Source: Pedobacter metabolipauper (GTDB lineage: Bacteria; Bacteroidota; Bacteroidia; Sphingobacteriales; Sphingobacteriaceae). Taken from it: 64,000 nucleotides of DNA. Position 1 is the stretch's first letter; every line of letters begins with the position of its first letter. The notes under the pieces are model-generated. The model searched no databases and was not told the origin of the DNA. It worked only from the letters and a program-made list of their open reading frames with translations. Below, one piece after another: positions 1 to 64,000 of this stretch. The translations under genes and the position numbers were made by a program. The stretch spans positions 1,117,601 through 1,181,600 of the forward strand of contig NZ_SNYC01000003.1 in assembly GCF_004362715.1 (NCBI RefSeq), read 5' to 3'.

Positions 1-67
1 ATTTTAAGCTTTTCTTTTTGTCAGCACCCAGTTTCTCAACAGCTGTTAAGAATGCTGCCGGATGCAT
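1..67 (-). CDS. Possible start of an unidentified gene, cut by the window edge
   Basis: An open frame on the minus strand begins with ATG at 67 and runs off the window at position 1 after 22 codons (start MHPAAFLTAVEKLGAD). It lies 23 bases after the stop of the response-regulator gene, so it could be the third gene of that operon. The visible part is too short to place in a family. It may also be a chance frame. Confidence 0.25.
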   Translation of the reverse strand, partial: MHPAAFLTAVEKLGADKKKSLK

Positions 68-90
68 GATACCGGCGTATTTATTTAAAA

Positions 91-777
91 TTAACAAATT
101 AATTTATAGCCGAGTCCCCTAATATTTAAGATCTCAATGGAAGGATCATCACCCAGATGTTTACGGAGCTTACTGATAAATACATCCATAGTTCTGGTAT
201 TGTAAAAAGTGTCATCACCCCATAAGGTAATCAGTGCATATTTACGGTTCAGTAATGAATTCTTATTCTTATATAAAAGCATCAGCAATTCTGTTTCGCG
301 GTGCGACAGCTTGATCACCTTACTGTATTCCAGCGTTTGCTTGTGCGGAATAAAGGAATACTTACCAATAAGAATAAGATCTGGAGGTGTTGCCGGGACC
401 ACAGAACTTCGTTTGATCAATTCGTTTACCCTTAAAAAGAGTTCCTCCAAACTAAAAGGCTTTTTCAGATAATCATTGCCCCCGCTATGATACCCCTCAA
501 CAACATCATCCGTACCGGTCTTTGCAGTCAAAAAAAGAACCGGAACTTCTGTATTTAACAAACGGATCTGCTTTACCAAAGTAAAACCATCCATAAAAGG
601 GAGCATAACATCAACAATGCACAATGAAAACGAATGGTTTAAAAACAGATTATAGGCTTTAGAACCATCGCCGGCAAGCGTTACCCTGTAATTACGCTGT
701 TCCAGACTTTCTTTGATCACCTTTGCTAAGAAAGGTTCATCCTCCACTAAAAGTATGCTTAATCCTTCCATCAGCAT
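91..777 (-). CDS. OmpR/PhoB-family response regulator
   Basis: Two-component response regulator that should bind DNA after phosphorylation by the kinase encoded just upstream. The N-terminal receiver (about residues 6-118) has the acidic pair E12/D13, the phospho-acceptor D56 in IVDVMLP, the switch threonine in LTAK and the lysine of KKPF. The C-terminal half is a winged-helix trans_reg_C domain, with the family motifs RETELL and SKLRKHL and the end GLGYKL. The length of 228 residues is normal. Two starts are possible: ATG at 777, or ATG at 771 giving MEGLSILLVEDE. The second shares one base with the kinase stop codon (TGATG), which implies translational coupling. The regulated genes cannot be told from sequence. 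Confidence 0.93.
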   Translation of the reverse strand: MLMEGLSILLVEDEPFLAKVIKESLEQRNYRVTLAGDGSKAYNLFLNHSFSLCIVDVMLPFMDGFTLVKQIRLLNTEVPVLFLTAKTGTDDVVEGYHSGGNDYLKKPFSLEELFLRVNELIKRSSVVPATPPDLILIGKYSFIPHKQTLEYSKVIKLSHRETELLMLLYKNKNSLLNRKYALITLWGDDTFYNTRTMDVFISKLRKHLGDDPSIEILNIRGLGYKLIC

Positions 778-2237
778 ATAGGTAAACGAATGATAAACAC
801 AGCACCATTAATTTGATTTGCCGCTACAGAAACCGAACCTTTATAATACTCAATCATCTGCTTAACAAAGCTTAAACCAAGGCCATAGCCCTTAATATCA
901 TGAATATTGCCTTTTGGTATTCTAAAAAACCGATCAAACACCATCGGCAGGTATTCTGGTGGAATACCAATTCCATTATCGGAAAATGTAATTTCTGCAT
1001 TGCTGCCCACGGCAGTTAATGTAATGTCCAAATGAGCAGTCCCATGGTTGTATTTCAATGCATTATCAATAATATTGGTAAACACATGGATCAGGCTCTC
1101 TATTTCTGCCCGAACACATACTGGCTTTTGCGATGGCTGAAATTTAATAACGGCTTTATGATGTAATGATTGAGGCTCCATTTCTTTGATGGCCTTTCTA
1201 AGTACGTCGTTTAATTCTATTTCTGGCAGATCCTTTTTAACGTTTTTCTTAAATCTATTTAAGGTTAAGATCTGGGTGGTTAAGCCAGACAACTTTTCTG
1301 CCTGGTAACTAATAATATCTAAATAACCTTTTTGGGTATTTCTGTCGTGATCAAATGTTTTGAGAGACTCGGCCGTAATGCGGATGGATGATAAGGGCGT
1401 ATTGATCTCGTGTGTTATGTTATTTATAAAATCATCTTTGAGTTCTGCCAGTTTATGCTGGGACAATAATGTTTTTACGGTATATGCAAAGCAAAAAATA
1501 GTAATACTGATCAACAATAAAGAACTGATGATCAACCATTTCATTTCTTTTAAAAAGAAATAATCCGGACTTTCAAAACCAGCCGAGATCATTTCTTTCC
1601 GGTATGGCCTTCTTAATGCCGCATTTACCTTTTGGGTTAGGTAAGATTGCTGATCCGGGTTTTTAGGGTTTAATATAAAACCGGAATGAATTCCTTTTGC
1701 GGAGAGTTCCTCCGTATAAAAGCGGGAAAGCACTTTGATGTTTAAATTACTGGCCTCATACGCCGTTTCTAAGCTATCGCCCAACCGCGCTGTATAATAA
1801 TAAATATTACCATCATGCAGGTCTTTTTTTAAAATAACATCACCGAAATGATCAATGAGCAGCTTTTTGGCTTTCGGAGTAACTTTCGTCAATTTCTCTT
1901 TATAATCAGTCAAACCAAAAGTTGCACCCTTCTGTCCTTTAACATACGGATGGGTATCATTAATGTGAAAAATGGTGCTGAGCTTTCTGTTATCAAGATT
2001 GCAGGTAATCTGAACAAAAGAAGTATCTGAAAGCCAGCCTTTGAATTTTTTAATTAATTGTTGATGGCGCTCGTCCATTTCCCGGTTAAGGGCATGATTT
2101 AATGCTTCATTAATGCCACGGTCAAAACTCTTAACGGTGCTTTTGTAATTCTGAAAATTCCAGTAAAGCTGTAACCCGGCAATACCCGTAACACAGACAG
2201 ACATTAAAATAAGGATCAGGGTAATGTGCCTTTTCAT
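771..2237 (-). CDS. Membrane sensor histidine kinase
   Basis: Sensor kinase partner of the OmpR-type regulator that follows it. I chose ATG at 2237 (MKRHITLILILMSV) because it places a membrane anchor at the N-terminus; an in-frame ATG at 2285 would add 16 residues. With this start there is a helix at about 4-24, a periplasmic sensing region of about 210 residues with no recognised domain, a second helix at about 234-254, a HisKA domain with H276 in THEINTPLSS, and an ATPase domain with the N box (NIIDNALKYN), G1 box (DNGIGIPP) and G2 box (GYGLGLS). No HAMP domain is evident, so the second helix leads almost directly into HisKA. The signal sensed is unknown. Confidence 0.92.
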   Translation of the reverse strand: MKRHITLILILMSVCVTGIAGLQLYWNFQNYKSTVKSFDRGINEALNHALNREMDERHQQLIKKFKGWLSDTSFVQITCNLDNRKLSTIFHINDTHPYVKGQKGATFGLTDYKEKLTKVTPKAKKLLIDHFGDVILKKDLHDGNIYYYTARLGDSLETAYEASNLNIKVLSRFYTEELSAKGIHSGFILNPKNPDQQSYLTQKVNAALRRPYRKEMISAGFESPDYFFLKEMKWLIISSLLLISITIFCFAYTVKTLLSQHKLAELKDDFINNITHEINTPLSSIRITAESLKTFDHDRNTQKGYLDIISYQAEKLSGLTTQILTLNRFKKNVKKDLPEIELNDVLRKAIKEMEPQSLHHKAVIKFQPSQKPVCVRAEIESLIHVFTNIIDNALKYNHGTAHLDITLTAVGSNAEITFSDNGIGIPPEYLPMVFDRFFRIPKGNIHDIKGYGLGLSFVKQMIEYYKGSVSVAANQINGAVFIIRLPIC

Positions 2238-2347
2238 GGTGATAAATGTAATACAACAGTTTAGGATTATTGAGCTTATTAACACTAATTAACTTTACTT
2301 AACGTGCATTAACATTTTCATCATGGTATTTTAACGTCATTTGATCC

Positions 2348-3694
2348 ATGGTAAAGCTAACCCTGCTATTCGTCCTTTTTACACATTTTACCTCTGCCAA
2401 ACTGAAAAGTGAACCCATTAATGTGTCATCCGTTATTTCTGATGATGCCATCTTTGGAAACATTACCCCTTACACTCCGAAAAATCTTGTAACATGTACG
2501 CCGGAAAACAATGTGGTACGTTTCCCGGTAAAAATTGCAGTACGTACCACTGATAGCAGACCAGACAGCATTACGGGAAAGGTATTGGATGTCAACTTTA
2601 ATACCCTGTTAAATGCACCAATAGGCTCTATAAAGCTCAGTCAGTTAAAGGGCAAAATTGTACTGATTGATTTTTGGGCTACCTGGTGTGGATCCTGCCT
2701 TGTCGCCATGCCCCATTTAAAAGAACTGCAGAAAAGATACCCGGAACAGCTGCAGATCATTACCGTTACGGATGAAACTGTTAAACGGACCCGCCAATAT
2801 TTGTCTGCAAGGCCATCAAACCTGTGGTTTGCCGTAGATACGGCCAACCATATTGCTCAGCAGTTTCCACACCAGCTCATACCGCATGCCGTACTGATCT
2901 CTAAGGAAGGCAGGCTTATTGCAAACACTGATCCAGCTTCCATAACCACAGCTGTCATAGACAGCCTGTTAAAGGCCCGGAAAGTAAATTTACCAGAAAA
3001 GAAAGACATCCTGATCTCTCATGAAGAAATCATGAAAACTTATTTTGATGCTGCCGATACCACCACACACCGTTTTTTAATACAGCCAGAAATTAAAGGG
3101 GTATCCGGTATGCGCAGCACCCATTTAATGGATCCCATTTTTAAAGGAAGAAGAATCACATTCATCAATGTTAACCTTTCTACTATATACAATACCGCTT
3201 TTGGTGATTTTTCACCTGGCAGGACCATCAATAAAATTCCTGAAAACAGTAAAGATCCACTGTATTGCCTTGATCTGATCGTTATGCGGTCCAAAGATCT
3301 CCTGCCAGCCCTTCAGCAGGAACTCTTAAAAAGATTTGACCTTCAGGCTAAGATTGTGCAGCAGGATAAACAAGTATACCTGTTAAAGATCAGCGACCAG
3401 TCAAAATTTAAGCAGTTGTCCGTTAACCAGTCCGGTATAAGAACCTATTACTCCAGACATGGAGAAATTGATCAGCAATCGATAACCATGGATGATCTTG
3501 CCGATTACCTGGAGAGCTATGGTACCGGGAAACTTCCCGTAATCAATCAAATCCATGTTGCTAAAAAATACGACATCAAATTTTCATTCCAGCCTGAAAA
3601 TCCGGAAAGTCTAACACAGGTGTTAAATGACATGGGATTAAAACTGGAAAAGAGCAGAAAGAAGATAGACCTGCTTTTACTATTTAAGAATTAA
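2348..3694 (+). CDS. TlpA-like thioredoxin with DUF3738-like C-terminal domain
   Basis: Predicted exported thiol-disulfide protein with two domains. Residues 1-17 look like a signal peptide ending FTSA. The thioredoxin-like domain lies at about 85-205: strand VLIDFWATWC, redox pair C114/C117 in WCGSC, and a cis-proline at P179 in LIPH. The rest (about 225-448) fits the soil-associated DUF3738 (TIGR03435) pattern: a region with ELLKRFDLQAKIVQQDKQVYLLKI, then a tail around KKYDIKFSFQPENPESL and MGLKLEKSRK. DUF3738 has no defined reaction. In Bacteroidota such proteins often sit near BlaR1-like M56 peptidases, but none is in this window. The gene is divergent from the upstream kinase and appears to stand alone. 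The thioredoxin call is firm and the DUF3738 call is probable. Confidence 0.82.
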   Translation: MVKLTLLFVLFTHFTSAKLKSEPINVSSVISDDAIFGNITPYTPKNLVTCTPENNVVRFPVKIAVRTTDSRPDSITGKVLDVNFNTLLNAPIGSIKLSQLKGKIVLIDFWATWCGSCLVAMPHLKELQKRYPEQLQIITVTDETVKRTRQYLSARPSNLWFAVDTANHIAQQFPHQLIPHAVLISKEGRLIANTDPASITTAVIDSLLKARKVNLPEKKDILISHEEIMKTYFDAADTTTHRFLIQPEIKGVSGMRSTHLMDPIFKGRRITFINVNLSTIYNTAFGDFSPGRTINKIPENSKDPLYCLDLIVMRSKDLLPALQQELLKRFDLQAKIVQQDKQVYLLKISDQSKFKQLSVNQSGIRTYYSRHGEIDQQSITMDDLADYLESYGTGKLPVINQIHVAKKYDIKFSFQPENPESLTQVLNDMGLKLEKSRKKIDLLLLFKN

Positions 3695-3823
3695 AAGTAA
3701 GGGTAAAGATTGCCCCCCTAAATTGTCGTGTTCACACCTTCGAAAAAACATTCAGGTTCATTAGATTTGAGTGTCATGCATGAACTATTATCCCTTTTAC
3801 AAATACAATGTAATCACGCAATT

Positions 3824-4282
3824 ATGGAAAATCAAAAATTGGAGATCACTGCAAAGATCCAAATCTCAAAAATGGCATCAGAAGTATTCGAAGCCATTGC
3901 AGATCCTCAAAAAATGTCTAATTACTTCATTTTAGAAGGAGATAAACGGCTGGAAGAAAATCAGGAGGTAACCTGGAAGTGGCCGGAGTTTGAAGGAGAG
4001 TTTAAGATCCGTACCGGCAAAATAGTGAAAGATGAACTGGTTTCTTTTTATTGGGAAGCAAGTGGAAAAGATAACCTGGTAGAGATTAAGCTCGATTCTG
4101 CAGATCATGGCAAGGCCACAATCGTTACCGTTACTGAAAAAGATGCAGACAATGATGAAAAAGGCATCAAGTGGCTAAAAGGAAATACTGAAGGCTGGGC
4201 TAACTTTTTAGCCTGCATGAAAGCGTACCTGGAATACGGCATCAATTTAAGGAAAGGCGCGTTTGACTTTATGAAAAAATAA
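3824..4282 (+). CDS. SRPBCC/AHSA1-family protein
   Basis: Predicted cytoplasmic START/Bet v1-fold protein of 152 residues, a family that binds small hydrophobic ligands or assists Hsp90-like chaperones. Family features are the opening TAKIQISKMASEVFEAIADPQKMSNYF, where a domain begins with strand, helix and the typical VFEAIADP turn, the central WKWPEFEGEF, and the C-terminal helix GWANFLACMKAYLEYG. The frame is open upstream to an ATG at 3728, but the domain begins just after the ATG at 3824 and the extra N-terminus resembles no family member, so I use 3824. Ligand unknown. Confidence 0.83.
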   Translation: MENQKLEITAKIQISKMASEVFEAIADPQKMSNYFILEGDKRLEENQEVTWKWPEFEGEFKIRTGKIVKDELVSFYWEASGKDNLVEIKLDSADHGKATIVTVTEKDADNDEKGIKWLKGNTEGWANFLACMKAYLEYGINLRKGAFDFMKK

Positions 4283-4303
4283 ATCCCGCGCAGGTAATTC
4301 GAT

Positions 4304-5383
4304 TTAGCGGTTGTTGTCAATAACTTCAAGGATCCTGTCCAGATCCTGCGGTGTATTGTAAAAATGAAAGGCTACCCTGATTCCGTTACCCCTTGGCGAG
4401 CAAATGACCTGTTCTTCACGGAGCTTTTCATAAAGCTTATGTTCAATATTCAGGTTAAAAATGGAAGAATGTTTTTTTCTGATCACTACAGAAGGATCCA
4501 GTAAACCACGTTCAGCAAATGATTCTTTCGCTTTTACTGCTAAAGTACTGATCTGATCTTTAATGAGATCCACGCCCAGCTGCTCCATAAACAAAATAGA
4601 TTCCTTCAGGGTGCCAAAAGCCAGGGTATCCTGATGACCGGCTTCAAAGTACATGGATAAAAACTGTTTATCCTTTAAAAAAGGTTCTTTAGGAAGTGCT
4701 ATTTTTTGTGCTTCAGGATACAAAAGTTCCTTAACCCTGTCTTTAAGCAGCATAAATCCATTGCCATAACCTGCAAGCATCCATTTATAACCGCTGCACA
4801 TGAGCACATCAAGACCGGATTGCTCAAAATCAAGCGGCTCGGTACCGCAGTACTGCGTTCCATCAGCAACCAACAACAGATCGGGATAAAGTGCTTTGAT
4901 CTTACTGATAAATTCCTGACTGATCTTATTTCCATTGATATACTGAACCACACTAAAAACAAATACGGTAGGTTTAAACGTGTGGATGCGTTCTAAAATT
5001 TGTGCTTCTAAATGCTGATCAGATGGCAGAACCTCAAAGGCAAATCCCCTGCTCCGAACCGGATAGTTTACAGAAGGATAATCTTCATCCAGCAGCAGAA
5101 AACGATTTGATGGAGAGATCCCTTCTAAAAAAGTGTTAAAACCAAAAGAGAAATTGGGTACAAGAAAAGTATTATTAACCTTCGTATTAAAAAAACGGGC
5201 GACTGTATCTTTGACACCCTGAAGAAATTCAGCCTGGTACAGGCGAAATTCGCTTCCATGGTTATAAAAATCAAGATCGTGACTATTGCGCCATTCAAGA
5301 AGTGGTTTGGAGAGGATCCCGGAATTGGCAGTATTTAGGTAAGTAGCGTCTTTGAGAACGGGAAAGAGATGATTTAGATTCAT
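4304..5383 (-). CDS. Class V aminotransferase / cysteine desulfurase-like PLP enzyme
   Basis: PLP-dependent fold-type I enzyme of 359 residues, a little short for the family. The N-terminal YLNTANSGILSKP motif is typical of class V members. D174 in LLVADGTQ should hold the PLP ring nitrogen and K200 in CSGYKWML should form the Schiff base. H189-type catalytic loop residues of true cysteine desulfurases are not apparent, and there is no mobile-loop cysteine motif, so the substrate is uncertain: aminotransferase, kynureninase-like or selenocysteine lyase-like activity are all possible. No sulfur-assembly genes are adjacent. It is convergent with the SRPBCC gene, with 21 bases between the stops. 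Confidence 0.8.
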   Translation of the reverse strand: MNLNHLFPVLKDATYLNTANSGILSKPLLEWRNSHDLDFYNHGSEFRLYQAEFLQGVKDTVARFFNTKVNNTFLVPNFSFGFNTFLEGISPSNRFLLLDEDYPSVNYPVRSRGFAFEVLPSDQHLEAQILERIHTFKPTVFVFSVVQYINGNKISQEFISKIKALYPDLLLVADGTQYCGTEPLDFEQSGLDVLMCSGYKWMLAGYGNGFMLLKDRVKELLYPEAQKIALPKEPFLKDKQFLSMYFEAGHQDTLAFGTLKESILFMEQLGVDLIKDQISTLAVKAKESFAERGLLDPSVVIRKKHSSIFNLNIEHKLYEKLREEQVICSPRGNGIRVAFHFYNTPQDLDRILEVIDNNR

Positions 5384-5510
5384 TTTTTAAAGGTAATTAT
5401 TTTTATAATAATGGCAATTCTGCCCTCATTTCAATTTTAAGATGTTAAGTAACTTTTATGATAGTATTAAGAAATAAACCGGGTACCTGATTATTAAAAA
5501 GTCAATATAC

Positions 5511-5547
5511 AAAAAAGCGGGAAAGATCATGCCGACCCTTCCCGCTT
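5511..5547 (-). terminator. Intrinsic terminator for the small acidic gene
   Basis: A perfect 9-bp stem (5515-5523 AAGCGGGAA with 5539-5547 TTCCCGCTT) is followed on the minus strand by a run of U residues encoded by the A tract at 5511-5516. It lies 74 bases after the stop of the gene at 5622-5858 and before the aminotransferase start. Confidence 0.8.
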
Positions 5548-5621
5548 ATCTAAATTAACGCTCTCAATAATATAGACGTTTAAAAAACCACATTATTGTG
5601 CAGCACCTAAAAATTTAGACT

Positions 5622-5858
5622 TTATTCTGCATCTTTTTTTGGTACTTTATGAAAATCTTCAGATGAACTTCCTGTCCCATCCTCGCCATGGTCAGTATCT
5701 TTTGCCGACGAGCCCGTATAACCATCATCTTTTAAAGAATCATAACCCTGCGTACCGGTATTATCATACCCATCACGAGGACCTTTAGGCTGAAACGGAT
5801 CACTGACAATTTGTCCATCCGCATTCTTTTTCTGATCATTCTTTTCCTGTTCTTTCAT
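5622..5858 (-). CDS. Small hydrophilic protein of unknown function
   Basis: A 78-residue protein with no signal peptide or membrane segment. It is dominated by Asp, Gly, Lys, Ser and Glu and should be largely disordered (MKEQEKNDQKKNADG at the start, then glycine/aspartate-rich repeats and a lysine-rich end). I do not recognise a family. It resembles short stress-associated hydrophilic proteins only in composition. A strong terminator at 5511-5547 and an isolated position support it as a real single-gene unit. Confidence 0.6.
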   Translation of the reverse strand: MKEQEKNDQKKNADGQIVSDPFQPKGPRDGYDNTGTQGYDSLKDDGYTGSSAKDTDHGEDGTGSSSEDFHKVPKKDAE

Positions 5859-5974
5859 GGTTTAACGTTTATTATGTATAATCTCCTCTGATTAATATAA
5901 CAATCTCAGCTGATCCTTGTTTTTGGTATAATTATTAGCTGTATTCTGATGAACTTAAGTAGAAAGGAAAAATA

Positions 5975-6424
5975 ATGTTAAAATATACCGATGTCATTAA
6001 ATTTGCCAATCATGGCAATCCAGCTCCGGAAACAACAGTTGTTAAAACGGATGCAGAATGGCGTGAACAATTGTCTGAAGAAGAATACCGGATCACACGG
6101 CTCAAAGGAACAGAACGTGCACACAGTTCTGAAATGTGCAGTCTTTTTGAACCGGGATCTTATGCCTGCGTATGTTGCGGTACTTTATTATTCGATGGGC
6201 AGGAGAAATTTGAATCCGGAACCGGATGGCCTTCATTTACACAACCTGTACAGGATAATGCCGTAGCTTACCATAGCGATTCAAGCTTTGGAATGATCAG
6301 AGTTGAAGCCTTATGCAATACCTGTCAGGCTCATTTGGGGCATGTTTTCCCGGATGGTCCCGCACCCAGCGGTCTGCGTTACTGCATGAATGCGGTATCG
6401 CTCAAAAAAGTCACTGAAGCATAA
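5975..6424 (+). CDS. msrB: Peptide-methionine (R)-S-oxide reductase
   Basis: Reduces the R-epimer of methionine sulfoxide in oxidised proteins, with thioredoxin as the usual electron donor. All family marks are present: zinc-binding pairs C65/C68 and C114/C117, the ESGTGWPSF motif (80-88), HLGHVFPDGP (120-129) and catalytic C137 in RYCMNAVSL. The length of 149 residues is usual, and there is no signal peptide, so it is cytoplasmic. No msrA is fused or adjacent. The start at 5975 fits the family N-terminus. Confidence 0.95.
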   Translation: MLKYTDVIKFANHGNPAPETTVVKTDAEWREQLSEEEYRITRLKGTERAHSSEMCSLFEPGSYACVCCGTLLFDGQEKFESGTGWPSFTQPVQDNAVAYHSDSSFGMIRVEALCNTCQAHLGHVFPDGPAPSGLRYCMNAVSLKKVTEA

Positions 6425-6447
6425 AATACCGCAAAGCTGACCGATGA

Positions 6448-7194
6448 TTAACGAAGCTTAATACCGACACTGATGCCTGGAAATATTTTCTTAAAATCAT
6501 GAGTAAGGTACAATTCAGGCTTAATCCTGATAAATGAATTATTTGGCACTATAGTGCCAAATAATTTAAATGTATTCCCTTCAAAATAATCACCGCTCTG
6601 TTTCACCAGGTATCCTAATCCTATTGACAGTTCATCAAAATATTGGTATTGGTAATTACTGATCTTATTGTTGTACCGGTTTCCAAAGCTGGCTTCAACA
6701 AAAATTTGGGAAAAGGTTTTATGGCGATCTGCCCCATCTGTATCAAATAAATAACACGCATTTATTGCCACATTGATAAATGTATAGAAACCTGGATAAA
6801 GTTTACTGTAATAATCCTGTCTCTGGGGGGCAAAATCCAGTGCTAATCCTAACGAGGGACTTACTTTATCCCGGATTAAACCAGCACCAATCAGCGGTTG
6901 GAATGCAAATATCTGATGCTTTTTAAGTACCTTATAATATCGTTCTTCCATTGAAAGCTTCTTTTTCTTAAGCGTATCCAGTTTACGCTGCATTAAGGAA
7001 TCTTCAACAGCTTGCAAAGCTTTGCGGATAAGCGAATCTGTTTTCATGTTTTTAAAAACATTCAGATCATTACCTATTAAAATAACCTTCTCTCCTGTTT
7101 TGGTTTCCATTACCAGGGTATCCGGCACTTTTGTCTGCGAAAAAGAAAAGAAAGAAAACAGCAGGAACATTCCTGTTAACAATGGATATTTCAT
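6448..7194 (-). CDS. Predicted outer-membrane beta-barrel protein, last gene of the sigma-factor operon
   Basis: A 248-residue protein with a signal peptide (MKYPLLTGMFLLFSFFSFSQ). A charged helical region (about 50-105) precedes a C-terminal half of alternating aromatic and polar strands ending in SVGIKLR, as in small outer-membrane barrels. No named family is certain. It starts one base after the stop of the anti-sigma-like gene, the closest spacing in the operon, which suggests that the two products work together. The DNA for residues near KLFGTIVPNN forms a perfect 30-bp palindrome (6537-6566). Possible roles are an outer-membrane sensor for the anti-sigma protein or a structural porin-like protein. 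Confidence 0.75.
   Translation of the reverse strand: MKYPLLTGMFLLFSFFSFSQTKVPDTLVMETKTGEKVILIGNDLNVFKNMKTDSLIRKALQAVEDSLMQRKLDTLKKKKLSMEERYYKVLKKHQIFAFQPLIGAGLIRDKVSPSLGLALDFAPQRQDYYSKLYPGFYTFINVAINACYLFDTDGADRHKTFSQIFVEASFGNRYNNKISNYQYQYFDELSIGLGYLVKQSGDYFEGNTFKLFGTIVPNNSFIRIKPELYLTHDFKKIFPGISVGIKLR
6537..6566. repeat. Perfect 30-bp palindrome inside a coding region
   Basis: The arms 6537-6551 (AATTATTTGGCACTA) and 6552-6566 are exact reverse complements with no spacer. The site lies in the last third of the barrel-protein gene and encodes ordinary residues there. It could be a cruciform, an mRNA hairpin near the operon end, or a protein-binding site. Confidence 0.9.
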
Positions 7195-7195
7195 C

Positions 7196-7954
7196 TTAGA
7201 ATTTAATTTTAAATTTAAAGGGTTTAGCCTCTACATAATACAATGAGTCACCTGGCAAAGCTTTATTATAGTTAAAAACAGGACTTTTCCCTTTAAACAG
7301 GGAGACTTTAACAGGCAGTACCGCTTCTGCTTCCTGCGGTTTACCGCGCTTAAAGGTAACTGTGCTTAATGCTGCATATGTAGCCTCAGAAATGGCCACT
7401 TCTTTCCTTACCACTTCTTCATGCGCTTTAATGGAAGCAGTACCATTAGGATGCTGTGCCTGAACACCAGTAACAGATTCAGAGCGTTGCTCTTTAACGG
7501 AAGCGGTATGTTCTGTTTTGGCAGGCATAATACCCGAAATAGCTGTATTAATTGTCACTGAACCCGGTTTAATAATTGCCGAAGCCGTTAAATCAACAGA
7601 TTCCAATTTTTCTGCAATTGTAGTTTTTGTTCGATCAATACGTTGTCCTTCAATCAATTTTTCCTTAACTGTAGCTTCCGTTCGATCGCTCTGCCGAACA
7701 GCCTGATCCCGTTTAGGATTTTGAAATTTATCATTTGCTTGTTGAAACGGATGTTTTTCATTATCATAGAATGATAAAGCAAATGCCATAAGCAAGATAA
7801 CGGCAGCTGAAAGTGCCGAATATAGCTTCGTTCTATTCCCGCTCCCTGCTTTACTTTTATTCCAAACCCGATTCCGGTTAAAAGAAGGAACATGCTTTTC
7901 ATCATGTTTAAGTACCGCGTCTTGTAATGCCTGATCAAACTTTTCTTTTTCCAT
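7196..7954 (-). CDS. Putative anti-sigma factor with one membrane segment
   Basis: A 252-residue protein from ATG at 7954 (MEKEKFDQALQDAVL); an ATG at 7969 is also possible. Layout: a cytoplasmic N-terminus of about 45 residues including the VPSFNRNRVWNKS segment, a single membrane helix (LYSALSAAVILLMAFALSFY, about 46-65), then a low-complexity periplasmic region of about 185 residues ending in alternating hydrophobic residues (PFKFKIKF). Known anti-sigma factors of ECF sigma genes in Bacteroidota have this topology. The gene overlaps the end of the sigma-factor gene by 20 bases and is followed one base later by a barrel gene, so it probably holds the sigma factor and passes on a signal from the envelope. 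The sequence alone does not show a known anti-sigma domain. Confidence 0.7.
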   Translation of the reverse strand: MEKEKFDQALQDAVLKHDEKHVPSFNRNRVWNKSKAGSGNRTKLYSALSAAVILLMAFALSFYDNEKHPFQQANDKFQNPKRDQAVRQSDRTEATVKEKLIEGQRIDRTKTTIAEKLESVDLTASAIIKPGSVTINTAISGIMPAKTEHTASVKEQRSESVTGVQAQHPNGTASIKAHEEVVRKEVAISEATYAALSTVTFKRGKPQEAEAVLPVKVSLFKGKSPVFNYNKALPGDSLYYVEAKPFKFKIKF

Positions 7955-8486
7955 ATTGATTTGATTCAATGTCTAATTTTTCTTTCATCATTTTCCTGGC
8001 TTTGTTTAGCTGAGAGCGTGATGTGCCTTCATTTATACCCAACATAGCCGCAATTTCCTTGTGGCTGTATCCTTCAATTGCAAATAAATTAAGAATGGTC
8101 TTATATCCTATCGGCAATTCATTTAAAGCCCTTACAATATATTCTGCTTCAATTTTTCCCAGGTTATGATCTGCATAGCTGATTTCTTCATGGTCGGAAA
8201 GGCTTACCAGCGAGAAGTTGACAGATTTGCGCAATCCCATCAGGCATTCATTCACCATAATTCGTTTAATCCATGCCCGTAAACTGTTTAAATCCCGGTA
8301 CTCAAAATCGGGCATAAATTTAAAGACCTTTGTAAACCCCTGAGACAGCATGTCCTCTGCTTCTTCCCTATTGTTCATATACCTGTTGCACACATTGAAC
8401 ATTTGACCGGCAAAAAAGTCAAATAGTTTCTGCTGACCTTTTCGCCGTCCTTTCTTACAGTCCTGTATGGTATCTATTGTAATCAA
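7935..8486 (-). CDS. ECF (sigma-70 family) sigma factor
   Basis: Extracytoplasmic-function sigma factor. Region 2 covers DCKKGRRKGQQKLFDFFAG through NREEAEDMLSQGFTKVFKFM, and region 4 is the ELPIGYKTILNLFAIEGYSHKEIAAMLG helix-turn-helix followed by GTSRSQLNKARK. The frame is open from ATG at 8558, which would overlap the upstream gene by 68 bases and add residues atypical of the family. A TTG at 8486, four bases after the upstream stop, begins just before region 2 and gives 183 residues, so I prefer it; the true start needs proof. It sits third from the end of a four-gene operon with a putative anti-sigma factor and two envelope proteins. Confidence 0.85.
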   Translation of the reverse strand: MITIDTIQDCKKGRRKGQQKLFDFFAGQMFNVCNRYMNNREEAEDMLSQGFTKVFKFMPDFEYRDLNSLRAWIKRIMVNECLMGLRKSVNFSLVSLSDHEEISYADHNLGKIEAEYIVRALNELPIGYKTILNLFAIEGYSHKEIAAMLGINEGTSRSQLNKARKMMKEKLDIESNQYGKRKV

Positions 8487-8490
8487 TGGT

Positions 8491-9591
8491 TTATTTACCG
8501 AGAATAAGTGCAAAAGATAAGTAATACGTTTGGTTATATCTGCCAATATCATAACCAACAGAAGGCATAAAGGAGCCCATTGTTAAACTAAATCCAAGTT
8601 TAGCACCATAATTGAAATTCCCAAATTCAGGGATAACTCCGGATGCAATTACAGCGTCCGGTTGTTTGGTACTCCATAAATTAAGTCCGGCGTATGGAAT
8701 CACATTAAACCAGATTGGCTGTTTTCCACTTTGAAAGTATTGGTGGGTACCGATCTTAAAACCAGTAACCAATGGAAGGTCTAAATGATGAAGCCTATGC
8801 TTAATTCCTGAAAATGATCCGCTGCGAACGCCAAACTGCAACCCCGGCTGAAAGTAAAACTTCCGCGCTCTGTAATCCATAAAATAGGTGAACTGATAGC
8901 CTGGTAAATAATGGCGCTCTGAATGGTCCATATCATTTAAACGGATCCCGAGCGATACACCAGGCTTCCATTTGCTAAACATAGCCACATAATACATTTT
9001 CATAAACCTGCTGGGTTTACGGGACATGATGATCTGGTATTCGCGATCGGCAATGCTATCTGGTTTGGGCTTTCTGATCTGAGCGCCCGAAGTAAGATCT
9101 GAAGGCAATTTCAGCACACTATCATCTGCTGCATTCAGCTGGCTGTCCTTTGTCAATGCGGCAACATCTGAAACCGGTTTCATCATGGAGCTTGGCGAAC
9201 CAACATTGCTGATGAATTCTTTAAACTGCTTTAATTTCACCCCACCTACCAGGTGTTTTAAAATGACCTCGTCCGGATTAATGATATAAAAATCAGGGAT
9301 CCCCACATTCTTAAATTTCAGATATACCCGTTTGCCTTTTTCTGTATCGATGTCCAGCTTTAAGGCGACAAAGTTTTTAGTGACGTAATTTGTGATGCTG
9401 GCATCCGGAAAGATCATCTGCTGCATGTATTGACATGGTCCGCACCAGGTTGCCGTAAAATAAAGCAATACCTGTTTATCCTCAGTTTTGGCTTTTAGCA
9501 GTGCCTGCTGATACGTACCCGGAAAAAAGTCTATTGCATACATCGGCAGTGCAAAGAAAAGAAATAGAATTGTTGAATAAAATGGTTTCAT
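8491..9591 (-). CDS. Secreted thioredoxin domain fused to an outer-membrane beta-barrel
   Basis: A 366-residue protein from ATG at 9591 (an upstream ATG at 9621 would put ten polar residues before the signal peptide). Signal peptide 1-19 (ending PMYA); thioredoxin fold at about 24-130 with C50/C53 in TWCGPCQ and a cis-proline at P99 in VGIPDF; a polar linker at about 131-195; then about 170 residues (about 200-366) of amphipathic, aromatic-rich strands (for example GYQFTYFMDYRARKFYFQPG) ending in YYLSFALILGK, typical of a PorT/OmpA-like barrel. The product would place a redox-active thioredoxin in the periplasm, tethered to the outer membrane. It heads the operon with the ECF sigma factor and anti-sigma-like gene. 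The barrel call rests on strand pattern only. Confidence 0.75.
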   Translation of the reverse strand: MKPFYSTILFLFFALPMYAIDFFPGTYQQALLKAKTEDKQVLLYFTATWCGPCQYMQQMIFPDASITNYVTKNFVALKLDIDTEKGKRVYLKFKNVGIPDFYIINPDEVILKHLVGGVKLKQFKEFISNVGSPSSMMKPVSDVAALTKDSQLNAADDSVLKLPSDLTSGAQIRKPKPDSIADREYQIIMSRKPSRFMKMYYVAMFSKWKPGVSLGIRLNDMDHSERHYLPGYQFTYFMDYRARKFYFQPGLQFGVRSGSFSGIKHRLHHLDLPLVTGFKIGTHQYFQSGKQPIWFNVIPYAGLNLWSTKQPDAVIASGVIPEFGNFNYGAKLGFSLTMGSFMPSVGYDIGRYNQTYYLSFALILGK

Positions 9592-9733
9592 ATATTTTGT
9601 GTTATAACCACATAATGCCATTTGAACATCAAACGTTGCCTGGATCTTTGTAAATAGTCCGTTAATTATTGCGTTACTGTTTTAATCGGATAAAATGATG
9701 TTTATATTGTCCCGACATTTCAAATCCAATTAC

Positions 9734-10657
9734 ATGCGTATTCCGATCAAACTGGCTTTCTTATTTTTTTTCATTACCGCAACCGTCTCTGCCCAACAGC
9801 TAAATGTGGCTACATTTAACATCCGGTATAAGAATGGCGGAGATGAGAGAAAGGGAAATGGCTGGGATAAGCGCGGACCTGTTGTGGCAGATATCATCAA
9901 ATTTCATGACTTTGACATCTTTGGTACACAGGAGGTATTACACAGCCAGCTGGAAGATCTTTCAGCAAACCTCAGTCCTTACAGCCACATTGGTGTAGGG
10001 CGCAATAATGGAAAAGAAGCCGGTGAATATGCCGCCATTTTTTACAAGAAAGAAAAATTTAAACTGATCAGCAGTGGTAATTTCTGGCTATCAGAACGCA
10101 CAGATTCACCCAACACCGGCTGGGATGCTGCGCTGCCGAGAATCTGTTCATGGGGACAATTTGAATACATCGGTACAGGAATTACCTTCTATTTTTTCAA
10201 TACCCACTTTGACCATGTTGGTATTAAAGCGAGGTCTGAAAGCGCAAAGCTAATTCTCAGAAAGATCAAAGAACTTGCCGGTGATCATCCGACCATCCTA
10301 ACCGGTGATTTTAATGTAGATCAAACCAATGAGATCTATACCATTTTAACCGGTTCACAGCTGGCAGATGCCTACGAAACGGCCCAGTTCAGATATGCTA
10401 CAAATGGAACATTTAACCATTTTGATATCAATACCAAAACCAACAGCCGGATAGACCATATCCTGCTTTCAAAATGTATCGTTGTAAAAAGATATGGTAT
10501 CTTAACGGATACCTACAGAGCTGAATCTAAAGACAAAAAAGAAGTAAATACATCCGGCAACTTTCCAAAGGAGTTATCTCTGCAAAGTTATGAAGCTAAA
10601 TTACCATCAGACCATTTTCCGGTGATGGTAGTTGTAGATTTGGAGAAATGTAAATAA
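9734..10657 (+). CDS. Secreted endonuclease/exonuclease/phosphatase-family hydrolase
   Basis: A 307-residue metal-dependent phosphoesterase of the DNase I/sphingomyelinase fold. ATG at 9734 gives a clear signal peptide (MRIPIKLAFLFFFITATVSA); an ATG at 9695 would lengthen it by 13 residues. Family motifs: LNVATFNIRY, GTQEVL with the metal-binding glutamate at 66-67, LTGDFNVDQTNE, and the C-terminal SDHFPVMV with the catalytic histidine. The DNIxRIDHI-type element is present as SRIDHILLS. Likely exported to the periplasm or surface. The substrate (nucleic acid, sugar phosphate or phospholipid) cannot be decided. Confidence 0.87.
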   Translation: MRIPIKLAFLFFFITATVSAQQLNVATFNIRYKNGGDERKGNGWDKRGPVVADIIKFHDFDIFGTQEVLHSQLEDLSANLSPYSHIGVGRNNGKEAGEYAAIFYKKEKFKLISSGNFWLSERTDSPNTGWDAALPRICSWGQFEYIGTGITFYFFNTHFDHVGIKARSESAKLILRKIKELAGDHPTILTGDFNVDQTNEIYTILTGSQLADAYETAQFRYATNGTFNHFDINTKTNSRIDHILLSKCIVVKRYGILTDTYRAESKDKKEVNTSGNFPKELSLQSYEAKLPSDHFPVMVVVDLEKCK

Positions 10658-10667
10658 ATTCGGGTAG

Positions 10668-12278
10668 ATGAATATGACTTACCAGAGACTGAATAGTGAG
10701 AAATTATTAGAGATCTTATCTTTATCAGATAATGCGACAGCCATTTATACAGGTGCAGACATCGTGATCCAGTCTGCAAATGAAGCCATGCTTAAATTTT
10801 TAGGTAAAGATAAAAGCATTATAGGAATGCGCTTCGCAGAAGCGGTCCCGGAATTGGTCGGTCAGCCATTTATTGGACAGTTGCAGGAGGTATGGAGCAC
10901 CGGTAAAACCTATTCGGCATATGACACTGTAGCGGAGCTGATGATCAATGGAAAACTGGAAAAATCTTATTTTGACTTTAAATACCGCGCTATAAAGAAC
11001 GATAACGGCGAAGTATACTGCATTTTACATACCGCAACTGATGTGACGGAACGCTTTCTAAACCGCATTAGTTTAAAAGAGATACAAATTCGTGAGCAAT
11101 CCCTGATTGAGGAACTGGCCGCTTCCAATGAGGAGCTGACCACTACGAATGAAGAATTGCTGGCCATGAACGATAAGCTCAGCGATTCTGCCGAAGAGCA
11201 GGTACATGCCAGAAAAGATCTTGAAAAACTAACGGATACCTTGCAGCAAGCCATGAACTCTGCCCAATTGGGAATCTGGAGTGCTGAACTGGTTACGGGT
11301 AAACTGACCATATCGGAACTTGGAAAACAAATTCATGGTATTGCAGACGATAAAGAGATTAGCCTCGAAGATGCTAAAAAGATGATCGATCCGGACTTCC
11401 TGGATAAGATCATCAGCACAGTCAGAAAAGCAATAAATTCTGATCACAACTTTGAACTGGAATACATTATTTTCCCGGCAGACGGCAGTAAGTCTAAATG
11501 GCTTAAATGTACTGGAAAAACCTATTTCAATCCTCAAAATAAACCCGCAGCCATTTCAGGGATCATACGGGATATTACCGAACAAAAGCAGGATGAACTG
11601 CGCAAAAATGACTTTATTGGTATGGTAAGCCACGAGTTAAAAACACCGCTTACCTCATTAAAGGGATATGTTCAGCTGCTGCTGTCCAAATCCAAAAAGC
11701 AGGAAGACAGCTTTGCCGTAAATGCACTTTCAAAGGTTGAGATCCAGGTGAGTAAAATGACGGCAATGATCAATGGTTTTTTAAACCTTTCCAGGCTTGA
11801 ATCTGGCAAGATCCATCTGCAAAAGCAGGATTTTGACATTGACGTACTGATTGAAGAAATTATTGACGATGCGCGCATCACCACCATCAACCACATCATT
11901 ACCCTGCACCCCTGCGAGAAACTGATCGTAAACGCCGACCGGGATAAAATTGGCCAGGTAATTTCCAACCTGTTAAGCAATGCGGTTAAGTATTCACCAA
12001 AAGGCAGATCAATCGAAGTAAACTGTCACCTTAATAACGAGATGGCCGAGATCAGTATCAAGGATGAGGGAATGGGAATTAAGCCCCAGGATGTAGATAA
12101 GCTATTTGAGCGGTACTACCGGATAGAGAATAAACATACGGAACACATATCCGGATTTGGAATCGGCTTATACCTTTGCTCAGAAATCGTAGTACGTCAT
12201 AAAGGTAAAATCTGGGTAGAGAGCCAAAGTGGTGTGGGGTCTACCTTCTACTTTAACTTACCATTGTCAACGGCTTAA
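10668..12278 (+). CDS. Soluble PAS-domain histidine kinase
   Basis: A 536-residue sensor kinase with no membrane segment, so cytoplasmic. Order: PAS 1 (about 12-128, ending ATDVTERF), a coiled coil at about 135-190 with repeats of NEEL, PAS 2 (about 190-305, ending IRDITEQK), HisKA with H322 in SHELKTPLTS, and an ATPase domain with NLLSNAVKY, DEGMGIKP and GFGIGLYL boxes. No response-regulator gene is next to it. It starts 10 bases after the phosphatase-family gene, perhaps by read-through. The PAS ligand is unknown. Confidence 0.9.
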   Translation: MNMTYQRLNSEKLLEILSLSDNATAIYTGADIVIQSANEAMLKFLGKDKSIIGMRFAEAVPELVGQPFIGQLQEVWSTGKTYSAYDTVAELMINGKLEKSYFDFKYRAIKNDNGEVYCILHTATDVTERFLNRISLKEIQIREQSLIEELAASNEELTTTNEELLAMNDKLSDSAEEQVHARKDLEKLTDTLQQAMNSAQLGIWSAELVTGKLTISELGKQIHGIADDKEISLEDAKKMIDPDFLDKIISTVRKAINSDHNFELEYIIFPADGSKSKWLKCTGKTYFNPQNKPAAISGIIRDITEQKQDELRKNDFIGMVSHELKTPLTSLKGYVQLLLSKSKKQEDSFAVNALSKVEIQVSKMTAMINGFLNLSRLESGKIHLQKQDFDIDVLIEEIIDDARITTINHIITLHPCEKLIVNADRDKIGQVISNLLSNAVKYSPKGRSIEVNCHLNNEMAEISIKDEGMGIKPQDVDKLFERYYRIENKHTEHISGFGIGLYLCSEIVVRHKGKIWVESQSGVGSTFYFNLPLSTA

Positions 12279-12287
12279 ATTTATCTT

Positions 12288-12956
12288 ATGAAAATCTTGC
12301 GGGTTACGTTATTTCTGGCATTCCTTTCTTTATCTGTTAGCGCACAATCTGTATATGTACGCCTAATAACAAATAAAGGCAACATCATCTTACGCTTATA
12401 TGATGAAACCCCTAAACACAGGGATATGTTCCTTAAGAGCATTAAGGAGGGAGTATATAGAGATGCCTTGTTTAACCGGGTGATCAAATCTTTTGTAAGC
12501 CAGGGTGGTGAGCTGGATGATTCGATCTTAAACCAGGAAAAACGACATCCGGAGATACCGGGAAAAAGACTTGCAGCCGAGATTAAACCTGGATTATATC
12601 ATAAAAAAGGCGCTTTAGGAGCTGGAAGAGATGATAACAAAGAAAAAAGCTCTTACTACAACCAGATCTACCTGGTAGATGGTAAACCGCAAACCGATGC
12701 ACAGCTCGATGCCATAGAACTAAAGAAAGGTATAAAATATACTGCCAAACAACGTGAGATTTACAAAACTGAAGGTGGCATTCCGCGCCTGGATCAGGAT
12801 TACACCATATTTGGAGAAATTGTTGAAGGAATGGATATTGCCGATCAGATCAACTCAGTGGCCACCGATAAAAATGACGTGCCACTATCCCCTGTTGTAT
12901 TCAAAGCAGTCGTACTTTCTAAAAAGGAAGCTGTCCGGTTAAAACTTAACCCGTAA
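12288..12956 (+). CDS. Exported cyclophilin-type peptidyl-prolyl isomerase
   Basis: Speeds cis-trans isomerisation of X-Pro bonds during protein folding. A signal peptide (MKILRVTLFLAFLSLSVSAQ) directs it to the periplasm. The cyclophilin core shows GNIILRLYDETPKH, LFNRVIKSFVSQGG and the late DYTIFGEIVEGMDIADQI. At 222 residues it is longer than the minimal bacterial cyclophilin, because of an insertion (about 115-155) between two core strands, common in Bacteroidota homologues. The central KGALGAGRDDN replaces the usual GxLSMAN-type segment, so catalytic strength is uncertain. It follows the PAS kinase by 9 bases and overlaps the convergent barrel gene by 18 bases. Confidence 0.88.
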   Translation: MKILRVTLFLAFLSLSVSAQSVYVRLITNKGNIILRLYDETPKHRDMFLKSIKEGVYRDALFNRVIKSFVSQGGELDDSILNQEKRHPEIPGKRLAAEIKPGLYHKKGALGAGRDDNKEKSSYYNQIYLVDGKPQTDAQLDAIELKKGIKYTAKQREIYKTEGGIPRLDQDYTIFGEIVEGMDIADQINSVATDKNDVPLSPVVFKAVVLSKKEAVRLKLNP

Positions 12957-13541
12957 TCCAATCCCAACCTTAAATATATCCGTGATCTTTAAAGCCGTTG
13001 AATTCTGGAAGTAATTTACCAGGTAAAAATCGTTGGTATTAAACTCCGAGTATATGCTAACTGCCTTTAAGCCAGTTTTCTTCAACACCTCTTCTCCAAC
13101 AAACTGAAACTCATTACTGATGGATAAATGCGGACGAATGGCCTCTGACCAGTAATAATATCCCTTTGGATAGGTCTCTGACGGAAAATTAAAGCTCAGG
13201 TCCTTATGAAAGGTATAGGTAACAAAAACACCAGGATTAAAGGGGTAGATCTTAGCCCAATCACTAATCTTGATTACAAACGGCCTGTAAGCGAATTTGG
13301 CGGTAACAATATGGAGTTCACCCCCCTTGGATTCAGGCACGTAACCATAATTTATGTCCAGATTACCTCTTTTATTTTTAAAAAGTTCATACCCTCCCCC
13401 AACACTGAAATACCCTATACTACCTGCATATTGCATGATGGCCTCATCAGGAATTAAAAAGCGCTGCGCCTGAACTGGTCTTGCAAAACTTAAGGTTAAT
13501 ATAAAAAGAAGGGTTAAGGTTCTAGTAAAATATGCGTTCAT
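12939..13541 (-). CDS. Predicted outer-membrane barrel protein
   Basis: A 200-residue protein with a signal peptide (MNAYFTRTLTLLFILTLSFARPVQA) from ATG at 13541; an ATG at 13556 adds five residues. The mature part is a series of short amphipathic strands with glycine turns (for example GSIGYFSVGGGYELF) ending in KVGIGLRVKF, as in small outer-membrane barrels. I see no named domain. The start overlaps the end of the phosphoesterase gene by 20 bases, so the two are probably co-transcribed. Confidence 0.7.
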   Translation of the reverse strand: MNAYFTRTLTLLFILTLSFARPVQAQRFLIPDEAIMQYAGSIGYFSVGGGYELFKNKRGNLDINYGYVPESKGGELHIVTAKFAYRPFVIKISDWAKIYPFNPGVFVTYTFHKDLSFNFPSETYPKGYYYWSEAIRPHLSISNEFQFVGEEVLKKTGLKAVSIYSEFNTNDFYLVNYFQNSTALKITDIFKVGIGLRVKF

Positions 13542-14322
13542 AAGTAAGTTGATCATTGATAATTTTCACCAAAATAAATTCACTGGTCTCAGCAGATCCG
13601 GTTACGAGGTATGGAAAGGCAGAATTCTTGTAAGGACCGGCAGAGTAAACATGGGTATGACCATGAAGAGATGCTAAAAAGTGATCGGTTTGTGAAAAGA
13701 GTTTGGTATATGGATCAATCAGTTTCTGGTCAAAGTCGAGAGAAAATGGGGGAACATGAGAAACGGCAATAAAACCGTTCACCCCCTGCTGTGGCTGCAT
13801 TTCTTTACTAAGCCACTCCATATCCGGTACTTTGCCATTAAAGTTATATTCCCTGCTATTGGTGTCGTGGCATACAAACTTAATGCCCCTGTAAACAAAA
13901 GAGAAGTTCAATTCACCAAACATGCGTTGATACACTTCATTTCCCCTTGCTACCAGGTCGTGATTTCCAATTACGGTAATTACCGGCACGTTTACTTCGA
14001 GCAGGCGTTTGGCATACCAGTCCATCTCCTGTAACGTTCCGAATTCGGAAATATCACCGGCAACCAGTACCAGATCGAGATTGTCAATTGAATTTACTTT
14101 TTTAACAAGACCAGGAATCTCATTATAGGAACGCTGCGTATCGCCAGCCAAAACGACCTTAATGGTATCATTTTTTGGCGTTGCCGCAGTCAGTTTTTTA
14201 AGGGCAGCGGCATTTAGGTCTTTCAGCGAATTTTGATTAAACACTTGGTTTGGGCTGTATTCAAAAGAGTTACACCCCATTAAACACCCAATAATTAAAA
14301 TTAGCGGTAAAAAAAATCTCAT
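13522..14322 (-). CDS. Metallophosphoesterase lipoprotein
   Basis: Calcineurin-like phosphoesterase of 266 residues from ATG at 14322, which gives a lipoprotein signal peptide with lipobox LMGC. Metal-binding motifs in order: LAGDTQRS, LVAGDISEFG, GNHD, then AVSHVPPF and HGHTHVYSAG. These are the five signature blocks of the family. It should sit in the periplasm anchored to a membrane. The natural substrate cannot be read from sequence. The gene is the first of a likely two-gene unit with the barrel gene. Confidence 0.88.
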   Translation of the reverse strand: MRFFLPLILIIGCLMGCNSFEYSPNQVFNQNSLKDLNAAALKKLTAATPKNDTIKVVLAGDTQRSYNEIPGLVKKVNSIDNLDLVLVAGDISEFGTLQEMDWYAKRLLEVNVPVITVIGNHDLVARGNEVYQRMFGELNFSFVYRGIKFVCHDTNSREYNFNGKVPDMEWLSKEMQPQQGVNGFIAVSHVPPFSLDFDQKLIDPYTKLFSQTDHFLASLHGHTHVYSAGPYKNSAFPYLVTGSAETSEFILVKIINDQLTYERIFY

Positions 14323-14442
14323 ATTCAAATTTAAAAGACACATTATTCCAAAAACAGTGCCTTTTATTGTGCTTAAAAGCAGATTTTAGATTCAAATGAC
14401 GATAGTCCTGGCAGCTATTATCAATTCATCATAAATCACTCC

Positions 14443-15228
14443 TTATAATCCGGGAAGCTTTAATCCTGATTTAACGAGCGTAGTCATTAATTTTTCCTGA
14501 AATTCCATTTTAGCATCTATAAAACCATGTGCATTGAGCCATAGATTTAACATCACCTTATAACCATCAGATTCTATAGATGAAATGCCGATCCGGTAAG
14601 TGGGATCTTTTAATATATCCTTTGAAGATTTAATAGCAGATTCAATCTGGTTTTTAACTTCAGCATAATCCATGCTGTTTGCAAATTTCAACTCAATATC
14701 CAATCTTCTGCTTCCTGTTCTGCTGATGTTAATGATTACCTCATTAGACAACTTGCTATTTGGAACGATAACCGTTTTATTGTCGAAGGTGGTAATTATG
14801 GTATAAAAGATCTTAATGGTGGTTACGGTTCCCTCCTGTCCCTGGGCAATGATGTTATCCCCAACAGAAAAAGGCTTCAGGAACAGGATGATGATCCCGC
14901 TTGAAAAATTCTGCAGCGTGCCGGATAAGGCCAAACCCAATGCAACGGTAACGCCACCTAATATCGCTCCAAAAACAGTAATATCTATTCCTAAAATTTG
15001 AATGACCGCAATAACGAGCAGCACACGTAAAACAACGACCAGGAGACTGACCAGAAAAGGCTTTAAAGAGGGGTCTATTTTCTTTTTATGTAGTCCTGAA
15101 TTCAGCCATTTAGAAAATTGTTTAATTAACCACAGGCCGATAAACAATACCACAACTCCTAAAATAATTGGCGGTCCGTGAACGATGATCCAGTCTGCTG
15201 ATTTATCTTTAAAGTCTTTAAGATTCAT
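14443..15228 (-). CDS. mscS: Small mechanosensitive channel (MscS family)
   Basis: A 261-residue inner-membrane channel that opens on membrane tension in osmotic downshock. Helix 1 at about 17-39, helix 2 at about 60-82 and the pore-lining helix 3 at about 86-118 with glycine/alanine packing (GAILGGVTVALGLALSGTLQNF), then the cytoplasmic beta domain with the motif PFSVGDNI and IIVPNSKLSNEVIIN-type block (VIVPNSKLSNEV here), and the alpha/beta end. Length matches the short YggB type. It seems to be a single gene. Confidence 0.93.
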   Translation of the reverse strand: MNLKDFKDKSADWIIVHGPPIILGVVVLFIGLWLIKQFSKWLNSGLHKKKIDPSLKPFLVSLLVVVLRVLLVIAVIQILGIDITVFGAILGGVTVALGLALSGTLQNFSSGIIILFLKPFSVGDNIIAQGQEGTVTTIKIFYTIITTFDNKTVIVPNSKLSNEVIINISRTGSRRLDIELKFANSMDYAEVKNQIESAIKSSKDILKDPTYRIGISSIESDGYKVMLNLWLNAHGFIDAKMEFQEKLMTTLVKSGLKLPGL

Positions 15229-15461
15229 ATAAATTGTTTTATGGTTAACAACTACATTAGAAATTTTGTTTAATAAAGGGCTATATTAATGTTAAAACAC
15301 CAGTATTGTTAACTATTCTGATCGAAGATTAATGCGACTGATATCCGGCCAGGATCTATAGCTTTATATTACAGATTACCGGTCCGGTTTTAGTATGATG
15401 ACCTGAATTTCTGAAAAGCAGGTAAATTAGTGTGCTATTTCTGTAAAAGTGTTGATTTAAA
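15229..15461. other. Intergenic region between mscS and the PAS kinase gene
   Basis: Divergent 300-bp gap to 15528. I see no coding frame of note. The only clear signal is the promoter at 15462-15493 for the kinase. The mscS promoter is not obvious. Confidence 0.5.
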
Positions 15462-15493
15462 ATTGATTAAACCCACAATTTTAATTAAGTTTG
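15462..15493 (+). promoter_or_regulatory. Bacteroidota-type housekeeping promoter for the kinase/receiver pair
   Basis: ATTG at 15462-15465 (near the TTTG -33 consensus), a 20-base spacer, and TAAGTTTG at 15486-15493, an exact match to TAnnTTTG at -7. Transcription would start near 15500, about 29 bases before the kinase ATG at 15529. Confidence 0.6.
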
Positions 15494-15528
15494 AGAGCTG
15501 AATAACATGAACAATCAACGCTTTCTTA

Positions 15529-17367
15529 ATGGATAACCAACTCGAACTCTATAAAAAGGCAGCAGAGCTAGCCAATATAGGCACCTGGGAATTTGATTTA
15601 GAAAATGACCAGTTGTTTTGGGATCCCATTACGCGGAAGATCTATGAAGTTGATGAAGATTATTCGCCCTCACTCCTGGAGGCCTATTCATTTTATGTAT
15701 CAAAAATTGAAAGCATTGAAGAGGATCTCAAGAGATTAATTTCCAATAAAAAGAATATTGTAGACCGCCGTCAGATCCAGACCACCTCTGGCAAATTAAA
15801 ATGGATAGAAATAAATGCCCATACGGAGTTTGAAGATGTTAACTGCGTTAAGTTATTTGGAACAATTCAGGATATAACCAGTCACAGGAGACTTCTGGAG
15901 ACGCTTGAGATCAATCATAACCGTTTTTACAATGCTTTTGACCATGCCCCAATTGGGATGGCCCTGGTTTCTCCCAGCGGCAAATGGATTAAGGTAAACA
16001 CCAGTTTGTGTGCCACATTGGGCTATACGATGCATGAACTCATGATGATTGATTTCCAAAAGATCACACATCCTGATGATTTGGAACAAGACCTGAAAAA
16101 TGTTCAAAGTCTGCTGCAAAGGGAACGCAAGACCTACACCATGGAAAAGCGGTATTTCCATAAAAGCGGACAAGTAGTATGGGCTATGCTGAGTGTAACA
16201 CTGGCCTGGAATGCAGACAATACACCATCATATTTCATATCACAGGTTAAAGATATTACTGACCGCATTAAAAATACGGAGAAGCTTTTAAAAGAGCGCC
16301 AGCGACTGGATAATGTAATTGAGAGTACCCAGATCGGTACCTGGGAATGGGACCTGGTTAAAGACGTGATGTTATACGATACGCGCTGTTATCAGATGCT
16401 GGGCTATTCATCCGAAGAAAACTTTGACTCCTTATTAAAATGGTCAGGGGTTGTACACCCGGACGACATACCCGCTGCCAGAACTTGTTTGGAAGAATGT
16501 TTTAATAAAAATCTTGAATATTACAATTGCGAGTACCGAGTTAAGCATAAAAACGGTGAGTATCTATGGATTGAGAGTCAGGGGAAAATCATTGAATGGT
16601 CTGACGATAATAAGCCGCTTACGATGGTGGGTACCAGAAAGGACATTACTCTGCGAAAACTGAATGAGCAGGAACAAAAAAATACGATGCACATCATCAG
16701 TGAGCAAAATAAGAGATTGATCAATTTTGCACACATTGTTTCGCATAACCTGCGGTCTCATGCCGGAAACTTCCAAATGATGCTGGACTTGCTGACTCAG
16801 GAACATGATGAATCAGAAAAAGCATTGATCATAGACCTTTTAAAACAAAATGCAGAGAATCTTTCAGACACTATTGTAAACCTGAATTCTGTAGTAAATA
16901 TTCAGCTCCATGCAGCGGAGCAGATGAAACCTTTAAATTTATATCAGGAAATTAAAAAAACCCTGACTAATATCCGGGCACTTATAGAAAAGGAACACGC
17001 TGAATTTTCAATTTATGTGGATAAGGATCTTATTCTGAGCTATAATCCGGCATACATGGAGAGCATCTTGCTTAATTTCTTTACAAACGCAATTAAGTAT
17101 AGACATCCGGACAGACAACCCAAAGTAATTATTGCCGTAATTGCGGAAGGGGATAAACTTACATTAGAAATTAAAGACAACGGCCTTGGCATTGATCTGA
17201 GCTTACATGGAAATAAGCTTTTTGGCATGTACAAAACATTCCATGTACATGATGATGCGAGAGGAATCGGCCTTTTTATTACTAAAAATCAAATCGAAGC
17301 CCTGGGTGGGAAAATTGAGGTAGAAAGTGAAATCGGCATTGGTACAACTTTTAGAATATTATTTTAA
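15529..17367 (+). CDS. Soluble three-PAS histidine kinase
   Basis: A 612-residue cytoplasmic sensor kinase. Three PAS/PAC units at about 5-118, 128-248 and 255-378, each closing with a PAC-type DIT motif (QDITSHR, KDITDR, KDITLR). The phospho-acceptor is H406 in HIVSHNLRSHAGN, the variant H box common in Bacteroidota PAS kinases. The ATPase domain has FTNAIKYRHPD, DNGLGIDL and ARGIGLFI. It is followed after 7 bases by a single-domain receiver, likely its partner. No membrane segment. The signal is unknown but PAS domains of this sort often bind haem, flavin or small ligands. Confidence 0.9.
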   Translation: MDNQLELYKKAAELANIGTWEFDLENDQLFWDPITRKIYEVDEDYSPSLLEAYSFYVSKIESIEEDLKRLISNKKNIVDRRQIQTTSGKLKWIEINAHTEFEDVNCVKLFGTIQDITSHRRLLETLEINHNRFYNAFDHAPIGMALVSPSGKWIKVNTSLCATLGYTMHELMMIDFQKITHPDDLEQDLKNVQSLLQRERKTYTMEKRYFHKSGQVVWAMLSVTLAWNADNTPSYFISQVKDITDRIKNTEKLLKERQRLDNVIESTQIGTWEWDLVKDVMLYDTRCYQMLGYSSEENFDSLLKWSGVVHPDDIPAARTCLEECFNKNLEYYNCEYRVKHKNGEYLWIESQGKIIEWSDDNKPLTMVGTRKDITLRKLNEQEQKNTMHIISEQNKRLINFAHIVSHNLRSHAGNFQMMLDLLTQEHDESEKALIIDLLKQNAENLSDTIVNLNSVVNIQLHAAEQMKPLNLYQEIKKTLTNIRALIEKEHAEFSIYVDKDLILSYNPAYMESILLNFFTNAIKYRHPDRQPKVIIAVIAEGDKLTLEIKDNGLGIDLSLHGNKLFGMYKTFHVHDDARGIGLFITKNQIEALGGKIEVESEIGIGTTFRILF

Positions 17368-17374
17368 TAAAAAG

Positions 17375-17776
17375 ATGAAAAGAATAGACACGGCATGTGT
17401 GATTGATGACGACCAGATCTACACCTTTGGAATTAAGAAATTGATGGCAATTACTGAATTCAGTAACCACATCATGATCTTTAAGAATGGCGATGAAGCG
17501 CTAAAATATTTAAAACCTGTTATTGAGGATGCTGAATCTTTACCAGATGTGATCTTGCTGGACCTGAATATGCCAATTATTGATGGATGGCAGTTTTTAG
17601 ATGCTTTCATTAAGTTTAAACTCGCAAAAAAGGTCACCATTTATATTGTTAGTTCATCTATTGATACAAATGATTATGAGAAAGCCGCAAAATACAGTAT
17701 TGTAAACAACTTTTTTGTAAAGCCGATCCGAAAAGACGATCTGCAGCGGATCATGGAAGATTATGCTGCAAGATAG
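17375..17776 (+). CDS. Single-domain response regulator
   Basis: A CheY-like receiver of 133 residues with no output domain. The acidic cluster is DDDQ at 11-14, the phospho-acceptor is D63 in LLDLNMPIIDGW, and the lysine is in VKPIRKDDL. I chose ATG at 17375, eight bases after the kinase stop, because a start at 17327 would lie inside the kinase gene and precede no receiver fold. It should take phosphate from the upstream kinase and act by protein contact or as part of a phosphorelay. Confidence 0.88.
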   Translation: MKRIDTACVIDDDQIYTFGIKKLMAITEFSNHIMIFKNGDEALKYLKPVIEDAESLPDVILLDLNMPIIDGWQFLDAFIKFKLAKKVTIYIVSSSIDTNDYEKAAKYSIVNNFFVKPIRKDDLQRIMEDYAAR

Positions 17777-17850
17777 AATTACTGGTAAAAAATAAAAACA
17801 ACAATGACTGGATTTGGTTATAAGAAAAACTTAATCAAATACCTATCATT

Positions 17851-18474
17851 ATGAAAAACAAAACTTTAGTGGCCTTACTCTTTGCGTCGGCAATCGGTAT
17901 GCAGGCTTGTAATTCTTCAAAAAACGATTCGAATGCAACAGATTCATCCATTACTGATAGCGGATCTGTCATTTCTGCAACAGATACTTTGCCTGTTGCA
18001 GATTCTTTAGCAGTCACAGATTCATTAACCAGGGATCCGGGAAAATATCCTACAGAATTTATGACGCAGGCCGCCATTGGCGGAATGATGGAAATTGCAG
18101 CAGCAAAAGTTGCACAAAAAAATGCTGCAGATCCTAAAGTGAAGGAATTTGCTGCATTGATGATTAAGGACCATACAGCAGCATCGAATGAATTATCTGG
18201 TATTGCCAGGTCAAAAGAATTTTCCTTACCGTCTACCCTACCCGCTAAGGAGCAAATGCACCTTGACGAAATGAAAAAACTATCAGGAGCTGATTTTGAT
18301 AAACATTATATGGACATGATGGTGAATGACCATAAAAAAACAGTGGATTTGTTTAAATCTGCAAAATCTCTTTCTGATGCAGATTTGATGCTATTTGCTA
18401 CAAAAACCTTAAAAACGATCGAATTGCACAACAGAATGGCTGAAGATCTGAATGGATTGATTAAGGCAAAATAA
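17851..18474 (+). CDS. DUF4142 lipoprotein
   Basis: A 207-residue predicted lipoprotein: signal peptide with lipobox-like GMQAC (cysteine at 20), then a Ser/Thr/Asp-rich linker at about 21-60, and a four-helix ferritin-like DUF4142 domain at about 65-205 (PTEFMTQAAIGGMMEIAAAKVA, later HYMDMMVNDHKKTVDLF and TLKTIELHNRMAEDL). Members of this family are membrane-anchored proteins of unclear function, often stress-linked. Whether it binds iron is not known. It appears monocistronic. Confidence 0.88.
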   Translation: MKNKTLVALLFASAIGMQACNSSKNDSNATDSSITDSGSVISATDTLPVADSLAVTDSLTRDPGKYPTEFMTQAAIGGMMEIAAAKVAQKNAADPKVKEFAALMIKDHTAASNELSGIARSKEFSLPSTLPAKEQMHLDEMKKLSGADFDKHYMDMMVNDHKKTVDLFKSAKSLSDADLMLFATKTLKTIELHNRMAEDLNGLIKAK

Positions 18475-18645
18475 AAAACAAGTAATAACCTATATTTTTT
18501 AACAACAATTTATACAATTTATCATTATTTGACGTTTATAGACTAGAATGGGATTTAATTGATGCTTTTTTGTTTAAGAAATATGGGTTATTTACTAAAC
18601 CTGCGTTCAAAAAGTGTTAAAACTTGTTAAATTTTAAAAAAAATA
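18475..18645. other. AT-rich intergenic stretch upstream of a probable RNA gene
   Basis: Highly AT-rich with runs of A and T. I see no gene. It leads into the 21-bp palindrome and promoter of the RNA described next. Confidence 0.4.
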
Positions 18646-18666
18646 ATAGTGTATATTATACACTAT
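18646..18666. promoter_or_regulatory. 21-bp inverted repeat at the -33 region of a probable RNA gene
   Basis: ATAGTGTATA and TATACACTAT are exact reverse complements around one central T. The repeat overlaps the expected -33 region of the promoter with TATATTTAC at 18680-18688, a position typical of operators. Confidence 0.65.
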
Positions 18667-18679
18667 GATATAATAGTTG

Positions 18680-18880
18680 TATATTTACATCGTTAAACAA
18701 TCAGTAAGTCAGAAGACGCTGCTAAAATTTGAAATACAATGTTCCCGGTTTATGTTTAATAAGCCAATACAGTGCCTGAACCGGCTAAGGGAACTTTAAA
18801 GGAAAACCCGTTCATACAGGTTTATATTTGGTTAGAATAGGGATGCTTCGTGGATGCGACAACCCTTTCTTTTTTTTATA
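18680..18880 (+). ncRNA. Probable standalone structured RNA of about 180 nt
   Basis: The region lies between a plus-strand gene end and a minus-strand gene end and has no protein-coding frame of more than a few codons. It has a promoter-like TATATTTAC (18680-18688; TAnnTTTG with one change) with transcription expected near 18694. A stem pairs CCGGTT at 18745-18750 with AACCGG at 18779-18784, extended by GTTC/GAAC with a bulge. A second small hairpin (AAACC/GGTTT) lies near 18806-18824. An interrupted stem (AGGG...CCCT, 18839-18866) is followed by a T-rich tract to 18880, resembling an intrinsic terminator. Size and layout suggest a regulatory RNA such as 6S RNA, but I could not fold a full 6S structure, so the family is open. 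Confidence 0.45.
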
Positions 18881-18956
18881 GCCTTTTGTAATTTCAAATC
18901 CATCCTCTCCATATTCAATAAAGTACTAATTTTTAGTCTATACAGGGTCTACCCCT

Positions 18957-19937
18957 TTATTTCAATTCAACAGAAGGCGTAGTTTCTTTAATAAATATAA
19001 CTGCATCAAAGTCTTCTCCTGGTCGGATCGGGATAGGCTTGGGCTCTTGCCAATTGGAGTATATATTGGTGATCAAACTTACTGCTCCTTTGAATGGGTT
19101 GCTTTTTGAGTTAAATGACAGGAAAAATCTTGGGTATCTGGCTTTAGATAAAGTGCCGGAAAGCGTGCTGTCACTTGTTTGAAAAGCATGGGGCTCAAAT
19201 TTGCCATTGTTCAATACGTTTGCTGTTCCGCTATAAGTATCTAATGCTATCGAAAAAAATTGATTACCAAAGTGTTTTTTTAAATGCCCGCCCATAGGCC
19301 AATATTCGGCCGTTGTGTCCTTTGATAAATGTACATTATGTGCCCATAATATGATTTTATTTTTTTTACCAGGAACAAATCGAATCACATTATCCGCCAT
19401 AAATTTGTCCCTGGTAAAGGGATTGCTCCAATAATCCGGATTGTCGAAACCAACCAGTTTCACCCGGTCATTTTTCGTCTTACCCCTGTTATATTGGCTT
19501 AGCTTCTGAAAAAGCAGATAGATTTCTTCGGTATGATATAAACCCCATCCCTTCATCAAGTCCTTAAGATTTCCCTGACCTGTTTGTACATATAAATCAA
19601 CCGGCTCCATCATAGATTTCGGCACTTCGAAGGCTACTGATCTGAATCCACAGTTTTGAATAAGATAACTGATCATGTGCGCCTTTTGCATATAAAACTC
19701 ATGCGTACCATGCGAAGCCTCTCCAAGACCAACGATATGCTTTCCACTTACTTCTCTTTTTAGAAAAGATAAATCAGACTGGCCGACAGCTGAATCTGCC
19801 TGTATTATTTCATGGGAGTTTTTATTTACCCATTCGAGAGAAGCATCCTGAGCAGATACGGTAAACGTCATCAACAGCAATGCTGTTAAAGATGTACTGA
19901 TGTTTTTCCAGGTAGTAGATTGGCATAAATGTTTCAT
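18957..19937 (-). CDS. Erythromycin-esterase-family hydrolase
   Basis: A 326-residue exported protein (signal peptide ending TVSA, about 1-29) with the erythromycin esterase fold. Key motifs: GLGEASHGTHEFY with the catalytic histidine and conserved glutamate (about 73-86), FRSVAFEVP, LVGFDNPDYW and ILWAHNVHLSKD. The family includes EreA/EreB macrolide esterases, but many members are uncharacterised and chromosomal. Resistance to macrolides cannot be assumed. At 326 residues it is shorter than EreA (about 400). It is followed upstream by an AraC regulator on the same strand, 123 bases away. Confidence 0.85.
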   Translation of the reverse strand: MKHLCQSTTWKNISTSLTALLLMTFTVSAQDASLEWVNKNSHEIIQADSAVGQSDLSFLKREVSGKHIVGLGEASHGTHEFYMQKAHMISYLIQNCGFRSVAFEVPKSMMEPVDLYVQTGQGNLKDLMKGWGLYHTEEIYLLFQKLSQYNRGKTKNDRVKLVGFDNPDYWSNPFTRDKFMADNVIRFVPGKKNKIILWAHNVHLSKDTTAEYWPMGGHLKKHFGNQFFSIALDTYSGTANVLNNGKFEPHAFQTSDSTLSGTLSKARYPRFFLSFNSKSNPFKGAVSLITNIYSNWQEPKPIPIRPGEDFDAVIFIKETTPSVELK

Positions 19938-20060
19938 AGGCTTTATTTGAATTTTTATTCAATAGATGCCAGAAACGAAAAAATTCCATAATAAGTAATA
20001 ACATTATTGGTTAAGATTGATACGCAGGAACGGATGGTTTAAAAAAACAGAGACAGTTTT

Positions 20061-20981
20061 TTAATTAAAAGATTGTCTGAATTTTAACGGAGACAGGTTC
20101 GTCTTATTTTTGAATAGTTTATTAAACGATTGCGGATATTGAAATCCAAGCTGGTAAGCAATTTCACTTACAGATAAGGATGTTGTTATTAATATTTCCT
20201 TTGCTTTCTCAATCAATTTATCATGAATGTGCTGTTGTGTACTTTGTCCGGTCAGCACCCGAAGCATATCACCCAGGTAGCTTGAAGAAATATTTAGCTT
20301 TTCTGAAATATATTGAACCGTTGGCAGGCCAGCTTCCTGAAACTGATCCGTCTCGTAGTATTCAGAAAGCAGTTCATCTATTCTGGCCAGCAGATCGTGA
20401 TTTGAATTTTTGCGGGTTATAAATTGGCGGTTATAAAAGCGGTTGCAATAGTTTAATAATAATTCAATATGCGATACAATGACATCCTGACTAAAGTTAT
20501 CAATTATTGCCCCATACTCCTGCCTGATATTCTTCATCGTATTTTCTACAATAGCCTCTTCCTTTTCAGACAGATGTAATGCTTCATTTACGGCATATGA
20601 AAAATACCCATAATTTTTAATGTTTTTAGATAAAGGATATTGCCTGATAAAATCAGGATGAACAACCAGCCACCATCCTTCCAGTTTTAGATTATCTACT
20701 ATATCGGTGGTAACTACCTGTCCTGGTGAAAAAAAGGTCATTACCCCTTCATCAAAATCATAGTAATGCTGTCCGTACTTCATTTTACCTTCAAAATTCT
20801 TTTTCAGGGCAATGCAGTAAAAATTATAAGCTACCGACCTGAGGTATGCTTCAGAATAACACTTAATCTCCGCAAAATTGATTACGCTAACCAATGGATG
20901 CTCCGGCTTGCTGAGTTCCAGCAGCCGGTGCAATTCATATATTGAATTTATCAGATAAGGTTTTACTCTCATTTTATCCAT
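20061..20981 (-). CDS. AraC-family transcriptional regulator
   Basis: A 306-residue regulator. The N-terminal part (about 1-170) is a cupin-like ligand-binding domain, and the C-terminal part (about 205-303) is a double helix-turn-helix AraC domain: LNISSSYLGDML and LSVSEIAYQLGFQYPQSFNKLFK, with the usual LSPLKFR end. The gene lies 23 bases after the short-chain dehydrogenase gene (its stop at 21004) on the same strand, so the pair may be one unit with the regulator second. Ligand unknown. Confidence 0.9.
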   Translation of the reverse strand: MDKMRVKPYLINSIYELHRLLELSKPEHPLVSVINFAEIKCYSEAYLRSVAYNFYCIALKKNFEGKMKYGQHYYDFDEGVMTFFSPGQVVTTDIVDNLKLEGWWLVVHPDFIRQYPLSKNIKNYGYFSYAVNEALHLSEKEEAIVENTMKNIRQEYGAIIDNFSQDVIVSHIELLLNYCNRFYNRQFITRKNSNHDLLARIDELLSEYYETDQFQEAGLPTVQYISEKLNISSSYLGDMLRVLTGQSTQQHIHDKLIEKAKEILITTSLSVSEIAYQLGFQYPQSFNKLFKNKTNLSPLKFRQSFN

Positions 20982-21003
20982 TTACATAAAGGTAATCAAA
21001 GTA

Positions 21004-21849
21004 TTAATCAAAATTAGTAGACAAGGTAACATCCTTCCAGGCTTCAATTTCTTGTTTTTCCTTTTCTCTATGCTCGTTTACCAGCTGATAAGTATCCGGG
21101 CCTAATAATAAATGCAGCGGTGGATTTTCATGATCCACAAGACCGGCCAGAATTTGAACCAATTTCTCTGGATCCCCTTGTTGCCGGCCACTAAAATCTG
21201 TCCACATTTTCTCCGCAGCATCCAGATTATAAACATCAATCCGGTTCTTAGCAAACGTAAGTGACCCTTTATCCATAAAATTAGTCCTGAACTGCCCCGG
21301 GGCCACCACGGTAACTTTAATGCCAAATGCTTTTGTTTCTTCAGCTAAGGCCTCTGAAAGACCAATCACTGCAAATTTAGCTGCATTATAGCTTGCTGCA
21401 TTTGCAAAACCAACATAGCCTGCATTTGAAGAGATGTTAATGATGTGGCCTGATTGCTGCGTTCTTAGATAAGGTATTGCCGCCCGGATCACATTTACCG
21501 TTCCAAACAGGTTTACATCAATAGTCTGGCGAAATTCCTGATCGGTCATTTCTTCCATGCTCCCTACAAGGGAATAGCCGGCATTATTAACGACCACATC
21601 CAGTCCGCCAAACCGCTCCACCGTTTTCCCGACCGCTGCGCCAACACTTTCATCAGAAGTAAGATCTACCTTTAACGGAAGGAAATTTTCGGTATGTTCT
21701 TGAATACTCTTCGAAAATTCTTCAGCATTTCTGGAGGTTGCAGCAACTTTGTCCCCTCTTGACAGCAACAGCTTTGTTAAGACCAACCCCAGGCCTTTGG
21801 ATGCTCCGGTAATAAACCATATTTTTTGATTATTGATAATTTCATTCAT
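21004..21849 (-). CDS. Short-chain dehydrogenase/reductase
   Basis: An NAD(P)-dependent oxidoreductase of 281 residues. The Rossmann motif is TGASKGLG at 14-21, the stabilising NNAG at 88-91, and catalytic S140, Y154 and K158 in the SYNAAKFA block. The length and C-terminal extension fit the classical SDR group acting on ketones or aldehydes, often annotated as oxidoreductases of unclear substrate. The ATG at 21849 begins right before the fold; an open frame to 21936 has no SDR sequence. Confidence 0.92.
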   Translation of the reverse strand: MNEIINNQKIWFITGASKGLGLVLTKLLLSRGDKVAATSRNAEEFSKSIQEHTENFLPLKVDLTSDESVGAAVGKTVERFGGLDVVVNNAGYSLVGSMEEMTDQEFRQTIDVNLFGTVNVIRAAIPYLRTQQSGHIINISSNAGYVGFANAASYNAAKFAVIGLSEALAEETKAFGIKVTVVAPGQFRTNFMDKGSLTFAKNRIDVYNLDAAEKMWTDFSGRQQGDPEKLVQILAGLVDHENPPLHLLLGPDTYQLVNEHREKEKQEIEAWKDVTLSTNFD

Positions 21850-22054
21850 AACGTTGATTTTTAAGTGTATCGGCATTACAAATGTCCGGGAAAACAAAGA
21901 CATAAAAGTATCCGGATCGAGCGGTGTTGTGTCCAAAATGATCTTTATGCCCAGCTTAAATTAAAAACCATCCGATAAAGCATTGCCAGGGGCCTGCCTT
22001 TAACTATAAGGAGATTATCTCGTGTTGTATTTCCAATGGCTTGGCAGAGGCATT

Positions 22055-22069
22055 GTGGTCTGAGACCAC
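22055..22069. repeat. 15-bp palindrome next to tandem repeats
   Basis: GTGGTCT and AGACCAC are exact reverse complements around one G. The right arm contains AGACC, which also closes the first 11-bp tandem unit, so the two structures may share a binding protein or be products of local repeat expansion. Confidence 0.7.
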
Positions 22070-22122
22070 GAATAGACCGCTGATAGACCGGGAATAGACC
22101 AAGAATAGACCAGGAATATATA
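22068..22122. repeat. Five 11-bp tandem units (GAATAGACC-like)
   Basis: Consecutive units at 22068, 22079, 22090, 22101 and 22112. The first four share TAGACC at the end and most share GAATAG in the middle; the fifth decays into AGGAATATATA. Eleven bases is close to one helical turn, so a protein could bind the same face of each unit. Confidence 0.8.
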
Positions 22123-22125
22123 CTT

Positions 22126-22156
22126 AACTTGTCTTGCCCTGCTTTAGCTATACAGG
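22126..22156. repeat. Left copy of a 32-bp tandem repeat split by the IS
   Basis: The sequence AACTTGTCTTG-C-CCTGCTTTAGCTATA-C-AG matches the right copy at 23700 with two differences over 30 bases. It ends with the target duplication ACAGG at 22152-22156. Confidence 0.8.
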
Positions 22157-22179
22157 TTATTGATTTAATTTTAAATTGA

Positions 22180-23115
22180 CTATACACGCAAATCTATAAT
22201 TCCTGATTCGGTTATACAAGTTGCACTTTGTTCTTGTTTATACTTTTTTGGTTTCCATCTTTTTTTAAGTTCACCTTGTTTATGGTGCGCTTGTTCAGGT
22301 GTCAGGTAGTCGCAGCTGGCATGTGGTCTGATTTGATTATATGTTTGAATATTTTCCCTGATCTTTCTTGTAGTTTCCTTTAACCCTGTTTGTGGTCCAT
22401 ATAGGTCAAACTCTGCTTTTAAGATACCGTTTACCCGCTCAGCGATTGCATTCTCGTATGGATCTCCATTCTCAGTCATGCTTATTGCAATACGGTTTCG
22501 GATAAGTAGGTCTACATAGGCTTTACTGCAGTATTGTGATCCCCGGTCAGAATGATGGATAAGCTTGGTTTCCGGGTATTTCCGATCTGCTACTGCCATC
22601 TCCAGGGCATCTGTGCAACCCTGCGCTGAAAGATCTTTCCGAAAAGCCCATCCCATAATCTTTTTAGAATAAGCATCGGTGATCAGGCTTAGGTAGCCCC
22701 ACTGCTTTCTAAGCTGGATATAAGTAATATCACTTACCCAGACCTGTTCAGGGTGATTGATAACCAGTTCTTTGATCAGGTTATTATACTTGTGCATCCA
22801 ATGCCTCGAATTAGTGGTGAACACTTTTCTTTTGCGGTTCCTGATATACAGGCTATGTTCCCTCATCAAGTCAAAAAGATAGTCCCGTCCAATTTTGATG
22901 CCGTGTTGACCCAATGGCTCCTGTAGCATATAATGCAGCTTTAGGGTGCCTATTCTATTTTGTTTCTTGCGAATATCAAGTACATGCTGCAAAACAATCT
23001 CATCTTTAAGTCCCAGGTCCTGAACCCGCCACTGATGGTCATAATAAGCGTGCCTTGTCTTGCCAAACTGTCTGCACAGCAACTTGATCCCCAGCTTGGG
23101 GAAGTTCTGTTTCAT
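22180..23115 (-). CDS. IS3-family transposase OrfB (DDE integrase core)
   Basis: The catalytic part of the IS3 transposase, 311 residues. An N-terminal HTH_21 domain (about 45-95) precedes an RNase H-like rve domain with the DDE triad D129 (VWVSDITY), D190 (HHSDRGSQY) and E226 (NAIAERVNG); the 35 residues between the second aspartate and the glutamate match the DD(35)E spacing. Its ATG overlaps the orfA stop by four bases (ATGA). In IS3 elements a frameshift normally joins OrfA and OrfB into the active OrfAB transposase. Confidence 0.96.
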   Translation of the reverse strand: MKQNFPKLGIKLLCRQFGKTRHAYYDHQWRVQDLGLKDEIVLQHVLDIRKKQNRIGTLKLHYMLQEPLGQHGIKIGRDYLFDLMREHSLYIRNRKRKVFTTNSRHWMHKYNNLIKELVINHPEQVWVSDITYIQLRKQWGYLSLITDAYSKKIMGWAFRKDLSAQGCTDALEMAVADRKYPETKLIHHSDRGSQYCSKAYVDLLIRNRIAISMTENGDPYENAIAERVNGILKAEFDLYGPQTGLKETTRKIRENIQTYNQIRPHASCDYLTPEQAHHKQGELKKRWKPKKYKQEQSATCITESGIIDLRV

Positions 23116-23651
23116 TTTGATGACTGCCTGGCACCAGACTTTTTTCTAATATCGATCTTAAGCTGTTCTTCAGCAATATCGATCATAGTATCCAGTGCCC
23201 GGATCTTAAGGTTAGCCTCATCCAGAGCCTTCTGCAGAGCTCTGAGTTCAGTATTATTGGATTCTGATGTCTCCTTTTTTGGCATAACTGGCGGATTGAT
23301 ACTGTTAAGTTCGGCATTTTCTTCCTTAAATCTCTTTATCCAATGATTTATCACTGTTCTACTACTGATATTGAATACAATCAGTGCCTCCTTGATACTC
23401 ATACCAGACTCTACAGCACGTACTACAGAACGCCGCTCAGCCTGTGTATATGACTTTATTCCACTGCGATATCCGTGTTTGGAAAGCCATTCCTCAAGGG
23501 TTCTTGAGGACATACCATATTCACGAATTAGATCTTTACGGGGAACACCCTGCTCGACAAGGCTGACAATATGAGAGATCAAGCGTTTGTCAAAATGCTG
23601 ATTCGGGTTTGATCTTGGACCAACAATAAATTCTGTTTCTTTTGTTTCCAT
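23112..23651 (-). CDS. IS3-family transposase OrfA (DNA-binding subunit)
   Basis: A 179-residue protein with two helix-turn-helix segments (about 25-60 REYGMSSRTLEEWL and about 70-110 with MSIKEALIVFNISSRTV), followed by a leucine-rich coiled coil at about 130-165 that fits the dimerisation zipper of IS3 OrfA proteins. It is longer than many OrfA proteins of about 100 residues, because of the two HTH units. The upstream hairpin TACACT...AGTGTA (23651-23669) overlaps its start region and could limit translation read in from outside. Confidence 0.93.
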   Translation of the reverse strand: METKETEFIVGPRSNPNQHFDKRLISHIVSLVEQGVPRKDLIREYGMSSRTLEEWLSKHGYRSGIKSYTQAERRSVVRAVESGMSIKEALIVFNISSRTVINHWIKRFKEENAELNSINPPVMPKKETSESNNTELRALQKALDEANLKIRALDTMIDIAEEQLKIDIRKKSGARQSSK

Positions 23652-23699
23652 ACACTGTTTTTTAGTGTATAGCTTTTTTAGGAATCGACACTGACAGGA

Positions 23700-23731
23700 A
23701 ACTTGTCTTGTCCTGCTTTAGCTATATAGTA
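23700..23731. repeat. Right copy of the 32-bp tandem repeat
   Basis: Pairs with 22126-22156. Removing the IS and one ACAGG restores two adjacent 32-bp units. See the left copy. Confidence 0.8.
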
Positions 23732-23769
23732 TCCAAGCTAAACTCATTTAAGAGACGGACAACCTGGTA

Positions 23770-24954
23770 TCAGGCTGTCATCCGCTTTTGCGTGTTCTTC
23801 CAATAAATCAGGTACAACAATCCAGTAAATGTAACGCCTGCAGTTGCATATAGTAAATAAGGAATCATGAGGATCACGTCCTGGTAAAACCAGCCGGTAA
23901 ATAATGCGCCCAGTCCAATGCCCGCTTCCAGTGCAATATACATTGTGGCCATGGCTTTGCCCCTGTATTTAGGATCACTCAGATCAATGGTCCACGCATT
24001 TAATGCCGGTGACAGGATTCCCGTAGCTACGCCATAAACCACTGCGCCGCTAAGCAGTCCTGCTTCCGTTTTAAATGTACCAATAACAATTAATGACAAA
24101 CAAAGGGTTACAAGTCCGGCAATAGCTACATTAAGACGGCCATGCCGGTCCGATACTTTACCTGAAATAAAACGGATTAATAACGAAGAAAGTGTAAATG
24201 CCATAAAAAACAAACCCTTGTTTGCCATGCCCAGGTAGCTACTCCAATCCGGGATCAACGTTAAGATTGCCCCATAGCCTACATAGGAAAGAAAAGTTAC
24301 GATTGCCGAAGGTATGACACGGATATCTATAATGTCATACCTGGAGATCTTTAATGCTGACAGGCTGAACTTCTGCCTGTTCTGAAGCGTCTCTTTCATA
24401 TTCATGAGGATGATGATGGACAGCAATGCAAAAAATGAAGAACAATAGAAAAGTACGTCTATTGAATATACACCGCTAATAAAGCTTCCGATTGCCGGGC
24501 CGATCGCCATTCCTGTGCTAAAACACAATCCATGAATCCCCAGTGCCTCTCCCCAGCGCTCCCTCGGAATAATATCTGCCACATAAGCTGCTGTTGCCGT
24601 TGGTTTAAAACCTGTAGAAAAGCCATGGATCAACCGTAAAAACAGAAATCCGGATACCGTTCCCAGAATGGGATATAGAAAACCGCAAACGAAACAGACT
24701 ATGGAGCCCACAGCCATAACAGGAACCCGTCCGATGGTATCGGTTAACTTTCCGCTAAAAGGCCTGGAGATCCCCGCTGTAAGTGTAAATAATGCAATGA
24801 TCAGTCCTTTATATTCTGCACCGCCAAGACTGCTCAGATATTGGGGCAGATCAGGGATCAGCATATTAAAGCTGGCAGAGAACAGCAATGAACTCAGACA
24901 AAGCAATGCAAACGGAAGGTTATATATAGGATCTTGATACCAGGAACTCTTCAT
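23770..24954 (-). CDS. MFS transporter, probable drug/metabolite exporter
   Basis: A 394-residue integral membrane protein of the major facilitator superfamily with 12 predicted helices. The loop between helices 2 and 3 has the GKLTDTIGRVPVM signature of the family, repeated in the second half as GKVSDRHGRLNV. The class resembles DHA1-type exporters. Substrate unknown. It stands alone between the IS element and the thioesterase gene, with a 123-bp gap upstream. Confidence 0.9.
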   Translation of the reverse strand: MKSSWYQDPIYNLPFALLCLSSLLFSASFNMLIPDLPQYLSSLGGAEYKGLIIALFTLTAGISRPFSGKLTDTIGRVPVMAVGSIVCFVCGFLYPILGTVSGFLFLRLIHGFSTGFKPTATAAYVADIIPRERWGEALGIHGLCFSTGMAIGPAIGSFISGVYSIDVLFYCSSFFALLSIIILMNMKETLQNRQKFSLSALKISRYDIIDIRVIPSAIVTFLSYVGYGAILTLIPDWSSYLGMANKGLFFMAFTLSSLLIRFISGKVSDRHGRLNVAIAGLVTLCLSLIVIGTFKTEAGLLSGAVVYGVATGILSPALNAWTIDLSDPKYRGKAMATMYIALEAGIGLGALFTGWFYQDVILMIPYLLYATAGVTFTGLLYLIYWKNTQKRMTA

Positions 24955-25077
24955 AAACGCTGCAAAAATAACATTTTACAACCAGTTAAGTCTTATCGTT
25001 TTCCAGCAGATAAAATATAATCAGCAATGCGGTCTGTATCTGATTTGCTGGTGTGAATAACTATAGACACAGCAATT

Positions 25078-25665
25078 TTATAAACTAATCTGACAGCGCT
25101 CACCCTTAAGCAGGGTTACGCATTGCGCATCCGTATAATCATCCTTTATGCTGGCTTCATCCTTTTTGTAGTTGGCTTTAAGTTTCTTCCGGTTTAAGGA
25201 CTGTGCAAACCGGCGCACATCATCTGCACTTTTTAAGATTAACCCCGGCACCACCTTAGGTTTGTGGTCGTCACCTATTGCTACCATTGTAAAGTAACTC
25301 GTATTTGTATGCTTTTTAACCTGTGTTTTTAAATTCTCAGAGATTACACGAATCCCAATGATCATAGAGGTATTGCCTACATAATTAACAGATGCCATCA
25401 GCGAAACGAGATCACCTACTTCTACAGGTGCCAAAAAATCAACAACATCTATTGAGGCAGTGATGCAATAGCCATCTGAATGTTTTGCTGCACAAACATA
25501 GGCTACCTTATCCATAAGGCTTAAGATGATCCCTCCGTGGATCTTACCGCCAAAATTGGAATAAGATGGGATCATTAATTCGGTTAAGGTAGTCTGGGAA
25601 TCTTGAACAGCTTTAAAATCTTGCATAATACGTTGAAATTGATGAATAATGTTCTGGTTATTCAA
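25078..25665 (-). CDS. Acyl-CoA thioesterase (hotdog fold)
   Basis: Hydrolyses acyl-CoA to free fatty acid and CoA. The 195-residue protein has a single hotdog domain at about 20-135 with the family motif NFGGKIHGGIILSLMDKVAYVCA, the typical substrate and active-site region of YciA/BACH-type enzymes, and strand block ITASIDVVDFLAPVEVGDLV. The C-terminal 60 residues are a lysine-rich extension. Acyl-chain preference cannot be inferred. It is divergent from the DUF892 gene. Confidence 0.92.
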   Translation of the reverse strand: MNNQNIIHQFQRIMQDFKAVQDSQTTLTELMIPSYSNFGGKIHGGIILSLMDKVAYVCAAKHSDGYCITASIDVVDFLAPVEVGDLVSLMASVNYVGNTSMIIGIRVISENLKTQVKKHTNTSYFTMVAIGDDHKPKVVPGLILKSADDVRRFAQSLNRKKLKANYKKDEASIKDDYTDAQCVTLLKGERCQISL

Positions 25666-25898
25666 ATATGTAATTTTTTAAGGATTTAAGCTAAATACAG
25701 GGTTTATATACTCTTTTAAACATGCTTGATTGGTAGAATATTGCGTATGATTTCTATTTGGGAATCTATTTTATTATTAACTGAAAATAAATGATTTTAC
25801 ATCAAACAAATAAAATCAGCGCGTGTTATAGCGATTGACGACTGTTTTCTACCAGCTGCAGTTGTCCGACTTTGCTAGAAAAGATAAACACAAATCCT

Positions 25899-26450
25899 AT
25901 GAAAAACACCTCAGATTCTGAACCAAAGTTCAGCACTCAAACACCTGCAAAAGCAGAGCCTGCATTAATGGAACTTTTTCTGGACTCCATTAAAGATATC
26001 TACTGGGCAGAAAATCACCTGGTAAAAACACTACCCAAAATGCAGAAGGCTGCTACTACAGAAAAATTAGCCAATGCAATTGGACAGCACCTTACACAAA
26101 CAAAAGGGCACGTAGAATTATTGAACCAGGTATTTGAGCTTCTCGGAGAAAAAGCCGTCGCCAAGAAATGTGATGCCATGGAAGGCCTGGCAAAAGAAGG
26201 CGAAGGAATTATTGAAAGTACGGAGCAGGGAACTGCAACACGGGACGTGGGCATTATACTGGCTTCACAGAAAGTAGAACATTATGAAATTGCTACCTAT
26301 GGCGGCCTAACCCAGTTGGCAAAAACACTCAATCTAACCGATGTGGCTGATATTTTTGCCCAAATCCTTGCTGAAGAAAAAGACGCTGATGCCATCCTGA
26401 CGGACATTGCTGAAAATGACATCAATTACACGGCTGCTGAAGAAGCATAA
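25899..26450 (+). CDS. DUF892 (YciE/YciF-like) ferritin-like stress protein
   Basis: A 183-residue protein from ATG at 25899. The core (about 25-175) is a four-helix DUF892 fold (MELFLDSIKDIYWAENHLVKTLPKM at the start, with glutamates and histidines in HLTQTKGHVELL and EHYEIATYGGL that fit a di-metal site). E. coli YciF and relatives are induced by stress and often annotated as ferroxidase-like. It precedes the catalase gene by 11 bases, so the two are probably an operon against peroxide and iron stress. Confidence 0.9.
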   Translation: MKNTSDSEPKFSTQTPAKAEPALMELFLDSIKDIYWAENHLVKTLPKMQKAATTEKLANAIGQHLTQTKGHVELLNQVFELLGEKAVAKKCDAMEGLAKEGEGIIESTEQGTATRDVGIILASQKVEHYEIATYGGLTQLAKTLNLTDVADIFAQILAEEKDADAILTDIAENDINYTAAEEA

Positions 26451-26461
26451 ATAAATCAGAT

Positions 26462-28651
26462 ATGGCGACTAAAAAGAATTCCGCAAAACCTGCGGCAGAG
26501 GCTATCTCTGAAAAAATAGTAAACCTTGCACCACATACCGAAAGCGGAAGTGGTGAACTGATGACCACCAACCATGGCCTAAAGATCAATGACGACCAAA
26601 ATTCACTAAAGGCCGGTGAACGTGGGGCTACCCTTCTGGAGGATTTTATCCTGCGGGAAAAGATCACCCATTTTGACCATGAAAGAATCCCTGAGCGCAT
26701 TGTACATGCCCGTGGTTCTGCAGCGCACGGTGTATTTAAAGTTTATGAATCACAAGCTGCGCTGACCAGGGCCAGCTTCCTTTCTGATCCGGAACTGGAA
26801 ACACCCGTATTTGTGCGTTTTTCTACCGTTGCCGGGTCCCGCGGATCAACAGACCTTGCCAGGGATGTGAGGGGATTTGCTGTTAAATTTTATACACAAG
26901 AAGGTAACTTTGATCTGGTTGGTAATAATATGCCTGTTTTCTTTATTCAGGATGCGATCAAGTTTCCAGACCTGATCCATGCCGTTAAGCCGGAACCAGA
27001 CAATGAAATGCCACAGGCTGCTTCTGCTCACGATACGTTTTGGGATTTTATCTCCTTAATGCCTGAGTCTGCCCATATGATCATGTGGGCTATGAGCGAC
27101 AGGGCCCTGCCACGCAGTTACCGCATGATGGAAGGCTTTGGGGTACATACTTTCCGCTTTGTTAATGAACAGGGACAATCAAACTTTGTTAAATTTCATT
27201 GGAAGCCCCTATTAGGTGTGCATTCTGTGGCCTGGGATGAGGCTCAAAATATTTCTGGTAAAGACCCTGACTTTCATCGCCGCGACCTTTGGGATGCTAT
27301 TGAAAGTGGTGCATTTCCGGAATGGGAACTTGGTGTACAGGTGGTTCCGGAAGCTGATGAATTTAAGTTTGAATTTGATCTGCTTGATCCAACCAAACTA
27401 ATTCCGGAAGAGCTGGTTCCTGTTCAAAGGATCGGTAAGCTGACATTGAACCGCAATCCCGATAATTTCTTTGCCGAAACGGAACAGGTTGCCTTCCACG
27501 TTGGCCATGTTGTTCCGGGAATAGATTTTACCAATGATCCATTATTACAGGGACGCCTGTTCTCTTATACCGATACCCAGTTAATCCGTTTAGGCGGAAC
27601 AAACTTCCATGAGATTCCAATCAACCGTCCTGTTATACCGGTTCATAATAACCAGCGCGACGGACACATGCGGCAGACCATCAACAAAGGGAAATCAAGC
27701 TATAGCCCGAATTCACTGGGTGGAAATGATCCGGCACAGGCAAAAGCTGCTGAAGGCGGGTTTACTTCGTACAATGAACGTATTGATGCGCGAAAGGTGC
27801 GTCAAAGGAGTAAAAGTTTCTTCGATCATTTTAGCCAGGCACGCCTGTTCTTTAACAGCCAGTCGGAGCCTGAAAAAAACCACCTGACGGATGCATTGAC
27901 CTTTGAACTTGGCAAAGTTAAAACCGTTGCCATCCGCGAGCGGATGTTAGGCATACTTGCCCAAATTGACAAGGGACTTGCCGCACAGGTTGCCTACGGA
28001 TTGGGAATACATGTACCTCAGGTACCTGAACAACCGATCAATAAAAGTATTCCAGCTGACGGTAACCCTGCTGATTACCAGCCAATACAAGCAGAAAGTT
28101 CTTTAACTTCTTCTGAAGCACTAAGTATGGCAAATACAATAAAAGACAGTATTGTAAGTCGCAAGATCGCTATTTTAGCTGCCGATGGTGTAAATGAAAA
28201 AGCGTTGAATACGGTTAAAAAAGCATTGCTTGCTGCCGGCGCTGTTGTTGAAGTTATTGCACCAAGACTTGGTTTCATTGTTTCTGAGAATGACGAACAG
28301 ATTCCTGTTGATCAAAGCTTTTTAACGGCTGCTTCTGTATTGTTTGATGCGGTTTATGTTCCGGGAGGAACAAACAGTGTTGCTTCTATTGAAGCTGAGG
28401 CTGATGCGGTCCACTTTTTAAATGAAGCGTTTAAACATTGTAAGGCGATTGCTGCAGACAGTGATGCGATTCAGGTATTGGAAGCTACCTACTTTAGTAA
28501 AAAACTACCAGAAGATTATACGGATGAAACCGTATTAACCGAAGGCGTTGTGATCCAAAGCAAACCGGCCAAACTCGCTGAACAGTTTATTGCTGCTGTT
28601 GCACAGCACCGGTTCTGGGAAAGGGAGAAACCAAGAAAGGTTCCTGCGTAA
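26462..28651 (+). CDS. katE: Large-subunit catalase (HPII type)
   Basis: Decomposes hydrogen peroxide to water and oxygen with haem. The 729-residue chain has catalytic H82 in [10 protein letters not shown] and N155 in [10 protein letters not shown], and the proximal haem tyrosine in the RLFSYTDTQ motif (about 365). An extra C-terminal flavodoxin/DJ-1-like domain at about 560-725 ([15 protein letters not shown], later APRLGFI and GGTNSV) identifies the large-subunit clade. It follows the DUF892 gene with an 11-base gap and ends in a strong terminator at 28664-28706. Fused domains of this type add stability; function in peroxide defence is well established for the family. Confidence 0.97.
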
Positions 28652-28663
28652 TACAATAAAAAT

Positions 28664-28706
28664 AACCCCGGCAGTATGATCATGTACTACCGGGGTTTTT
28701 ATTTTT
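28664..28706. terminator. Bidirectional intrinsic terminator between katE and the ankyrin gene
   Basis: AACCCCGG at 28664-28671 pairs with CCGGGGTT at 28690-28697, with inner pairing AGTA/TACT and a loop around GATCATG, followed by T-rich DNA to 28706. The region upstream on the minus strand has a matching A-rich run, so it may serve both convergent genes. Confidence 0.85.
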
Positions 28707-28734
28707 ATAAAGTTCTTCTTTTAATAATGATCTG

Positions 28735-29202
28735 TTATGCGTTTTCCATTATTCTAATGGCTTCTTCATTACCTTGTTGTGCGGCAAGATCAAATGCGGA
28801 AAGGCCTCTTACATCAAGTACCGCTAGATCTGCTCCGGAATTAACCAGGAGCTGAACAAGCTCATTTCTGCCAAACATGGCAGCAAACATCAGGGCTGTG
28901 CCGCCATTGCCATGCTGAAGATCCAGATTTGCACCATTGTAGATTAGCAGTTCTGCAATTTGAGGATACCCTTTAAAGGACACACCCATAAGCGCGGTGT
29001 TACCTCCCAGATCCTGGGCATCTATATCAACTCCGGCTTCAAGCAATAATTTTACCGCTTCAAGCTGATTGTTATAACTGGCAATGATTAGCGGGGTATA
29101 TCCTTTTGCGTCCTGAACATTCAGGTCAGCACCTTTCGCAATAAAATCTTTAAGTGTGGTCAAGTCTCCGATCCTTGACGCGTGAATGAGTAGATCTGTC
29201 AT
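28735..29202 (-). CDS. Ankyrin-repeat protein
   Basis: A 155-residue protein of about four ankyrin repeats: DAKGYTPLIIASYNNQLEAVKLLLEAG, DLGGNTALMGVSFKGYPQIAELLIYNG, HGNGGTALMFAAMFGRNELVQLLVNSG and a final DVRGLSAFDLAAQQG type unit. There is no signal peptide, so it is cytoplasmic. Ankyrin-repeat genes lie next to catalase genes in many bacteria and in Pseudomonas one (AnkB) is needed for full catalase activity, which makes a catalase-protecting role plausible here. The gene is convergent with katE and not co-transcribed. Confidence 0.93.
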   Translation of the reverse strand: MTDLLIHASRIGDLTTLKDFIAKGADLNVQDAKGYTPLIIASYNNQLEAVKLLLEAGVDIDAQDLGGNTALMGVSFKGYPQIAELLIYNGANLDLQHGNGGTALMFAAMFGRNELVQLLVNSGADLAVLDVRGLSAFDLAAQQGNEEAIRIMENA

Positions 29203-29262
29203 ATTTAGTATAACAAATACCGCGTAGATTGTTTGAAAAATTACAAATTACATGACCTAAAA

Positions 29263-29526
29263 TTAATCTTCCTCTTCGAGATAGATCTCATGCACGAGGA
29301 ATTTCACTTTATCTGATTTTTCTAATAATTCCGAAACATCTTCAGAATCGATATTATAGATCGTTTCACCAGAATCGGGAATTTCTGAATTTGGCACCAG
29401 TTCAAAAAACTGGCATCCATTATAGCTATCCAGTTCCACTATTTTTACGTAATTGACCCCGTTACTTTTCCAGTCCTTTAGAATATCCGCATTAAACAGC
29501 ACGTACGGGTTTGTCTGATTTTCCAT
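29263..29526 (-). CDS. Small acidic protein of unknown function
   Basis: An 87-residue protein rich in Glu and Asp with a hydrophobic-residue pattern suggesting a compact alpha/beta fold (VKIVELDSYNGCQFFELVPN and VKFLVHEIYLEEED). No signal peptide or membrane segment. I do not recognise a family. It lies 60 bases after the ankyrin start on the same strand and could be transcribed with it. Confidence 0.55.
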   Translation of the reverse strand: MENQTNPYVLFNADILKDWKSNGVNYVKIVELDSYNGCQFFELVPNSEIPDSGETIYNIDSEDVSELLEKSDKVKFLVHEIYLEEED

Positions 29527-29829
29527 GGTGTAAAATTAATAATTTCTTTCGGGCACAGCGCATTCACCGACAAATACCGCCCATTTATCGATGCTTATTG
29601 CCACATCATTAGAAAATCATCAATCTTTATTTATAATTAAAAATTATGAAACGATTTAGATCCCCACCTTTGTAAACACCAATACAACTACTACTTTTAC
29701 GGCGAGCACTATGCTAAGCAACCGCAGGAACGACAGGGAGATAATAAAAATACCGGCTTGTAAATATTAAACCAAAAAATATATCTTTATAGCGGCAATT
29801 AATATATATAAGAACCAAATAGTATTGAT
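29527..29829. other. Non-coding stretch before a small gene
   Basis: Contains no gene that I can support. A TATCTTTA-like -10 region near 29780 with a TTG about 20 bases upstream is a weak promoter candidate for the small gene at 29830. Confidence 0.35.
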
Positions 29830-29988
29830 ATGAAACGCAAAAGAACAATTACCACAGCATTGATCCTGGCGCTAAGCCCATTCTGTTTTAAGTTAGGTGC
29901 AGATGTATTTAAGTCTGGCATCAAAGATGGGAAAGCACATGCCTCACAGAATAAAGTAAAATCAGAAACTAAGAAAGCAGTTATTTAA
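29830..29988 (+). CDS. Small membrane or secreted peptide
   Basis: A 52-residue frame (MKRKRTITTALILALSPFCF...) with a basic N-terminus, one hydrophobic stretch at about 7-22 that could be a signal anchor, and a lysine-rich tail. The ATG is preceded by an AT-rich region with a promoter-like sequence. No family known. It may be a real small gene or a chance frame. Confidence 0.45.
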   Translation: MKRKRTITTALILALSPFCFKLGADVFKSGIKDGKAHASQNKVKSETKKAVI

Positions 29989-30147
29989 TTTTTAAAAAAC
30001 CGGAATATTAGTTAGAATATTTTTCAGCTAATGATTTATTTTTTTTCTATTTTTAATAAACTTTAACTAGTTTAGCCCTTAATAATAACCATCCCTTGTC
30101 CAATGAATTGTAGATAATTAACTACTCAATTGAATAAGAAATAATTT

Positions 30148-30624
30148 ATGCCAAAATTAAGTATACAAGATTTAGTTAGAAATAAGCAAATAAGCATTCG
30201 TCGTATTTATGATAAATATGCAGATAGTATGTTAGGATATGTATATGAGGTGGTTAAGGACCGTAAATTGGCCGAAGAATACCTTGTAGAAATATTTTGT
30301 GACATCTCCACCCATTTCGATGATAATGATCTGGAGGAAAATATCAACTGGAGCAAGCTGCAGCGTTTTGCAAAGAACAAACTCCAGGCTTTTAATGATA
30401 CAATAAAACTTAGTGACCCGGGTACTGTTGCAGTAACTGTACATAACTCAAGTAATATGTATCTGGACAAGTTAACGGACGAGCAAAGATTGGTGTTTTG
30501 TGCTGCTTATTATTATGGGAAATCTGTTATATCCATTTCAGAAGAGTTAAGCATACCTAAAGAACAAGTACAAAAAACTTTAAAAGACGCTTTCTCTATT
30601 ATACGTAAAACGAGTGAAAATTAA
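30148..30624 (+). CDS. Divergent sigma-factor-like protein
   Basis: A 158-residue protein with sigma-70 region 2-like (ISIRRIYDKYADSMLGYVYEVVKDRKLAEEYLVEIFCDI) and region 4-like (LTDEQRLVFCAAYYYGKSVISISEELSIPKEQVQKTLKDAF) segments, the second resembling a helix-turn-helix. The distance between them is as in ECF sigma factors, but sequence conservation is weak. The downstream gene, with a typical anti-sigma start, overlaps it by 11 bases, so it is probably a diverged ECF sigma with an anti-sigma partner. Confidence 0.68.
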   Translation: MPKLSIQDLVRNKQISIRRIYDKYADSMLGYVYEVVKDRKLAEEYLVEIFCDISTHFDDNDLEENINWSKLQRFAKNKLQAFNDTIKLSDPGTVAVTVHNSSNMYLDKLTDEQRLVFCAAYYYGKSVISISEELSIPKEQVQKTLKDAFSIIRKTSEN

Positions 30625-31108
30625 TGAATATATAGATAGTGGAATACTCGAAGCTTACCTGTTCGGTAATGTGACAGAGGAAGAATCTGCAGAATTTTTA
30701 AGATTCAAAGAAGAATATCCAGAAGTAAAAACAGCCTTCAAAGAGCTTGAACATACGATGGAGCTTTTTGCCCGCGGGATGGGGAAAATCCCACCCCCTG
30801 GACTACTGACACAAATTGAAGCCAATATTAAAGAAGTTGTTCTTTACGATTCTGCCCCGTTAATTATTAAGGTGCCACACAAAGAACCGGAAGTGATTAA
30901 AGCTAATCCTGGTGAATTTATCCAAAACAAGGAAACCGTACCATTTGATATTGAACCGCCGCTTATACCAATCGGCAAATCGATTTTCTATTACATTGCC
31001 TTTCTTGGGACTATTTTTTTAATCATTGCCTTAATCATCTTTTTCATTCACCTGAAAGATCAGCAGGATCTGGAGCAGATCAAGACTGAGATGAGGATGA
31101 AACGTTAA
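30614..31108 (+). CDS. Putative anti-sigma factor
   Basis: A 164-residue protein from a GTG start at 30614, which lies in the end of the sigma-like gene. The opening KINEYIDSGILEAYLFGNVTEEE is the common N-terminus of Bacteroidota anti-sigma factors (zinc-less RskA-like type). One membrane helix at about 121-142 (FYYIAFLGTIFLIIALIIFFIH) and a short tail. The GTG gives the full conserved N-terminus, which decides the start. The extracytoplasmic part is short, so it may sense through a partner not in the window. Confidence 0.72.
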   Translation: MKINEYIDSGILEAYLFGNVTEEESAEFLRFKEEYPEVKTAFKELEHTMELFARGMGKIPPPGLLTQIEANIKEVVLYDSAPLIIKVPHKEPEVIKANPGEFIQNKETVPFDIEPPLIPIGKSIFYYIAFLGTIFLIIALIIFFIHLKDQQDLEQIKTEMRMKR

Positions 31109-31221
31109 AAATGGTTAATTTCAGTTAAATCTTTGTTAAAGCACCTGCCCGAGCCTGTGAAAATGGATGGTAAAAAGTAATTTGCCAGCATTAAGGCTCT
31201 AACTACTTTAACCCAATTTAA

Positions 31222-31761
31222 ATGAACTTAAAAATATCAGTCCTTCTTGTATTAATGATTATCAGCAATCTTTGTTTTGCGCAGGAAACCATTTCTATTA
31301 ATAACCAGGCAACGTTGCAGTTACCTGCAGGTGCTGTTAAATATACCGATAAAAAGTTCATCGCTACCCTTTCTGAAACGTTTAGCGGCCCTGTTCTGGA
31401 AGCATTAACCAAACACATCTATCAGGCCGATGGTATCATCTTTAGGTTTGTAATTAATACTGTTGTATCTCATAAGAACTATGTGCCTGATAAGAAAGCT
31501 TCATTGGATGCGGTTTTTATGGAACAGGATGTTTCTGAAGACGGAAAGCCCCAGCATCAATACGAATCACGGATCCGTGTAATTAATGGAAATGAAATAT
31601 TAGTTTATGGCTTTAAAGAATCCGGCAGGTATAATTTCTTTTGCCTGAGTAAAGACCGGAAAATAGTTTTAATGGGTGAACTGGAAACTAAACCGGAATA
31701 TAGCACTAAGACAGCTATTGTATTTAACAATCTTTTGGAGAGTATAAAATTTAGTAAATAA
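31222..31761 (+). CDS. Secreted protein of unknown function
   Basis: A 179-residue protein with a signal peptide (MNLKISVLLVLMIISNLCFA). The mature part is mixed alpha/beta with no recognised motif. It is 113 bases after the anti-sigma gene on the same strand and may be an accessory or independent gene. Confidence 0.55.
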   Translation: MNLKISVLLVLMIISNLCFAQETISINNQATLQLPAGAVKYTDKKFIATLSETFSGPVLEALTKHIYQADGIIFRFVINTVVSHKNYVPDKKASLDAVFMEQDVSEDGKPQHQYESRIRVINGNEILVYGFKESGRYNFFCLSKDRKIVLMGELETKPEYSTKTAIVFNNLLESIKFSK

Positions 31762-31786
31762 AAAATACTATAAAACTAAAATAATT

Positions 31787-31817
31787 AGTAATATTGTATA
31801 TTCTATAAAGTAATATT
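31787..31817. promoter_or_regulatory. Direct repeat upstream of the Panacea gene, possible operator
   Basis: AGTAATATT occurs at 31787-31795 and again at 31809-31817, 22 bases start-to-start, or about two helical turns, just before the ATG at 31825. Antitoxin genes often have such operators, but this AT-rich repeat could arise by chance. Confidence 0.35.
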
Positions 31818-31824
31818 TAATCGT

Positions 31825-32310
31825 ATGTCCTATCCAGCTATAGTAGTCGCCAACGAACTTATAAAGCTTTCTTTATCTGAAGAGATTCCAATTACCCCGA
31901 TGAAACTTCAAAAGATGGTTTATCTGGCCAACGGAATAAGTCTTAAAAGGAAAGGTGAAAAACTGGTCAATGAACGCTTCGAAGCCTGGGACTATGGTCC
32001 GGTAGTGACGAGTATCTATCATGATTTTAAAGAATACAGCGGAAACGTCATTCCTGAACCAAAGAATGTAAATATCTTTCAGGATGGCTCTTCATTTGCC
32101 AATTCCTCCTCGATCATTGTCAATGATGAGGATCTAAAAATAATTAAAGAGGCCTGGGATAATGCGAAAAATATTGAAGCCATTGCGCTTTCCGCGTGGT
32201 CCCATAATAAAAACTCTCCCTGGGATAAAGCCTATCATTCCAAACCAAAATCCGTATACATTTCTGATGACCACATCAAAGCCTATTTTGAAGATTTCAT
32301 TAAAAATTAA
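31825..32310 (+). CDS. Panacea (DUF4065/SocA-like) antitoxin-type protein
   Basis: A 161-residue protein with the DUF4065 domain (Panacea): VVANELIKLSL, ITPMKLQKMVYLANGISL and the FEAWDYGPVVTSIYHDFKEY block are typical. Domain members, such as SocA, neutralise toxins or connect proteins to ClpXP; the Panacea domain is a hyper-adaptable antitoxin fold. The stop and the next ATG overlap (TAATG), so it is translationally coupled to the small membrane protein downstream, as expected of antitoxin-toxin pairs with membrane toxins. Confidence 0.87.
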   Translation: MSYPAIVVANELIKLSLSEEIPITPMKLQKMVYLANGISLKRKGEKLVNERFEAWDYGPVVTSIYHDFKEYSGNVIPEPKNVNIFQDGSSFANSSSIIVNDEDLKIIKEAWDNAKNIEAIALSAWSHNKNSPWDKAYHSKPKSVYISDDHIKAYFEDFIKN

Positions 32311-32639
32311 TGAGCATACAGGATACTATAATAAATGACGCCAATAATTCTTCTTTGGAAGTCCGTGACCGGGCTAAAGAAGAGTATGAGCAGTATGTTC
32401 GGGCTAAAAAACTTCAGAATGATGTGGTTGAGCAGGACAAGAACGAAAGAAAAGACTATGCCAGTGTTTTGGTAACCATTACCACGATCTGGCTGGCTAT
32501 GGTCTTAATTATTTTCATTGCGATCGGCAAAGGCGATCTCATCTATTCAGACAGCGTAATCATTACCTTACTGACCACTACTACCGCAAACGTGATCAGT
32601 TTACTGGTTATTGTAGCCAACTACCTTTTTAAAAAATAA
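32310..32639 (+). CDS. Small two-helix membrane protein, likely partner/toxin of the Panacea protein
   Basis: A 109-residue protein with a charged N-terminal half (about 1-48) and two membrane helices (about 50-72 VLVTITTIWLAMVLIIFIAIG and about 84-105 LLTTTTANVISLLVIVANYLF). Its ATG shares a base with the antitoxin-type gene stop. No named family is obvious. The arrangement fits the Panacea systems in which the toxin is a membrane protein that disturbs the membrane potential. Toxicity is a prediction. Confidence 0.7.
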   Translation: MSIQDTIINDANNSSLEVRDRAKEEYEQYVRAKKLQNDVVEQDKNERKDYASVLVTITTIWLAMVLIIFIAIGKGDLIYSDSVIITLLTTTTANVISLLVIVANYLFKK

Positions 32640-32707
32640 AAAAGGGAATAAGCCTTGACCTATCCCCCCATTAAAATTTATCCCTCATTGTAAATTTACA
32701 AAAAAAA

Positions 32708-33541
32708 ATGAAACGACTGCTCCTATTTTCAATAATTCTCTTTTTAGGTTTACAAAGCTGCACTGATCAGCGCAGCACAACCGATACAGGAACAGTTGTA
32801 CTGCCCCAGCCAAAGGCCATACCGAACTTAGCGTATGAAGTTAAGGCTACCCTGCCCCACGACAAATCCTTATTCACAGAAGGGTTATTTTTTCATGATG
32901 GACAGTTATTTGAAAGTACCGGTTCTCCGGAAGATATTGCGGAAAGCAAATCTATGGTTGGAATCATGAATACCGAAACTGGTGTTTTCAGTGCTAAGGC
33001 AGAATTAGACAAATCTGTATATTTTGGAGAAGGCAGCGTTATCTTTAATGACAAACTGTACCAGCTTACGTACAAAAATCAAAAGGGCTTTATCTATGAC
33101 GCCAAAACTTTTAAAAAGACCGGTGAATTCCGTTATGCCAATTTAGAAGGATGGGGACTAACGACAGACAGCACTAATTTAATTATGAGTGATGGTACCA
33201 ATAAGCTTACCTTCATTAATCCTGCTACGATGCAGCCCGTAAAATCATTATCCGTACTGGAAAATGACACACCTGTTGACAGGCTCAATGAGCTGGAATA
33301 CATCAAAGGGTATATTTATGCCAATGTATGGCTAACCAATACGATCGTTAAAATAGATCCTGCTACCGGTAAATTGGTTGGAAAGCTGGATATAGGGCCT
33401 GTGTTTTTTACAGAGAAGAGTAAGAACATTGCTGGCATGGAACTCAATGGTATTGCCTACCTACCAAAAACGGATCGGATTTACATTACCGGAAAGCTAT
33501 GGTCTACCATTTATGAAATTGAACTTAAATCTGCACAGTAG
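32708..33541 (+). CDS. Glutaminyl-peptide cyclotransferase lipoprotein
   Basis: Converts N-terminal glutamine of peptides to pyroglutamate. The 277-residue protein has a lipoprotein signal peptide with lipobox LQSC (cysteine at 18). The fold is the five-bladed propeller of the bacterial/plant glutamine cyclotransferase family, with features such as FTEGLFFHDGQLFESTGSPE, LYQLTYKNQKGFIYDAKTF, GWGLTTD and LNELEYIKGYIYANVW. Usually exported. The family match is good, but the physiological peptide is unknown. Confidence 0.88.
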   Translation: MKRLLLFSIILFLGLQSCTDQRSTTDTGTVVLPQPKAIPNLAYEVKATLPHDKSLFTEGLFFHDGQLFESTGSPEDIAESKSMVGIMNTETGVFSAKAELDKSVYFGEGSVIFNDKLYQLTYKNQKGFIYDAKTFKKTGEFRYANLEGWGLTTDSTNLIMSDGTNKLTFINPATMQPVKSLSVLENDTPVDRLNELEYIKGYIYANVWLTNTIVKIDPATGKLVGKLDIGPVFFTEKSKNIAGMELNGIAYLPKTDRIYITGKLWSTIYEIELKSAQ

Positions 33542-33558
33542 GGTATTCCATCATAGTC

Positions 33559-33592
33559 AATTGAAAGCAGATCTGACAATTACCTTTCAATT
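33559..33592. terminator. Putative hairpin between convergent genes
   Basis: AATTGAAAG at 33559-33567 pairs with CTTTCAATT at 33584-33592 with a 16-base loop. The stem is AT-rich and U tracts are weak, so terminator function is uncertain. Confidence 0.35.
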
Positions 33593-33603
33593 TCTGGTTG
33601 CTT

Positions 33604-34155
33604 TTAACTCTTATTACGCTTCAATTCCTGGAAAACATCTTTTGTAATTTCAAACCAATGGTGTGGTACACCTTCATAATCAAATTGCTCCACACATTTA
33701 AGGCCTGATTTTTCCAGTACTTTTTTTGACGCTTCATTTCTGCAATCTGCTATTGCATAAATTTCTGTAATACCAAGTGTTGAAAATCCATAGCTTAAAG
33801 AAGCGTATGCGGCTTCGGTAGCAAAGCCCTTTCCCCAATACCGTTTAATCAGCCGATATCCAAGATCATAATGTCCGAAGCGGTTGTTGACAGGGGTTGT
33901 CATTAACTTTAGCCCTGCCCATCCTACAAATTCATTGGTACTTTTTTCAATTATGGCGAGTCTGCCAACCCCATTTTTCACATATTGATCGCGGATAAAC
34001 TCAATTTGATGTACGGCTTCTTCTATGGTTTTAACCGGATGATTACCCAAGAAGGTATGTACTTCAGGATCTGAATCGAGTTCAAACATGGCGTGTTTAT
34101 CTGTTGGTAAGATCTCTCTTAAATAAATGCGATCTGATTCAGTTAAAATTTTCAT
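33604..34155 (-). CDS. GNAT-family N-acetyltransferase (RimJ/RimL type)
   Basis: A 183-residue acetyl-CoA-dependent acetyltransferase of the RimJ/RimL type. The opening LTESDRIYLREILPTDKHAMFELDSDPEVHTFLG and the YRLIKRYWGKGFATEAAYASLSYGF segment with the acetyl-CoA-binding R/Q-x-x-G-x-G/A element (KRYWGKGFA) are standard. The tail IADCRNEASKKVLEKSGL matches the motif of the last strand and helix. Substrate (ribosomal protein, antibiotic or small molecule) unknown. Confidence 0.9.
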   Translation of the reverse strand: MKILTESDRIYLREILPTDKHAMFELDSDPEVHTFLGNHPVKTIEEAVHQIEFIRDQYVKNGVGRLAIIEKSTNEFVGWAGLKLMTTPVNNRFGHYDLGYRLIKRYWGKGFATEAAYASLSYGFSTLGITEIYAIADCRNEASKKVLEKSGLKCVEQFDYEGVPHHWFEITKDVFQELKRNKS

Positions 34156-34188
34156 TAGGGATATAATAGTTATCTAAATGTATACTGG

Positions 34189-35040
34189 TTATCTGATTTG
34201 CTTCATTATCGCAATAATGTCTTCATTACCATATTCAGGTTCTGCCTGCTGAAAGGTTTGGAACAATACATTCGCTAATGGTGAATCTAACCCTTCATCT
34301 TTTGCCAGGCGCAGATCTTTCGCAATGTGTTTTAATGCAAATGCTGCGTTGTAATTTTCATTGATAATGGCATCTCCTTTTATTTTAATGAACACGCTGC
34401 TTAATGCGCTATTATTAATCAGCTCCATCATGGCTTCATTTGGAATGTGATGCTGTTGTGCAAATACAAGTGCTTCCGATAATCCCTGTGCATAAAATCC
34501 AAGTAAGGTATTGATGGCCAGCTTCGCGGTATTGCCGGATCCACTGTCTCCAATCCTTTTATTTAACTTACCCAATTTTTCAAATATTGGTTTCACTTGC
34601 TGAAAGGCAGATTCATCTCCCCCAACCATGATGACCAGTTGTCCCGTTTCCGCTTGCTTTACGCTTCCTGAAACTGGTGCATCCAGATAATAGTTACCTT
34701 GCTCTTTACATAGCTGTGAAAACGCTTTGCTTATACCAGGAGAAACTGTACTCATATTCACGATAACTTTACCACGAACGTTTGCAGCAAGCAATCCATC
34801 TGTACCATTGAAGAGATCATCAATGGCCTGATCATCCGAAACCATCATAAAGACGACCTCATTAAGTTCAATCAATTCTTTGGGAGAAGATGCAACTGCT
34901 GCTCCTAAAGACCTTAACGTTTCTGCTTTCTCTTTGCTCCGGTTATAAACGGTTACCGGATAAGCTGCATCTATCAATTGCTGAGACATTGGATTACCCA
35001 TATTACCTAAGCCGATCCATCCTATTTTAGTCGTATTCAT
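34189..35040 (-). CDS. 3-hydroxyisobutyrate dehydrogenase-family oxidoreductase
   Basis: NAD(P)-dependent beta-hydroxyacid dehydrogenase of 283 residues. Rossmann motif IGWIGLGNMGNPM at 6-18, substrate-binding DAPVSGSVKQAE at 120-131 and catalytic K173 in GNTAKLAINT. The class includes 3-hydroxyisobutyrate, tartronate semialdehyde and glyoxylate/succinic semialdehyde reductases; this sequence does not decide between them. It is divergent from the PLP enzyme gene. Confidence 0.93.
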   Translation of the reverse strand: MNTTKIGWIGLGNMGNPMSQQLIDAAYPVTVYNRSKEKAETLRSLGAAVASSPKELIELNEVVFMMVSDDQAIDDLFNGTDGLLAANVRGKVIVNMSTVSPGISKAFSQLCKEQGNYYLDAPVSGSVKQAETGQLVIMVGGDESAFQQVKPIFEKLGKLNKRIGDSGSGNTAKLAINTLLGFYAQGLSEALVFAQQHHIPNEAMMELINNSALSSVFIKIKGDAIINENYNAAFALKHIAKDLRLAKDEGLDSPLANVLFQTFQQAEPEYGNEDIIAIMKQIR

Positions 35041-35130
35041 CTTATTTTTTGTATTAATGCTATTTTCCTGACCTGTAAAGGTATTGATTATATAAGTAGC
35101 CTGTATTTCTGCTCTATTGAGACAAGGGCA

Positions 35131-35165
35131 AAAATGTACTTTATTTATTAAATGAAGTACATTTT
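35131..35165. promoter_or_regulatory. Large inverted repeat in a divergent promoter region
   Basis: AAAATGTACTT at 35131-35141 and AAGTACATTTT at 35155-35165 are exact reverse complements across a 13-base spacer. It sits between the dehydrogenase start (35040) and the PLP-enzyme start (35198), 33 bases before the latter. A TAAATTTAG -7-like box follows at about 35168. The layout fits a repressor or activator operator. Confidence 0.6.
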
Positions 35166-35197
35166 ATTAAATTTAGTACCTTCATAAAAAATATTAA

Positions 35198-36370
35198 ATG
35201 ATTCCCAGAGGTAAGCTGGATATATCTTTTTCAGATATTGGTACCGGTATTTATTATTGTATCAGCAAGTTCTTAAAGTTCAACAGATCTTTAAGTCCGT
35301 TAAAAGACAATACGCTTTTATGTTTATCTGTAAGAACTGGTTTTGACCTTACCTTATCTGCATTAAAACTTCCTGCAGGTTCTGAGATAATTGTAACTAA
35401 TATCAATATCCCGGATATGTTTGCCATTATCAAGGCACATGGTCTGGTTGCAGTTCCAATCCCGTTATGTAAACACACATTAGGTATTTCTGCCAGACAG
35501 GTTGAAGCTGTTATTGGCCCAAACACGAAAGCAATCCTGGTTACCCATTTATTTGGTGCTGTAATGGACACTGAGGAATTAGCAGATATTGCCAGGCGCA
35601 AAGGATTACTGGTCATTGAAGATTGCGCGCAGGCTTTTATAGGAAGCAAATATACCGGGAATAAGCAGTCTGATGTTGTGATGTATAGTTTTGGATTGAT
35701 TAAAACCAATACAACCTTAACCGGTGCCATGCTTCAGATCAATAACCAGGTTCTTTGTACGGATGTCAGCGCCTTAAATGATGCTCTTCCCAGACAGAAA
35801 ACCCGCTTATATCTTAAAAAACTATTCAAGGGTCTTCTTATCAAAATACTCACTTTAAAAATCATATACTCGCTATTGTACCGGTTTAGCCGGGCTAAGG
35901 GAATCGATTTTGACGACCTTTTATCTGGTTTCTCTAAAGGATTTCCAGGAACAGATGTTATGAAGAAGATCAGATTTAGACCTTGTGTTCCAAATGAACA
36001 ATTAATGCATACCCGCTTAACTCATTTTTCTGACAAACAAATTAAAAAAAGAAAAGACCTGGCAACAGATCTTCTCCGGAATATTAGCCCTGATGCTGAA
36101 ATTGGAAAAAGAAATATAAACCACGCTCATTGGGTACTTCCCGTTCAATGCAAAGACCCTGAGCTTTTTATCTCCCGCTTACGTGCCAATGGCTTCGATG
36201 CCACAGCTAAAGCATCCAGTTTAGTTCAGCTTCCTGCAAGTACGATTGACCACGAAGACAATTATGATCTATTACAACTGGAACATTTGGTATATCTGCC
36301 TATGTTTACAGGAATGAGTAAGCATAAAAGAGAAGAATTAAATCTTTTGATCAATCAAAGCACCGGTTAA
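35198..36370 (+). CDS. DegT/DnrJ-family PLP aminotransferase-like protein
   Basis: A 390-residue fold-type I PLP enzyme of the DegT/DnrJ/EryC1/StrS group. The opening MIPRGKLDISFSDIG, the phosphate region and the D142 pair EDCAQAF, with lysine K169 in SFGLIKTNTT that should bind PLP, fit the family of sugar aminotransferases. The neighbouring genes are not sugar-nucleotide genes, so this is an orphan without a biosynthetic cluster. Substrate and function unknown. Confidence 0.82.
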   Translation: MIPRGKLDISFSDIGTGIYYCISKFLKFNRSLSPLKDNTLLCLSVRTGFDLTLSALKLPAGSEIIVTNINIPDMFAIIKAHGLVAVPIPLCKHTLGISARQVEAVIGPNTKAILVTHLFGAVMDTEELADIARRKGLLVIEDCAQAFIGSKYTGNKQSDVVMYSFGLIKTNTTLTGAMLQINNQVLCTDVSALNDALPRQKTRLYLKKLFKGLLIKILTLKIIYSLLYRFSRAKGIDFDDLLSGFSKGFPGTDVMKKIRFRPCVPNEQLMHTRLTHFSDKQIKKRKDLATDLLRNISPDAEIGKRNINHAHWVLPVQCKDPELFISRLRANGFDATAKASSLVQLPASTIDHEDNYDLLQLEHLVYLPMFTGMSKHKREELNLLINQSTG

Positions 36371-36448
36371 GCGTTTTTATTAAACTAATCGCCTTAATTT
36401 TTGTTGCTACAGCAACGCTTAACGGAAATTCAAAAGCGCATCACATCA

Positions 36449-37354
36449 ATGAAGTCAAAGTCTGCATCTCAAAAATCTATTTATAGTGCGTTAATCGCGA
36501 ATCTTTTAATTGCCATTACCAAATTTGTTGCCGGAGGATTAAGCAGCAGTGCAGCCATGATTTCTGAAGGGATCCACTCGCTGGTAGATACCGTAAATCA
36601 GCTGCTGCTGTTATTTGGTTTAAAGCAAAGCCGCAAACCAGCCGATGCGCTCCGCCCGTTTGGCTATGGTAAAGAATTATATTTCTGGTCTTTCATTGTT
36701 TCTATCTTAATTTTTGGTCTCGGTGGAGGTCTTTCCATCTACCAGGGTGTTACACACATCATCCACCCCGATGAGCTTAGAGATCCGACCTGGAATTATG
36801 TGGTCTTGGGTATATCGGTCATTTTTGAAGGAACTTCCCTTTACATTGCCTTTAAAGAATTCAATGAATCGCGTGGAGATGATAAGTTTTGGGCTGCTAT
36901 TATTAAAAGTAAGAATCCTGCTAGTTTTCTTGTTCTTTTTGAAGATGGCGGTGCGGTACTGGGGTTATTTATTGTAGCCATCTGCCTGTTCATTGGTCAC
37001 CAATTTAACTTGCCATTTTTAGATGGCTTAGCATCGCTTTTGGTTGGATTGCTCCTGGTTGTTATTTCTATTATCCTTGCACGCGAAAGCAGGAGTTTAT
37101 TGATGGGAGAAGGCATTGCATTGCCCACTCAACAGAAAATAATCCGATTGGCTGAAAAAGACCCGACGGTGATCCATGCCAGACATATTCTATCTACCTA
37201 TCAATCTCCGGAAGAAGTGGTATTGATGCTGATTGTTTCGTTTAAAGCGGATTTAAACACAGATGACATCAACGATGCCATTATCCGCATCCGGGGAGAC
37301 ATCAAAAAAGCCTTTCCATTTGTAAGTTTCATCATCATCCAACCCGAAGCCTGA
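36449..37354 (+). CDS. Cation diffusion facilitator transporter
   Basis: A 302-residue divalent-metal exporter of the CDF family, from ATG at 36449; an ATG at 36401 would add 16 residues. Six membrane helices are predicted in the first 220 residues, with the SAAMISEGIHSLVDTVNQLLLL segment typical of helix 2, and a cytoplasmic domain from about 225 (ARESRSLLMGEGIALPTQQKI). The usual HxxxD zinc site is seen as HSLVD. Export of Zn, Fe or Mn cannot be told apart. It starts 78 bases after the PLP enzyme gene. Confidence 0.9.
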   Translation: MKSKSASQKSIYSALIANLLIAITKFVAGGLSSSAAMISEGIHSLVDTVNQLLLLFGLKQSRKPADALRPFGYGKELYFWSFIVSILIFGLGGGLSIYQGVTHIIHPDELRDPTWNYVVLGISVIFEGTSLYIAFKEFNESRGDDKFWAAIIKSKNPASFLVLFEDGGAVLGLFIVAICLFIGHQFNLPFLDGLASLLVGLLLVVISIILARESRSLLMGEGIALPTQQKIIRLAEKDPTVIHARHILSTYQSPEEVVLMLIVSFKADLNTDDINDAIIRIRGDIKKAFPFVSFIIIQPEA

Positions 37355-37443
37355 TTTTAATATCATATCATTTCAATTAAATACAACGCTGTTAGTTTGT
37401 GTTAACTGGACTTTCAATTCAAACTTTAATTGACAACGAAAAT

Positions 37444-38715
37444 TTAATCAGGATTAAGATCAATGACAAAGTCTGTTTGACCGGGCTTTACTGTTTTTAA
37501 TGAAAATTCAAACCCATGGTTCAGCAGAATTTCCCTAACCAGTGTTAGCCCGATTCCCTGTCCGTCTTTTTTTGTAGTGAAGAACGGACTAAATAACTGC
37601 TCACTCAATAAATCGGAAATACCTGCACCGCTATCAGAAATGACCAGTTGGTTTAGTATGGCATCGATGCTTACCGTAACCGTACCCTGATGATCTATAG
37701 CTTCAATTGCATTTTTATAGATGTTGATCAATACCTGACCCATTTGCTGAATGTCAGCATTTATATAAAAGGGATCTACTGGCAGCTTAAACTTAAAACT
37801 AACCTGATGCTCATTCGCTTTGATCTGCATGAAATCTGAAACGGAGTGAATTAGCGCACACAGATCAACACTGCGCTTACTGACCGGGGAAAGCTTTACC
37901 AGATCTGCAAAATTGCGCATGAACAGGTTAAGGTTTTGATTTCGCTCTACGGCAACATACATCGCATTTTTTAACGCATCTTTATCTTTAGAAACCCAAA
38001 GACTTCCATGATCAAGCGCCATATTGATAATTGAGTTTACTGGTCCTATGGTATTGTTTACCTCATGGGCCATCATCTTGATCACTTTTCCATAAGCATT
38101 CTTTTCAGCCTCAAAGATCTCTGCCGTTACTTCTTCGATCATCACAAATACCCTGGAAAAACCACGGTCTATAAAATATGATTTCTGTAGTTTATAGGTA
38201 TTAAATCCCCCTATCCGGATCATTTTAGATTCGCCTGCCTTTAAATGTGTTATCTGCTCAAGAAACAGGGATGGATTGGGCGTTAGGATTAAGGATGCTT
38301 TAGGATTGATCTGTGTGATCTGCTGGTCATAATCAAGAATGATGATACCTGTTGGCGACGTATGAATGAGTTTTTCCAAAAAGAAATGCTGTTCTTCCTG
38401 CTTGGTACGCTCAATTCTTAGTTCATCAATCATTTGATTGTATACAGAGATGAGGTTATCCATTTCGGGTTTACCTGTAGGCAAAAATTTCACATTAAAG
38501 TCTTTGTCTTTGATCGCATTGATCCCTTCATTTAAATAAACCAGGGGCTGAACCAGCTGCTGGTATAACTTGATCGAGATGACCACTGAAATGATGATCA
38601 CTACCTCTGATGCAATAAACAGGAGCTTATTATTTTCAAAGATCAGATAGGTTAACACCACAAATATGAGGTGAAGCATTACCATAAACAGGATGTACTT
38701 AGTCTTCAGTTTCAT
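37444..38715 (-). CDS. Histidine kinase of the NtrY type, last gene of the efflux operon
   Basis: A 423-residue inner-membrane kinase from ATG at 38715 (an upstream ATG at 38757 adds 14 residues and would sit inside the regulator gene). Two close helices at about 6-26 and 31-50, a HAMP-like region to about 100, a PAS-like segment at about 112-200, H217 in MMAHEVNNTIGPVNS, and the ATPase domain with INIYKNAIEA, DSGAGISD and GQGIGLTLV. The absence of a periplasmic loop suggests sensing in or near the membrane. It overlaps the end of the sigma-54 activator gene by 17 bases; the two should form a phosphotransfer pair. Confidence 0.9.
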   Translation of the reverse strand: MKLKTKYILFMVMLHLIFVVLTYLIFENNKLLFIASEVVIIISVVISIKLYQQLVQPLVYLNEGINAIKDKDFNVKFLPTGKPEMDNLISVYNQMIDELRIERTKQEEQHFFLEKLIHTSPTGIIILDYDQQITQINPKASLILTPNPSLFLEQITHLKAGESKMIRIGGFNTYKLQKSYFIDRGFSRVFVMIEEVTAEIFEAEKNAYGKVIKMMAHEVNNTIGPVNSIINMALDHGSLWVSKDKDALKNAMYVAVERNQNLNLFMRNFADLVKLSPVSKRSVDLCALIHSVSDFMQIKANEHQVSFKFKLPVDPFYINADIQQMGQVLINIYKNAIEAIDHQGTVTVSIDAILNQLVISDSGAGISDLLSEQLFSPFFTTKKDGQGIGLTLVREILLNHGFEFSLKTVKPGQTDFVIDLNPD

Positions 38716-40078
38716 TAAATGGAATTTGATACTTTTCCAGCCTGCGGTACAGTGCATTCCTGGTAATCCCTAAGGATGCGGCGGCCTTGCTGATCTTATT
38801 CTGGTGGAAGTTCATGGCTCTTTTTACCATCTCTACTTCCATTTGCTCAAGAGTAATGGTACCGACAACCGGAAACTGGGTATTTATTTTTTTTGACGGA
38901 GCCTGTTCCAGCTGTACTTTAAAATCATCCAGACCCAGTTCATCATTTTTACTGACCAGGATACTTCTTTCGACCAGATTTTTCAGCTCCCTGATGTTGC
39001 CTGGCAGCGGCAGCTGCTGCAGCCATTTCATTGCCGCAGCGGATACGGATAATGCCGGACGGTTATAGATCTCTTTCAGGTTATTGATAAAAAAACTGAC
39101 CAGCAACGGGATGTCACCCGGGCGTTCACGCAGGGCGGGCAAACGAATGGTGATCAGGTTGATGCGATACAACAGATCTTCCCTGAAAGTGCCCGCACCG
39201 ACCATTTCCTGAAGGTTTTTATTTGTTGCACACACCACCCTGATATCGACCACTTTTGTTCTGCTGCTTCCCAATACCTCATAGGTCCGGTCTTGCAGCA
39301 CCCGCAGCAATTTAACCTGACTGCCGGGTTCCAGATCTCCAATCTCATCTAAAAAGATGGTGCCTTTATTGGCCATTTCAAAACGGCCCGTCCGGTCAAA
39401 TCGCGCATCGGTAAATGCGCCGCGTACATGGCCAAACATTTCACTTTCAAACAATGAGGATGAAATACCGCCGAGGTTCACTTTTATAAATGGCTTATTG
39501 CGCCTCAGACTGTTTTCATGGATCGCTTCTGCAATGAGTTCCTTGCCGGTACCGCTTTCGCCCATTACCAACACCGATGCATCGGTACCGGATACCCGTC
39601 CAATTGTTTCCAAAATGGCCAGCATCGCAGGATCTTCCGCTATAATATGATCAAACTGATATTTTTTATCGAGCTGTTTACGGGTAACGTGTTCTTTCTT
39701 TGCCGATTTTAACTCTACCAGTGTCTTTACGGACTGCAATACATGTTCGTTGTTCCAGGGCTTATGGATAAAATCATTTGCACCCAGTTTCATTCCCTGA
39801 ACCGCCAGGTCTATACTTGCCCAGCCTGTGATGAGAATGATTGGAAGATCGGAACCTGTATTTCTGACCCGGGTTAACAGATCCATCCCCTCTTTACCGG
39901 AGGTATCAATTGAAAAATTAAGATCCATGATGATCAGTTCCAGGTTATTGTGCTCCAATGACCTTAGTGCCTCTGCTGCATTATTTGCCGTGGTTACCTG
40001 CTTTCCAGCATTTTCCAGCAAAAGCGTGAGGGAGGTTCTTACCGCAATATCGTCATCAACAATTAATATCATATACAA
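38699..40078 (-). CDS. Sigma-54-dependent response regulator (NtrC family)
   Basis: A 459-residue activator: receiver at about 3-122 with D52 (IIMDLNF), AAA+ domain at about 145-380 with Walker A GESGTGKE, the GAFTGA-like loop as GAFTDA (common in Bacteroidota), LFLDEIG-type Walker B (IFLDEIGD), and a C-terminal Fis-type helix-turn-helix (KISKAAASLGITRNALYRRLEKY). It should hydrolyse ATP to open sigma-54 promoter complexes, and the matching promoter is at 45969-45985 upstream of its own operon. It starts 12 bases after the permease gene. Confidence 0.95.
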   Translation of the reverse strand: MYMILIVDDDIAVRTSLTLLLENAGKQVTTANNAAEALRSLEHNNLELIIMDLNFSIDTSGKEGMDLLTRVRNTGSDLPIILITGWASIDLAVQGMKLGANDFIHKPWNNEHVLQSVKTLVELKSAKKEHVTRKQLDKKYQFDHIIAEDPAMLAILETIGRVSGTDASVLVMGESGTGKELIAEAIHENSLRRNKPFIKVNLGGISSSLFESEMFGHVRGAFTDARFDRTGRFEMANKGTIFLDEIGDLEPGSQVKLLRVLQDRTYEVLGSSRTKVVDIRVVCATNKNLQEMVGAGTFREDLLYRINLITIRLPALRERPGDIPLLVSFFINNLKEIYNRPALSVSAAAMKWLQQLPLPGNIRELKNLVERSILVSKNDELGLDDFKVQLEQAPSKKINTQFPVVGTITLEQMEVEMVKRAMNFHQNKISKAAASLGITRNALYRRLEKYQIPFNETED

Positions 40079-40090
40079 ATATAATATAAG

Positions 40091-41272
40091 TTATTCTTCA
40101 TGTAAGGCTACTGCCGGATGAATAGCCGCTGCTTGTTTGCCTGGATAAAGTGAGCAAAGAAAAACCAACAGGTACACGAACAGCAAAGACAACAACAAGG
40201 CTACCAGGTACACACTTGACGCGATATTAAACACATTAAGCAACGGAAACTGAATGGCAAAGAATGTTCCCACGATAAGTGCGAGGGTAGCCAAAATTAA
40301 TGACTCGCTCACCAGCTGATAACTGACTGATCTGCCGCTGGCGCCAATGGCCCTGCGTAAACCTATTTCTCCCCTCCTTTTACTGATGTTGTACCAGAGT
40401 ACGCCAAACAGGCCAAGGGCGACATTGATGATCAGGAAGCCGGCAATGATGATGAAGATGGTCATTGGAAATATGACATCTCCATTTTTAGCATCGTGAA
40501 TTTCTGATAAATGAACGATCTCAATGTTCGAATTCTTAATGTTGTTCGCTAAAACCTTGTACAGTTTACTTTCAAATGCAGCGTCGGCATCGGGGCTTAC
40601 TTTAATTAATATATCTCCTATCCACTTCCGGGATCCGGTATCTATCCGGTTATACATCGCATATCCGGCAGTCAGGTAATCGCCATCTGCTTTTACATCC
40701 TGAACCACCCCGATCACTTTCATCTTGGCATTTTCCTCGTCGCCGATTAATTTTCCAACAGCACTTTCTGTACCGAACATGGCTTTTTTTAGGGCGTCAT
40801 TGATTACGATGGGATTATATTTATTTACCCCATCGGTATTGTTAAACCAGCGCCCTTCACTGAGGTTCATTGACAGTACGGTATGATAGGTATCTTCCGT
40901 AAAATAGGTATTTATGCGATCATATTTTCTCCCATTACTGGTAAAACCGGTAGTAGAATGGCTGTTTGCGTAAGGAAAATTGCTGCTGGAATAGGTAATT
41001 TCCTGAACTTTAGACAGGGATTTAATATTGGTCCTTACATTTTCAAAGAACATTTTCAGGGAATCCGCATCCTTAATCTTTAACGAATTATTAAAGCTTA
41101 CCGCCCAGACCCGTTCATATGCTATACCTCTGGGCTTACTATAATTCTGGTAATAAAAAACAAGAGAAGAGAACACGGCAAAAACAACCATAAAGGATAC
41201 CAGAATCTCTGAGAGGAATAGAAAGTTTTGTTTTCTTTTATTCCAGATCAATTTAAATAAATGCTTAAACAT
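40091..41272 (-). CDS. FtsX/MacB-like ABC permease (second copy)
   Basis: A 393-residue inner-membrane protein of the MacB/FtsX type. One N-terminal helix (about 16-36), a large periplasmic domain with the MacB_PCD signature, and three C-terminal helices at about 276-385, with the typical ISKRRGEIGLRRAIGAS coupling helix for ATPase contact. It differs from the preceding permease, so the exporter is probably a heterodimer. Cargo unknown. Confidence 0.9.
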   Translation of the reverse strand: MFKHLFKLIWNKRKQNFLFLSEILVSFMVVFAVFSSLVFYYQNYSKPRGIAYERVWAVSFNNSLKIKDADSLKMFFENVRTNIKSLSKVQEITYSSSNFPYANSHSTTGFTSNGRKYDRINTYFTEDTYHTVLSMNLSEGRWFNNTDGVNKYNPIVINDALKKAMFGTESAVGKLIGDEENAKMKVIGVVQDVKADGDYLTAGYAMYNRIDTGSRKWIGDILIKVSPDADAAFESKLYKVLANNIKNSNIEIVHLSEIHDAKNGDVIFPMTIFIIIAGFLIINVALGLFGVLWYNISKRRGEIGLRRAIGASGRSVSYQLVSESLILATLALIVGTFFAIQFPLLNVFNIASSVYLVALLLSLLFVYLLVFLCSLYPGKQAAAIHPAVALHEE

Positions 41273-41294
41273 AATAGTTTCTTTAGATCGTTTA

Positions 41295-42533
41295 TTATTG
41301 TGATTTTAACGCGGTAACTACATTTAACCTGGACATGCGCCACGCTGGATATACTCCGGATAGCAATCCAAAGAGCAGACAGATCACCAGTCCGAAAGAC
41401 AGCACTGTTAGGTTTAAAGACAGACTTAGATTTGGAACAAGATTGGATTGGTTAAATGCATAGATCACAATGATGGATAATACGACACCAATCAACCCGC
41501 CCAAAAGGGTCAGAATAATGTTCTCCACTACAAACTGGTAGACCAGTGTTCTTGAAGAAGCCCCAAAGGCTTTACGAACGCCAATCTCAGACGATCTTTC
41601 CATGATCCGGGTAATGTTTATGTTGATGAGGTTAATGGTTGGCAGCAGTAAAAACAGGAGAATTACTAAACTCATGATGGTAATCATTAACCATATTCCT
41701 GAATTTGCCCCATTGCCAAATATGTTTCTGGAAAATGCTTCCAGGCTGGTATCGGCATTCACATACATCAAATCAAATTCCTTATCCCCATGCGGTACTT
41801 TGGCGATCATCTGTTCGTATTCGGCCTTCATTTTGGGCATTTCTGCCTCCGAACGTGCGAGTAGCACTGCGCCATAACCACCCAGTAAGCCTACTTCTTT
41901 GTAATCGCTTTTAGATACGGTATATGGAAGGTACAGGTCTGCATAGAAATTACGCAGGGTTCTGGGCAAGTCTTTAACAACACCAACAACCCGGTAACTC
42001 ACATTATCTGCCTCAATGTATTTTCCGACAGCTGTAGCTACATCGCCAAAGTAATTCTTCCTGGTGGCCGCTGTAATGACAGCAACATGGGCTGCTTGTT
42101 CAATTTGCTGTTTGCTATAAGGCTTACCTTCCAGAAACTGGTATTCAGCAACATCCCAGTAGTCGGCATTGGTATACTTATATTCAATAACCAGCTTCTT
42201 GTTGTTAATATAGGTATTTGCAGGGCTAGAAAACGTAAATATCGCCACCTTCTCCGGTGTTTTAAGTTTAGAAATGTACTTACTCAGCAAATGATATGAT
42301 GCGGAGCTTACATTGATCCAGCCGTCTTTTGAATTTTCTAATTGTACGCGGGTGATATACAATGACCGGGCTCTTTTATAATCCGGATAATCGGGACTAA
42401 ACATTTTATCTGTAAAGGCAGTAGCTACCATGAGGATGGTGAGCGTAAAGCTGATTCCGAATAAACTGATAAAAGTGAAGAACTTTCTTCTCTTTAATAC
42501 CGCTATAGCTATTTTAAAGTAATTTTTAAGCAT
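41295..42533 (-). CDS. FtsX/MacB-like ABC permease (first copy)
   Basis: A 412-residue permease with the same layout: N-terminal helix (about 18-40), MacB_PCD-like periplasmic domain, three C-terminal helices at about 280-400 and the coupling motif RSSEIGVRKAFGAS. It lies two bases after the ATPase gene and 22 bases before the second permease. Along with the ATPase, adaptor and TolC-like protein it makes a MacAB-TolC-style machine. Confidence 0.9.
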   Translation of the reverse strand: MLKNYFKIAIAVLKRRKFFTFISLFGISFTLTILMVATAFTDKMFSPDYPDYKRARSLYITRVQLENSKDGWINVSSASYHLLSKYISKLKTPEKVAIFTFSSPANTYINNKKLVIEYKYTNADYWDVAEYQFLEGKPYSKQQIEQAAHVAVITAATRKNYFGDVATAVGKYIEADNVSYRVVGVVKDLPRTLRNFYADLYLPYTVSKSDYKEVGLLGGYGAVLLARSEAEMPKMKAEYEQMIAKVPHGDKEFDLMYVNADTSLEAFSRNIFGNGANSGIWLMITIMSLVILLFLLLPTINLININITRIMERSSEIGVRKAFGASSRTLVYQFVVENIILTLLGGLIGVVLSIIVIYAFNQSNLVPNLSLSLNLTVLSFGLVICLLFGLLSGVYPAWRMSRLNVVTALKSQ

Positions 42534-42535
42534 AA

Positions 42536-43201
42536 CTATACGACTTGAGATCCATCAAATAATCGAACCAGGCGATGTGTTTTATGCGCCATATTTTCAT
42601 CATGGGTAACCATGATGATGGTAGTTCCGTCATTCTTGTTCAGGTTGATCAGGATCTCCATGATCTCGTTCCCCATTGCACTGTCCAGGTTTCCTGTAGG
42701 TTCATCGGCGAGTATGATCTGCGGTTTACCAACAATGGCACGTGCAATGGCTACCCGCTGGCGCTGTCCGCCAGAAAGCTGATTTGGAAAATGCCTGAGC
42801 CTGTTGCTTAGTCCAACCTTTTCCAAAGCTTCTGTGGCAAGATCTTTCCGTTCTTTGGCCGATGATGCTCTGTACAAAAGCGGAAGCTCTACGTTGTCTA
42901 TTACCTGAAGGTCATTGATCAGATGGTAGCTCTGAAAGATAAACCCGAGTTTTTTGTTCCGGAACTTTGCCAGTTGCTGGTCTGAAAATTTGCTGACATC
43001 CTGGTCGTCAATCCGGATAATCCCTTTCGATGGTTCATCCAGCAGCCCCATAATATTCAACAGTGTACTTTTACCACATCCTGAGGGCCCCATGATGGAT
43101 AAAAATTCACCTTTTGCAACATCCAGACTGATGCCGTTGACAGCCAGTGTTTCAACCGTATCTGTACGGTATACCTTTTCAATATTTTGTAAACGTATCA
43201 T
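42536..43201 (-). CDS. ABC transporter ATP-binding protein (LolD/MacB type)
   Basis: A 221-residue ATPase that drives the two FtsX-like permeases. Walker A is GPSGCGKST, the signature is LSGGQRQRVAIARA, Walker B is IILADEPTGNLD, followed by the switch histidine in MVTHD. The length and the conserved Q-loop/X-loop sequences fit the LolD/MacB/FtsE group. Mechanotransmission to the outer membrane is the family's usual task. Confidence 0.96.
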   Translation of the reverse strand: MIRLQNIEKVYRTDTVETLAVNGISLDVAKGEFLSIMGPSGCGKSTLLNIMGLLDEPSKGIIRIDDQDVSKFSDQQLAKFRNKKLGFIFQSYHLINDLQVIDNVELPLLYRASSAKERKDLATEALEKVGLSNRLRHFPNQLSGGQRQRVAIARAIVGKPQIILADEPTGNLDSAMGNEIMEILINLNKNDGTTIIMVTHDENMAHKTHRLVRLFDGSQVV

Positions 43202-43226
43202 AGTGTATAATTTTACTAATTATTTA

Positions 43227-44699
43227 TTAATAAGTTATTTTTTCATTCTTTTCAAAATCAAACAGCGACAGGTACCGCAGCTGGTAATAAGCTCCCCAGA
43301 AGTCCCTCAACGATGCAATGTAATCCCGTTTGGCCCGGTCACTTTCCTGAAAGGCAATACTGAGGTCTGTGATGCTTAGATTTCCAAGCACGTAGCGCTC
43401 ACTGGCAATCTGGTATTTTTCAGACGCAATGCGGTCTGCCTGCACCGTTAGATCCATCTGTTCGCGGATCATGTTAAAGAGTGTTACCTGGGTTACGATC
43501 TGCTGTTTAAAGGTTTGCTTGTCCTGCTCTACTTCATAGGTTGTAAATTGTTCATTAGCCTGTGCTGTTTTAGCCTTTGACTTAGACCTTCCCCAATCCA
43601 TTACCGGGATAGATAGCTGAAGATGCACTGACTGCTGACTTTTGGGTGAGCGGTACACATCAAAAATGCTGCTGGCTGCATTTGAAAATCCGAGGTTGGC
43701 ATTGAGGGTTGCGTTGAGGCCATTTTCGCCTTTTGCCTTGGCTACTGCTTTTTTTGCTTCCGCGATGCGCCTGACAAATGCAATGGCATCTGACCGGTTC
43801 TCAAATGCTTCAGACAGTACACGGTCTGCCGAGACACTCATCTGGTTTACCTCTGCTGGTGTAACCAGTACGATTCTTTCTGCTCCGTCAAGACCAGCAT
43901 AGCTCCGCAGGTTCAGCGTGGCTATTTCTACATCACGCCTGGCCGTTCCAACTGATTTTTGCGCATTTAACTGTTCCAGCTGCAGCTGAAGGATCTCATT
44001 TTTTGAGATTTTCCCCAATTCAAACTTGGTGTTCGCAATGCTGAGGATCTTTCCGGTATTGATGTAATTTGTTTCTGCAATGTGCAGGTTTACCTGTGCC
44101 AGCAGCAAGTCAAAGAAGTAACCGGTTACTTGTACTGAGATCTGTTCCTGAGACTCTATATAGGCCTGTTTACTTTCATTGAACTTGAGCGGTTCTATCT
44201 TCTTATCCCATTTTAAACTGTTAAACTGCAGCAATGGCTGTGTGTATCCCAGTCCGTATGGAATTCCATTATACAGCACATTATCCCTGTCAAAATCAGT
44301 AAACCGCTGCAATTGCGTGGTTCCATAGATGGTACCTCCTGTTGCCGCCAGACTCTGACTGAAATTTAAGGTTAGTGATGAATTATCGTTATGGATGGGT
44401 TGAAAAAGAATGGTTCCATCTGGCTGAAGCACCTGCGCATATGTTTTATTATATCCGGGCAGCGTTCCGCTTAGCGAAAGCTGGGGCTGATAGTTTGACT
44501 TAAACGTACGCCACTCCCAGTATTTGGTTTCTTTTACGGTAACCGCCTGCTTCGCTGAAATGGAATTGGCCTTTGCTTTGGCCACCACTTCCGTTAATGT
44601 TAACCGCAGTGTATCTGCCTGGCTATTGCCCAGTGCTGTTAAGCTGCACAGTATAGCAGATGCTAAAAGCATGGAGATTTTCATATTCTTTAGCATCAT
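43227..44699 (-). CDS. TolC-family outer-membrane channel
   Basis: A 490-residue outer-membrane efflux protein: signal peptide at 1-28 (ending ALGNSQA), then alternating amphipathic strands and long coiled-coil helices (about 175-260 and 385-460) with the duplicated OEP repeat, including the AKANSISAKQA start and QSDRAKRDYIASLRDFWGAYYQL end. Its ATG overlaps the end of the adaptor gene by four bases (44696-44699). It should give an exit duct for the ABC exporter. Confidence 0.93.
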   Translation of the reverse strand: MMLKNMKISMLLASAILCSLTALGNSQADTLRLTLTEVVAKAKANSISAKQAVTVKETKYWEWRTFKSNYQPQLSLSGTLPGYNKTYAQVLQPDGTILFQPIHNDNSSLTLNFSQSLAATGGTIYGTTQLQRFTDFDRDNVLYNGIPYGLGYTQPLLQFNSLKWDKKIEPLKFNESKQAYIESQEQISVQVTGYFFDLLLAQVNLHIAETNYINTGKILSIANTKFELGKISKNEILQLQLEQLNAQKSVGTARRDVEIATLNLRSYAGLDGAERIVLVTPAEVNQMSVSADRVLSEAFENRSDAIAFVRRIAEAKKAVAKAKGENGLNATLNANLGFSNAASSIFDVYRSPKSQQSVHLQLSIPVMDWGRSKSKAKTAQANEQFTTYEVEQDKQTFKQQIVTQVTLFNMIREQMDLTVQADRIASEKYQIASERYVLGNLSITDLSIAFQESDRAKRDYIASLRDFWGAYYQLRYLSLFDFEKNEKITY

Positions 44700-45943
44700 T
44701 TGTTGATTACGATTTCTTTGGTATGCAGATAATTGCTCATATCGGAAGTGATTACGGTTTCTCCTGCCTTAATTCCGCTCAGGATCTCAATGTAATCGAA
44801 ATTGCTGAGCCCTGTTTTTACTGTTCTACGCTCTGCTTTATCTCCTTTAATTACAAATACTTCCTGCAGGTTAGATCCTTTAAATGCCGGGCCATTCTCA
44901 ATCCGCACAACCTGGTTACGGGTTTCGGTAATCAGGAATACATCCACTTTCATATTTGGCCGGAGCAGCTTATTGTTCTTTTCGTCCAGTTTGATGTCAA
45001 ATGAAACAATGGCATTGTTAACTGAAGGAGATACATTGACTATAGACCCTCTCAGCTGGCTGTCATTGATCTTGATGATGGCGACCATATTGTTATGGAT
45101 TTGATCCAGAAAGTTATCTGAGATGCTTCCTGCGAGCTTATAACTACTCAGATCTGCTATTCTGGCCAGTGATTCTCCTTCCTTGATGCTGGCCCCAATG
45201 TTTTTATTTACCCAGGTTACTACACCATCGCGGGTAGCTACGATATTGGCAAGATCCAGCTTCCGCGTTAAAGCAGCCTGCTCATTTCTCTGGATGGCCA
45301 AAGCGATCTCTGCTTCGCGGATCTCAATCTTCATTGTCTGCTGTTTATTTTTGATCTCATTCTCCAGCTGCTGTTTTTCAAGTTCGGCAACCTTCAGGTT
45401 CAGTTCTGCCTGGTCAATTTCTTCTTTGGTACCACCACCGGCCTTAAATAATCTTTTTGCACTCGAAACGGCATCTTTCAGATTACTGATGCGAAGTTGT
45501 TTGATGTTGTTGTTGGAATTGATGTCATAGAATGTTTTCGTAAGATCCAGTTTCAGTTTGCGGATCTCATTTTCTTTAGATTCGATCTGGAACTTCAGTT
45601 TATCGACATCGGTTTGGGCAGCTGATTTATCTAAAGTGAGTATAGATTGTCCGGCCTTTACTTTTGTACCGGCATCCATAATTACATTTCTCAATGCTGC
45701 GTTAATGGGACTCGTTAATATTTCTTCAAATTCAGGAAGTACCTCTCCGGTTGCATTGATCGTATTTTCAATATTTCCAACCGCTGCTTTTGCCGTTACA
45801 AATTCTGCTGGATCTATAGCAGGTTTAAAAAAACTGCGCAGGATCAGAACACTGCTGATGATCAGTACCAGAACAATAAATACCAGTATGATCGTTTTCT
45901 TTCTTTTTTTGGCTGAAACCTCTTCTTCAATTATGATGTCCAT
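44696..45943 (-). CDS. Periplasmic adaptor (HlyD/MacA type), first gene of the efflux operon
   Basis: A 415-residue membrane-fusion protein. A short cytoplasmic N-terminus, one helix at about 17-36 (TIILVFIVLVLIISSVLIL), a lipoyl-like half (INATGEVLPEFEEILTSPINAALRNVIMDAGTKVKAGQSI), a long coiled coil at about 110-215, the second lipoyl half, beta-barrel and membrane-proximal domain. This is the link between the ABC permeases and the TolC-like protein. The gene is first of seven on the minus strand, 26 bases behind a sigma-54 promoter. Confidence 0.94.
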   Translation of the reverse strand: MDIIIEEEVSAKKRKKTIILVFIVLVLIISSVLILRSFFKPAIDPAEFVTAKAAVGNIENTINATGEVLPEFEEILTSPINAALRNVIMDAGTKVKAGQSILTLDKSAAQTDVDKLKFQIESKENEIRKLKLDLTKTFYDINSNNNIKQLRISNLKDAVSSAKRLFKAGGGTKEEIDQAELNLKVAELEKQQLENEIKNKQQTMKIEIREAEIALAIQRNEQAALTRKLDLANIVATRDGVVTWVNKNIGASIKEGESLARIADLSSYKLAGSISDNFLDQIHNNMVAIIKINDSQLRGSIVNVSPSVNNAIVSFDIKLDEKNNKLLRPNMKVDVFLITETRNQVVRIENGPAFKGSNLQEVFVIKGDKAERRTVKTGLSNFDYIEILSGIKAGETVITSDMSNYLHTKEIVINK

Positions 45944-45968
45944 TATATCCTTTATTTGGACAAGGCTT

Positions 45969-45985
45969 TACAAGACGAATGCCAA
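45969..45985 (-). promoter_or_regulatory. Sigma-54 promoter of the efflux operon
   Basis: Read on the minus strand it is TTGGCATTCGTCTTGTA. This matches the -24/-12 consensus YTGGCACGNNNNTTGCW in the GG and TTG cores and in spacing. Transcription should begin about 12 bases after the TTG, some 15 bases before the adaptor ATG. The operon ends with a sigma-54 activator, which makes the pairing convincing. A 17-bp inverted repeat (46006-46022) sits upstream as a possible activator site. Confidence 0.75.
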
Positions 45986-46005
45986 CATCAAATATCTGAA
46001 TATCA

Positions 46006-46022
46006 AATATTTATAAAATATT
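46006..46022. promoter_or_regulatory. Inverted repeat upstream of the sigma-54 promoter, possible activator site
   Basis: AATATTT and AAATATT surround ATA. The repeat is 21 bases upstream of the -24 element; typical enhancer sites lie further away, and the repeat is AT-only, so this is weak. Confidence 0.3.
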
Positions 46023-46030
46023 AAATTTAT

Positions 46031-46070
46031 AAAAATGCCCGATATCGAACATTTGGTTTGGTATCGGGCA
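46031..46070 (-). terminator. Intrinsic terminator of the methyltransferase gene
   Basis: TGCCCGATA at 46036-46044 pairs with TATCGGGCA at 46062-46070 in a 9-bp stem. On the minus strand it is followed by a U run (A tract at 46031-46035). It separates the methyltransferase from the efflux operon. Confidence 0.85.
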
Positions 46071-46076
46071 ATTGGA

Positions 46077-46976
46077 TTACAAATAGGGATTTGAAGGAAT
46101 GAGGAGCAGGCGGTAGTTATTGTCTTTAAGGGCGCGTTGTGTATTTTCATCAGGCATCTGTTTAAAGATAATGGCAGAAAGCACCTGTCCGGGTATAATC
46201 TTTAAACTGACCAGAAGATCCAGGAGCTTCTTTTTTAGCCGGAGGATTCGAAACTTCCCTACTGCCGGGTCTGCCACTATATTTTCAAAATCTTTATTGT
46301 AAAAATTCGGGTTTATGCGCTTGAAAGCTACCATAGGCAGGTTAAGGCCTGCAGCAAATTTCTCAAACTCCCGTTCTGATACTTTATATACAAAGTTACC
46401 TACAGGTTCATAAGAAAACCTGTTCTTCCAGACTTTCTCTAAAAGCTTTGATTTTTTAGATAATAGATTAGTCAAAAACAACAAGGCCGGCATTTTAGAA
46501 ACCGGATCCTGGGGTTCAATGATCACGATGCCTTGTTTGGCAACGCGGATCATTTCATACAATGCAGCGTATGGCCTTGGGAAATGGTGGTAAGATTCTT
46601 TACACAGTACATAATCAAAACTCTGATCATCAAAAGAAAGCTGCTCTGCATTTTCTGCAGCATATTTTGTGATGATCTGCTGTGCCAGAGCGACCTTTAG
46701 GAAGTCGCCGTTCAAATCTGTTGCCAGTACCTCCGCCCCTGCAGATGCCAGGTATTGTGCATCGAATCCATACGCATCACCTATGGTTAGCCAGGATGGT
46801 TTAGAACGATCCATTAACGGATCTATGCAGGTATAGAATAGTTGCTGAAGCCAACTGGCGATTGTGTTCTTGCCGGCTGATCTTTTCAGATCATAATAGT
46901 TTTCTTTATCTGTATCTGTTGGAAAATGATGGTTATACCATTCGCCATGACGGCCATAACTTTTTTGGTGGAACAT
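46077..46976 (-). CDS. SAM-dependent methyltransferase
   Basis: A 299-residue class I methyltransferase. The central region matches Methyltransf_11/25: LTIGDAYGFDAQYLASAG for the SAM-binding glycine/acid loop, VLATDLNGDFLKVA for motif II, and FDYVLCKESYHHFPRP for motif IV. There is a long C-terminal extension of about 110 residues. The substrate could be a lipid, quinone or sugar; nothing nearby decides this. Confidence 0.85.
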   Translation of the reverse strand: MFHQKSYGRHGEWYNHHFPTDTDKENYYDLKRSAGKNTIASWLQQLFYTCIDPLMDRSKPSWLTIGDAYGFDAQYLASAGAEVLATDLNGDFLKVALAQQIITKYAAENAEQLSFDDQSFDYVLCKESYHHFPRPYAALYEMIRVAKQGIVIIEPQDPVSKMPALLFLTNLLSKKSKLLEKVWKNRFSYEPVGNFVYKVSEREFEKFAAGLNLPMVAFKRINPNFYNKDFENIVADPAVGKFRILRLKKKLLDLLVSLKIIPGQVLSAIIFKQMPDENTQRALKDNNYRLLLIPSNPYL

Positions 46977-47127
46977 ATGATCTGTTTGGTATGTACATTA
47001 CGGATGCTGCTTAAAAAACGCTTGGTAGAAAAAAACTTACTTTTGTTTTCGTTTTTACCCAACGTTTAACATCTGGCCTGCGTAATGGTAGTAGTTATAT
47101 TTATGAGCACTTTACTGAATTATTTGA

Positions 47128-47712
47128 ATGAACCTCTTTGTTAAGCAAAGTTCCAGGCTGATTAAGGGCTGCAAAGCCAATGACAGAAGTGCCCAGGAAG
47201 GCTTATATAAGCAGTTCTATGCCGAAATGTTAAGGATATGCTATCGCTATTTAAAAACTGACGATCTTGCATCTGAAGCACTAAATACAGGGTTTTTAAA
47301 GGTTTTTAGCCACATTAATGAATTTGATGAAGTTAAGGGTGAGCTGGGTGCCTGGATCCGTACCATTATGATCCGGACGTGTATTGACCTTTCCCGGAAG
47401 GAATTAAAATTCAGCAGCATCAGCAATTATACCGATGATTTGGAATCTGTCTTTGTAGAACCGACCATACTCAGTAAGCTTTATGCAGAAGACTTGTTGA
47501 AAAGTATCCGCAAACTACCTGAAGCCTCAAAATTGGTCTTTAACCTTTCTGTGCTGGATGGTTATTCCCACAGGGAAATTGCCGGACAGCTAAACATTAG
47601 CGAAAGTACTTCCAGGTGGCATTTGTCTGAAGCTAAAAAACTGTTAAGGGCAATGCTTACCCGCTCCACAAATAAAATGTATCCTCCAACTGATAATAAT
47701 AAGGCCACATGA
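47128..47712 (+). CDS. ECF sigma factor
   Basis: A 194-residue ECF sigma factor. Region 2: GCKANDRSAQEGLYKQFYAEMLRICYRYLKTDDLASEALNTGFLKVFSHI; region 4: KLPEASKLVFNLSVLDGYSHREIAGQLNISESTSRWHLSEAKKLL. It ends four bases into the next gene (47709-47712), which encodes a dual-membrane anti-sigma-like protein, so the two are translated together. Target promoters unknown. Confidence 0.94.
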   Translation: MNLFVKQSSRLIKGCKANDRSAQEGLYKQFYAEMLRICYRYLKTDDLASEALNTGFLKVFSHINEFDEVKGELGAWIRTIMIRTCIDLSRKELKFSSISNYTDDLESVFVEPTILSKLYAEDLLKSIRKLPEASKLVFNLSVLDGYSHREIAGQLNISESTSRWHLSEAKKLLRAMLTRSTNKMYPPTDNNKAT

Positions 47713-49373
47713 GAAATTCAGCTTGGTATTCTAAATTATGGCATAAAAAGCTTGGTGAAATTCCTTTAAAGGAGGATGCTGCTGCTGCATGGCAAAATAT
47801 GAACAGTTTACTCGATCAGCAGCTGCCGGTTAACAGCACGCCTTCTTCTGCCACCTCAGCCGGGCATACCGCTGCCGGGCATGCTGCGAAATCAATTGCT
47901 GCAAAGATAGCCGGGTATTTGGGTTATATACTTCCTGCTGCAGCAATCATCAGCACTACCGTTTATTTCTTCTCTCTGGGTTCGGATCAGTCCAAATCTA
48001 TTGATCCTGTAAAGGATCAGAAAGTAAGAGCAGCCACTAAGTTTACAGATACTGCAGTTTCCAATGATCCTGGGCTTGATTCTCTTGAGTCTGCTACAGA
48101 TACTTCGTTTAACAACGCTGGTATTCCTGAATTTGCTGGTGCAGATGCAAATTTAGATCTTACTGGTGCTGTCCGCAAGACTGCCGGGTCTAAGCCGCTT
48201 GGTGTAAATCAAACCCAGGTGTCTGCATCGCCCCTGGCTTCTTCAAATTCTTCAGGTGTTCCTGCCATTCAAAACGGAAATGCATCATCTGGCAAACCCC
48301 GTACAAGTTCTCCTTTAACGCCATTTCAGAACACAAGGGCATCATCTGGTAAAACCGATACAAAATCTGCTTCCGTATATCAAAGGAAAACGGTATATGC
48401 TGCCCGATCCCATAAAAACACCCCTTTAATTGAAGATCAGAACAAAACCGCTGGATCCGGTCAAACCCGGGGAAACCCACATGTATCCACTAATCAGGGT
48501 TGGAATTTTAGCAGTAATGGGATCCTGCAGCCTGTAGTGCACAACGGTTCAGGTATTGTCCAATCAGCAGGATACACCCGGCCGGAGCACAAACTGACGT
48601 TAAATGGCAGTGGGTCCGCTGTAAGACCAAACATTCCTGGAATGAAGAAACCCGGGGATTCCAGGTTTGAAAAATTGAAGGTCAGGAACGAGGTTAAAGC
48701 AGCAAAAAGATTGAGACAAGAACAACTCCGTGCAGATAAGTATGCCGCTAAAATTAAAGCGGCTAAGGTAAAGATCATTAAAGAAAAACCTGTTAAGGAA
48801 ACTAAGCTTACTGCATATAGTTACAGTTTGGAAGCTGGTATAAACGCCTCAAAACAAAACACCTTTTATTTTGGTGCATTTGGCAGTTATGTGCTCACAC
48901 CCAAGTGGTCTGTTGGGGCTGGCCTGCGCTTAAATACCCCAAGATCCTTTTCCAATGATTACCTAGACTCTATCGCCACCCAGCTGGATTCGTTTTATTC
49001 AGTAACCGTAAAAGATCAGAGAAGTGTGCTGGTCATGGATATTCCGGTATTCCTGTCTTACAAACTTACCGACAAGCTCAGCATTAAAGGCGGGCCTGTA
49101 ATAAGTTTTCCTTTAAAGCAATCAAACATTAAAGCAACTTACATCAGGAATCAAACTGACTCTTTAGTGAATATAATTAACCCTATACTTAAAAACACAA
49201 AGATGAATGGCTTGAATATTGGATTTAGCGGTGGTTTTAATATGCAATTGAAACGGTTTGGGATCGACGCTAAATATTTATTGATGAGTCCTTATAAATT
49301 TAACAATGATCTTGGATCATTTAGAAACACCTACCAGACCTTTCAGCTGGGGATTACTTATCGTTTAAAATAA
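47709..49373 (+). CDS. Dual membrane-spanning anti-sigma-like protein (cytoplasmic head, inner-membrane helix, linker, outer-membrane barrel)
   Basis: A 554-residue protein with an unusual trans-envelope layout. Residues 1-65 are a cytoplasmic head (with EDAAAAWQNMNSLLDQ resembling the W-containing segment of Bacteroidota anti-sigma factors), 66-90 one inner-membrane helix (YLGYILPAAAIISTTVYFF), 91-368 a long Ser/Gly/Asn/Pro-rich linker with a lysine-rich coiled region at about 318-365, and 369-554 a beta-barrel (YSLEAGINASKQNTFYFGAFGSYVL to FQLGITYRLK). No cleavable signal peptide. This is the architecture of dual membrane-spanning anti-sigma factors described in Bacteroides. It overlaps the sigma gene by four bases. 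Barrel insertion while attached to the inner membrane is a prediction. Confidence 0.82.
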   Translation: MRNSAWYSKLWHKKLGEIPLKEDAAAAWQNMNSLLDQQLPVNSTPSSATSAGHTAAGHAAKSIAAKIAGYLGYILPAAAIISTTVYFFSLGSDQSKSIDPVKDQKVRAATKFTDTAVSNDPGLDSLESATDTSFNNAGIPEFAGADANLDLTGAVRKTAGSKPLGVNQTQVSASPLASSNSSGVPAIQNGNASSGKPRTSSPLTPFQNTRASSGKTDTKSASVYQRKTVYAARSHKNTPLIEDQNKTAGSGQTRGNPHVSTNQGWNFSSNGILQPVVHNGSGIVQSAGYTRPEHKLTLNGSGSAVRPNIPGMKKPGDSRFEKLKVRNEVKAAKRLRQEQLRADKYAAKIKAAKVKIIKEKPVKETKLTAYSYSLEAGINASKQNTFYFGAFGSYVLTPKWSVGAGLRLNTPRSFSNDYLDSIATQLDSFYSVTVKDQRSVLVMDIPVFLSYKLTDKLSIKGGPVISFPLKQSNIKATYIRNQTDSLVNIINPILKNTKMNGLNIGFSGGFNMQLKRFGIDAKYLLMSPYKFNNDLGSFRNTYQTFQLGITYRLK

Positions 49374-49390
49374 CCCATAACTTTCTCAAC

Positions 49391-49636
49391 ATGAACAACA
49401 AACTCAAACCGGTAATTTTTTATACCATCGGCAGCATGATTGGTTTACTCGCTCTATTTTCCTATATTTCTTTTTTTCAGTCTGTGGACTTAAAAAAAGC
49501 CGGGGATATTTTTTTCAAGGTTGGCTATGTTATTGGCTACCTTTCCATTCCTCTTCTTTTAACTGCCTTAACCATTTTCTTGTTCATAAAAGCAAAAAAT
49601 GCAGGCAGGATTAAAAAGAATACCCGGTATTTTTAA
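49391..49636 (+). CDS. Small two-helix membrane protein
   Basis: An 81-residue protein with two hydrophobic helices (about 9-30 FYTIGSMIGLLALFSYISFF and about 46-70 GYVIGYLSIPLLLTALTIFLFIKAK) and a basic tail. It starts 17 bases after the anti-sigma gene and may belong to the same operon. No family known. It overlaps the convergent esterase gene end by four bases. Confidence 0.6.
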   Translation: MNNKLKPVIFYTIGSMIGLLALFSYISFFQSVDLKKAGDIFFKVGYVIGYLSIPLLLTALTIFLFIKAKNAGRIKKNTRYF

Positions 49637-50190
49637 CCGATCAACTGCTTTAGTACCGGCCAAACTTTAGTAGCCACAATGCGATATCCGGCTGCTGTTG
49701 GATGCAGACCATCGTTTAAATTGAGGTGTTTAACTCCGAGTACGCCATCCAGAAGAAACGGCACCAGTGCCATATCGTTATCGCTGGCCAGTGTACGGAA
49801 TATGTTCCGGAAGGAAGCAGCCAGTGTACCCGGAATCCATGCGGGGATCTCCATTCCCAGAAGCAGCATTTTAGCTGCCGGATACCTGTTTTTCACTTTA
49901 CTGATAATAGCCTGTAAGTTTTTATGGGTTGTAGCCGGTGAAATGCCCCGCAGGATGTCATTTGCTCCCAGTTCCAGCACAAACACATCTACAGGTTCAT
50001 AAAGCAGCACATCTACCCTTTGCAGTCCGCCTGCTGAGGTGTCTCCGCTAATGCCTGCATTGGTGATCTTATATTCCAGTTTTAAAGCGTTGATATTTTC
50101 CTGTAATAACGCTGGCAGGGACTCTAAAGAAACATTTGCCAATCCGTAACCAGCCGTTAAGCTATCTCCTAAAAAAAGTATGCGTTTCAT
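49633..50190 (-). CDS. GDSL-type esterase/lysophospholipase (TesA-like arylesterase)
   Basis: A 185-residue SGNH hydrolase with catalytic serine in LGDSLTAGYGL (block I), GISGDTSAGGLQR (block II), ELGANDILRGI (block III) and DGLHPTAAGYRIVA with the catalytic Asp and His (block V). This is the TesA/lysophospholipase type, hydrolysing thioesters or esters of acyl chains. No signal peptide is obvious, so it may be cytoplasmic, unlike E. coli TesA. Confidence 0.92.
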   Translation of the reverse strand: MKRILFLGDSLTAGYGLANVSLESLPALLQENINALKLEYKITNAGISGDTSAGGLQRVDVLLYEPVDVFVLELGANDILRGISPATTHKNLQAIISKVKNRYPAAKMLLLGMEIPAWIPGTLAASFRNIFRTLASDNDMALVPFLLDGVLGVKHLNLNDGLHPTAAGYRIVATKVWPVLKQLIG

Positions 50191-50270
50191 TTTGTAATAA
50201 ACTGAGTTTTGGCCATTATGTTTTAAAAGTTAACAGATACGATTCATTTTAATTCTTATATTGTACCTGT

Positions 50271-51161
50271 ATGACATGGAACCGTTTTAACTTTCTGATC
50301 CTTTTGCTGCTGTATACCTCCTTTCAGCTGAATGCACAGGAACAAACACTCTTTAATGCAGCTGATCTAAAGCTGATCTCTGCTGATTTCAGTTTTACCG
50401 AAGGCCCTTCTGCGGATAAATATGGAAACGTATTTTTTACCGATCAGCCGAACGATAAGATCTGGAAATTTGACACCGATGGAAAGCTCAGTATATTCCT
50501 GGAAAAGTCTGGCAGGTCTAACGGCACTTATTTTGACAGGAAAGGCAATCTGATTGCCTGTGCAGATGAAAAAGGAGAATTCTGGTCCATTACACCTAAG
50601 GGTACAGTAACTGTTTTTAAAGCTTCTTACCTTGGAAAACAGCTGAACGGCCCGAACGACCTGTGGATAGATGCTAAGGGCGGGATCTATTTTACTGATC
50701 CCTATTATCAGCGTCCCTACTGGACAAGGACTGCACCTGATCAGCCTGCTGAAAACTTATATTATATGGCTAAAGGAAGCCAGGTTATCACTTTGGCTGC
50801 AGATAGTTTAAAAGGCCCAAATGGTATTGTCGGTACCCCGGATGGTAAATATTTATATGTTGCGGATGCTAAAGACAACAAAACGTACAGATATAATATC
50901 GGAAAAGACGGCAAACTAAGCGGAAGGCAGCTTTTCATTAAACGTGCCTCAGATGGGATGACACTCGATGAACGTGGAAATATCTATTTAACCGGCAATG
51001 GTGTAGATATTTATGATCCACAGGGAAAAAAGGTTGCACACATCAATGCAGCTGGCGGCACTACCAATGTATGCTTTTCAGGAAAGAACAGCGATGTCTT
51101 ATTTATAACTGCGGGAAAATCAATTTACACCCTTCCGATGCTCGTTAAAGGTATGCCGTAA
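50271..51161 (+). CDS. SMP-30/gluconolactonase-family protein
   Basis: A 296-residue exported six-bladed propeller (signal peptide at 1-22, ending LNAQ). Features: FTEGPSADKYGNVFFTDQPNDKIWKFD, KQLNGPNDLWIDAKGGIYFTDPYY and KGPNGIVGTPDGKYLYVADAKDNKTYRY, with the metal-site glutamate, asparagine and aspartate of the family. It should hydrolyse a lactone such as gluconolactone. It is a single gene, convergent with the cupin gene. Confidence 0.92.
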   Translation: MTWNRFNFLILLLLYTSFQLNAQEQTLFNAADLKLISADFSFTEGPSADKYGNVFFTDQPNDKIWKFDTDGKLSIFLEKSGRSNGTYFDRKGNLIACADEKGEFWSITPKGTVTVFKASYLGKQLNGPNDLWIDAKGGIYFTDPYYQRPYWTRTAPDQPAENLYYMAKGSQVITLAADSLKGPNGIVGTPDGKYLYVADAKDNKTYRYNIGKDGKLSGRQLFIKRASDGMTLDERGNIYLTGNGVDIYDPQGKKVAHINAAGGTTNVCFSGKNSDVLFITAGKSIYTLPMLVKGMP

Positions 51162-51162
51162 T

Positions 51163-51837
51163 TTAGCGTTCAATATGCTGCAGAATCGCTTTACAAGGAA
51201 TGGCTGAGGTAACGATAACGGTATGTTTTTTATGCAATGGCACATTAAAATATTGACCTGGCACAAGATCATAGGTTTCTTCACCATCATTAATGTCCAC
51301 GGTACAAGTCCCTTCGAGGATAAAAAACTTTTCCCTTTCATTATCATGAACTTCTGGAAATGTGTTGTTCTTTACCCAAATCAGATAGGAGGTCATCCGG
51401 GCATTCTTATCGATCTCCCGTATAAATATGTTCTTATACGGTTTGTCCGGCGCAAGATCAGCGTTGTTTGCCCAAATTGCAAAATCTTCAGAACGGGAAT
51501 TTTCATTGATCTCAGGGACAGGATTAAGCATTTTTAATATAGTTGCCAAGCCTCCCTTACGGCTGGGTTCTTTTTCCCATTCTTCATTATATTTTTCTTC
51601 AACGGCATCAAGAAAATCGGTTATTGTGCGTATTGAATGCTGAACCCTTGGGTAAAGTGACTTACCTTTTGATTTTGAATACTCAAAAAGGGCATGGATA
51701 ATTGAACGGATCTCTTCCCGAAGACCTTCATGAACTGCCGCTATTTGTTCGATCGTGATGGCCTCATCACGGCTTAACTCACCTGATATGTATAGATTCA
51801 ACATTTCTGAAGAAACAAAATCATCCCAATTTTCCAT
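51163..51837 (-). CDS. ChrR-like cupin protein without an adjacent sigma factor
   Basis: A 224-residue protein from ATG at 51837; an upstream in-frame ATG at 51855 adds six residues. The C-terminal cupin (about 120-222) has the metal-binding pattern HDNEREKFFILEGTCTVDINDGEETYDLVPGQYFNVPLHKKHTVI, with two histidines and a glutamate. The N-terminal 110 residues are helical with SEMLNLYISGELSRDEAITIEQI, reminiscent of anti-sigma ASD-like domains of ChrR. In ChrR proteins a cupin senses singlet oxygen or other oxidants while the N-terminus holds an ECF sigma factor, but no sigma gene is adjacent here. Confidence 0.7.
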   Translation of the reverse strand: MENWDDFVSSEMLNLYISGELSRDEAITIEQIAAVHEGLREEIRSIIHALFEYSKSKGKSLYPRVQHSIRTITDFLDAVEEKYNEEWEKEPSRKGGLATILKMLNPVPEINENSRSEDFAIWANNADLAPDKPYKNIFIREIDKNARMTSYLIWVKNNTFPEVHDNEREKFFILEGTCTVDINDGEETYDLVPGQYFNVPLHKKHTVIVTSAIPCKAILQHIER

Positions 51838-52015
51838 TATATTAATGAATTTCAAACGTTAATTTTAGCATCACGAGCTATTTTTTGTAAAGTATTACAC
51901 TTTTATTTAAGAAATACCAGCTTATTGATCGCATTCAGACCACATTATGTGTTCTGTTTAAGTTTTTATAAAAATAGTTAATTTTATTCAGCTAACAAAA
52001 TTGATTTTTTTAAAA

Positions 52016-52615
52016 TTAATCTATGGCAAATAAAACTTTATTTATCCTAATTTTTTTCCTCAGCACCAGCGCACTGATTGCGGAAATTATACATCCAAGC
52101 GGAAATACCTTTATATAGGTGAACAGTACAACGAATGCTGGTTTTTTATACATTTCATTATTGATGGAGATCGCTTCGGCCCTGGCAGCTATTTCAGATG
52201 CTGTTGCTCCAGATGATTTCAATTGAGATAAAACTTTTGCCGCATATATTTCCATAAAATCAGGCATGAATATATAATACTCAACTAACCATACCGCAAC
52301 ATACATGGAAGAGGATAAGAGCGTAATATAAAAGCCTATTTTAAATGCTTTCTTAAACGTGATCTTTCCATTTTGATATTTGTCCCGGTAATTTTTAATC
52401 CCGATTGATACCATTGAAAAAGCCAGGAACAGCATTCCATAATTAAGAATTATGCTGTCCCGGGAATCCGGACGGGTATAACACTGGATTGTTGAATAGA
52501 GTAACATGGCAATTGCCATTAACCCGGCAATGAGCCCATAAGTTAGGATGATCTTTTTCACACGTTTAAATTTGGCTTGAATTGTTTTCAAAATTATAAA
52601 TTTTACAGGTCTCAA
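52016..52615 (-). CDS. DUF4199 membrane protein
   Basis: A 199-residue integral membrane protein with four helices (about 21-43, 57-76, 91-113 and 155-180), matching the DUF4199 pattern YRDKYQNGKITFKKAFKIGFYITLLSS and the polar loop with IFMPDFMEIYAAKVLSQLKSSGA. Function unknown. In Bacteroidota, DUF4199 genes often lie near glycosyltransferases, but not here. Confidence 0.82.
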   Translation of the reverse strand: MRPVKFIILKTIQAKFKRVKKIILTYGLIAGLMAIAMLLYSTIQCYTRPDSRDSIILNYGMLFLAFSMVSIGIKNYRDKYQNGKITFKKAFKIGFYITLLSSSMYVAVWLVEYYIFMPDFMEIYAAKVLSQLKSSGATASEIAARAEAISINNEMYKKPAFVVLFTYIKVFPLGCIISAISALVLRKKIRINKVLFAID

Positions 52616-52686
52616 TCAACTCATTTTGACAATAAGTAAAACTCTTTTATCATTCAGATGTTATAGAAGAAACTAATAAAAATATT

Positions 52687-52863
52687 ATGGGACTTTTAAA
52701 AACAGCATTAATAGGTGCCGCATTGTACGGAACTATTAAATATATCAATAAAAAGGACATTAACGGCAGATCAATTGCAGACGACATTAAGGAAAAAGCA
52801 CCGGAATGGCTGGAAAAGGCGAAAGAATATACACAGGAGATGAAACTTAAAAATTCCCTGTAA
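52687..52863 (+). CDS. Small YtxH-like protein
   Basis: A 58-residue frame with a hydrophobic start (MGLLKTALIGAALYGTIKYI) and a charged helix (DIKEKAPEWLEKAKEYTQEM). This is the layout of YtxH-type envelope stress proteins, though the match is by pattern only. It lies in the gap between a DUF4199 gene and ackA, followed by a hairpin at 52884-52922, which supports it as a real gene. Confidence 0.55.
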   Translation: MGLLKTALIGAALYGTIKYINKKDINGRSIADDIKEKAPEWLEKAKEYTQEMKLKNSL

Positions 52864-52883
52864 TATGCCTGATGCTTAATTTA

Positions 52884-52922
52884 TAAATACCTCATTCCAA
52901 AACGGTTAGAATAAGGTATTTA
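52884..52922. terminator. Hairpin between the small gene and ackA
   Basis: TAAATACCTCATTC and GAATAAGGTATTTA form a 14-bp stem with one mismatch and an 11-base loop. No long U run on either strand, so this may be a structural or bidirectional stop signal for convergent genes. Confidence 0.55.
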
Positions 52923-52960
52923 TGTACTAAAATGAATTCCTGAATTGCGCTCTCTATCTC

Positions 52961-54160
52961 TCAATCAACCAATATTCCATAGCACTGACTGGCTATTTCA
53001 TATTCTTCATTGGTAGGTATAACGAGGATCTTTACCGCTGATCCTTCTGAACTTATGTCCAAAAGTGATCCTTTATATTGCGTATTCTTTTGCTCATCGA
53101 TATGAATATTCAGATATTCCATCTCTTTGCAGATCGCTGCCCGCATGGCCTGATCATTCTCTCCTACTCCTGCAGTAAATATGATCGCATCAATTCCATT
53201 TAACACTGCAGCATACGCACCAATGAATTTCTTAACCCGATATGCATAGATCTTTAAAGCCAGTATGGCATTGGCATTTCCTTCTGCTACAAGTTTGCCG
53301 ATATCACGCATGTCACTGGATCCGCCCACTCCCAGTAATCCGGATTGTTTATTGAGCAATGCGCTAAGCTGCTCCAGGCTGTAACCGGAGTGTTCCATCA
53401 GGTGGAAGATCACAGACGGATCTATATCTCCTGAACGCGTTCCCATCATTAAGCCGCTTAAAGGACCAAAGCCCATGCTGGTATCAATAGACTTACCTCC
53501 TTTAATGGCAGACATGCTGCAGCCGTTACCCAAATGGATACTGATCAGCTTTGCTTCTGGTCTATTCAACGCGCTTATGGCCTGCTCACTCACATATTTG
53601 TGGCTTGTTCCATGAAAACCATACACACGGATGCTGTGTTCTTTATAGTACCATTCAGGAATGGCAAAGCGATAGGCTTCTTCCGGAATGGTTTGATGAA
53701 ACGCTGTATCAAAAACCGCCACCTGCTTTGCATTTGGAAAGGTTTCTTCTGCAACTTCTATACACTTATAATTTACAGGGTTGTGCAATGGTGCAAGTGA
53801 AAACAGTTTTTTAATCTGCTGTTTAACTTCTGGCGTGATCAGTGTGGCCCCGGAAAAATGCTCCCCGCCATGTACCACCCGGTGTCCGACAGCTGAAATA
53901 TCATCGGGACTGCTGATTACAGCTTCTTCACCTTCTGACAATAACCGGAGCACCTGTTTCAATGCATCGCCATGGTTTGCAATAAAGCTATCCTTTTCTG
54001 TACTTTTTTTCTGGCCGTTTAAAAATTGTGTGTGTTTTATAAAAGATCCTTCTATTCCAATCCGCTCTACTAAACCACTGCATATCGGGTCTTTGGCCGG
54101 CATTTTAAAGAGTTGGTATTTTAAGGAACTGCTTCCTGAATTGATCACTAAAATATTCAT
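52961..54160 (-). CDS. ackA: Acetate kinase
   Basis: Interconverts acetyl phosphate and acetate with ADP/ATP. The 399-residue enzyme has the VINSGSSSLKYQLF phosphate motif, GHRVVHGGE with a catalytic histidine/arginine region, the VYGFHGTSHKY signature (about 170-183), LISIHLGNGCSM, and the C-terminal IIFTAGVGEN block. It follows pta after four bases, a common arrangement for energy and acetyl-phosphate metabolism. Acetyl phosphate can phosphorylate response regulators, which is relevant to the many two-component genes nearby. Confidence 0.97.
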   Translation of the reverse strand: MNILVINSGSSSLKYQLFKMPAKDPICSGLVERIGIEGSFIKHTQFLNGQKKSTEKDSFIANHGDALKQVLRLLSEGEEAVISSPDDISAVGHRVVHGGEHFSGATLITPEVKQQIKKLFSLAPLHNPVNYKCIEVAEETFPNAKQVAVFDTAFHQTIPEEAYRFAIPEWYYKEHSIRVYGFHGTSHKYVSEQAISALNRPEAKLISIHLGNGCSMSAIKGGKSIDTSMGFGPLSGLMMGTRSGDIDPSVIFHLMEHSGYSLEQLSALLNKQSGLLGVGGSSDMRDIGKLVAEGNANAILALKIYAYRVKKFIGAYAAVLNGIDAIIFTAGVGENDQAMRAAICKEMEYLNIHIDEQKNTQYKGSLLDISSEGSAVKILVIPTNEEYEIASQCYGILVD

Positions 54161-54164
54161 ATAT

Positions 54165-56258
54165 CTATATATCCTGGCATTGAATGGCTGTAATTACGAC
54201 TGTATTGAAAATATCATCTACCGTACAACCACGGCTCAGGTCATTAATGGGTTTATTTAAGCCTTGCAGCATTGGGCCTATCGCTAAGGCGCCGGTTTCC
54301 CGCTGCACGGCCTTATAGGTATTGTTTCCTGTATTCAGATCCGGGAAGATCAGCACACTTGCTCTTCCTGCAACTTCTGATCCAGGTAATTTTTGCTGAC
54401 CTACGAGCGGATCTACCGCGGCATCATATTGAATCGGTCCTTCTATCTTTAAATCCGGGCGCCTGGCCTTAACAATTGCCGTTGCGGTTCTTACACGTTC
54501 TACGTCTTCCCCCTCGCCCGAACTGCCTGATGAATAGGACAGCATCGCAATTCTCGGTTCTATGCCAAAGCGTGCACTGCTTTCTGCGGATGAGATTGCT
54601 ATTTCTGCAAGTTGTTCTGCGGTTGGATTTGGATTTACTGCGCAATCTCCAAATATAGCTACGCGCTCGGGCAGGCACATGAAAAAGATGGAAGATACTA
54701 CCGATACACCTGGTTTTGTTTTCACAAACTGCAATGCCGGCCGTATGGTATGCTGGGTAGTATGCACTGCTCCTGAAACCATTCCATCGGCATGGCCTTT
54801 GTACACCATCATGGTTCCGAAATACGATACATCGGTCATCATATCCCTGGCCATCTCCATATTCACATTCTTGGTTTTACGCAGTTCATATAAGGTTTCT
54901 ACATAATCATCATAATGTTCTGATTGTGCCGGGTTATGGATATGAATGGAATTAATATCCAGGCTTAGCCCTAATCTTTTAATGGTTGTTCCGATCTCCA
55001 ATGGATCGCCAAGCAGGGTAATGTCTACAATATCCTGGGACACCAGTCTTTCAACAGCCTTTAAGATCCGCTCATCTGTTCCTTCCGGAAGCACAATGTG
55101 TTTTTTCTGGCTTTTAGCCCATTTTACCAGCTGGTACTGAAACATATGCGGCGTGATGCCTTCATAATGGAAGGTGATGATCTTATCATCGAGCATCTGC
55201 ATGTCTACATATTTTTCAAATATGTCAATTGCGAGTTCTATTTTTTTACGGTTATCAATGGTGATCTTGGAATGAATAGATCCAATGGCTGTAGTTGTTT
55301 CAAAGGTTCCCTTTTGCACGGATATAATAGGGATTACGGTTTGAAGTCCCTGAATTAACCGCAGCATGGGTTCATCAGGTAAACTTCCTGCAGTAAGCAC
55401 AATACCTGCCACTTTCGGATAATTTGCCGATAGATTAGCTTGCAGGGATCCAATTATAATGTCGCCACGATCGCCAGGCGTAATGATCAGTACATTTTCC
55501 TTAATATGGCTTAAAAAATTAGGCAGCATCATGGCACCGGTTACAAAATTATCAACCTGGTTGGCCATCAAATCTTCACCAAACAGCACTTTTGCATTTA
55601 GGGCCTGGGTAATCTCTTTCATGGTTGGGCTTTGCAGTCCGCTTTCCATTGGGATGATGGTAACCATAAGATCTGCCGGCAGCTGTGCAGTTAATGCAAG
55701 TCTTACTTTATCTGCATCTTCGGGGTTAACCATATTGGCAATCACCCCAAGCACCTGGACATCACGAAGCAGGAAATTTCTGTAAATGTTAACGGCAGTA
55801 TTTACGAGCTGTGTAGCTGTTTTAAGTTTTCCGGTAACAACAATAACTACAGGTGCTCCGAGATTCTTGGCAATCAGTGCATTAGATTCGAACTCAAATG
55901 CAATACCTTCGCCCAGAAAATCACTTCCTTCTATTACGGTAAAATCATAATTATCTTCTAATTTCTTATACTTACTGATGATGGTATTGATCATCTCCCC
56001 GGTATGCTCTGACTCACTTTGCTGCAATACCTGCTGGCGGGTAAAGGCAAAGGTATCTGCATAATTAATGGGAAGGGAAAAATAGTCAAGAATGGCCTCA
56101 ATGTGCTGCTCCTTTTGTGAATGGTCGTCTTCTGCGATAATGGGTTTAAAATAACCCACCTTTTGTGTTTTGGCAAGAAGCATATTGACCATTCCAAATG
56201 CAATTACGGATTTACCGGTATAGGGTTCTGCTGATGCTATAAAAATGTTCTTAGTCAT
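54165..56258 (-). CDS. pta: Phosphate acetyltransferase (long form)
   Basis: Exchanges acetyl-CoA and acetyl phosphate. At 697 residues this is the long form with a P-loop-containing N-terminal domain (FIASAEPYTGKSVIAF), a central DRTGG regulatory domain (about 210-325), and the PTA_PTB catalytic domain (about 375-690; LPEGTDERILKAVERL, DGMVSGAVHTTQHTIRPALQ and GPMLQGLNKPINDLSRG). Start at 56258 fits the family. It is upstream of ackA by four bases and 18 bases after the CHASE3 protein. Confidence 0.97.
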   Translation of the reverse strand: MTKNIFIASAEPYTGKSVIAFGMVNMLLAKTQKVGYFKPIIAEDDHSQKEQHIEAILDYFSLPINYADTFAFTRQQVLQQSESEHTGEMINTIISKYKKLEDNYDFTVIEGSDFLGEGIAFEFESNALIAKNLGAPVVIVVTGKLKTATQLVNTAVNIYRNFLLRDVQVLGVIANMVNPEDADKVRLALTAQLPADLMVTIIPMESGLQSPTMKEITQALNAKVLFGEDLMANQVDNFVTGAMMLPNFLSHIKENVLIITPGDRGDIIIGSLQANLSANYPKVAGIVLTAGSLPDEPMLRLIQGLQTVIPIISVQKGTFETTTAIGSIHSKITIDNRKKIELAIDIFEKYVDMQMLDDKIITFHYEGITPHMFQYQLVKWAKSQKKHIVLPEGTDERILKAVERLVSQDIVDITLLGDPLEIGTTIKRLGLSLDINSIHIHNPAQSEHYDDYVETLYELRKTKNVNMEMARDMMTDVSYFGTMMVYKGHADGMVSGAVHTTQHTIRPALQFVKTKPGVSVVSSIFFMCLPERVAIFGDCAVNPNPTAEQLAEIAISSAESSARFGIEPRIAMLSYSSGSSGEGEDVERVRTATAIVKARRPDLKIEGPIQYDAAVDPLVGQQKLPGSEVAGRASVLIFPDLNTGNNTYKAVQRETGALAIGPMLQGLNKPINDLSRGCTVDDIFNTVVITAIQCQDI

Positions 56259-56276
56259 AAGGAGCGGGATTTAATT

Positions 56277-57041
56277 CTATTCCAATTCGGATTTATCGAT
56301 TCTGGTACTGTAATCTCCATCGGCAATCTTTTTAGCAATATTGCCGATGATTTCAATCTGTTTTTCTTTTTTCTCTTCTTTACGGATCAGCTCGTTTTGC
56401 AGGTCTACCGTGATCTGCGCATCTTTTCTTACCCGGTAATAAAATACAATGGTAATGATCATGGAGATTAATGCTGCAATACCAATTGCAATTGGGGTAA
56501 ATACAGCGAATTTATTCATTTCTGCATTTCGTATGATCATCAGTTTATCTTCCCGGCTTGTCATGGCATTGATTACCAAACGTACAGAGTCCATAATTTG
56601 TTTACCTCTTAATAAGGTAGATGTAGAAGGCGGAATGCCTCTTTTCTTATCGGCCACGGTACCATCAATAATTTCGAACTTTTCTTTGATGAGATTTTCG
56701 AGTACCGGAAGGTCTTTTTGCTGTGAACTGTTGTCGATCGTCAGCATTTGAACCGAATTAAAGAAGTCCATTACGTCATCTTTAGCTCCGGTATAGGGTT
56801 CTAGAAAAGTTTCTTCATTTGACAAAAGATATCCACGCTGCCCGGTTTCGGCATCTTTCATTCGTGAAACCAGTTTATCGAGACCAAGTTTAACTTCTGC
56901 AGTATGATCCACCCATTGCTGGCTATCAATCAGTTGTGTAATACTAATGTAGGATAAAACTGAACTTAGGATCAAGATCAGTAAAGAAAAGCCAAACCCA
57001 ATTAACAAGTTTCGTTTTGAGCGTTTTTGGATACGTTCCAT
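56277..57041 (-). CDS. CHASE3-domain membrane protein lacking an output domain
   Basis: A 254-residue protein: N-terminal helix at about 14-34, a periplasmic CHASE3 domain at about 36-175 with LVSRMKDAETGQRGYLLSNEE as the core motif, a second helix at about 180-203 and a cytoplasmic part of about 50 residues (KEEKKEKQIEIIGNIAKKIADGDYSTRIDKSELE) that looks like the start of a HAMP domain. The chain stops there. CHASE3 proteins usually end in HisKA/ATPase or cyclase domains, so this is truncated or a naturally short sensor. The next gene, pta, starts 18 bases later on the same strand. Confidence 0.82.
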   Translation of the reverse strand: MERIQKRSKRNLLIGFGFSLLILILSSVLSYISITQLIDSQQWVDHTAEVKLGLDKLVSRMKDAETGQRGYLLSNEETFLEPYTGAKDDVMDFFNSVQMLTIDNSSQQKDLPVLENLIKEKFEIIDGTVADKKRGIPPSTSTLLRGKQIMDSVRLVINAMTSREDKLMIIRNAEMNKFAVFTPIAIGIAALISMIITIVFYYRVRKDAQITVDLQNELIRKEEKKEKQIEIIGNIAKKIADGDYSTRIDKSELE

Positions 57042-57148
57042 AAAAAATTACGATAGTTTTTATGGCTTTAAAGATATAGGTAAAAGTTAGGAAAGCAAAG
57101 ACAATATCGCTGGTGTTTACATTAAAACACCAGCGATTTGAAAACCCG

Positions 57149-59290
57149 TTAAGAAAGGATCTTATCTGGTGTAATTGGCAATGTTCTGATCCGCTTGCCG
57201 GTCGCATTAAATACGGCATTGGCTACGGCTGCTGAGAAGCCGATCAATGCGATCTCGCCCATCCCCTTTGCTCCCATCGGGTTGGTATAAGGGTCTGGTT
57301 TATTGATAAATATAACATCGATATCCGGAACATCGGCATTTACCGGCACGTGGTAATCGGCAAAGTTGTTATTGATAAATTTTCCATAGCGGTGATCAAT
57401 CACTGATTCTTCTGTTAGTGCCATTCCAATGCCGCCTACCGCACCGCCAACCATCTGGCTTCTTGCTGTTTTCGGACTTACGATCTTACCGGAATCACCT
57501 ACAGATACAATTTTAGATACTTTAACTACGCCGGTAAGCTCATGTACTTTAACTTCTACAAAATGAATGGAGAAGGAATACATAGAATACTTACTTTGAT
57601 CGTTACCCGGACTGGATTCTTTTGTGACTTCTATAGATGGAAGGTTATTCTTTTTAAGGATCTCGGCAATGGGATCCGTCACGCTCATTCCGCTGTTGGC
57701 TGCAAGTTCTGCGAGGTTATTCTTTAACGCTGTGCAGGCATCGTGTACCGCGGAGCCTACGGTTGACATGGTTGCCGAACCACCCTGGCTTGGTGCAGGC
57801 GGTAAGGAAGAATCGCCCAGTTCAAAGGTGATCTTATTTACCGGAACGCCCAGTACACCATGTGCTACCTGAACCATTCCTGTTCCCGTACCCGGACCGA
57901 TGTCACTTGAGGCACTTTGCAGCAGCAGCCTTCCATCGGCATACCATACCCCACGTACGGTTGCCTTTCCTCTTCCGGCACTAAATACCCCAGTACTCAT
58001 CCCATAGCCTACCAGCCATTGACCTTCTTTATTTTGCCGCGGCTCATTCTTTCTTTTACTCCATCCCAGTTTGTCTGCGCCCAGCTTATAGGCTTCATCA
58101 ACGTATTTACTGGAGAAGGGCCTGTTCTTTTCCGGATCGGTTTCTGCATAATTCTTTAGCCGGAATGCGATTGGATCCATCTTCAGTGCATGTGCCATTT
58201 CATCCATTGCACTTTCCAATGCAAATGCTCCGGTAGCTTCTCCGGGTCCGCGCATCCAGATTGGGGTTCCCACATCCAGCGGAAGTATTTTATAGGAAGT
58301 GTTTACATTGGGCGACTTATACATGAATTTAGTCATATTGACGATGTTCTCTGTAAAATCTTCATAGGAAGAGGTCTGGCCTATAGCATGATGCGTTATA
58401 CCTTTCAGCACTCCATCCTGATCTGCACCCAATCCTATCTTTTGCCAGGCATGCGGCCTGTGGCCCACCAGTGTAAACATCTGATCCCTGGTAATGACCA
58501 GTTTTACAGGACGTTTAACTTTCTTTGCGGCCATGACCACTGCTATTTCAACCGGCCAGGTACGAAGTGCCATTCCGAATCCACCGCCTACAAACTCTGA
58601 GTTGACCTGTACATTTTCCATAGGGATCATGAAGGTTGATGAGATCGTATTTTGAGTTGCCTTTACACCCTGTGTTTTTGCATATACAGTAACCCTGTTT
58701 TCGGTATCCCAGTGCGCAAGCATCCCATGAAGCTCCATTGGATTATGGGTTTCTGTAGGTAATATATATTCTTGTTCAATGGTGACTGCCGAATTTTTAT
58801 AGGCCTCTGCCTCTCCTCTTACATAGAATGCAGAAGATGGGTTTCTTGGTGGTTTGGCTTTACTGATATTTTCATCAAAATCAGTAGCATGTATTTCCTT
58901 ATTGTAACTAACCTTTACAAGCGCAGCTGCATATACCGCACGCTCATAGGTATCGGCCACGACCATAGCTACAGGCTGTCCGTTAAATGCGATCTTGTCG
59001 GTATAAAATATTTTTAGCGTTCCGTTTGGAACAGGTTTGGTATTTGATGCTTCATAGCCTTTTACTTCAGGCCGGTTTAAATGGGAGACTACCGCCAGTA
59101 CCCCCGGTGCCCGTTCAGCAGCTTTGCTGTCAATTCCGGTTATGGTGCCTTTGGTTATTGTTGAGGGCACCAACACACCATACGTTATACCGGGCAGCTG
59201 GTATTCTGCAAAGTATTTTGCTTTACCGGTAACCTTATCTATCCCATCAACGCGATCGGTATCGTCTTTTAATAGTGAGTTCTTCATCAT
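57149..59290 (-). CDS. paoC: Molybdopterin-binding subunit of xanthine dehydrogenase-family aldehyde oxidoreductase
   Basis: Large subunit of 713 residues, binding molybdenum cofactor and substrate. N-terminal Ald_Xan_dh domains (DRVDGIDKVTGKAKYFAEYQLPG), the molybdopterin motifs (VGGGFGMALRTWPVE, GPGEATGAFALESAMDE) and the C-terminal GMGEIALIGFSAA containing the catalytic glutamate. Best matched to the PaoC (YagR)-type aldehyde oxidoreductase. It is the third gene of a paoABC operon. Substrate is probably an aromatic or aliphatic aldehyde, by family. Confidence 0.94.
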   Translation of the reverse strand: MMKNSLLKDDTDRVDGIDKVTGKAKYFAEYQLPGITYGVLVPSTITKGTITGIDSKAAERAPGVLAVVSHLNRPEVKGYEASNTKPVPNGTLKIFYTDKIAFNGQPVAMVVADTYERAVYAAALVKVSYNKEIHATDFDENISKAKPPRNPSSAFYVRGEAEAYKNSAVTIEQEYILPTETHNPMELHGMLAHWDTENRVTVYAKTQGVKATQNTISSTFMIPMENVQVNSEFVGGGFGMALRTWPVEIAVVMAAKKVKRPVKLVITRDQMFTLVGHRPHAWQKIGLGADQDGVLKGITHHAIGQTSSYEDFTENIVNMTKFMYKSPNVNTSYKILPLDVGTPIWMRGPGEATGAFALESAMDEMAHALKMDPIAFRLKNYAETDPEKNRPFSSKYVDEAYKLGADKLGWSKRKNEPRQNKEGQWLVGYGMSTGVFSAGRGKATVRGVWYADGRLLLQSASSDIGPGTGTGMVQVAHGVLGVPVNKITFELGDSSLPPAPSQGGSATMSTVGSAVHDACTALKNNLAELAANSGMSVTDPIAEILKKNNLPSIEVTKESSPGNDQSKYSMYSFSIHFVEVKVHELTGVVKVSKIVSVGDSGKIVSPKTARSQMVGGAVGGIGMALTEESVIDHRYGKFINNNFADYHVPVNADVPDIDVIFINKPDPYTNPMGAKGMGEIALIGFSAAVANAVFNATGKRIRTLPITPDKILS

Positions 59291-59291
59291 G

Positions 59292-60275
59292 TTACGCTTT
59301 TGATTTGGCCTGGTTTAACGCTTCAATAATTGAATTGGGTGCCAACTTTAATTTAAAATTATTTTGGCCAAAAGATTTCGAACCTTTTAAAGCAATCTCA
59401 GATGCCAGTTTAAAATTGACTTCTGTGGCGTCTTTTCCGGTTAAAAAAGCTTCTGCTTCTGTTAAACGCCAGGGCTTGTGTGCTACCCCGCCCATAGCCA
59501 GGCGCACCTTAATGATCCGATTAGACTTCAATTCTAAGCCTGCTGCAACGGAGACCAATGCAAACGCATACGATGCACGGTCGCGGACCTTTAAATAATA
59601 GGAGTTCTCTGCAAGTGTATTTAATGGTATTTCTACGCGTATGATCATTTCATTTGCCTGAAGATTATTATCCTTTTCCGGAGTAGCGCCGGGCAAACGG
59701 TGAAAATCTACAAAGCTGATTTTTCTTTCTCCCTTTGGGTTCATGATCACCACTTGGGCATCCAATGCTGCGAGGGCGATGCACATGTCGCTCGGATGAA
59801 CGGCAATACAGGCTTCTGAAGTTCCAAAAATAGCATGCATCCGGTTATATCCTTCTTTAGCACCACACCCTGTTCCGGGTTCCCGTTTATTGCATGGCAT
59901 GGTAATGTCATAAAAATAACCACACCGGGTGCGCTGCATCATATTACCCCCTACAGTAGCCATATTTCTTAACTGGGCGGATGCACCCGCATTTAATGCT
60001 TGTGACAATAAAGGAAATCTTTGTTTTACAACCGCGTGTTCTGCGACTGCGGCATTGGTAGCCAGGGCACCTATATGTAATATATTCCCTTTAAGTTCTA
60101 TTTGTTTTAAAGGAACATTATTGATATCGATTAGCTTTTCCGGAGCGGTTACCCCGCGTTTCATAAGATCTACAAGGTTGGTTCCGCCTGCAATAAATTT
60201 AGCCGTTTTATCTTTACCCAGCGAATCTACGGCCGCTTTCGATGTTGTGGTTCTGATGTATTGAAAATTGATCAT
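59292..60275 (-). CDS. paoB: FAD-binding subunit of aldehyde oxidoreductase
   Basis: Medium subunit of 327 residues. The FAD_binding_5 domain motifs KFIAGGTNLVDLMKRG and LRNMATVGGNMMQRTRCGYF with the flavin-binding glycine turns are present, followed by the CO_deh_flav_C domain (about 215-320). Between them is a cysteine-rich insertion (RCGYFYDITMPCNKREPGTGCGA) that in PaoB-type subunits binds an extra 4Fe-4S cluster. It overlaps the paoA stop by four bases and ends one base before paoC. Confidence 0.94.
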   Translation of the reverse strand: MINFQYIRTTTSKAAVDSLGKDKTAKFIAGGTNLVDLMKRGVTAPEKLIDINNVPLKQIELKGNILHIGALATNAAVAEHAVVKQRFPLLSQALNAGASAQLRNMATVGGNMMQRTRCGYFYDITMPCNKREPGTGCGAKEGYNRMHAIFGTSEACIAVHPSDMCIALAALDAQVVIMNPKGERKISFVDFHRLPGATPEKDNNLQANEMIIRVEIPLNTLAENSYYLKVRDRASYAFALVSVAAGLELKSNRIIKVRLAMGGVAHKPWRLTEAEAFLTGKDATEVNFKLASEIALKGSKSFGQNNFKLKLAPNSIIEALNQAKSKA

Positions 60276-60898
60276 ACCGTACCTCCTGATTTTTGAACTT
60301 CTTCAATTGCATCTACTATATTTGGATAGGCACCACAACGGCATATATTACCGCTCATATACTCCCTGATATCTGCTTTTGATTTGGCATGACCTTCCCG
60401 GACACATGCTACAGCAGACATGATCTGGCCTGGTGTACAATAGCCGCATTGAAAACCATCGTGTTTAATGAATGCCGCCTGCATGGGGTGCAGCGTATCG
60501 CCTGTGGCGAGTCCTTCTATTGTAGTAATGCTTTTACCTTCGTTCATGACTGCTAGACTTAGACAGGAATTTACACGTACTCCGTCTACATGAACGGTAC
60601 AGGCACCGCATTGCCCATGATCACATCCTTTTTTTGTTCCTGTTAACTGCAGTTCTTCCCTCAACAGATCAAGCAGGGTAACCCTGGGTTCAATGGACAA
60701 TGCATGTTTGCTGCCATTTACATTTAAGGTTAGCGGTATCTTTTCAAACAAAGCGGCAAAGCGCTCATCTACCTTTTTATCTGCGGCCTTAAGTACGGTG
60801 ACCGGGGTAAGTGCCAGCGCAGTATATAAGGTGGATTGCTTTAGAAAATCCCTCCTGCTATCTTTTTCAGGACAGTTATTGGTTTTTTTATCCGCCAT
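60272..60898 (-). CDS. paoA: 2Fe-2S subunit of aldehyde oxidoreductase with Tat signal
   Basis: Small subunit of 208 residues with a twin-arginine signal (SRRDFLK) before a hydrophobic stretch, then two 2Fe-2S domains: plant-type cysteines in GCDHGQCGACTVHVDG and the second cluster in QCGYCTPG with GNICRCG. Tat export carries the folded complex to the periplasm, as for E. coli PaoABC. No xdhC/paoD-like maturation gene is in the window. Confidence 0.95.
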   Translation of the reverse strand: MADKKTNNCPEKDSRRDFLKQSTLYTALALTPVTVLKAADKKVDERFAALFEKIPLTLNVNGSKHALSIEPRVTLLDLLREELQLTGTKKGCDHGQCGACTVHVDGVRVNSCLSLAVMNEGKSITTIEGLATGDTLHPMQAAFIKHDGFQCGYCTPGQIMSAVACVREGHAKSKADIREYMSGNICRCGAYPNIVDAIEEVQKSGGTV

Positions 60899-60998
60899 AG
60901 TTTAATCTGTTTTAATCCATTTCATGATTTATTAAGTTCGTTATTTCATCTCTTAAAAAATCAATTATTTGATATTTAGAAGCAATCCATTTAATCGC

Positions 60999-62342
60999 TT
61001 AGGGTTTAACCAAAGATTTGATCCAACCTGATTCGTTATTGTTTGCTATAATTAGCTGATAATCTTCAAACTGTCCAAGTAAGCTGACCTCATCGCCTGC
61101 CTTAACCGTTAATTTAACAGCGGCAAGGCTATCCGGGTGATCATATACCGGCTGTGACGGAGCTTTTATTTTAATACTGCGCAAAGGTTTTGTAACGGAC
61201 GAAACCCGGTTATCCCTGATAAAACCAATTACCCCATTGGGGAGTTCGGCACGGTACCATGCACCATTGGCTGCTCCAATATGAAGTATATTTTCGGATT
61301 TAAGCGCAGCAATGACTGCAGATCCTGCATCTGGCAGCAGATGCAGCGCTGTATTGTTGGTTGTGCGGACCGTGGCATTGAGGTTATTGAGGGAGGCTGA
61401 AATATTTGGTGCTGGGTTAACTACCGGATTGATATATGGAAACGGATCTATTGTGCCGGATGAAGTATAGATTCCAAAATGGAGGTGCGGTGCTGTGGTA
61501 CGCGCATTACCGGTATTTCCCATTAAACCCAGTGTATCTCCTGGCAATACCTGCTGTCCTTCTACAGCAATCTGCCGATCTAAATGCGCATAATACAGCG
61601 TATAATCCTTGTTCAGAGGTCTCAGCCATACCACTTTGCCACCCAGGTTATTTTCATTAACCCGCGTAACGGTACCAGCAGCTGCAGCAACCACCGGGGT
61701 CCTGAATGCCGAGAAAATATCTACACCTTCATGTTTTCTTGAATTTGCATCGCGGCCATCACCAAAGAAACTCTGGATCTGGTTTTTACCGGTTGTGCTG
61801 AGCGGATATCCCAATGATGGACCAGAAGTAATCTCTAATGTATATTGGCCGCTGCGCAGCAATTCTGGCTGCATCCGGATCAGATATGTTGCATTTTCAT
61901 CGGCATCAAATGAAATTGGGCTGTTTAGTGTGTCAGACGAAGCAATCAATTTTGACTTTCCATTGTCTTTAATCTCCATAATATCCAGGTAGATCATAAA
62001 TTGTTCCGCTGGTTTTTTAACGATGCTCACCTGGATCTTCTTTCCCTTTACTGCGGTAAAGCGGTAAGCAGCTGCGGGAACTCTTTCTGCAGAAAAATAT
62101 CCGGTCTCGCGAAAAGGGATTTTTATAGACAGTGCTTTTTCTAAACTTTGATCTGCCGCCTTGATCCATGCAGTACCCATTGCTGTCCGGTCCAGACCGG
62201 CACTAATCAGTTTTCTTTTATACTGTTCATGCAAAGATGCAGGCTTAAATAAATTAACTGCTCCAGAATTGCAAGAAAACAAACTGGCAGTAAATACAAC
62301 AGTAAAAAATTTGATTATTTTAATTTTATCAAGTATGCTCAT
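60999..62342 (-). CDS. M23 metallopeptidase lipoprotein with SH3-like domain
   Basis: A 447-residue envelope protein. Lipobox-like ASLFSC (cysteine about 24) after a signal peptide. M23 peptidase (LytM-type) domain at about 190-305 with the zinc ligands in KHEGVDIF and APHLHFGIY, plus GLMGNTGNA. A bacterial SH3 or SH3b-like region follows at about 320-445. M23 enzymes cut peptidoglycan cross-links, but LytM-like proteins may also act as regulators. The zinc residues appear intact. Confidence 0.9.
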   Translation of the reverse strand: MSILDKIKIIKFFTVVFTASLFSCNSGAVNLFKPASLHEQYKRKLISAGLDRTAMGTAWIKAADQSLEKALSIKIPFRETGYFSAERVPAAAYRFTAVKGKKIQVSIVKKPAEQFMIYLDIMEIKDNGKSKLIASSDTLNSPISFDADENATYLIRMQPELLRSGQYTLEITSGPSLGYPLSTTGKNQIQSFFGDGRDANSRKHEGVDIFSAFRTPVVAAAAGTVTRVNENNLGGKVVWLRPLNKDYTLYYAHLDRQIAVEGQQVLPGDTLGLMGNTGNARTTAPHLHFGIYTSSGTIDPFPYINPVVNPAPNISASLNNLNATVRTTNNTALHLLPDAGSAVIAALKSENILHIGAANGAWYRAELPNGVIGFIRDNRVSSVTKPLRSIKIKAPSQPVYDHPDSLAAVKLTVKAGDEVSLLGQFEDYQLIIANNNESGWIKSLVKP

Positions 62343-62557
62343 TAAGTATAAATTATATCTACATTTAAACAGCGTAATTCCCCATTTCGTTTTGTAACAA
62401 CTTAAAGATACTGCAAGAAATAAAAGCTGATTTGTTTAATATTACTATAAATGTTATAACACGAAATCCAAGCCTTTTTTATTTCCGTATGTATAATTTT
62501 ATTGCATTTAACCGAAATTAAAAGCAAGTTTATCACACACCTAATTAAACGAACGTC

Positions 62558-62887
62558 ATGAACACAATTGGTAAAAATATCAGACAGATCCGTCAAAAAA
62601 ATGGATGGAACCAGGCACATGTTGCAAAAAGACTCAGTATTTCTACGCCTGCGCTTTGTAAGATTGAAACTGGAATAACAGATATCAATTACTCAAGACT
62701 TGATCAAATTGCAAACCTTTTTGAAATCTCCATAGTTAATCTTTTGTTTGAAGAAGGTGAAAACCCGCAGTCCGAACGTCAGGAAGAAGTTAATTTGCTT
62801 AAAGAAAAATTGATGCAGAGGGAACAAGAGATTAATAAGCTTGAAAAGAAATTGATTGAGCTTTACGAAGAAGCCCGAAGAAAATAA
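62558..62887 (+). CDS. XRE-family transcriptional regulator with C-terminal coiled coil
   Basis: A 109-residue regulator. The helix-turn-helix at about 6-62 is typical (IGKNIRQIRQKNGWNQAHVAKRLSISTPALCKIETGITDINYSRLDQIANLF). A long charged coiled coil (about 75-107; EEVNLLKEKLMQREQEINKLEKKLIELYEEA) replaces any ligand domain, giving likely dimer formation. It stands alone and its targets are not known. Confidence 0.9.
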   Translation: MNTIGKNIRQIRQKNGWNQAHVAKRLSISTPALCKIETGITDINYSRLDQIANLFEISIVNLLFEEGENPQSERQEEVNLLKEKLMQREQEINKLEKKLIELYEEARRK

Positions 62888-62944
62888 GCTCCTGTGCGTT
62901 TTTAATTATTGGTTTGGAAATTGCTATTGTAGCTAAAAACCATT

Positions 62945-64000
62945 ATGCAAAAACTTCAACACAGTGTATATTCCCTTCTATTTTTAGTTCTGGCTTTTAG
63001 CAGCCTATTTTTTGCCCGGGATTTTTTAATCCCGGTTGCAATGGCGGCTATATTCTCCATGCTGTTTATAAAGCTTTGCGGCTGGTTTGAAAAAAAGGGC
63101 AGCAGCAGGGGTATGGCCGCTTTATACTGCGTATTAATTTTTATAGCTGCAATTTCATTGATTGTATTTCTGTTGAGCTGGCAATTGAGCAGCCTGGCAG
63201 AAAACATCGATGAGATGAAACAAAGACTGATCAGTTTTTTTAACCGTGCCCGTGTCTGGATCAATGAAAGTGCAGGCATATCTCTTAAAGCGCAGGAGAA
63301 AATGGTTAAAGAACAAAGTGAAAGTGGTTCTGCAAGTGCAGGAAGCATGGCAGCAAGCTTTGCCGCCAGTATTTTCAGCATGCTGGTTAACACGGTACTT
63401 GTGCTGGTTTACATGTATTTATTTTTAGTTTACCGGTCACACTTAAAAAAGTTCATTCTGAAACTTGTTCCAAGGGACGAGAAGAACACGACTGTGAATG
63501 TGGTTGATGAGGCTGGTAAAGTAGCCCAGCATTACCTAAGTGGCTTGGGTGCTATGATTGCTGTGCTTTGGGTAATGTACGGCATCGGTTTTAGCCTGGT
63601 TGGTGTAGAAAATGCGATCTTTTTTGCTGTGCTTTGCGGACTTCTGGAGATCATCCCTTTTATTGGAAATCTGACCGGCACATCAATTACTGTGCTGGCC
63701 GTACTGGCCCAGGGAGGCAGCGGTAAAATGGTTATTTTAGTAATTGCTACATACCTTGTCGTTCAATTCATACAGACCTATATTCTGGAACCCCTGATCG
63801 TGGGAGAACAAGTAAATATCAATCCCCTTTTTACAATTATGGTACTGGTTTTAGGTGAGATGCTTTGGGGGGTTCCCGGCATGATCCTGGCCATCCCATT
63901 ACTGGGAATAATTAAAATAATCTGTGACCACGTTCCTGATTTACAGCCTTATGGCTTTTTAATAGGTATAGAAAATCAGAAAAGTAAAAGAACAGGTGTC
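62945..64000 (+). CDS. AI-2E-family transporter (PerM-like), cut by the window end
   Basis: An open frame from ATG at 62945 to the end of the window, 352 codons without a stop. The chain begins MQKLQHSVYSLLFLVLAF and has eight predicted helices; the block GLLEIIPFIGNLTGT and the C-terminal EPLIVGEQVNINPLFTIMVLVLGEMLWGVPG are signatures of the AI-2E family. Functions in the family vary: autoinducer-2 export, Na+/H+ antiport and other transport. It is almost full length but its stop is not in the window. Confidence 0.92.
   Translation, partial: MQKLQHSVYSLLFLVLAFSSLFFARDFLIPVAMAAIFSMLFIKLCGWFEKKGSSRGMAALYCVLIFIAAISLIVFLLSWQLSSLAENIDEMKQRLISFFNRARVWINESAGISLKAQEKMVKEQSESGSASAGSMAASFAASIFSMLVNTVLVLVYMYLFLVYRSHLKKFILKLVPRDEKNTTVNVVDEAGKVAQHYLSGLGAMIAVLWVMYGIGFSLVGVENAIFFAVLCGLLEIIPFIGNLTGTSITVLAVLAQGGSGKMVILVIATYLVVQFIQTYILEPLIVGEQVNINPLFTIMVLVLGEMLWGVPGMILAIPLLGIIKIICDHVPDLQPYGFLIGIENQKSKRTGV

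Follow-up and report, generated by a model that had tools for sequence, protein, structure and literature searches.

A four-gene cassette resembling a split Dma/Das-type sigma factor system, with an added thioredoxin-barrel gene, in Pedobacter metabolipauper

Introduction

Do four adjacent genes in Pedobacter metabolipauper form one circuit between the outer membrane and transcription, and does thiol chemistry take part in it? The question is raised by a 64,000-nucleotide stretch of contig NZ_SNYC01000003.1 (hereafter the window), in which the minus strand at positions 6448-9591 encodes a thioredoxin-barrel fusion, followed by an ECF sigma factor, an anti-sigma with one membrane pass and, last, another barrel. 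A preliminary description had read these genes as a possible complete, thiol-linked trans-envelope sigma circuit and as a candidate for an undescribed system. The features discussed below are the following.

9613-9640, minus strand: GGCAACGTTT-N12-GCATTA, a putative promoter of the operon, some 21 bases before the ATG of the first gene and proposed to be recognized by the sigma factor of the cassette itself
8491-9591, minus strand: thioredoxin-barrel fusion, 366 aa, with signal peptide (by eye), CGPC thioredoxin, linker and predicted 8-stranded barrel
9433-9444, minus strand: active-site motif CGPC at residues 50-53, unchanged between the window protein and its four orthologues
8503-8970, minus strand: barrel half of the fusion (residues 208-363), from AlphaFold2 strands, Foldseek, and OMP_b-brl_2 above cut-off in orthologue L069
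7935-8486, minus strand: ECF sigma factor, 183 aa, TTG start (Pfam/NCBIfam); in one clade with five orthologues, support 99/94
7196-7954, minus strand: anti-sigma, 252 aa, with an N-terminal domain containing an invariant Trp, a membrane helix, a variable tether and a C-terminal strand-like segment
7199-7249, minus strand: C-terminal segment of the anti-sigma, DSLYYVEAKPFKFKIKF, a proposed docking strand
6448-7194, minus strand: partner outer-membrane barrel, 248 aa, with signal peptide (by eye), strand-strand-helix N-terminal module and predicted 8-stranded barrel
7009-7134, minus strand: N-terminal periplasmic module of this barrel (about residues 21-62), kin to the modules of most other split barrels; candidate docking site

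Results

Cassette layout and conservation

The cassette is confirmed as real. Its four minus-strand genes are packed as tightly as first described, with a single base between the anti-sigma and the last barrel gene (7194/7196) and an overlap of 20 bases between the sigma (7935-8486) and anti-sigma (7196-7954) genes. The TTG start of the sigma gene lies 4 bases past the stop codon of the first gene and is our own choice over an alternative 207-aa frame from 8558, which would overlap the thioredoxin-barrel gene.

The same gene order, with similar overlaps, recurs in four other genomes from two families, which argues against a chance arrangement. Orthologue identities across these genomes are 37-63% for the fusion, the sigma factor and the barrel, and 22-32% for the anti-sigma. 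All five complete loci (window included) keep the four genes in order, the opposite of the scattering that the preliminary description had held would speak against its circuit. The sigma, fusion and barrel trees each part the window and G191 from Niastella, G078 and G151, and since these trees agree, the cassette travels as a unit. The thioredoxin half alone gave no resolved tree, and Niastella was left unplaced when a Spirosoma protein was added.

The partner barrel was found in 3 of 399 family genomes, this genome counted. A contig search with the fusion alone as query returned no relative; with the barrel profile it returned three loci, G078 and G151 again among them. Four further genomes of the phylum were matched weakly by this profile, and in each of them the gene matched was the barrel of a split locus. 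A match in G300 (52 residues, E 3.8e-4) had no surrounding cassette and was dropped from the count of four. Two other candidates were also rejected, namely a neighboring methionine sulfoxide reductase gene (5975-6424) as a cassette member, as it is convergent and was not noticed by eye in the L069, L071 and L076 frames, and a mobile-element origin, as the partner barrel had no match in the plasmid collection.

The thioredoxin-barrel fusion

Members of the thioredoxin superfamily are marked by a CxxC motif and a cis-proline loop, GxP. Both marks, C50-G-P-C53 and G97-x-P99, are invariant in 5/5 fusions, and the window protein matches Thioredoxin_7 (Pfam, 5.7e-14), which places it in this superfamily by prediction. 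The barrel half scores 22.1 bits against OMP_b-brl_2, below the Pfam cut-off of 27; the P. frigiditerrae orthologue reaches 47.7 bits, and for the Niastella orthologue the family was not reported. Eight strands were predicted by AlphaFold2 (mean pLDDT 59), and Foldseek matches in the PDB were NspA, Ail, OmpX and OmpA (best E 3.9e-5). The genome also encodes a DsbD-type protein, which could supply electrons.

Secreted Thioredoxin_7 proteins of Bacteroidota likewise combine a signal peptide with a WCxPC thioredoxin, but the C-termini of the six examined differ from that of the fusion (helical or SPOR-like, by eye). Slin_7011, encoded on the Spirosoma plasmid pSLIN03, shares these two traits and, in a single comparison, aligns over the entire fusion (26% identity, E 1e-33), but is without a Pfam barrel match. 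Unlike the cassette, pSLIN03 carries no annotated sigma gene, which counts against our best explanation below.

Sigma factor, anti-sigma and partner barrel

Both sigma domains were identified with Pfam, i.e. Sigma70_r2 (6.5e-11) and Sigma70_r4_2 (5.1e-16), while the anti-sigma and the last barrel matched no Pfam family at cut-off. The anti-sigma has a single hydropathy segment, corresponding to one membrane helix at about residues 43-64. Among 40 relatives examined, the anti-sigma and the barrel are separate genes in 19, as here, and fused in 15, with L105, L113, L117, L123 (at a contig end), L124 and L127 fitting neither class. The window itself also holds a fused pair (47128-49373), in which the anti-sigma-barrel chain spans 47709-49373. 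That the two form a single chain in 15/40 relatives argues that the separate proteins touch. OMP_b-brl_2 was matched at E 0.01 (Pfam) by 13 of 20 split barrels (the 19 plus L068) and 12 of 16 fused proteins (the 15 plus L134), the remaining barrels being called from length, position and C-terminus.

By profile, the N-terminal anti-sigma domain matches the split relatives (92.8%) and, over residues 3-36 only, the 16 fused ones (86.3%). The split alignment comprised 18 of the 19 anti-sigmas plus L068, with L108 left out for a miscalled start. Conservation was compared along 15 split anti-sigmas of the genus, taken from 14 of its 26 loci L039-L064 together with L068. Both ends are well conserved (0.72-0.81 over columns 1-40 and 0.74-0.79 over columns 201-240, with 0.53 for the final 7), whereas the tether varies (0.29-0.45). 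Among the five anti-sigmas of the cassette itself the ends, at 0.60 and 0.55, hardly stand out from the remainder (0.29-0.52), and this counts against the mechanism proposed below.

For the partner barrel, AlphaFold2 predicted eight strands (mean pLDDT 74); Foldseek matches in the PDB included PagL, OmpX, OmpA, Ail and OprF, interspersed with rows that were weaker and unrelated; the best had an E of 0.011 and none reached 0.001. Its N-terminal module matches the other split barrels by profile when the signal peptide is included (97.2%, E 3.9e-11), and also when it is excluded and a set of 15 of the 19 is used (64%, E 6.5e-5); the latter comparison left out L099, L107, L119 and L126, in which the module was not apparent by eye. 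It was not detected by profile in the 16 fused anti-sigma barrels (1.4%). A profile of the 19 split barrels recovers three of the five cassette barrels at E 0.01; the other two (E 0.19 and 0.76) score no better than some background anti-sigmas (best 0.36), and the best fused protein has an E of 2.5. These two barrels, like the four without a visible module, speak against the mechanism proposed below.

A putative promoter and its copies

A promoter core, GGCA(A/G)CG-N15-GCATT, lies upstream of the operon in 6/6 loci with fixed spacing, and the full motif is exact in four of the six. Each of four genomes holds one perfect full-motif copy, at the cassette, and no second copy within one mismatch occurs in five genomes, the G000 site being the sole such match there. 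In genome G138 the promoter and the sigma gene are kept with no thioredoxin-barrel gene between them, on a contig that ends right after the sigma gene. The most likely reading of these sequences is that the sigma factor transcribes its own operon and that the thioredoxin-barrel is the output.

Sites with two mismatches number 30 in the five genomes vs 17 in the control, so that other targets are possible. Of these, 26 were read (two in G078 and two in G000 fall outside this set), and 25 lie inside an open frame of at least 80 codons, an imperfect test, as the true G151 promoter site also does so. The remaining one (L163, genome G151) is upstream of a TonB-receptor-like gene. We claim no further target, and reject a wider regulon.

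Discussion

Cysteines and the proposed thiol link

While a co-conserved set resembling a trans-envelope sigma circuit stands (5/5 loci), the thiol-linked step of the preliminary description is not supported. No periplasmic cysteine is present in any of the five anti-sigmas; two contain a single cysteine, which sits on the cytoplasmic side or within the membrane helix, and the window protein has none. The last barrel has no conserved cysteine either. We reject a direct thiol switch on the anti-sigma because of this inventory, and G138, with no thioredoxin gene between promoter and sigma, likewise gives such a switch no support. Zinc/thiol anti-sigmas of the RsrA type are defined by a Cys-His metal motif, unlike the cysteine-free window anti-sigma.

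Comparison with known systems

Calling the cassette an undescribed system proved too strong, as its core resembles the Dma/Das class of Bacteroides (PMC13088901), although the anti-sigma and the barrel are two genes here. Dma proteins combine an N-terminal anti-sigma domain, one transmembrane helix, a long disordered tether and a C-terminal beta-barrel in one chain, next to a cognate ECF21 sigma gene, and the signal sensed by Dma2 is not known (PMC13088901). The cassette shares the adjacent ECF sigma factor, the N-terminal anti-sigma domain, the single helix and an outer-membrane barrel partner; the region after the helix, poorly conserved in the alignment, is a candidate tether. It differs in that the barrel is a separate gene, the 252-aa anti-sigma having no barrel match, and in the additional thioredoxin-barrel gene between promoter and sigma. 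Lacking a barrel in the same chain, the anti-sigma would work like Dma but is not filed as Dma. The conserved operon promoter motif is new here. Overall, the cassette resembles a split form of the recently described gut Bacteroides system, plus one new part.

Phocaeicola vulgatus has a sigma/anti-sigma pair with a C-terminal barrel that is induced by the toxin BcpT and described as similar to EcfO/Reo of B. fragilis (PMC9308784, PMC13114119). It resembles the cassette as an envelope-stress sigma factor under an anti-sigma with an outer-membrane barrel, and in the strong induction of its own sigma gene, but its barrel is fused, it has other targets including nigD genes, and the available portions of these papers mention no thioredoxin-barrel. 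In FoxA/FoxR/FoxI cell-surface signaling (PMC11637429), the N-terminal periplasmic domain of the barrel meets the C-terminal domain of the anti-sigma and shields it from proteolysis. The contact proposed here would pair the same two regions, although FoxA, unlike the cassette barrels, is a TonB-dependent receptor with a signaling domain. Nor is the cassette of the FecA/FecR type, as its barrels are predicted to be 8-stranded and no FecR or TonB-receptor Pfam match was found. No paper naming the split form or the thioredoxin-barrel emerged from a literature search in which most subscription papers were outside reach, nor did this search turn up a thioredoxin anchored in the outer membrane.

Proposed mechanism and alternative explanations

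We consider it somewhat better than an even bet that the four genes are a split Dma/Das-type cassette which responds to envelope stress, regulates itself and carries an additional output enzyme. In the resting state, the ECF sigma factor would be held at the inner membrane by the anti-sigma, whose tether would span the periplasm and whose C-terminal strand may dock on the N-terminal module of the partner barrel. If the outer membrane or this barrel were disturbed, the contact would break and the anti-sigma would be inactivated, probably via proteolysis. The freed sigma factor would transcribe its own operon from GGCAACGTTT-N12-GCATTA, as the conservation of this element suggests. The first product, the thioredoxin-barrel, would hold a CGPC thioredoxin at the outer membrane, facing the periplasm, where it would probably reduce wrongly oxidised envelope proteins, and newly made barrel and anti-sigma would re-arm the switch. 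More tentatively, and with some doubt on our part, split-Dma circuits may be widespread, with the anti-sigma strand docking on a separate barrel that has a module for this purpose; the present one would then be a closed sense-and-repair loop, with its own operon as the sole strong target and an outer-membrane-anchored thioredoxin as what it delivers.

The thioredoxin-barrel could instead be the sensor, as the preliminary description proposed, with the anti-sigma or the partner barrel responding to its redox state. Its position directly before the sigma gene in 5/5 complete loci would suit this, as would its being an outer-membrane protein like the sensors of cell-surface signaling. We nevertheless find it unlikely, given the absence of periplasmic cysteines from the anti-sigmas and of conserved ones from the partner barrel. 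Furthermore, G138 keeps promoter and sigma without it (though the contig ends there), and a thioredoxin profile, a narrow one that misses TlpA-like proteins, had no match at E 1e-3 in the loci of the 40 relatives.

Equally improbable in our estimate is an ordinary sigma/anti-sigma pair that senses in the periplasm, with both barrels as regulated cargo and no contact with the anti-sigma. Neither operon layout nor promoter requires physical contact, but the fused chains in 15/40 relatives and at 47709-49373, together with a module that accompanies split barrels and not fused ones, speak for one. That four neighbors without a shared function were caught here, as the rarity of the barrel (the three family genomes above) might suggest, is scarcely credible in view of the order, similar overlaps and promoter core common to distant genomes at different chromosomal places.

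Significance

On the split Dma/Das-type reading, the cassette probably couples gene switching to the condition of the outer membrane and also produces a thioredoxin anchored there. The route from outer-membrane state to chromosome in Bacteroidota is largely an open question, and the split form spreads barrel, tether and switch over individually removable genes. Because the promoter has few strong copies, activation is simple to follow. If true, an outer-membrane-anchored thioredoxin would also pose the question of thiol management at this membrane.

Organization and conservation of the cassette

The cassette consists of four minus-strand genes, the first of which encodes a thioredoxin joined to a barrel:

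8491-9591, minus strand: thioredoxin-barrel fusion
7935-8486, minus strand: ECF sigma factor
7196-7954, minus strand: anti-sigma factor
6448-7194, minus strand: partner barrel

The spacings from 9591 down to 6448 are +4, -20 and +1 bases, and the gene order is kept in other genomes; the set is real, ordered and conserved, and the preliminary description of four tightly packed genes, the last two one base apart, holds. Pfam and NCBIfam models recognise the thioredoxin and the sigma factor, and neither collection has a model matching the anti-sigma or the partner barrel at the curated cut-off. Both barrels were predicted by AlphaFold2 (five-row alignments) to have eight strands, with a mean pLDDT of 74 for the partner barrel and a weak overall model for the fusion (mean pLDDT 59), whose poorly modelled thioredoxin half was assigned by its Pfam match and by PDB 2kuc (E 2e-13). 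By employing Foldseek, the fusion was matched to small outer-membrane barrels (best E 3.9e-5); such barrels also top the list for the partner barrel, together with unrelated folds and all at E of at least 0.001.

The full cassette, in unchanged order, was found in Pedobacter frigiditerrae (genome G078, loci L037/L069), a Pedobacter MAG (G151, L038/L070), a Niastella MAG (L071) and a different genus of the same family (G191, L076). Identities to the window proteins are 37-41% for the fusion, 48-63% for the sigma factor (counting genome G138, discussed below), 22-32% for the anti-sigma and 40-49% for the barrel. The cassette is rare: counting the window's own genome, sigma matches of at least 49% identity occur in 4 of 145 genus genomes and the partner barrel in 3 of 399 family genomes (leaving out one weak hit), while the only full-length fusion match at E 1e-15 among 395 phylum genomes is the window's own. 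The sigma-factor tree (6 rows within 50) and the five-row trees of fusion and barrel agree in placing the window and G191 apart from Niastella, G078 and G151; the trees of the anti-sigma and of the thioredoxin half gave no resolution. Since G078, G151 and the window belong to one genus but Niastella to another family, this grouping points to a transfer or an ancient duplication of the entire cassette. The G191 thioredoxin-barrel has its signal peptide out of frame with the thioredoxin (L076, 10753-10810), reflecting a frameshift or a sequencing error.

Split and fused relatives

A profile of six sigma factors (E 1e-28) identified relatives in 119 of 395 phylum genomes. For 40 loci from the top of this list, the genes following sigma were classified by script: 19 were split, with an anti-sigma of 187-363 aa followed by a gene of its own (269-390 aa) for the presumed barrel, 15 were fused, with a single anti-sigma of 409-613 aa whose end was taken as the barrel, and six had neither layout or were cut. 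Fused anti-sigma-barrels were named Dma by Pardue and colleagues (PMC13088901). The window's genome holds a further split locus (L068, G000:C3:794758) and a fused one (L134, C2:349838); with these two added to the sets, Pfam backs the barrel in 13 of 20 split and 12 of 16 fused loci. Another pair lies within the window:

47128-49373, plus strand: second sigma factor of the same family, then a 554-aa fused, Dma-like anti-sigma-barrel (OMP_b-brl_2, 24.9 bits, just below the 27-bit cut-off)

Split and fused forms therefore both occur in the window, and the N-terminal domain of the cassette anti-sigma is related to both. Neither the split form nor a thioredoxin-barrel was reported in the literature searched, the founding Dma paper lying outside its scope. 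By eye, the N-terminal sigma-binding domain appears in tandem repeat in two relatives (L109, 2896-4572; L112, 3275-4366), and in five split loci (L094, L096, L099, L102 and L108) the first barrel gene is followed by another barrel-like one, which would fit a frequent gain of additional barrels by such operons.

The partner barrel begins with a strand-strand-helix module (PDTLxxxTKxGxxxxLI...) akin to that of other split barrels and undetected in 16 fused proteins. The test is modest in strength, as two of the five cassette barrels scored no better than background; when the signal peptide was removed as a control, 15 of the 19 split barrels were used, and in four split barrels no such module is seen by eye. 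Matches to a barrel profile were limited to four further phylum genomes, all of them weak and confined to the barrel part; by comparison of coordinates, each falls on the separate barrel gene of one of the split loci L090, L091, L092 and L097. Both ends of 15 split anti-sigmas of the genus are well conserved and the middle poorly, a contrast that is slight in the five cassette anti-sigmas. These features support, short of proof, a predicted docking of the anti-sigma tether on the separate barrel, which may be likened to FoxR/FoxA (PMC11637429). We infer that the circuit would proceed by binding of sigma to anti-sigma and of anti-sigma to barrel, a trigger and proteolysis.

A conserved upstream element

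An upstream element is conserved: GGCA(A/G)CG-N15-GCATT precedes the operon in all six loci, counting G138. The window, G078, G151 and G138 match the full motif, GGCAACGTTT-N12-GCATTA, without a mismatch, whereas Niastella has two mismatches and G191 three. Two such word pairs are common to all six upstream regions, against none in 300 shuffles. The core occurs once in the 64-kb window, at the cassette. A further 1.66 Mb of fetched DNA, each strand counted separately, holds a single copy, about 60 bases 5' of sigma in the split relative L090. Five genomes were scanned for the full motif with up to two mismatches, a limit that G191's own site exceeds, and with the reversed motif as control. Four have one perfect site each, at the cassette; none has a one-mismatch site, and two-mismatch sites number 30 versus 17 for the control, 25 of the 26 read lying within open frames. 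A related element, GCAACC-TTT followed after about 12 bases by CATCTA, was found by eye and PWM score about 50 bases 5' of the sigma start in a number of loci L090-L129, and is a candidate family-wide autoregulatory promoter.

The G138 sigma nests within the cassette clade, with the putative promoter 52 bases away and no thioredoxin-barrel in between. In this genome the fusion has thus been lost or relocated, and its presence between promoter and sigma is dispensable. The G138 contig stops after sigma, and the rest of this 83%-complete genome has only partial best matches to the fusion. The simplest reading of the element is autoregulation, whose main output would be the thioredoxin-barrel, the first gene 3' of the promoter.

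The thioredoxin and its possible role

The fusion has only two cysteines, C50 and C53 (one orthologue has a third). The preliminary description proposed a thiol link to the anti-sigma; none of the five anti-sigmas has a periplasmic cysteine, that of the window has no cysteine whatsoever, and none is conserved in the partner barrel. Disulfide exchange between the thioredoxin and the anti-sigma is therefore excluded, and this link is abandoned. Three cysteines (C10, C33 and C81) are kept in the six sigma factors, which are cytoplasmic.

Other thioredoxin-like proteins were also met. About 3 kb from the cassette, a thioredoxin-domain protein with a C-terminal DUF3738 (2348-3694, plus strand) constitutes a second envelope-type thiol protein, and in P. 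frigiditerrae two more secreted proteins with CxxC thioredoxin-like ends directly follow the cassette, by eye (L069, 6825-9265). The thioredoxin family of the fusion is joined to varied C-terminal partners, as in a secreted thioredoxin (L184, 1441-2211) with an apparent SPOR domain at its end. A distant stand-alone relative of the fusion is plasmid-borne, with no annotated sigma gene among the 40 features of pSLIN03:

11962-12942, L174 (CP001772.1): relative of the thioredoxin-barrel, Spirosoma linguale plasmid pSLIN03

Most likely, the core of the cassette is a split Dma with an autoregulated circuit, to which an outer-membrane thioredoxin is added. The thioredoxin-barrel may act on other envelope proteins, and a DsbD-type protein encoded elsewhere in the genome could be its electron source.
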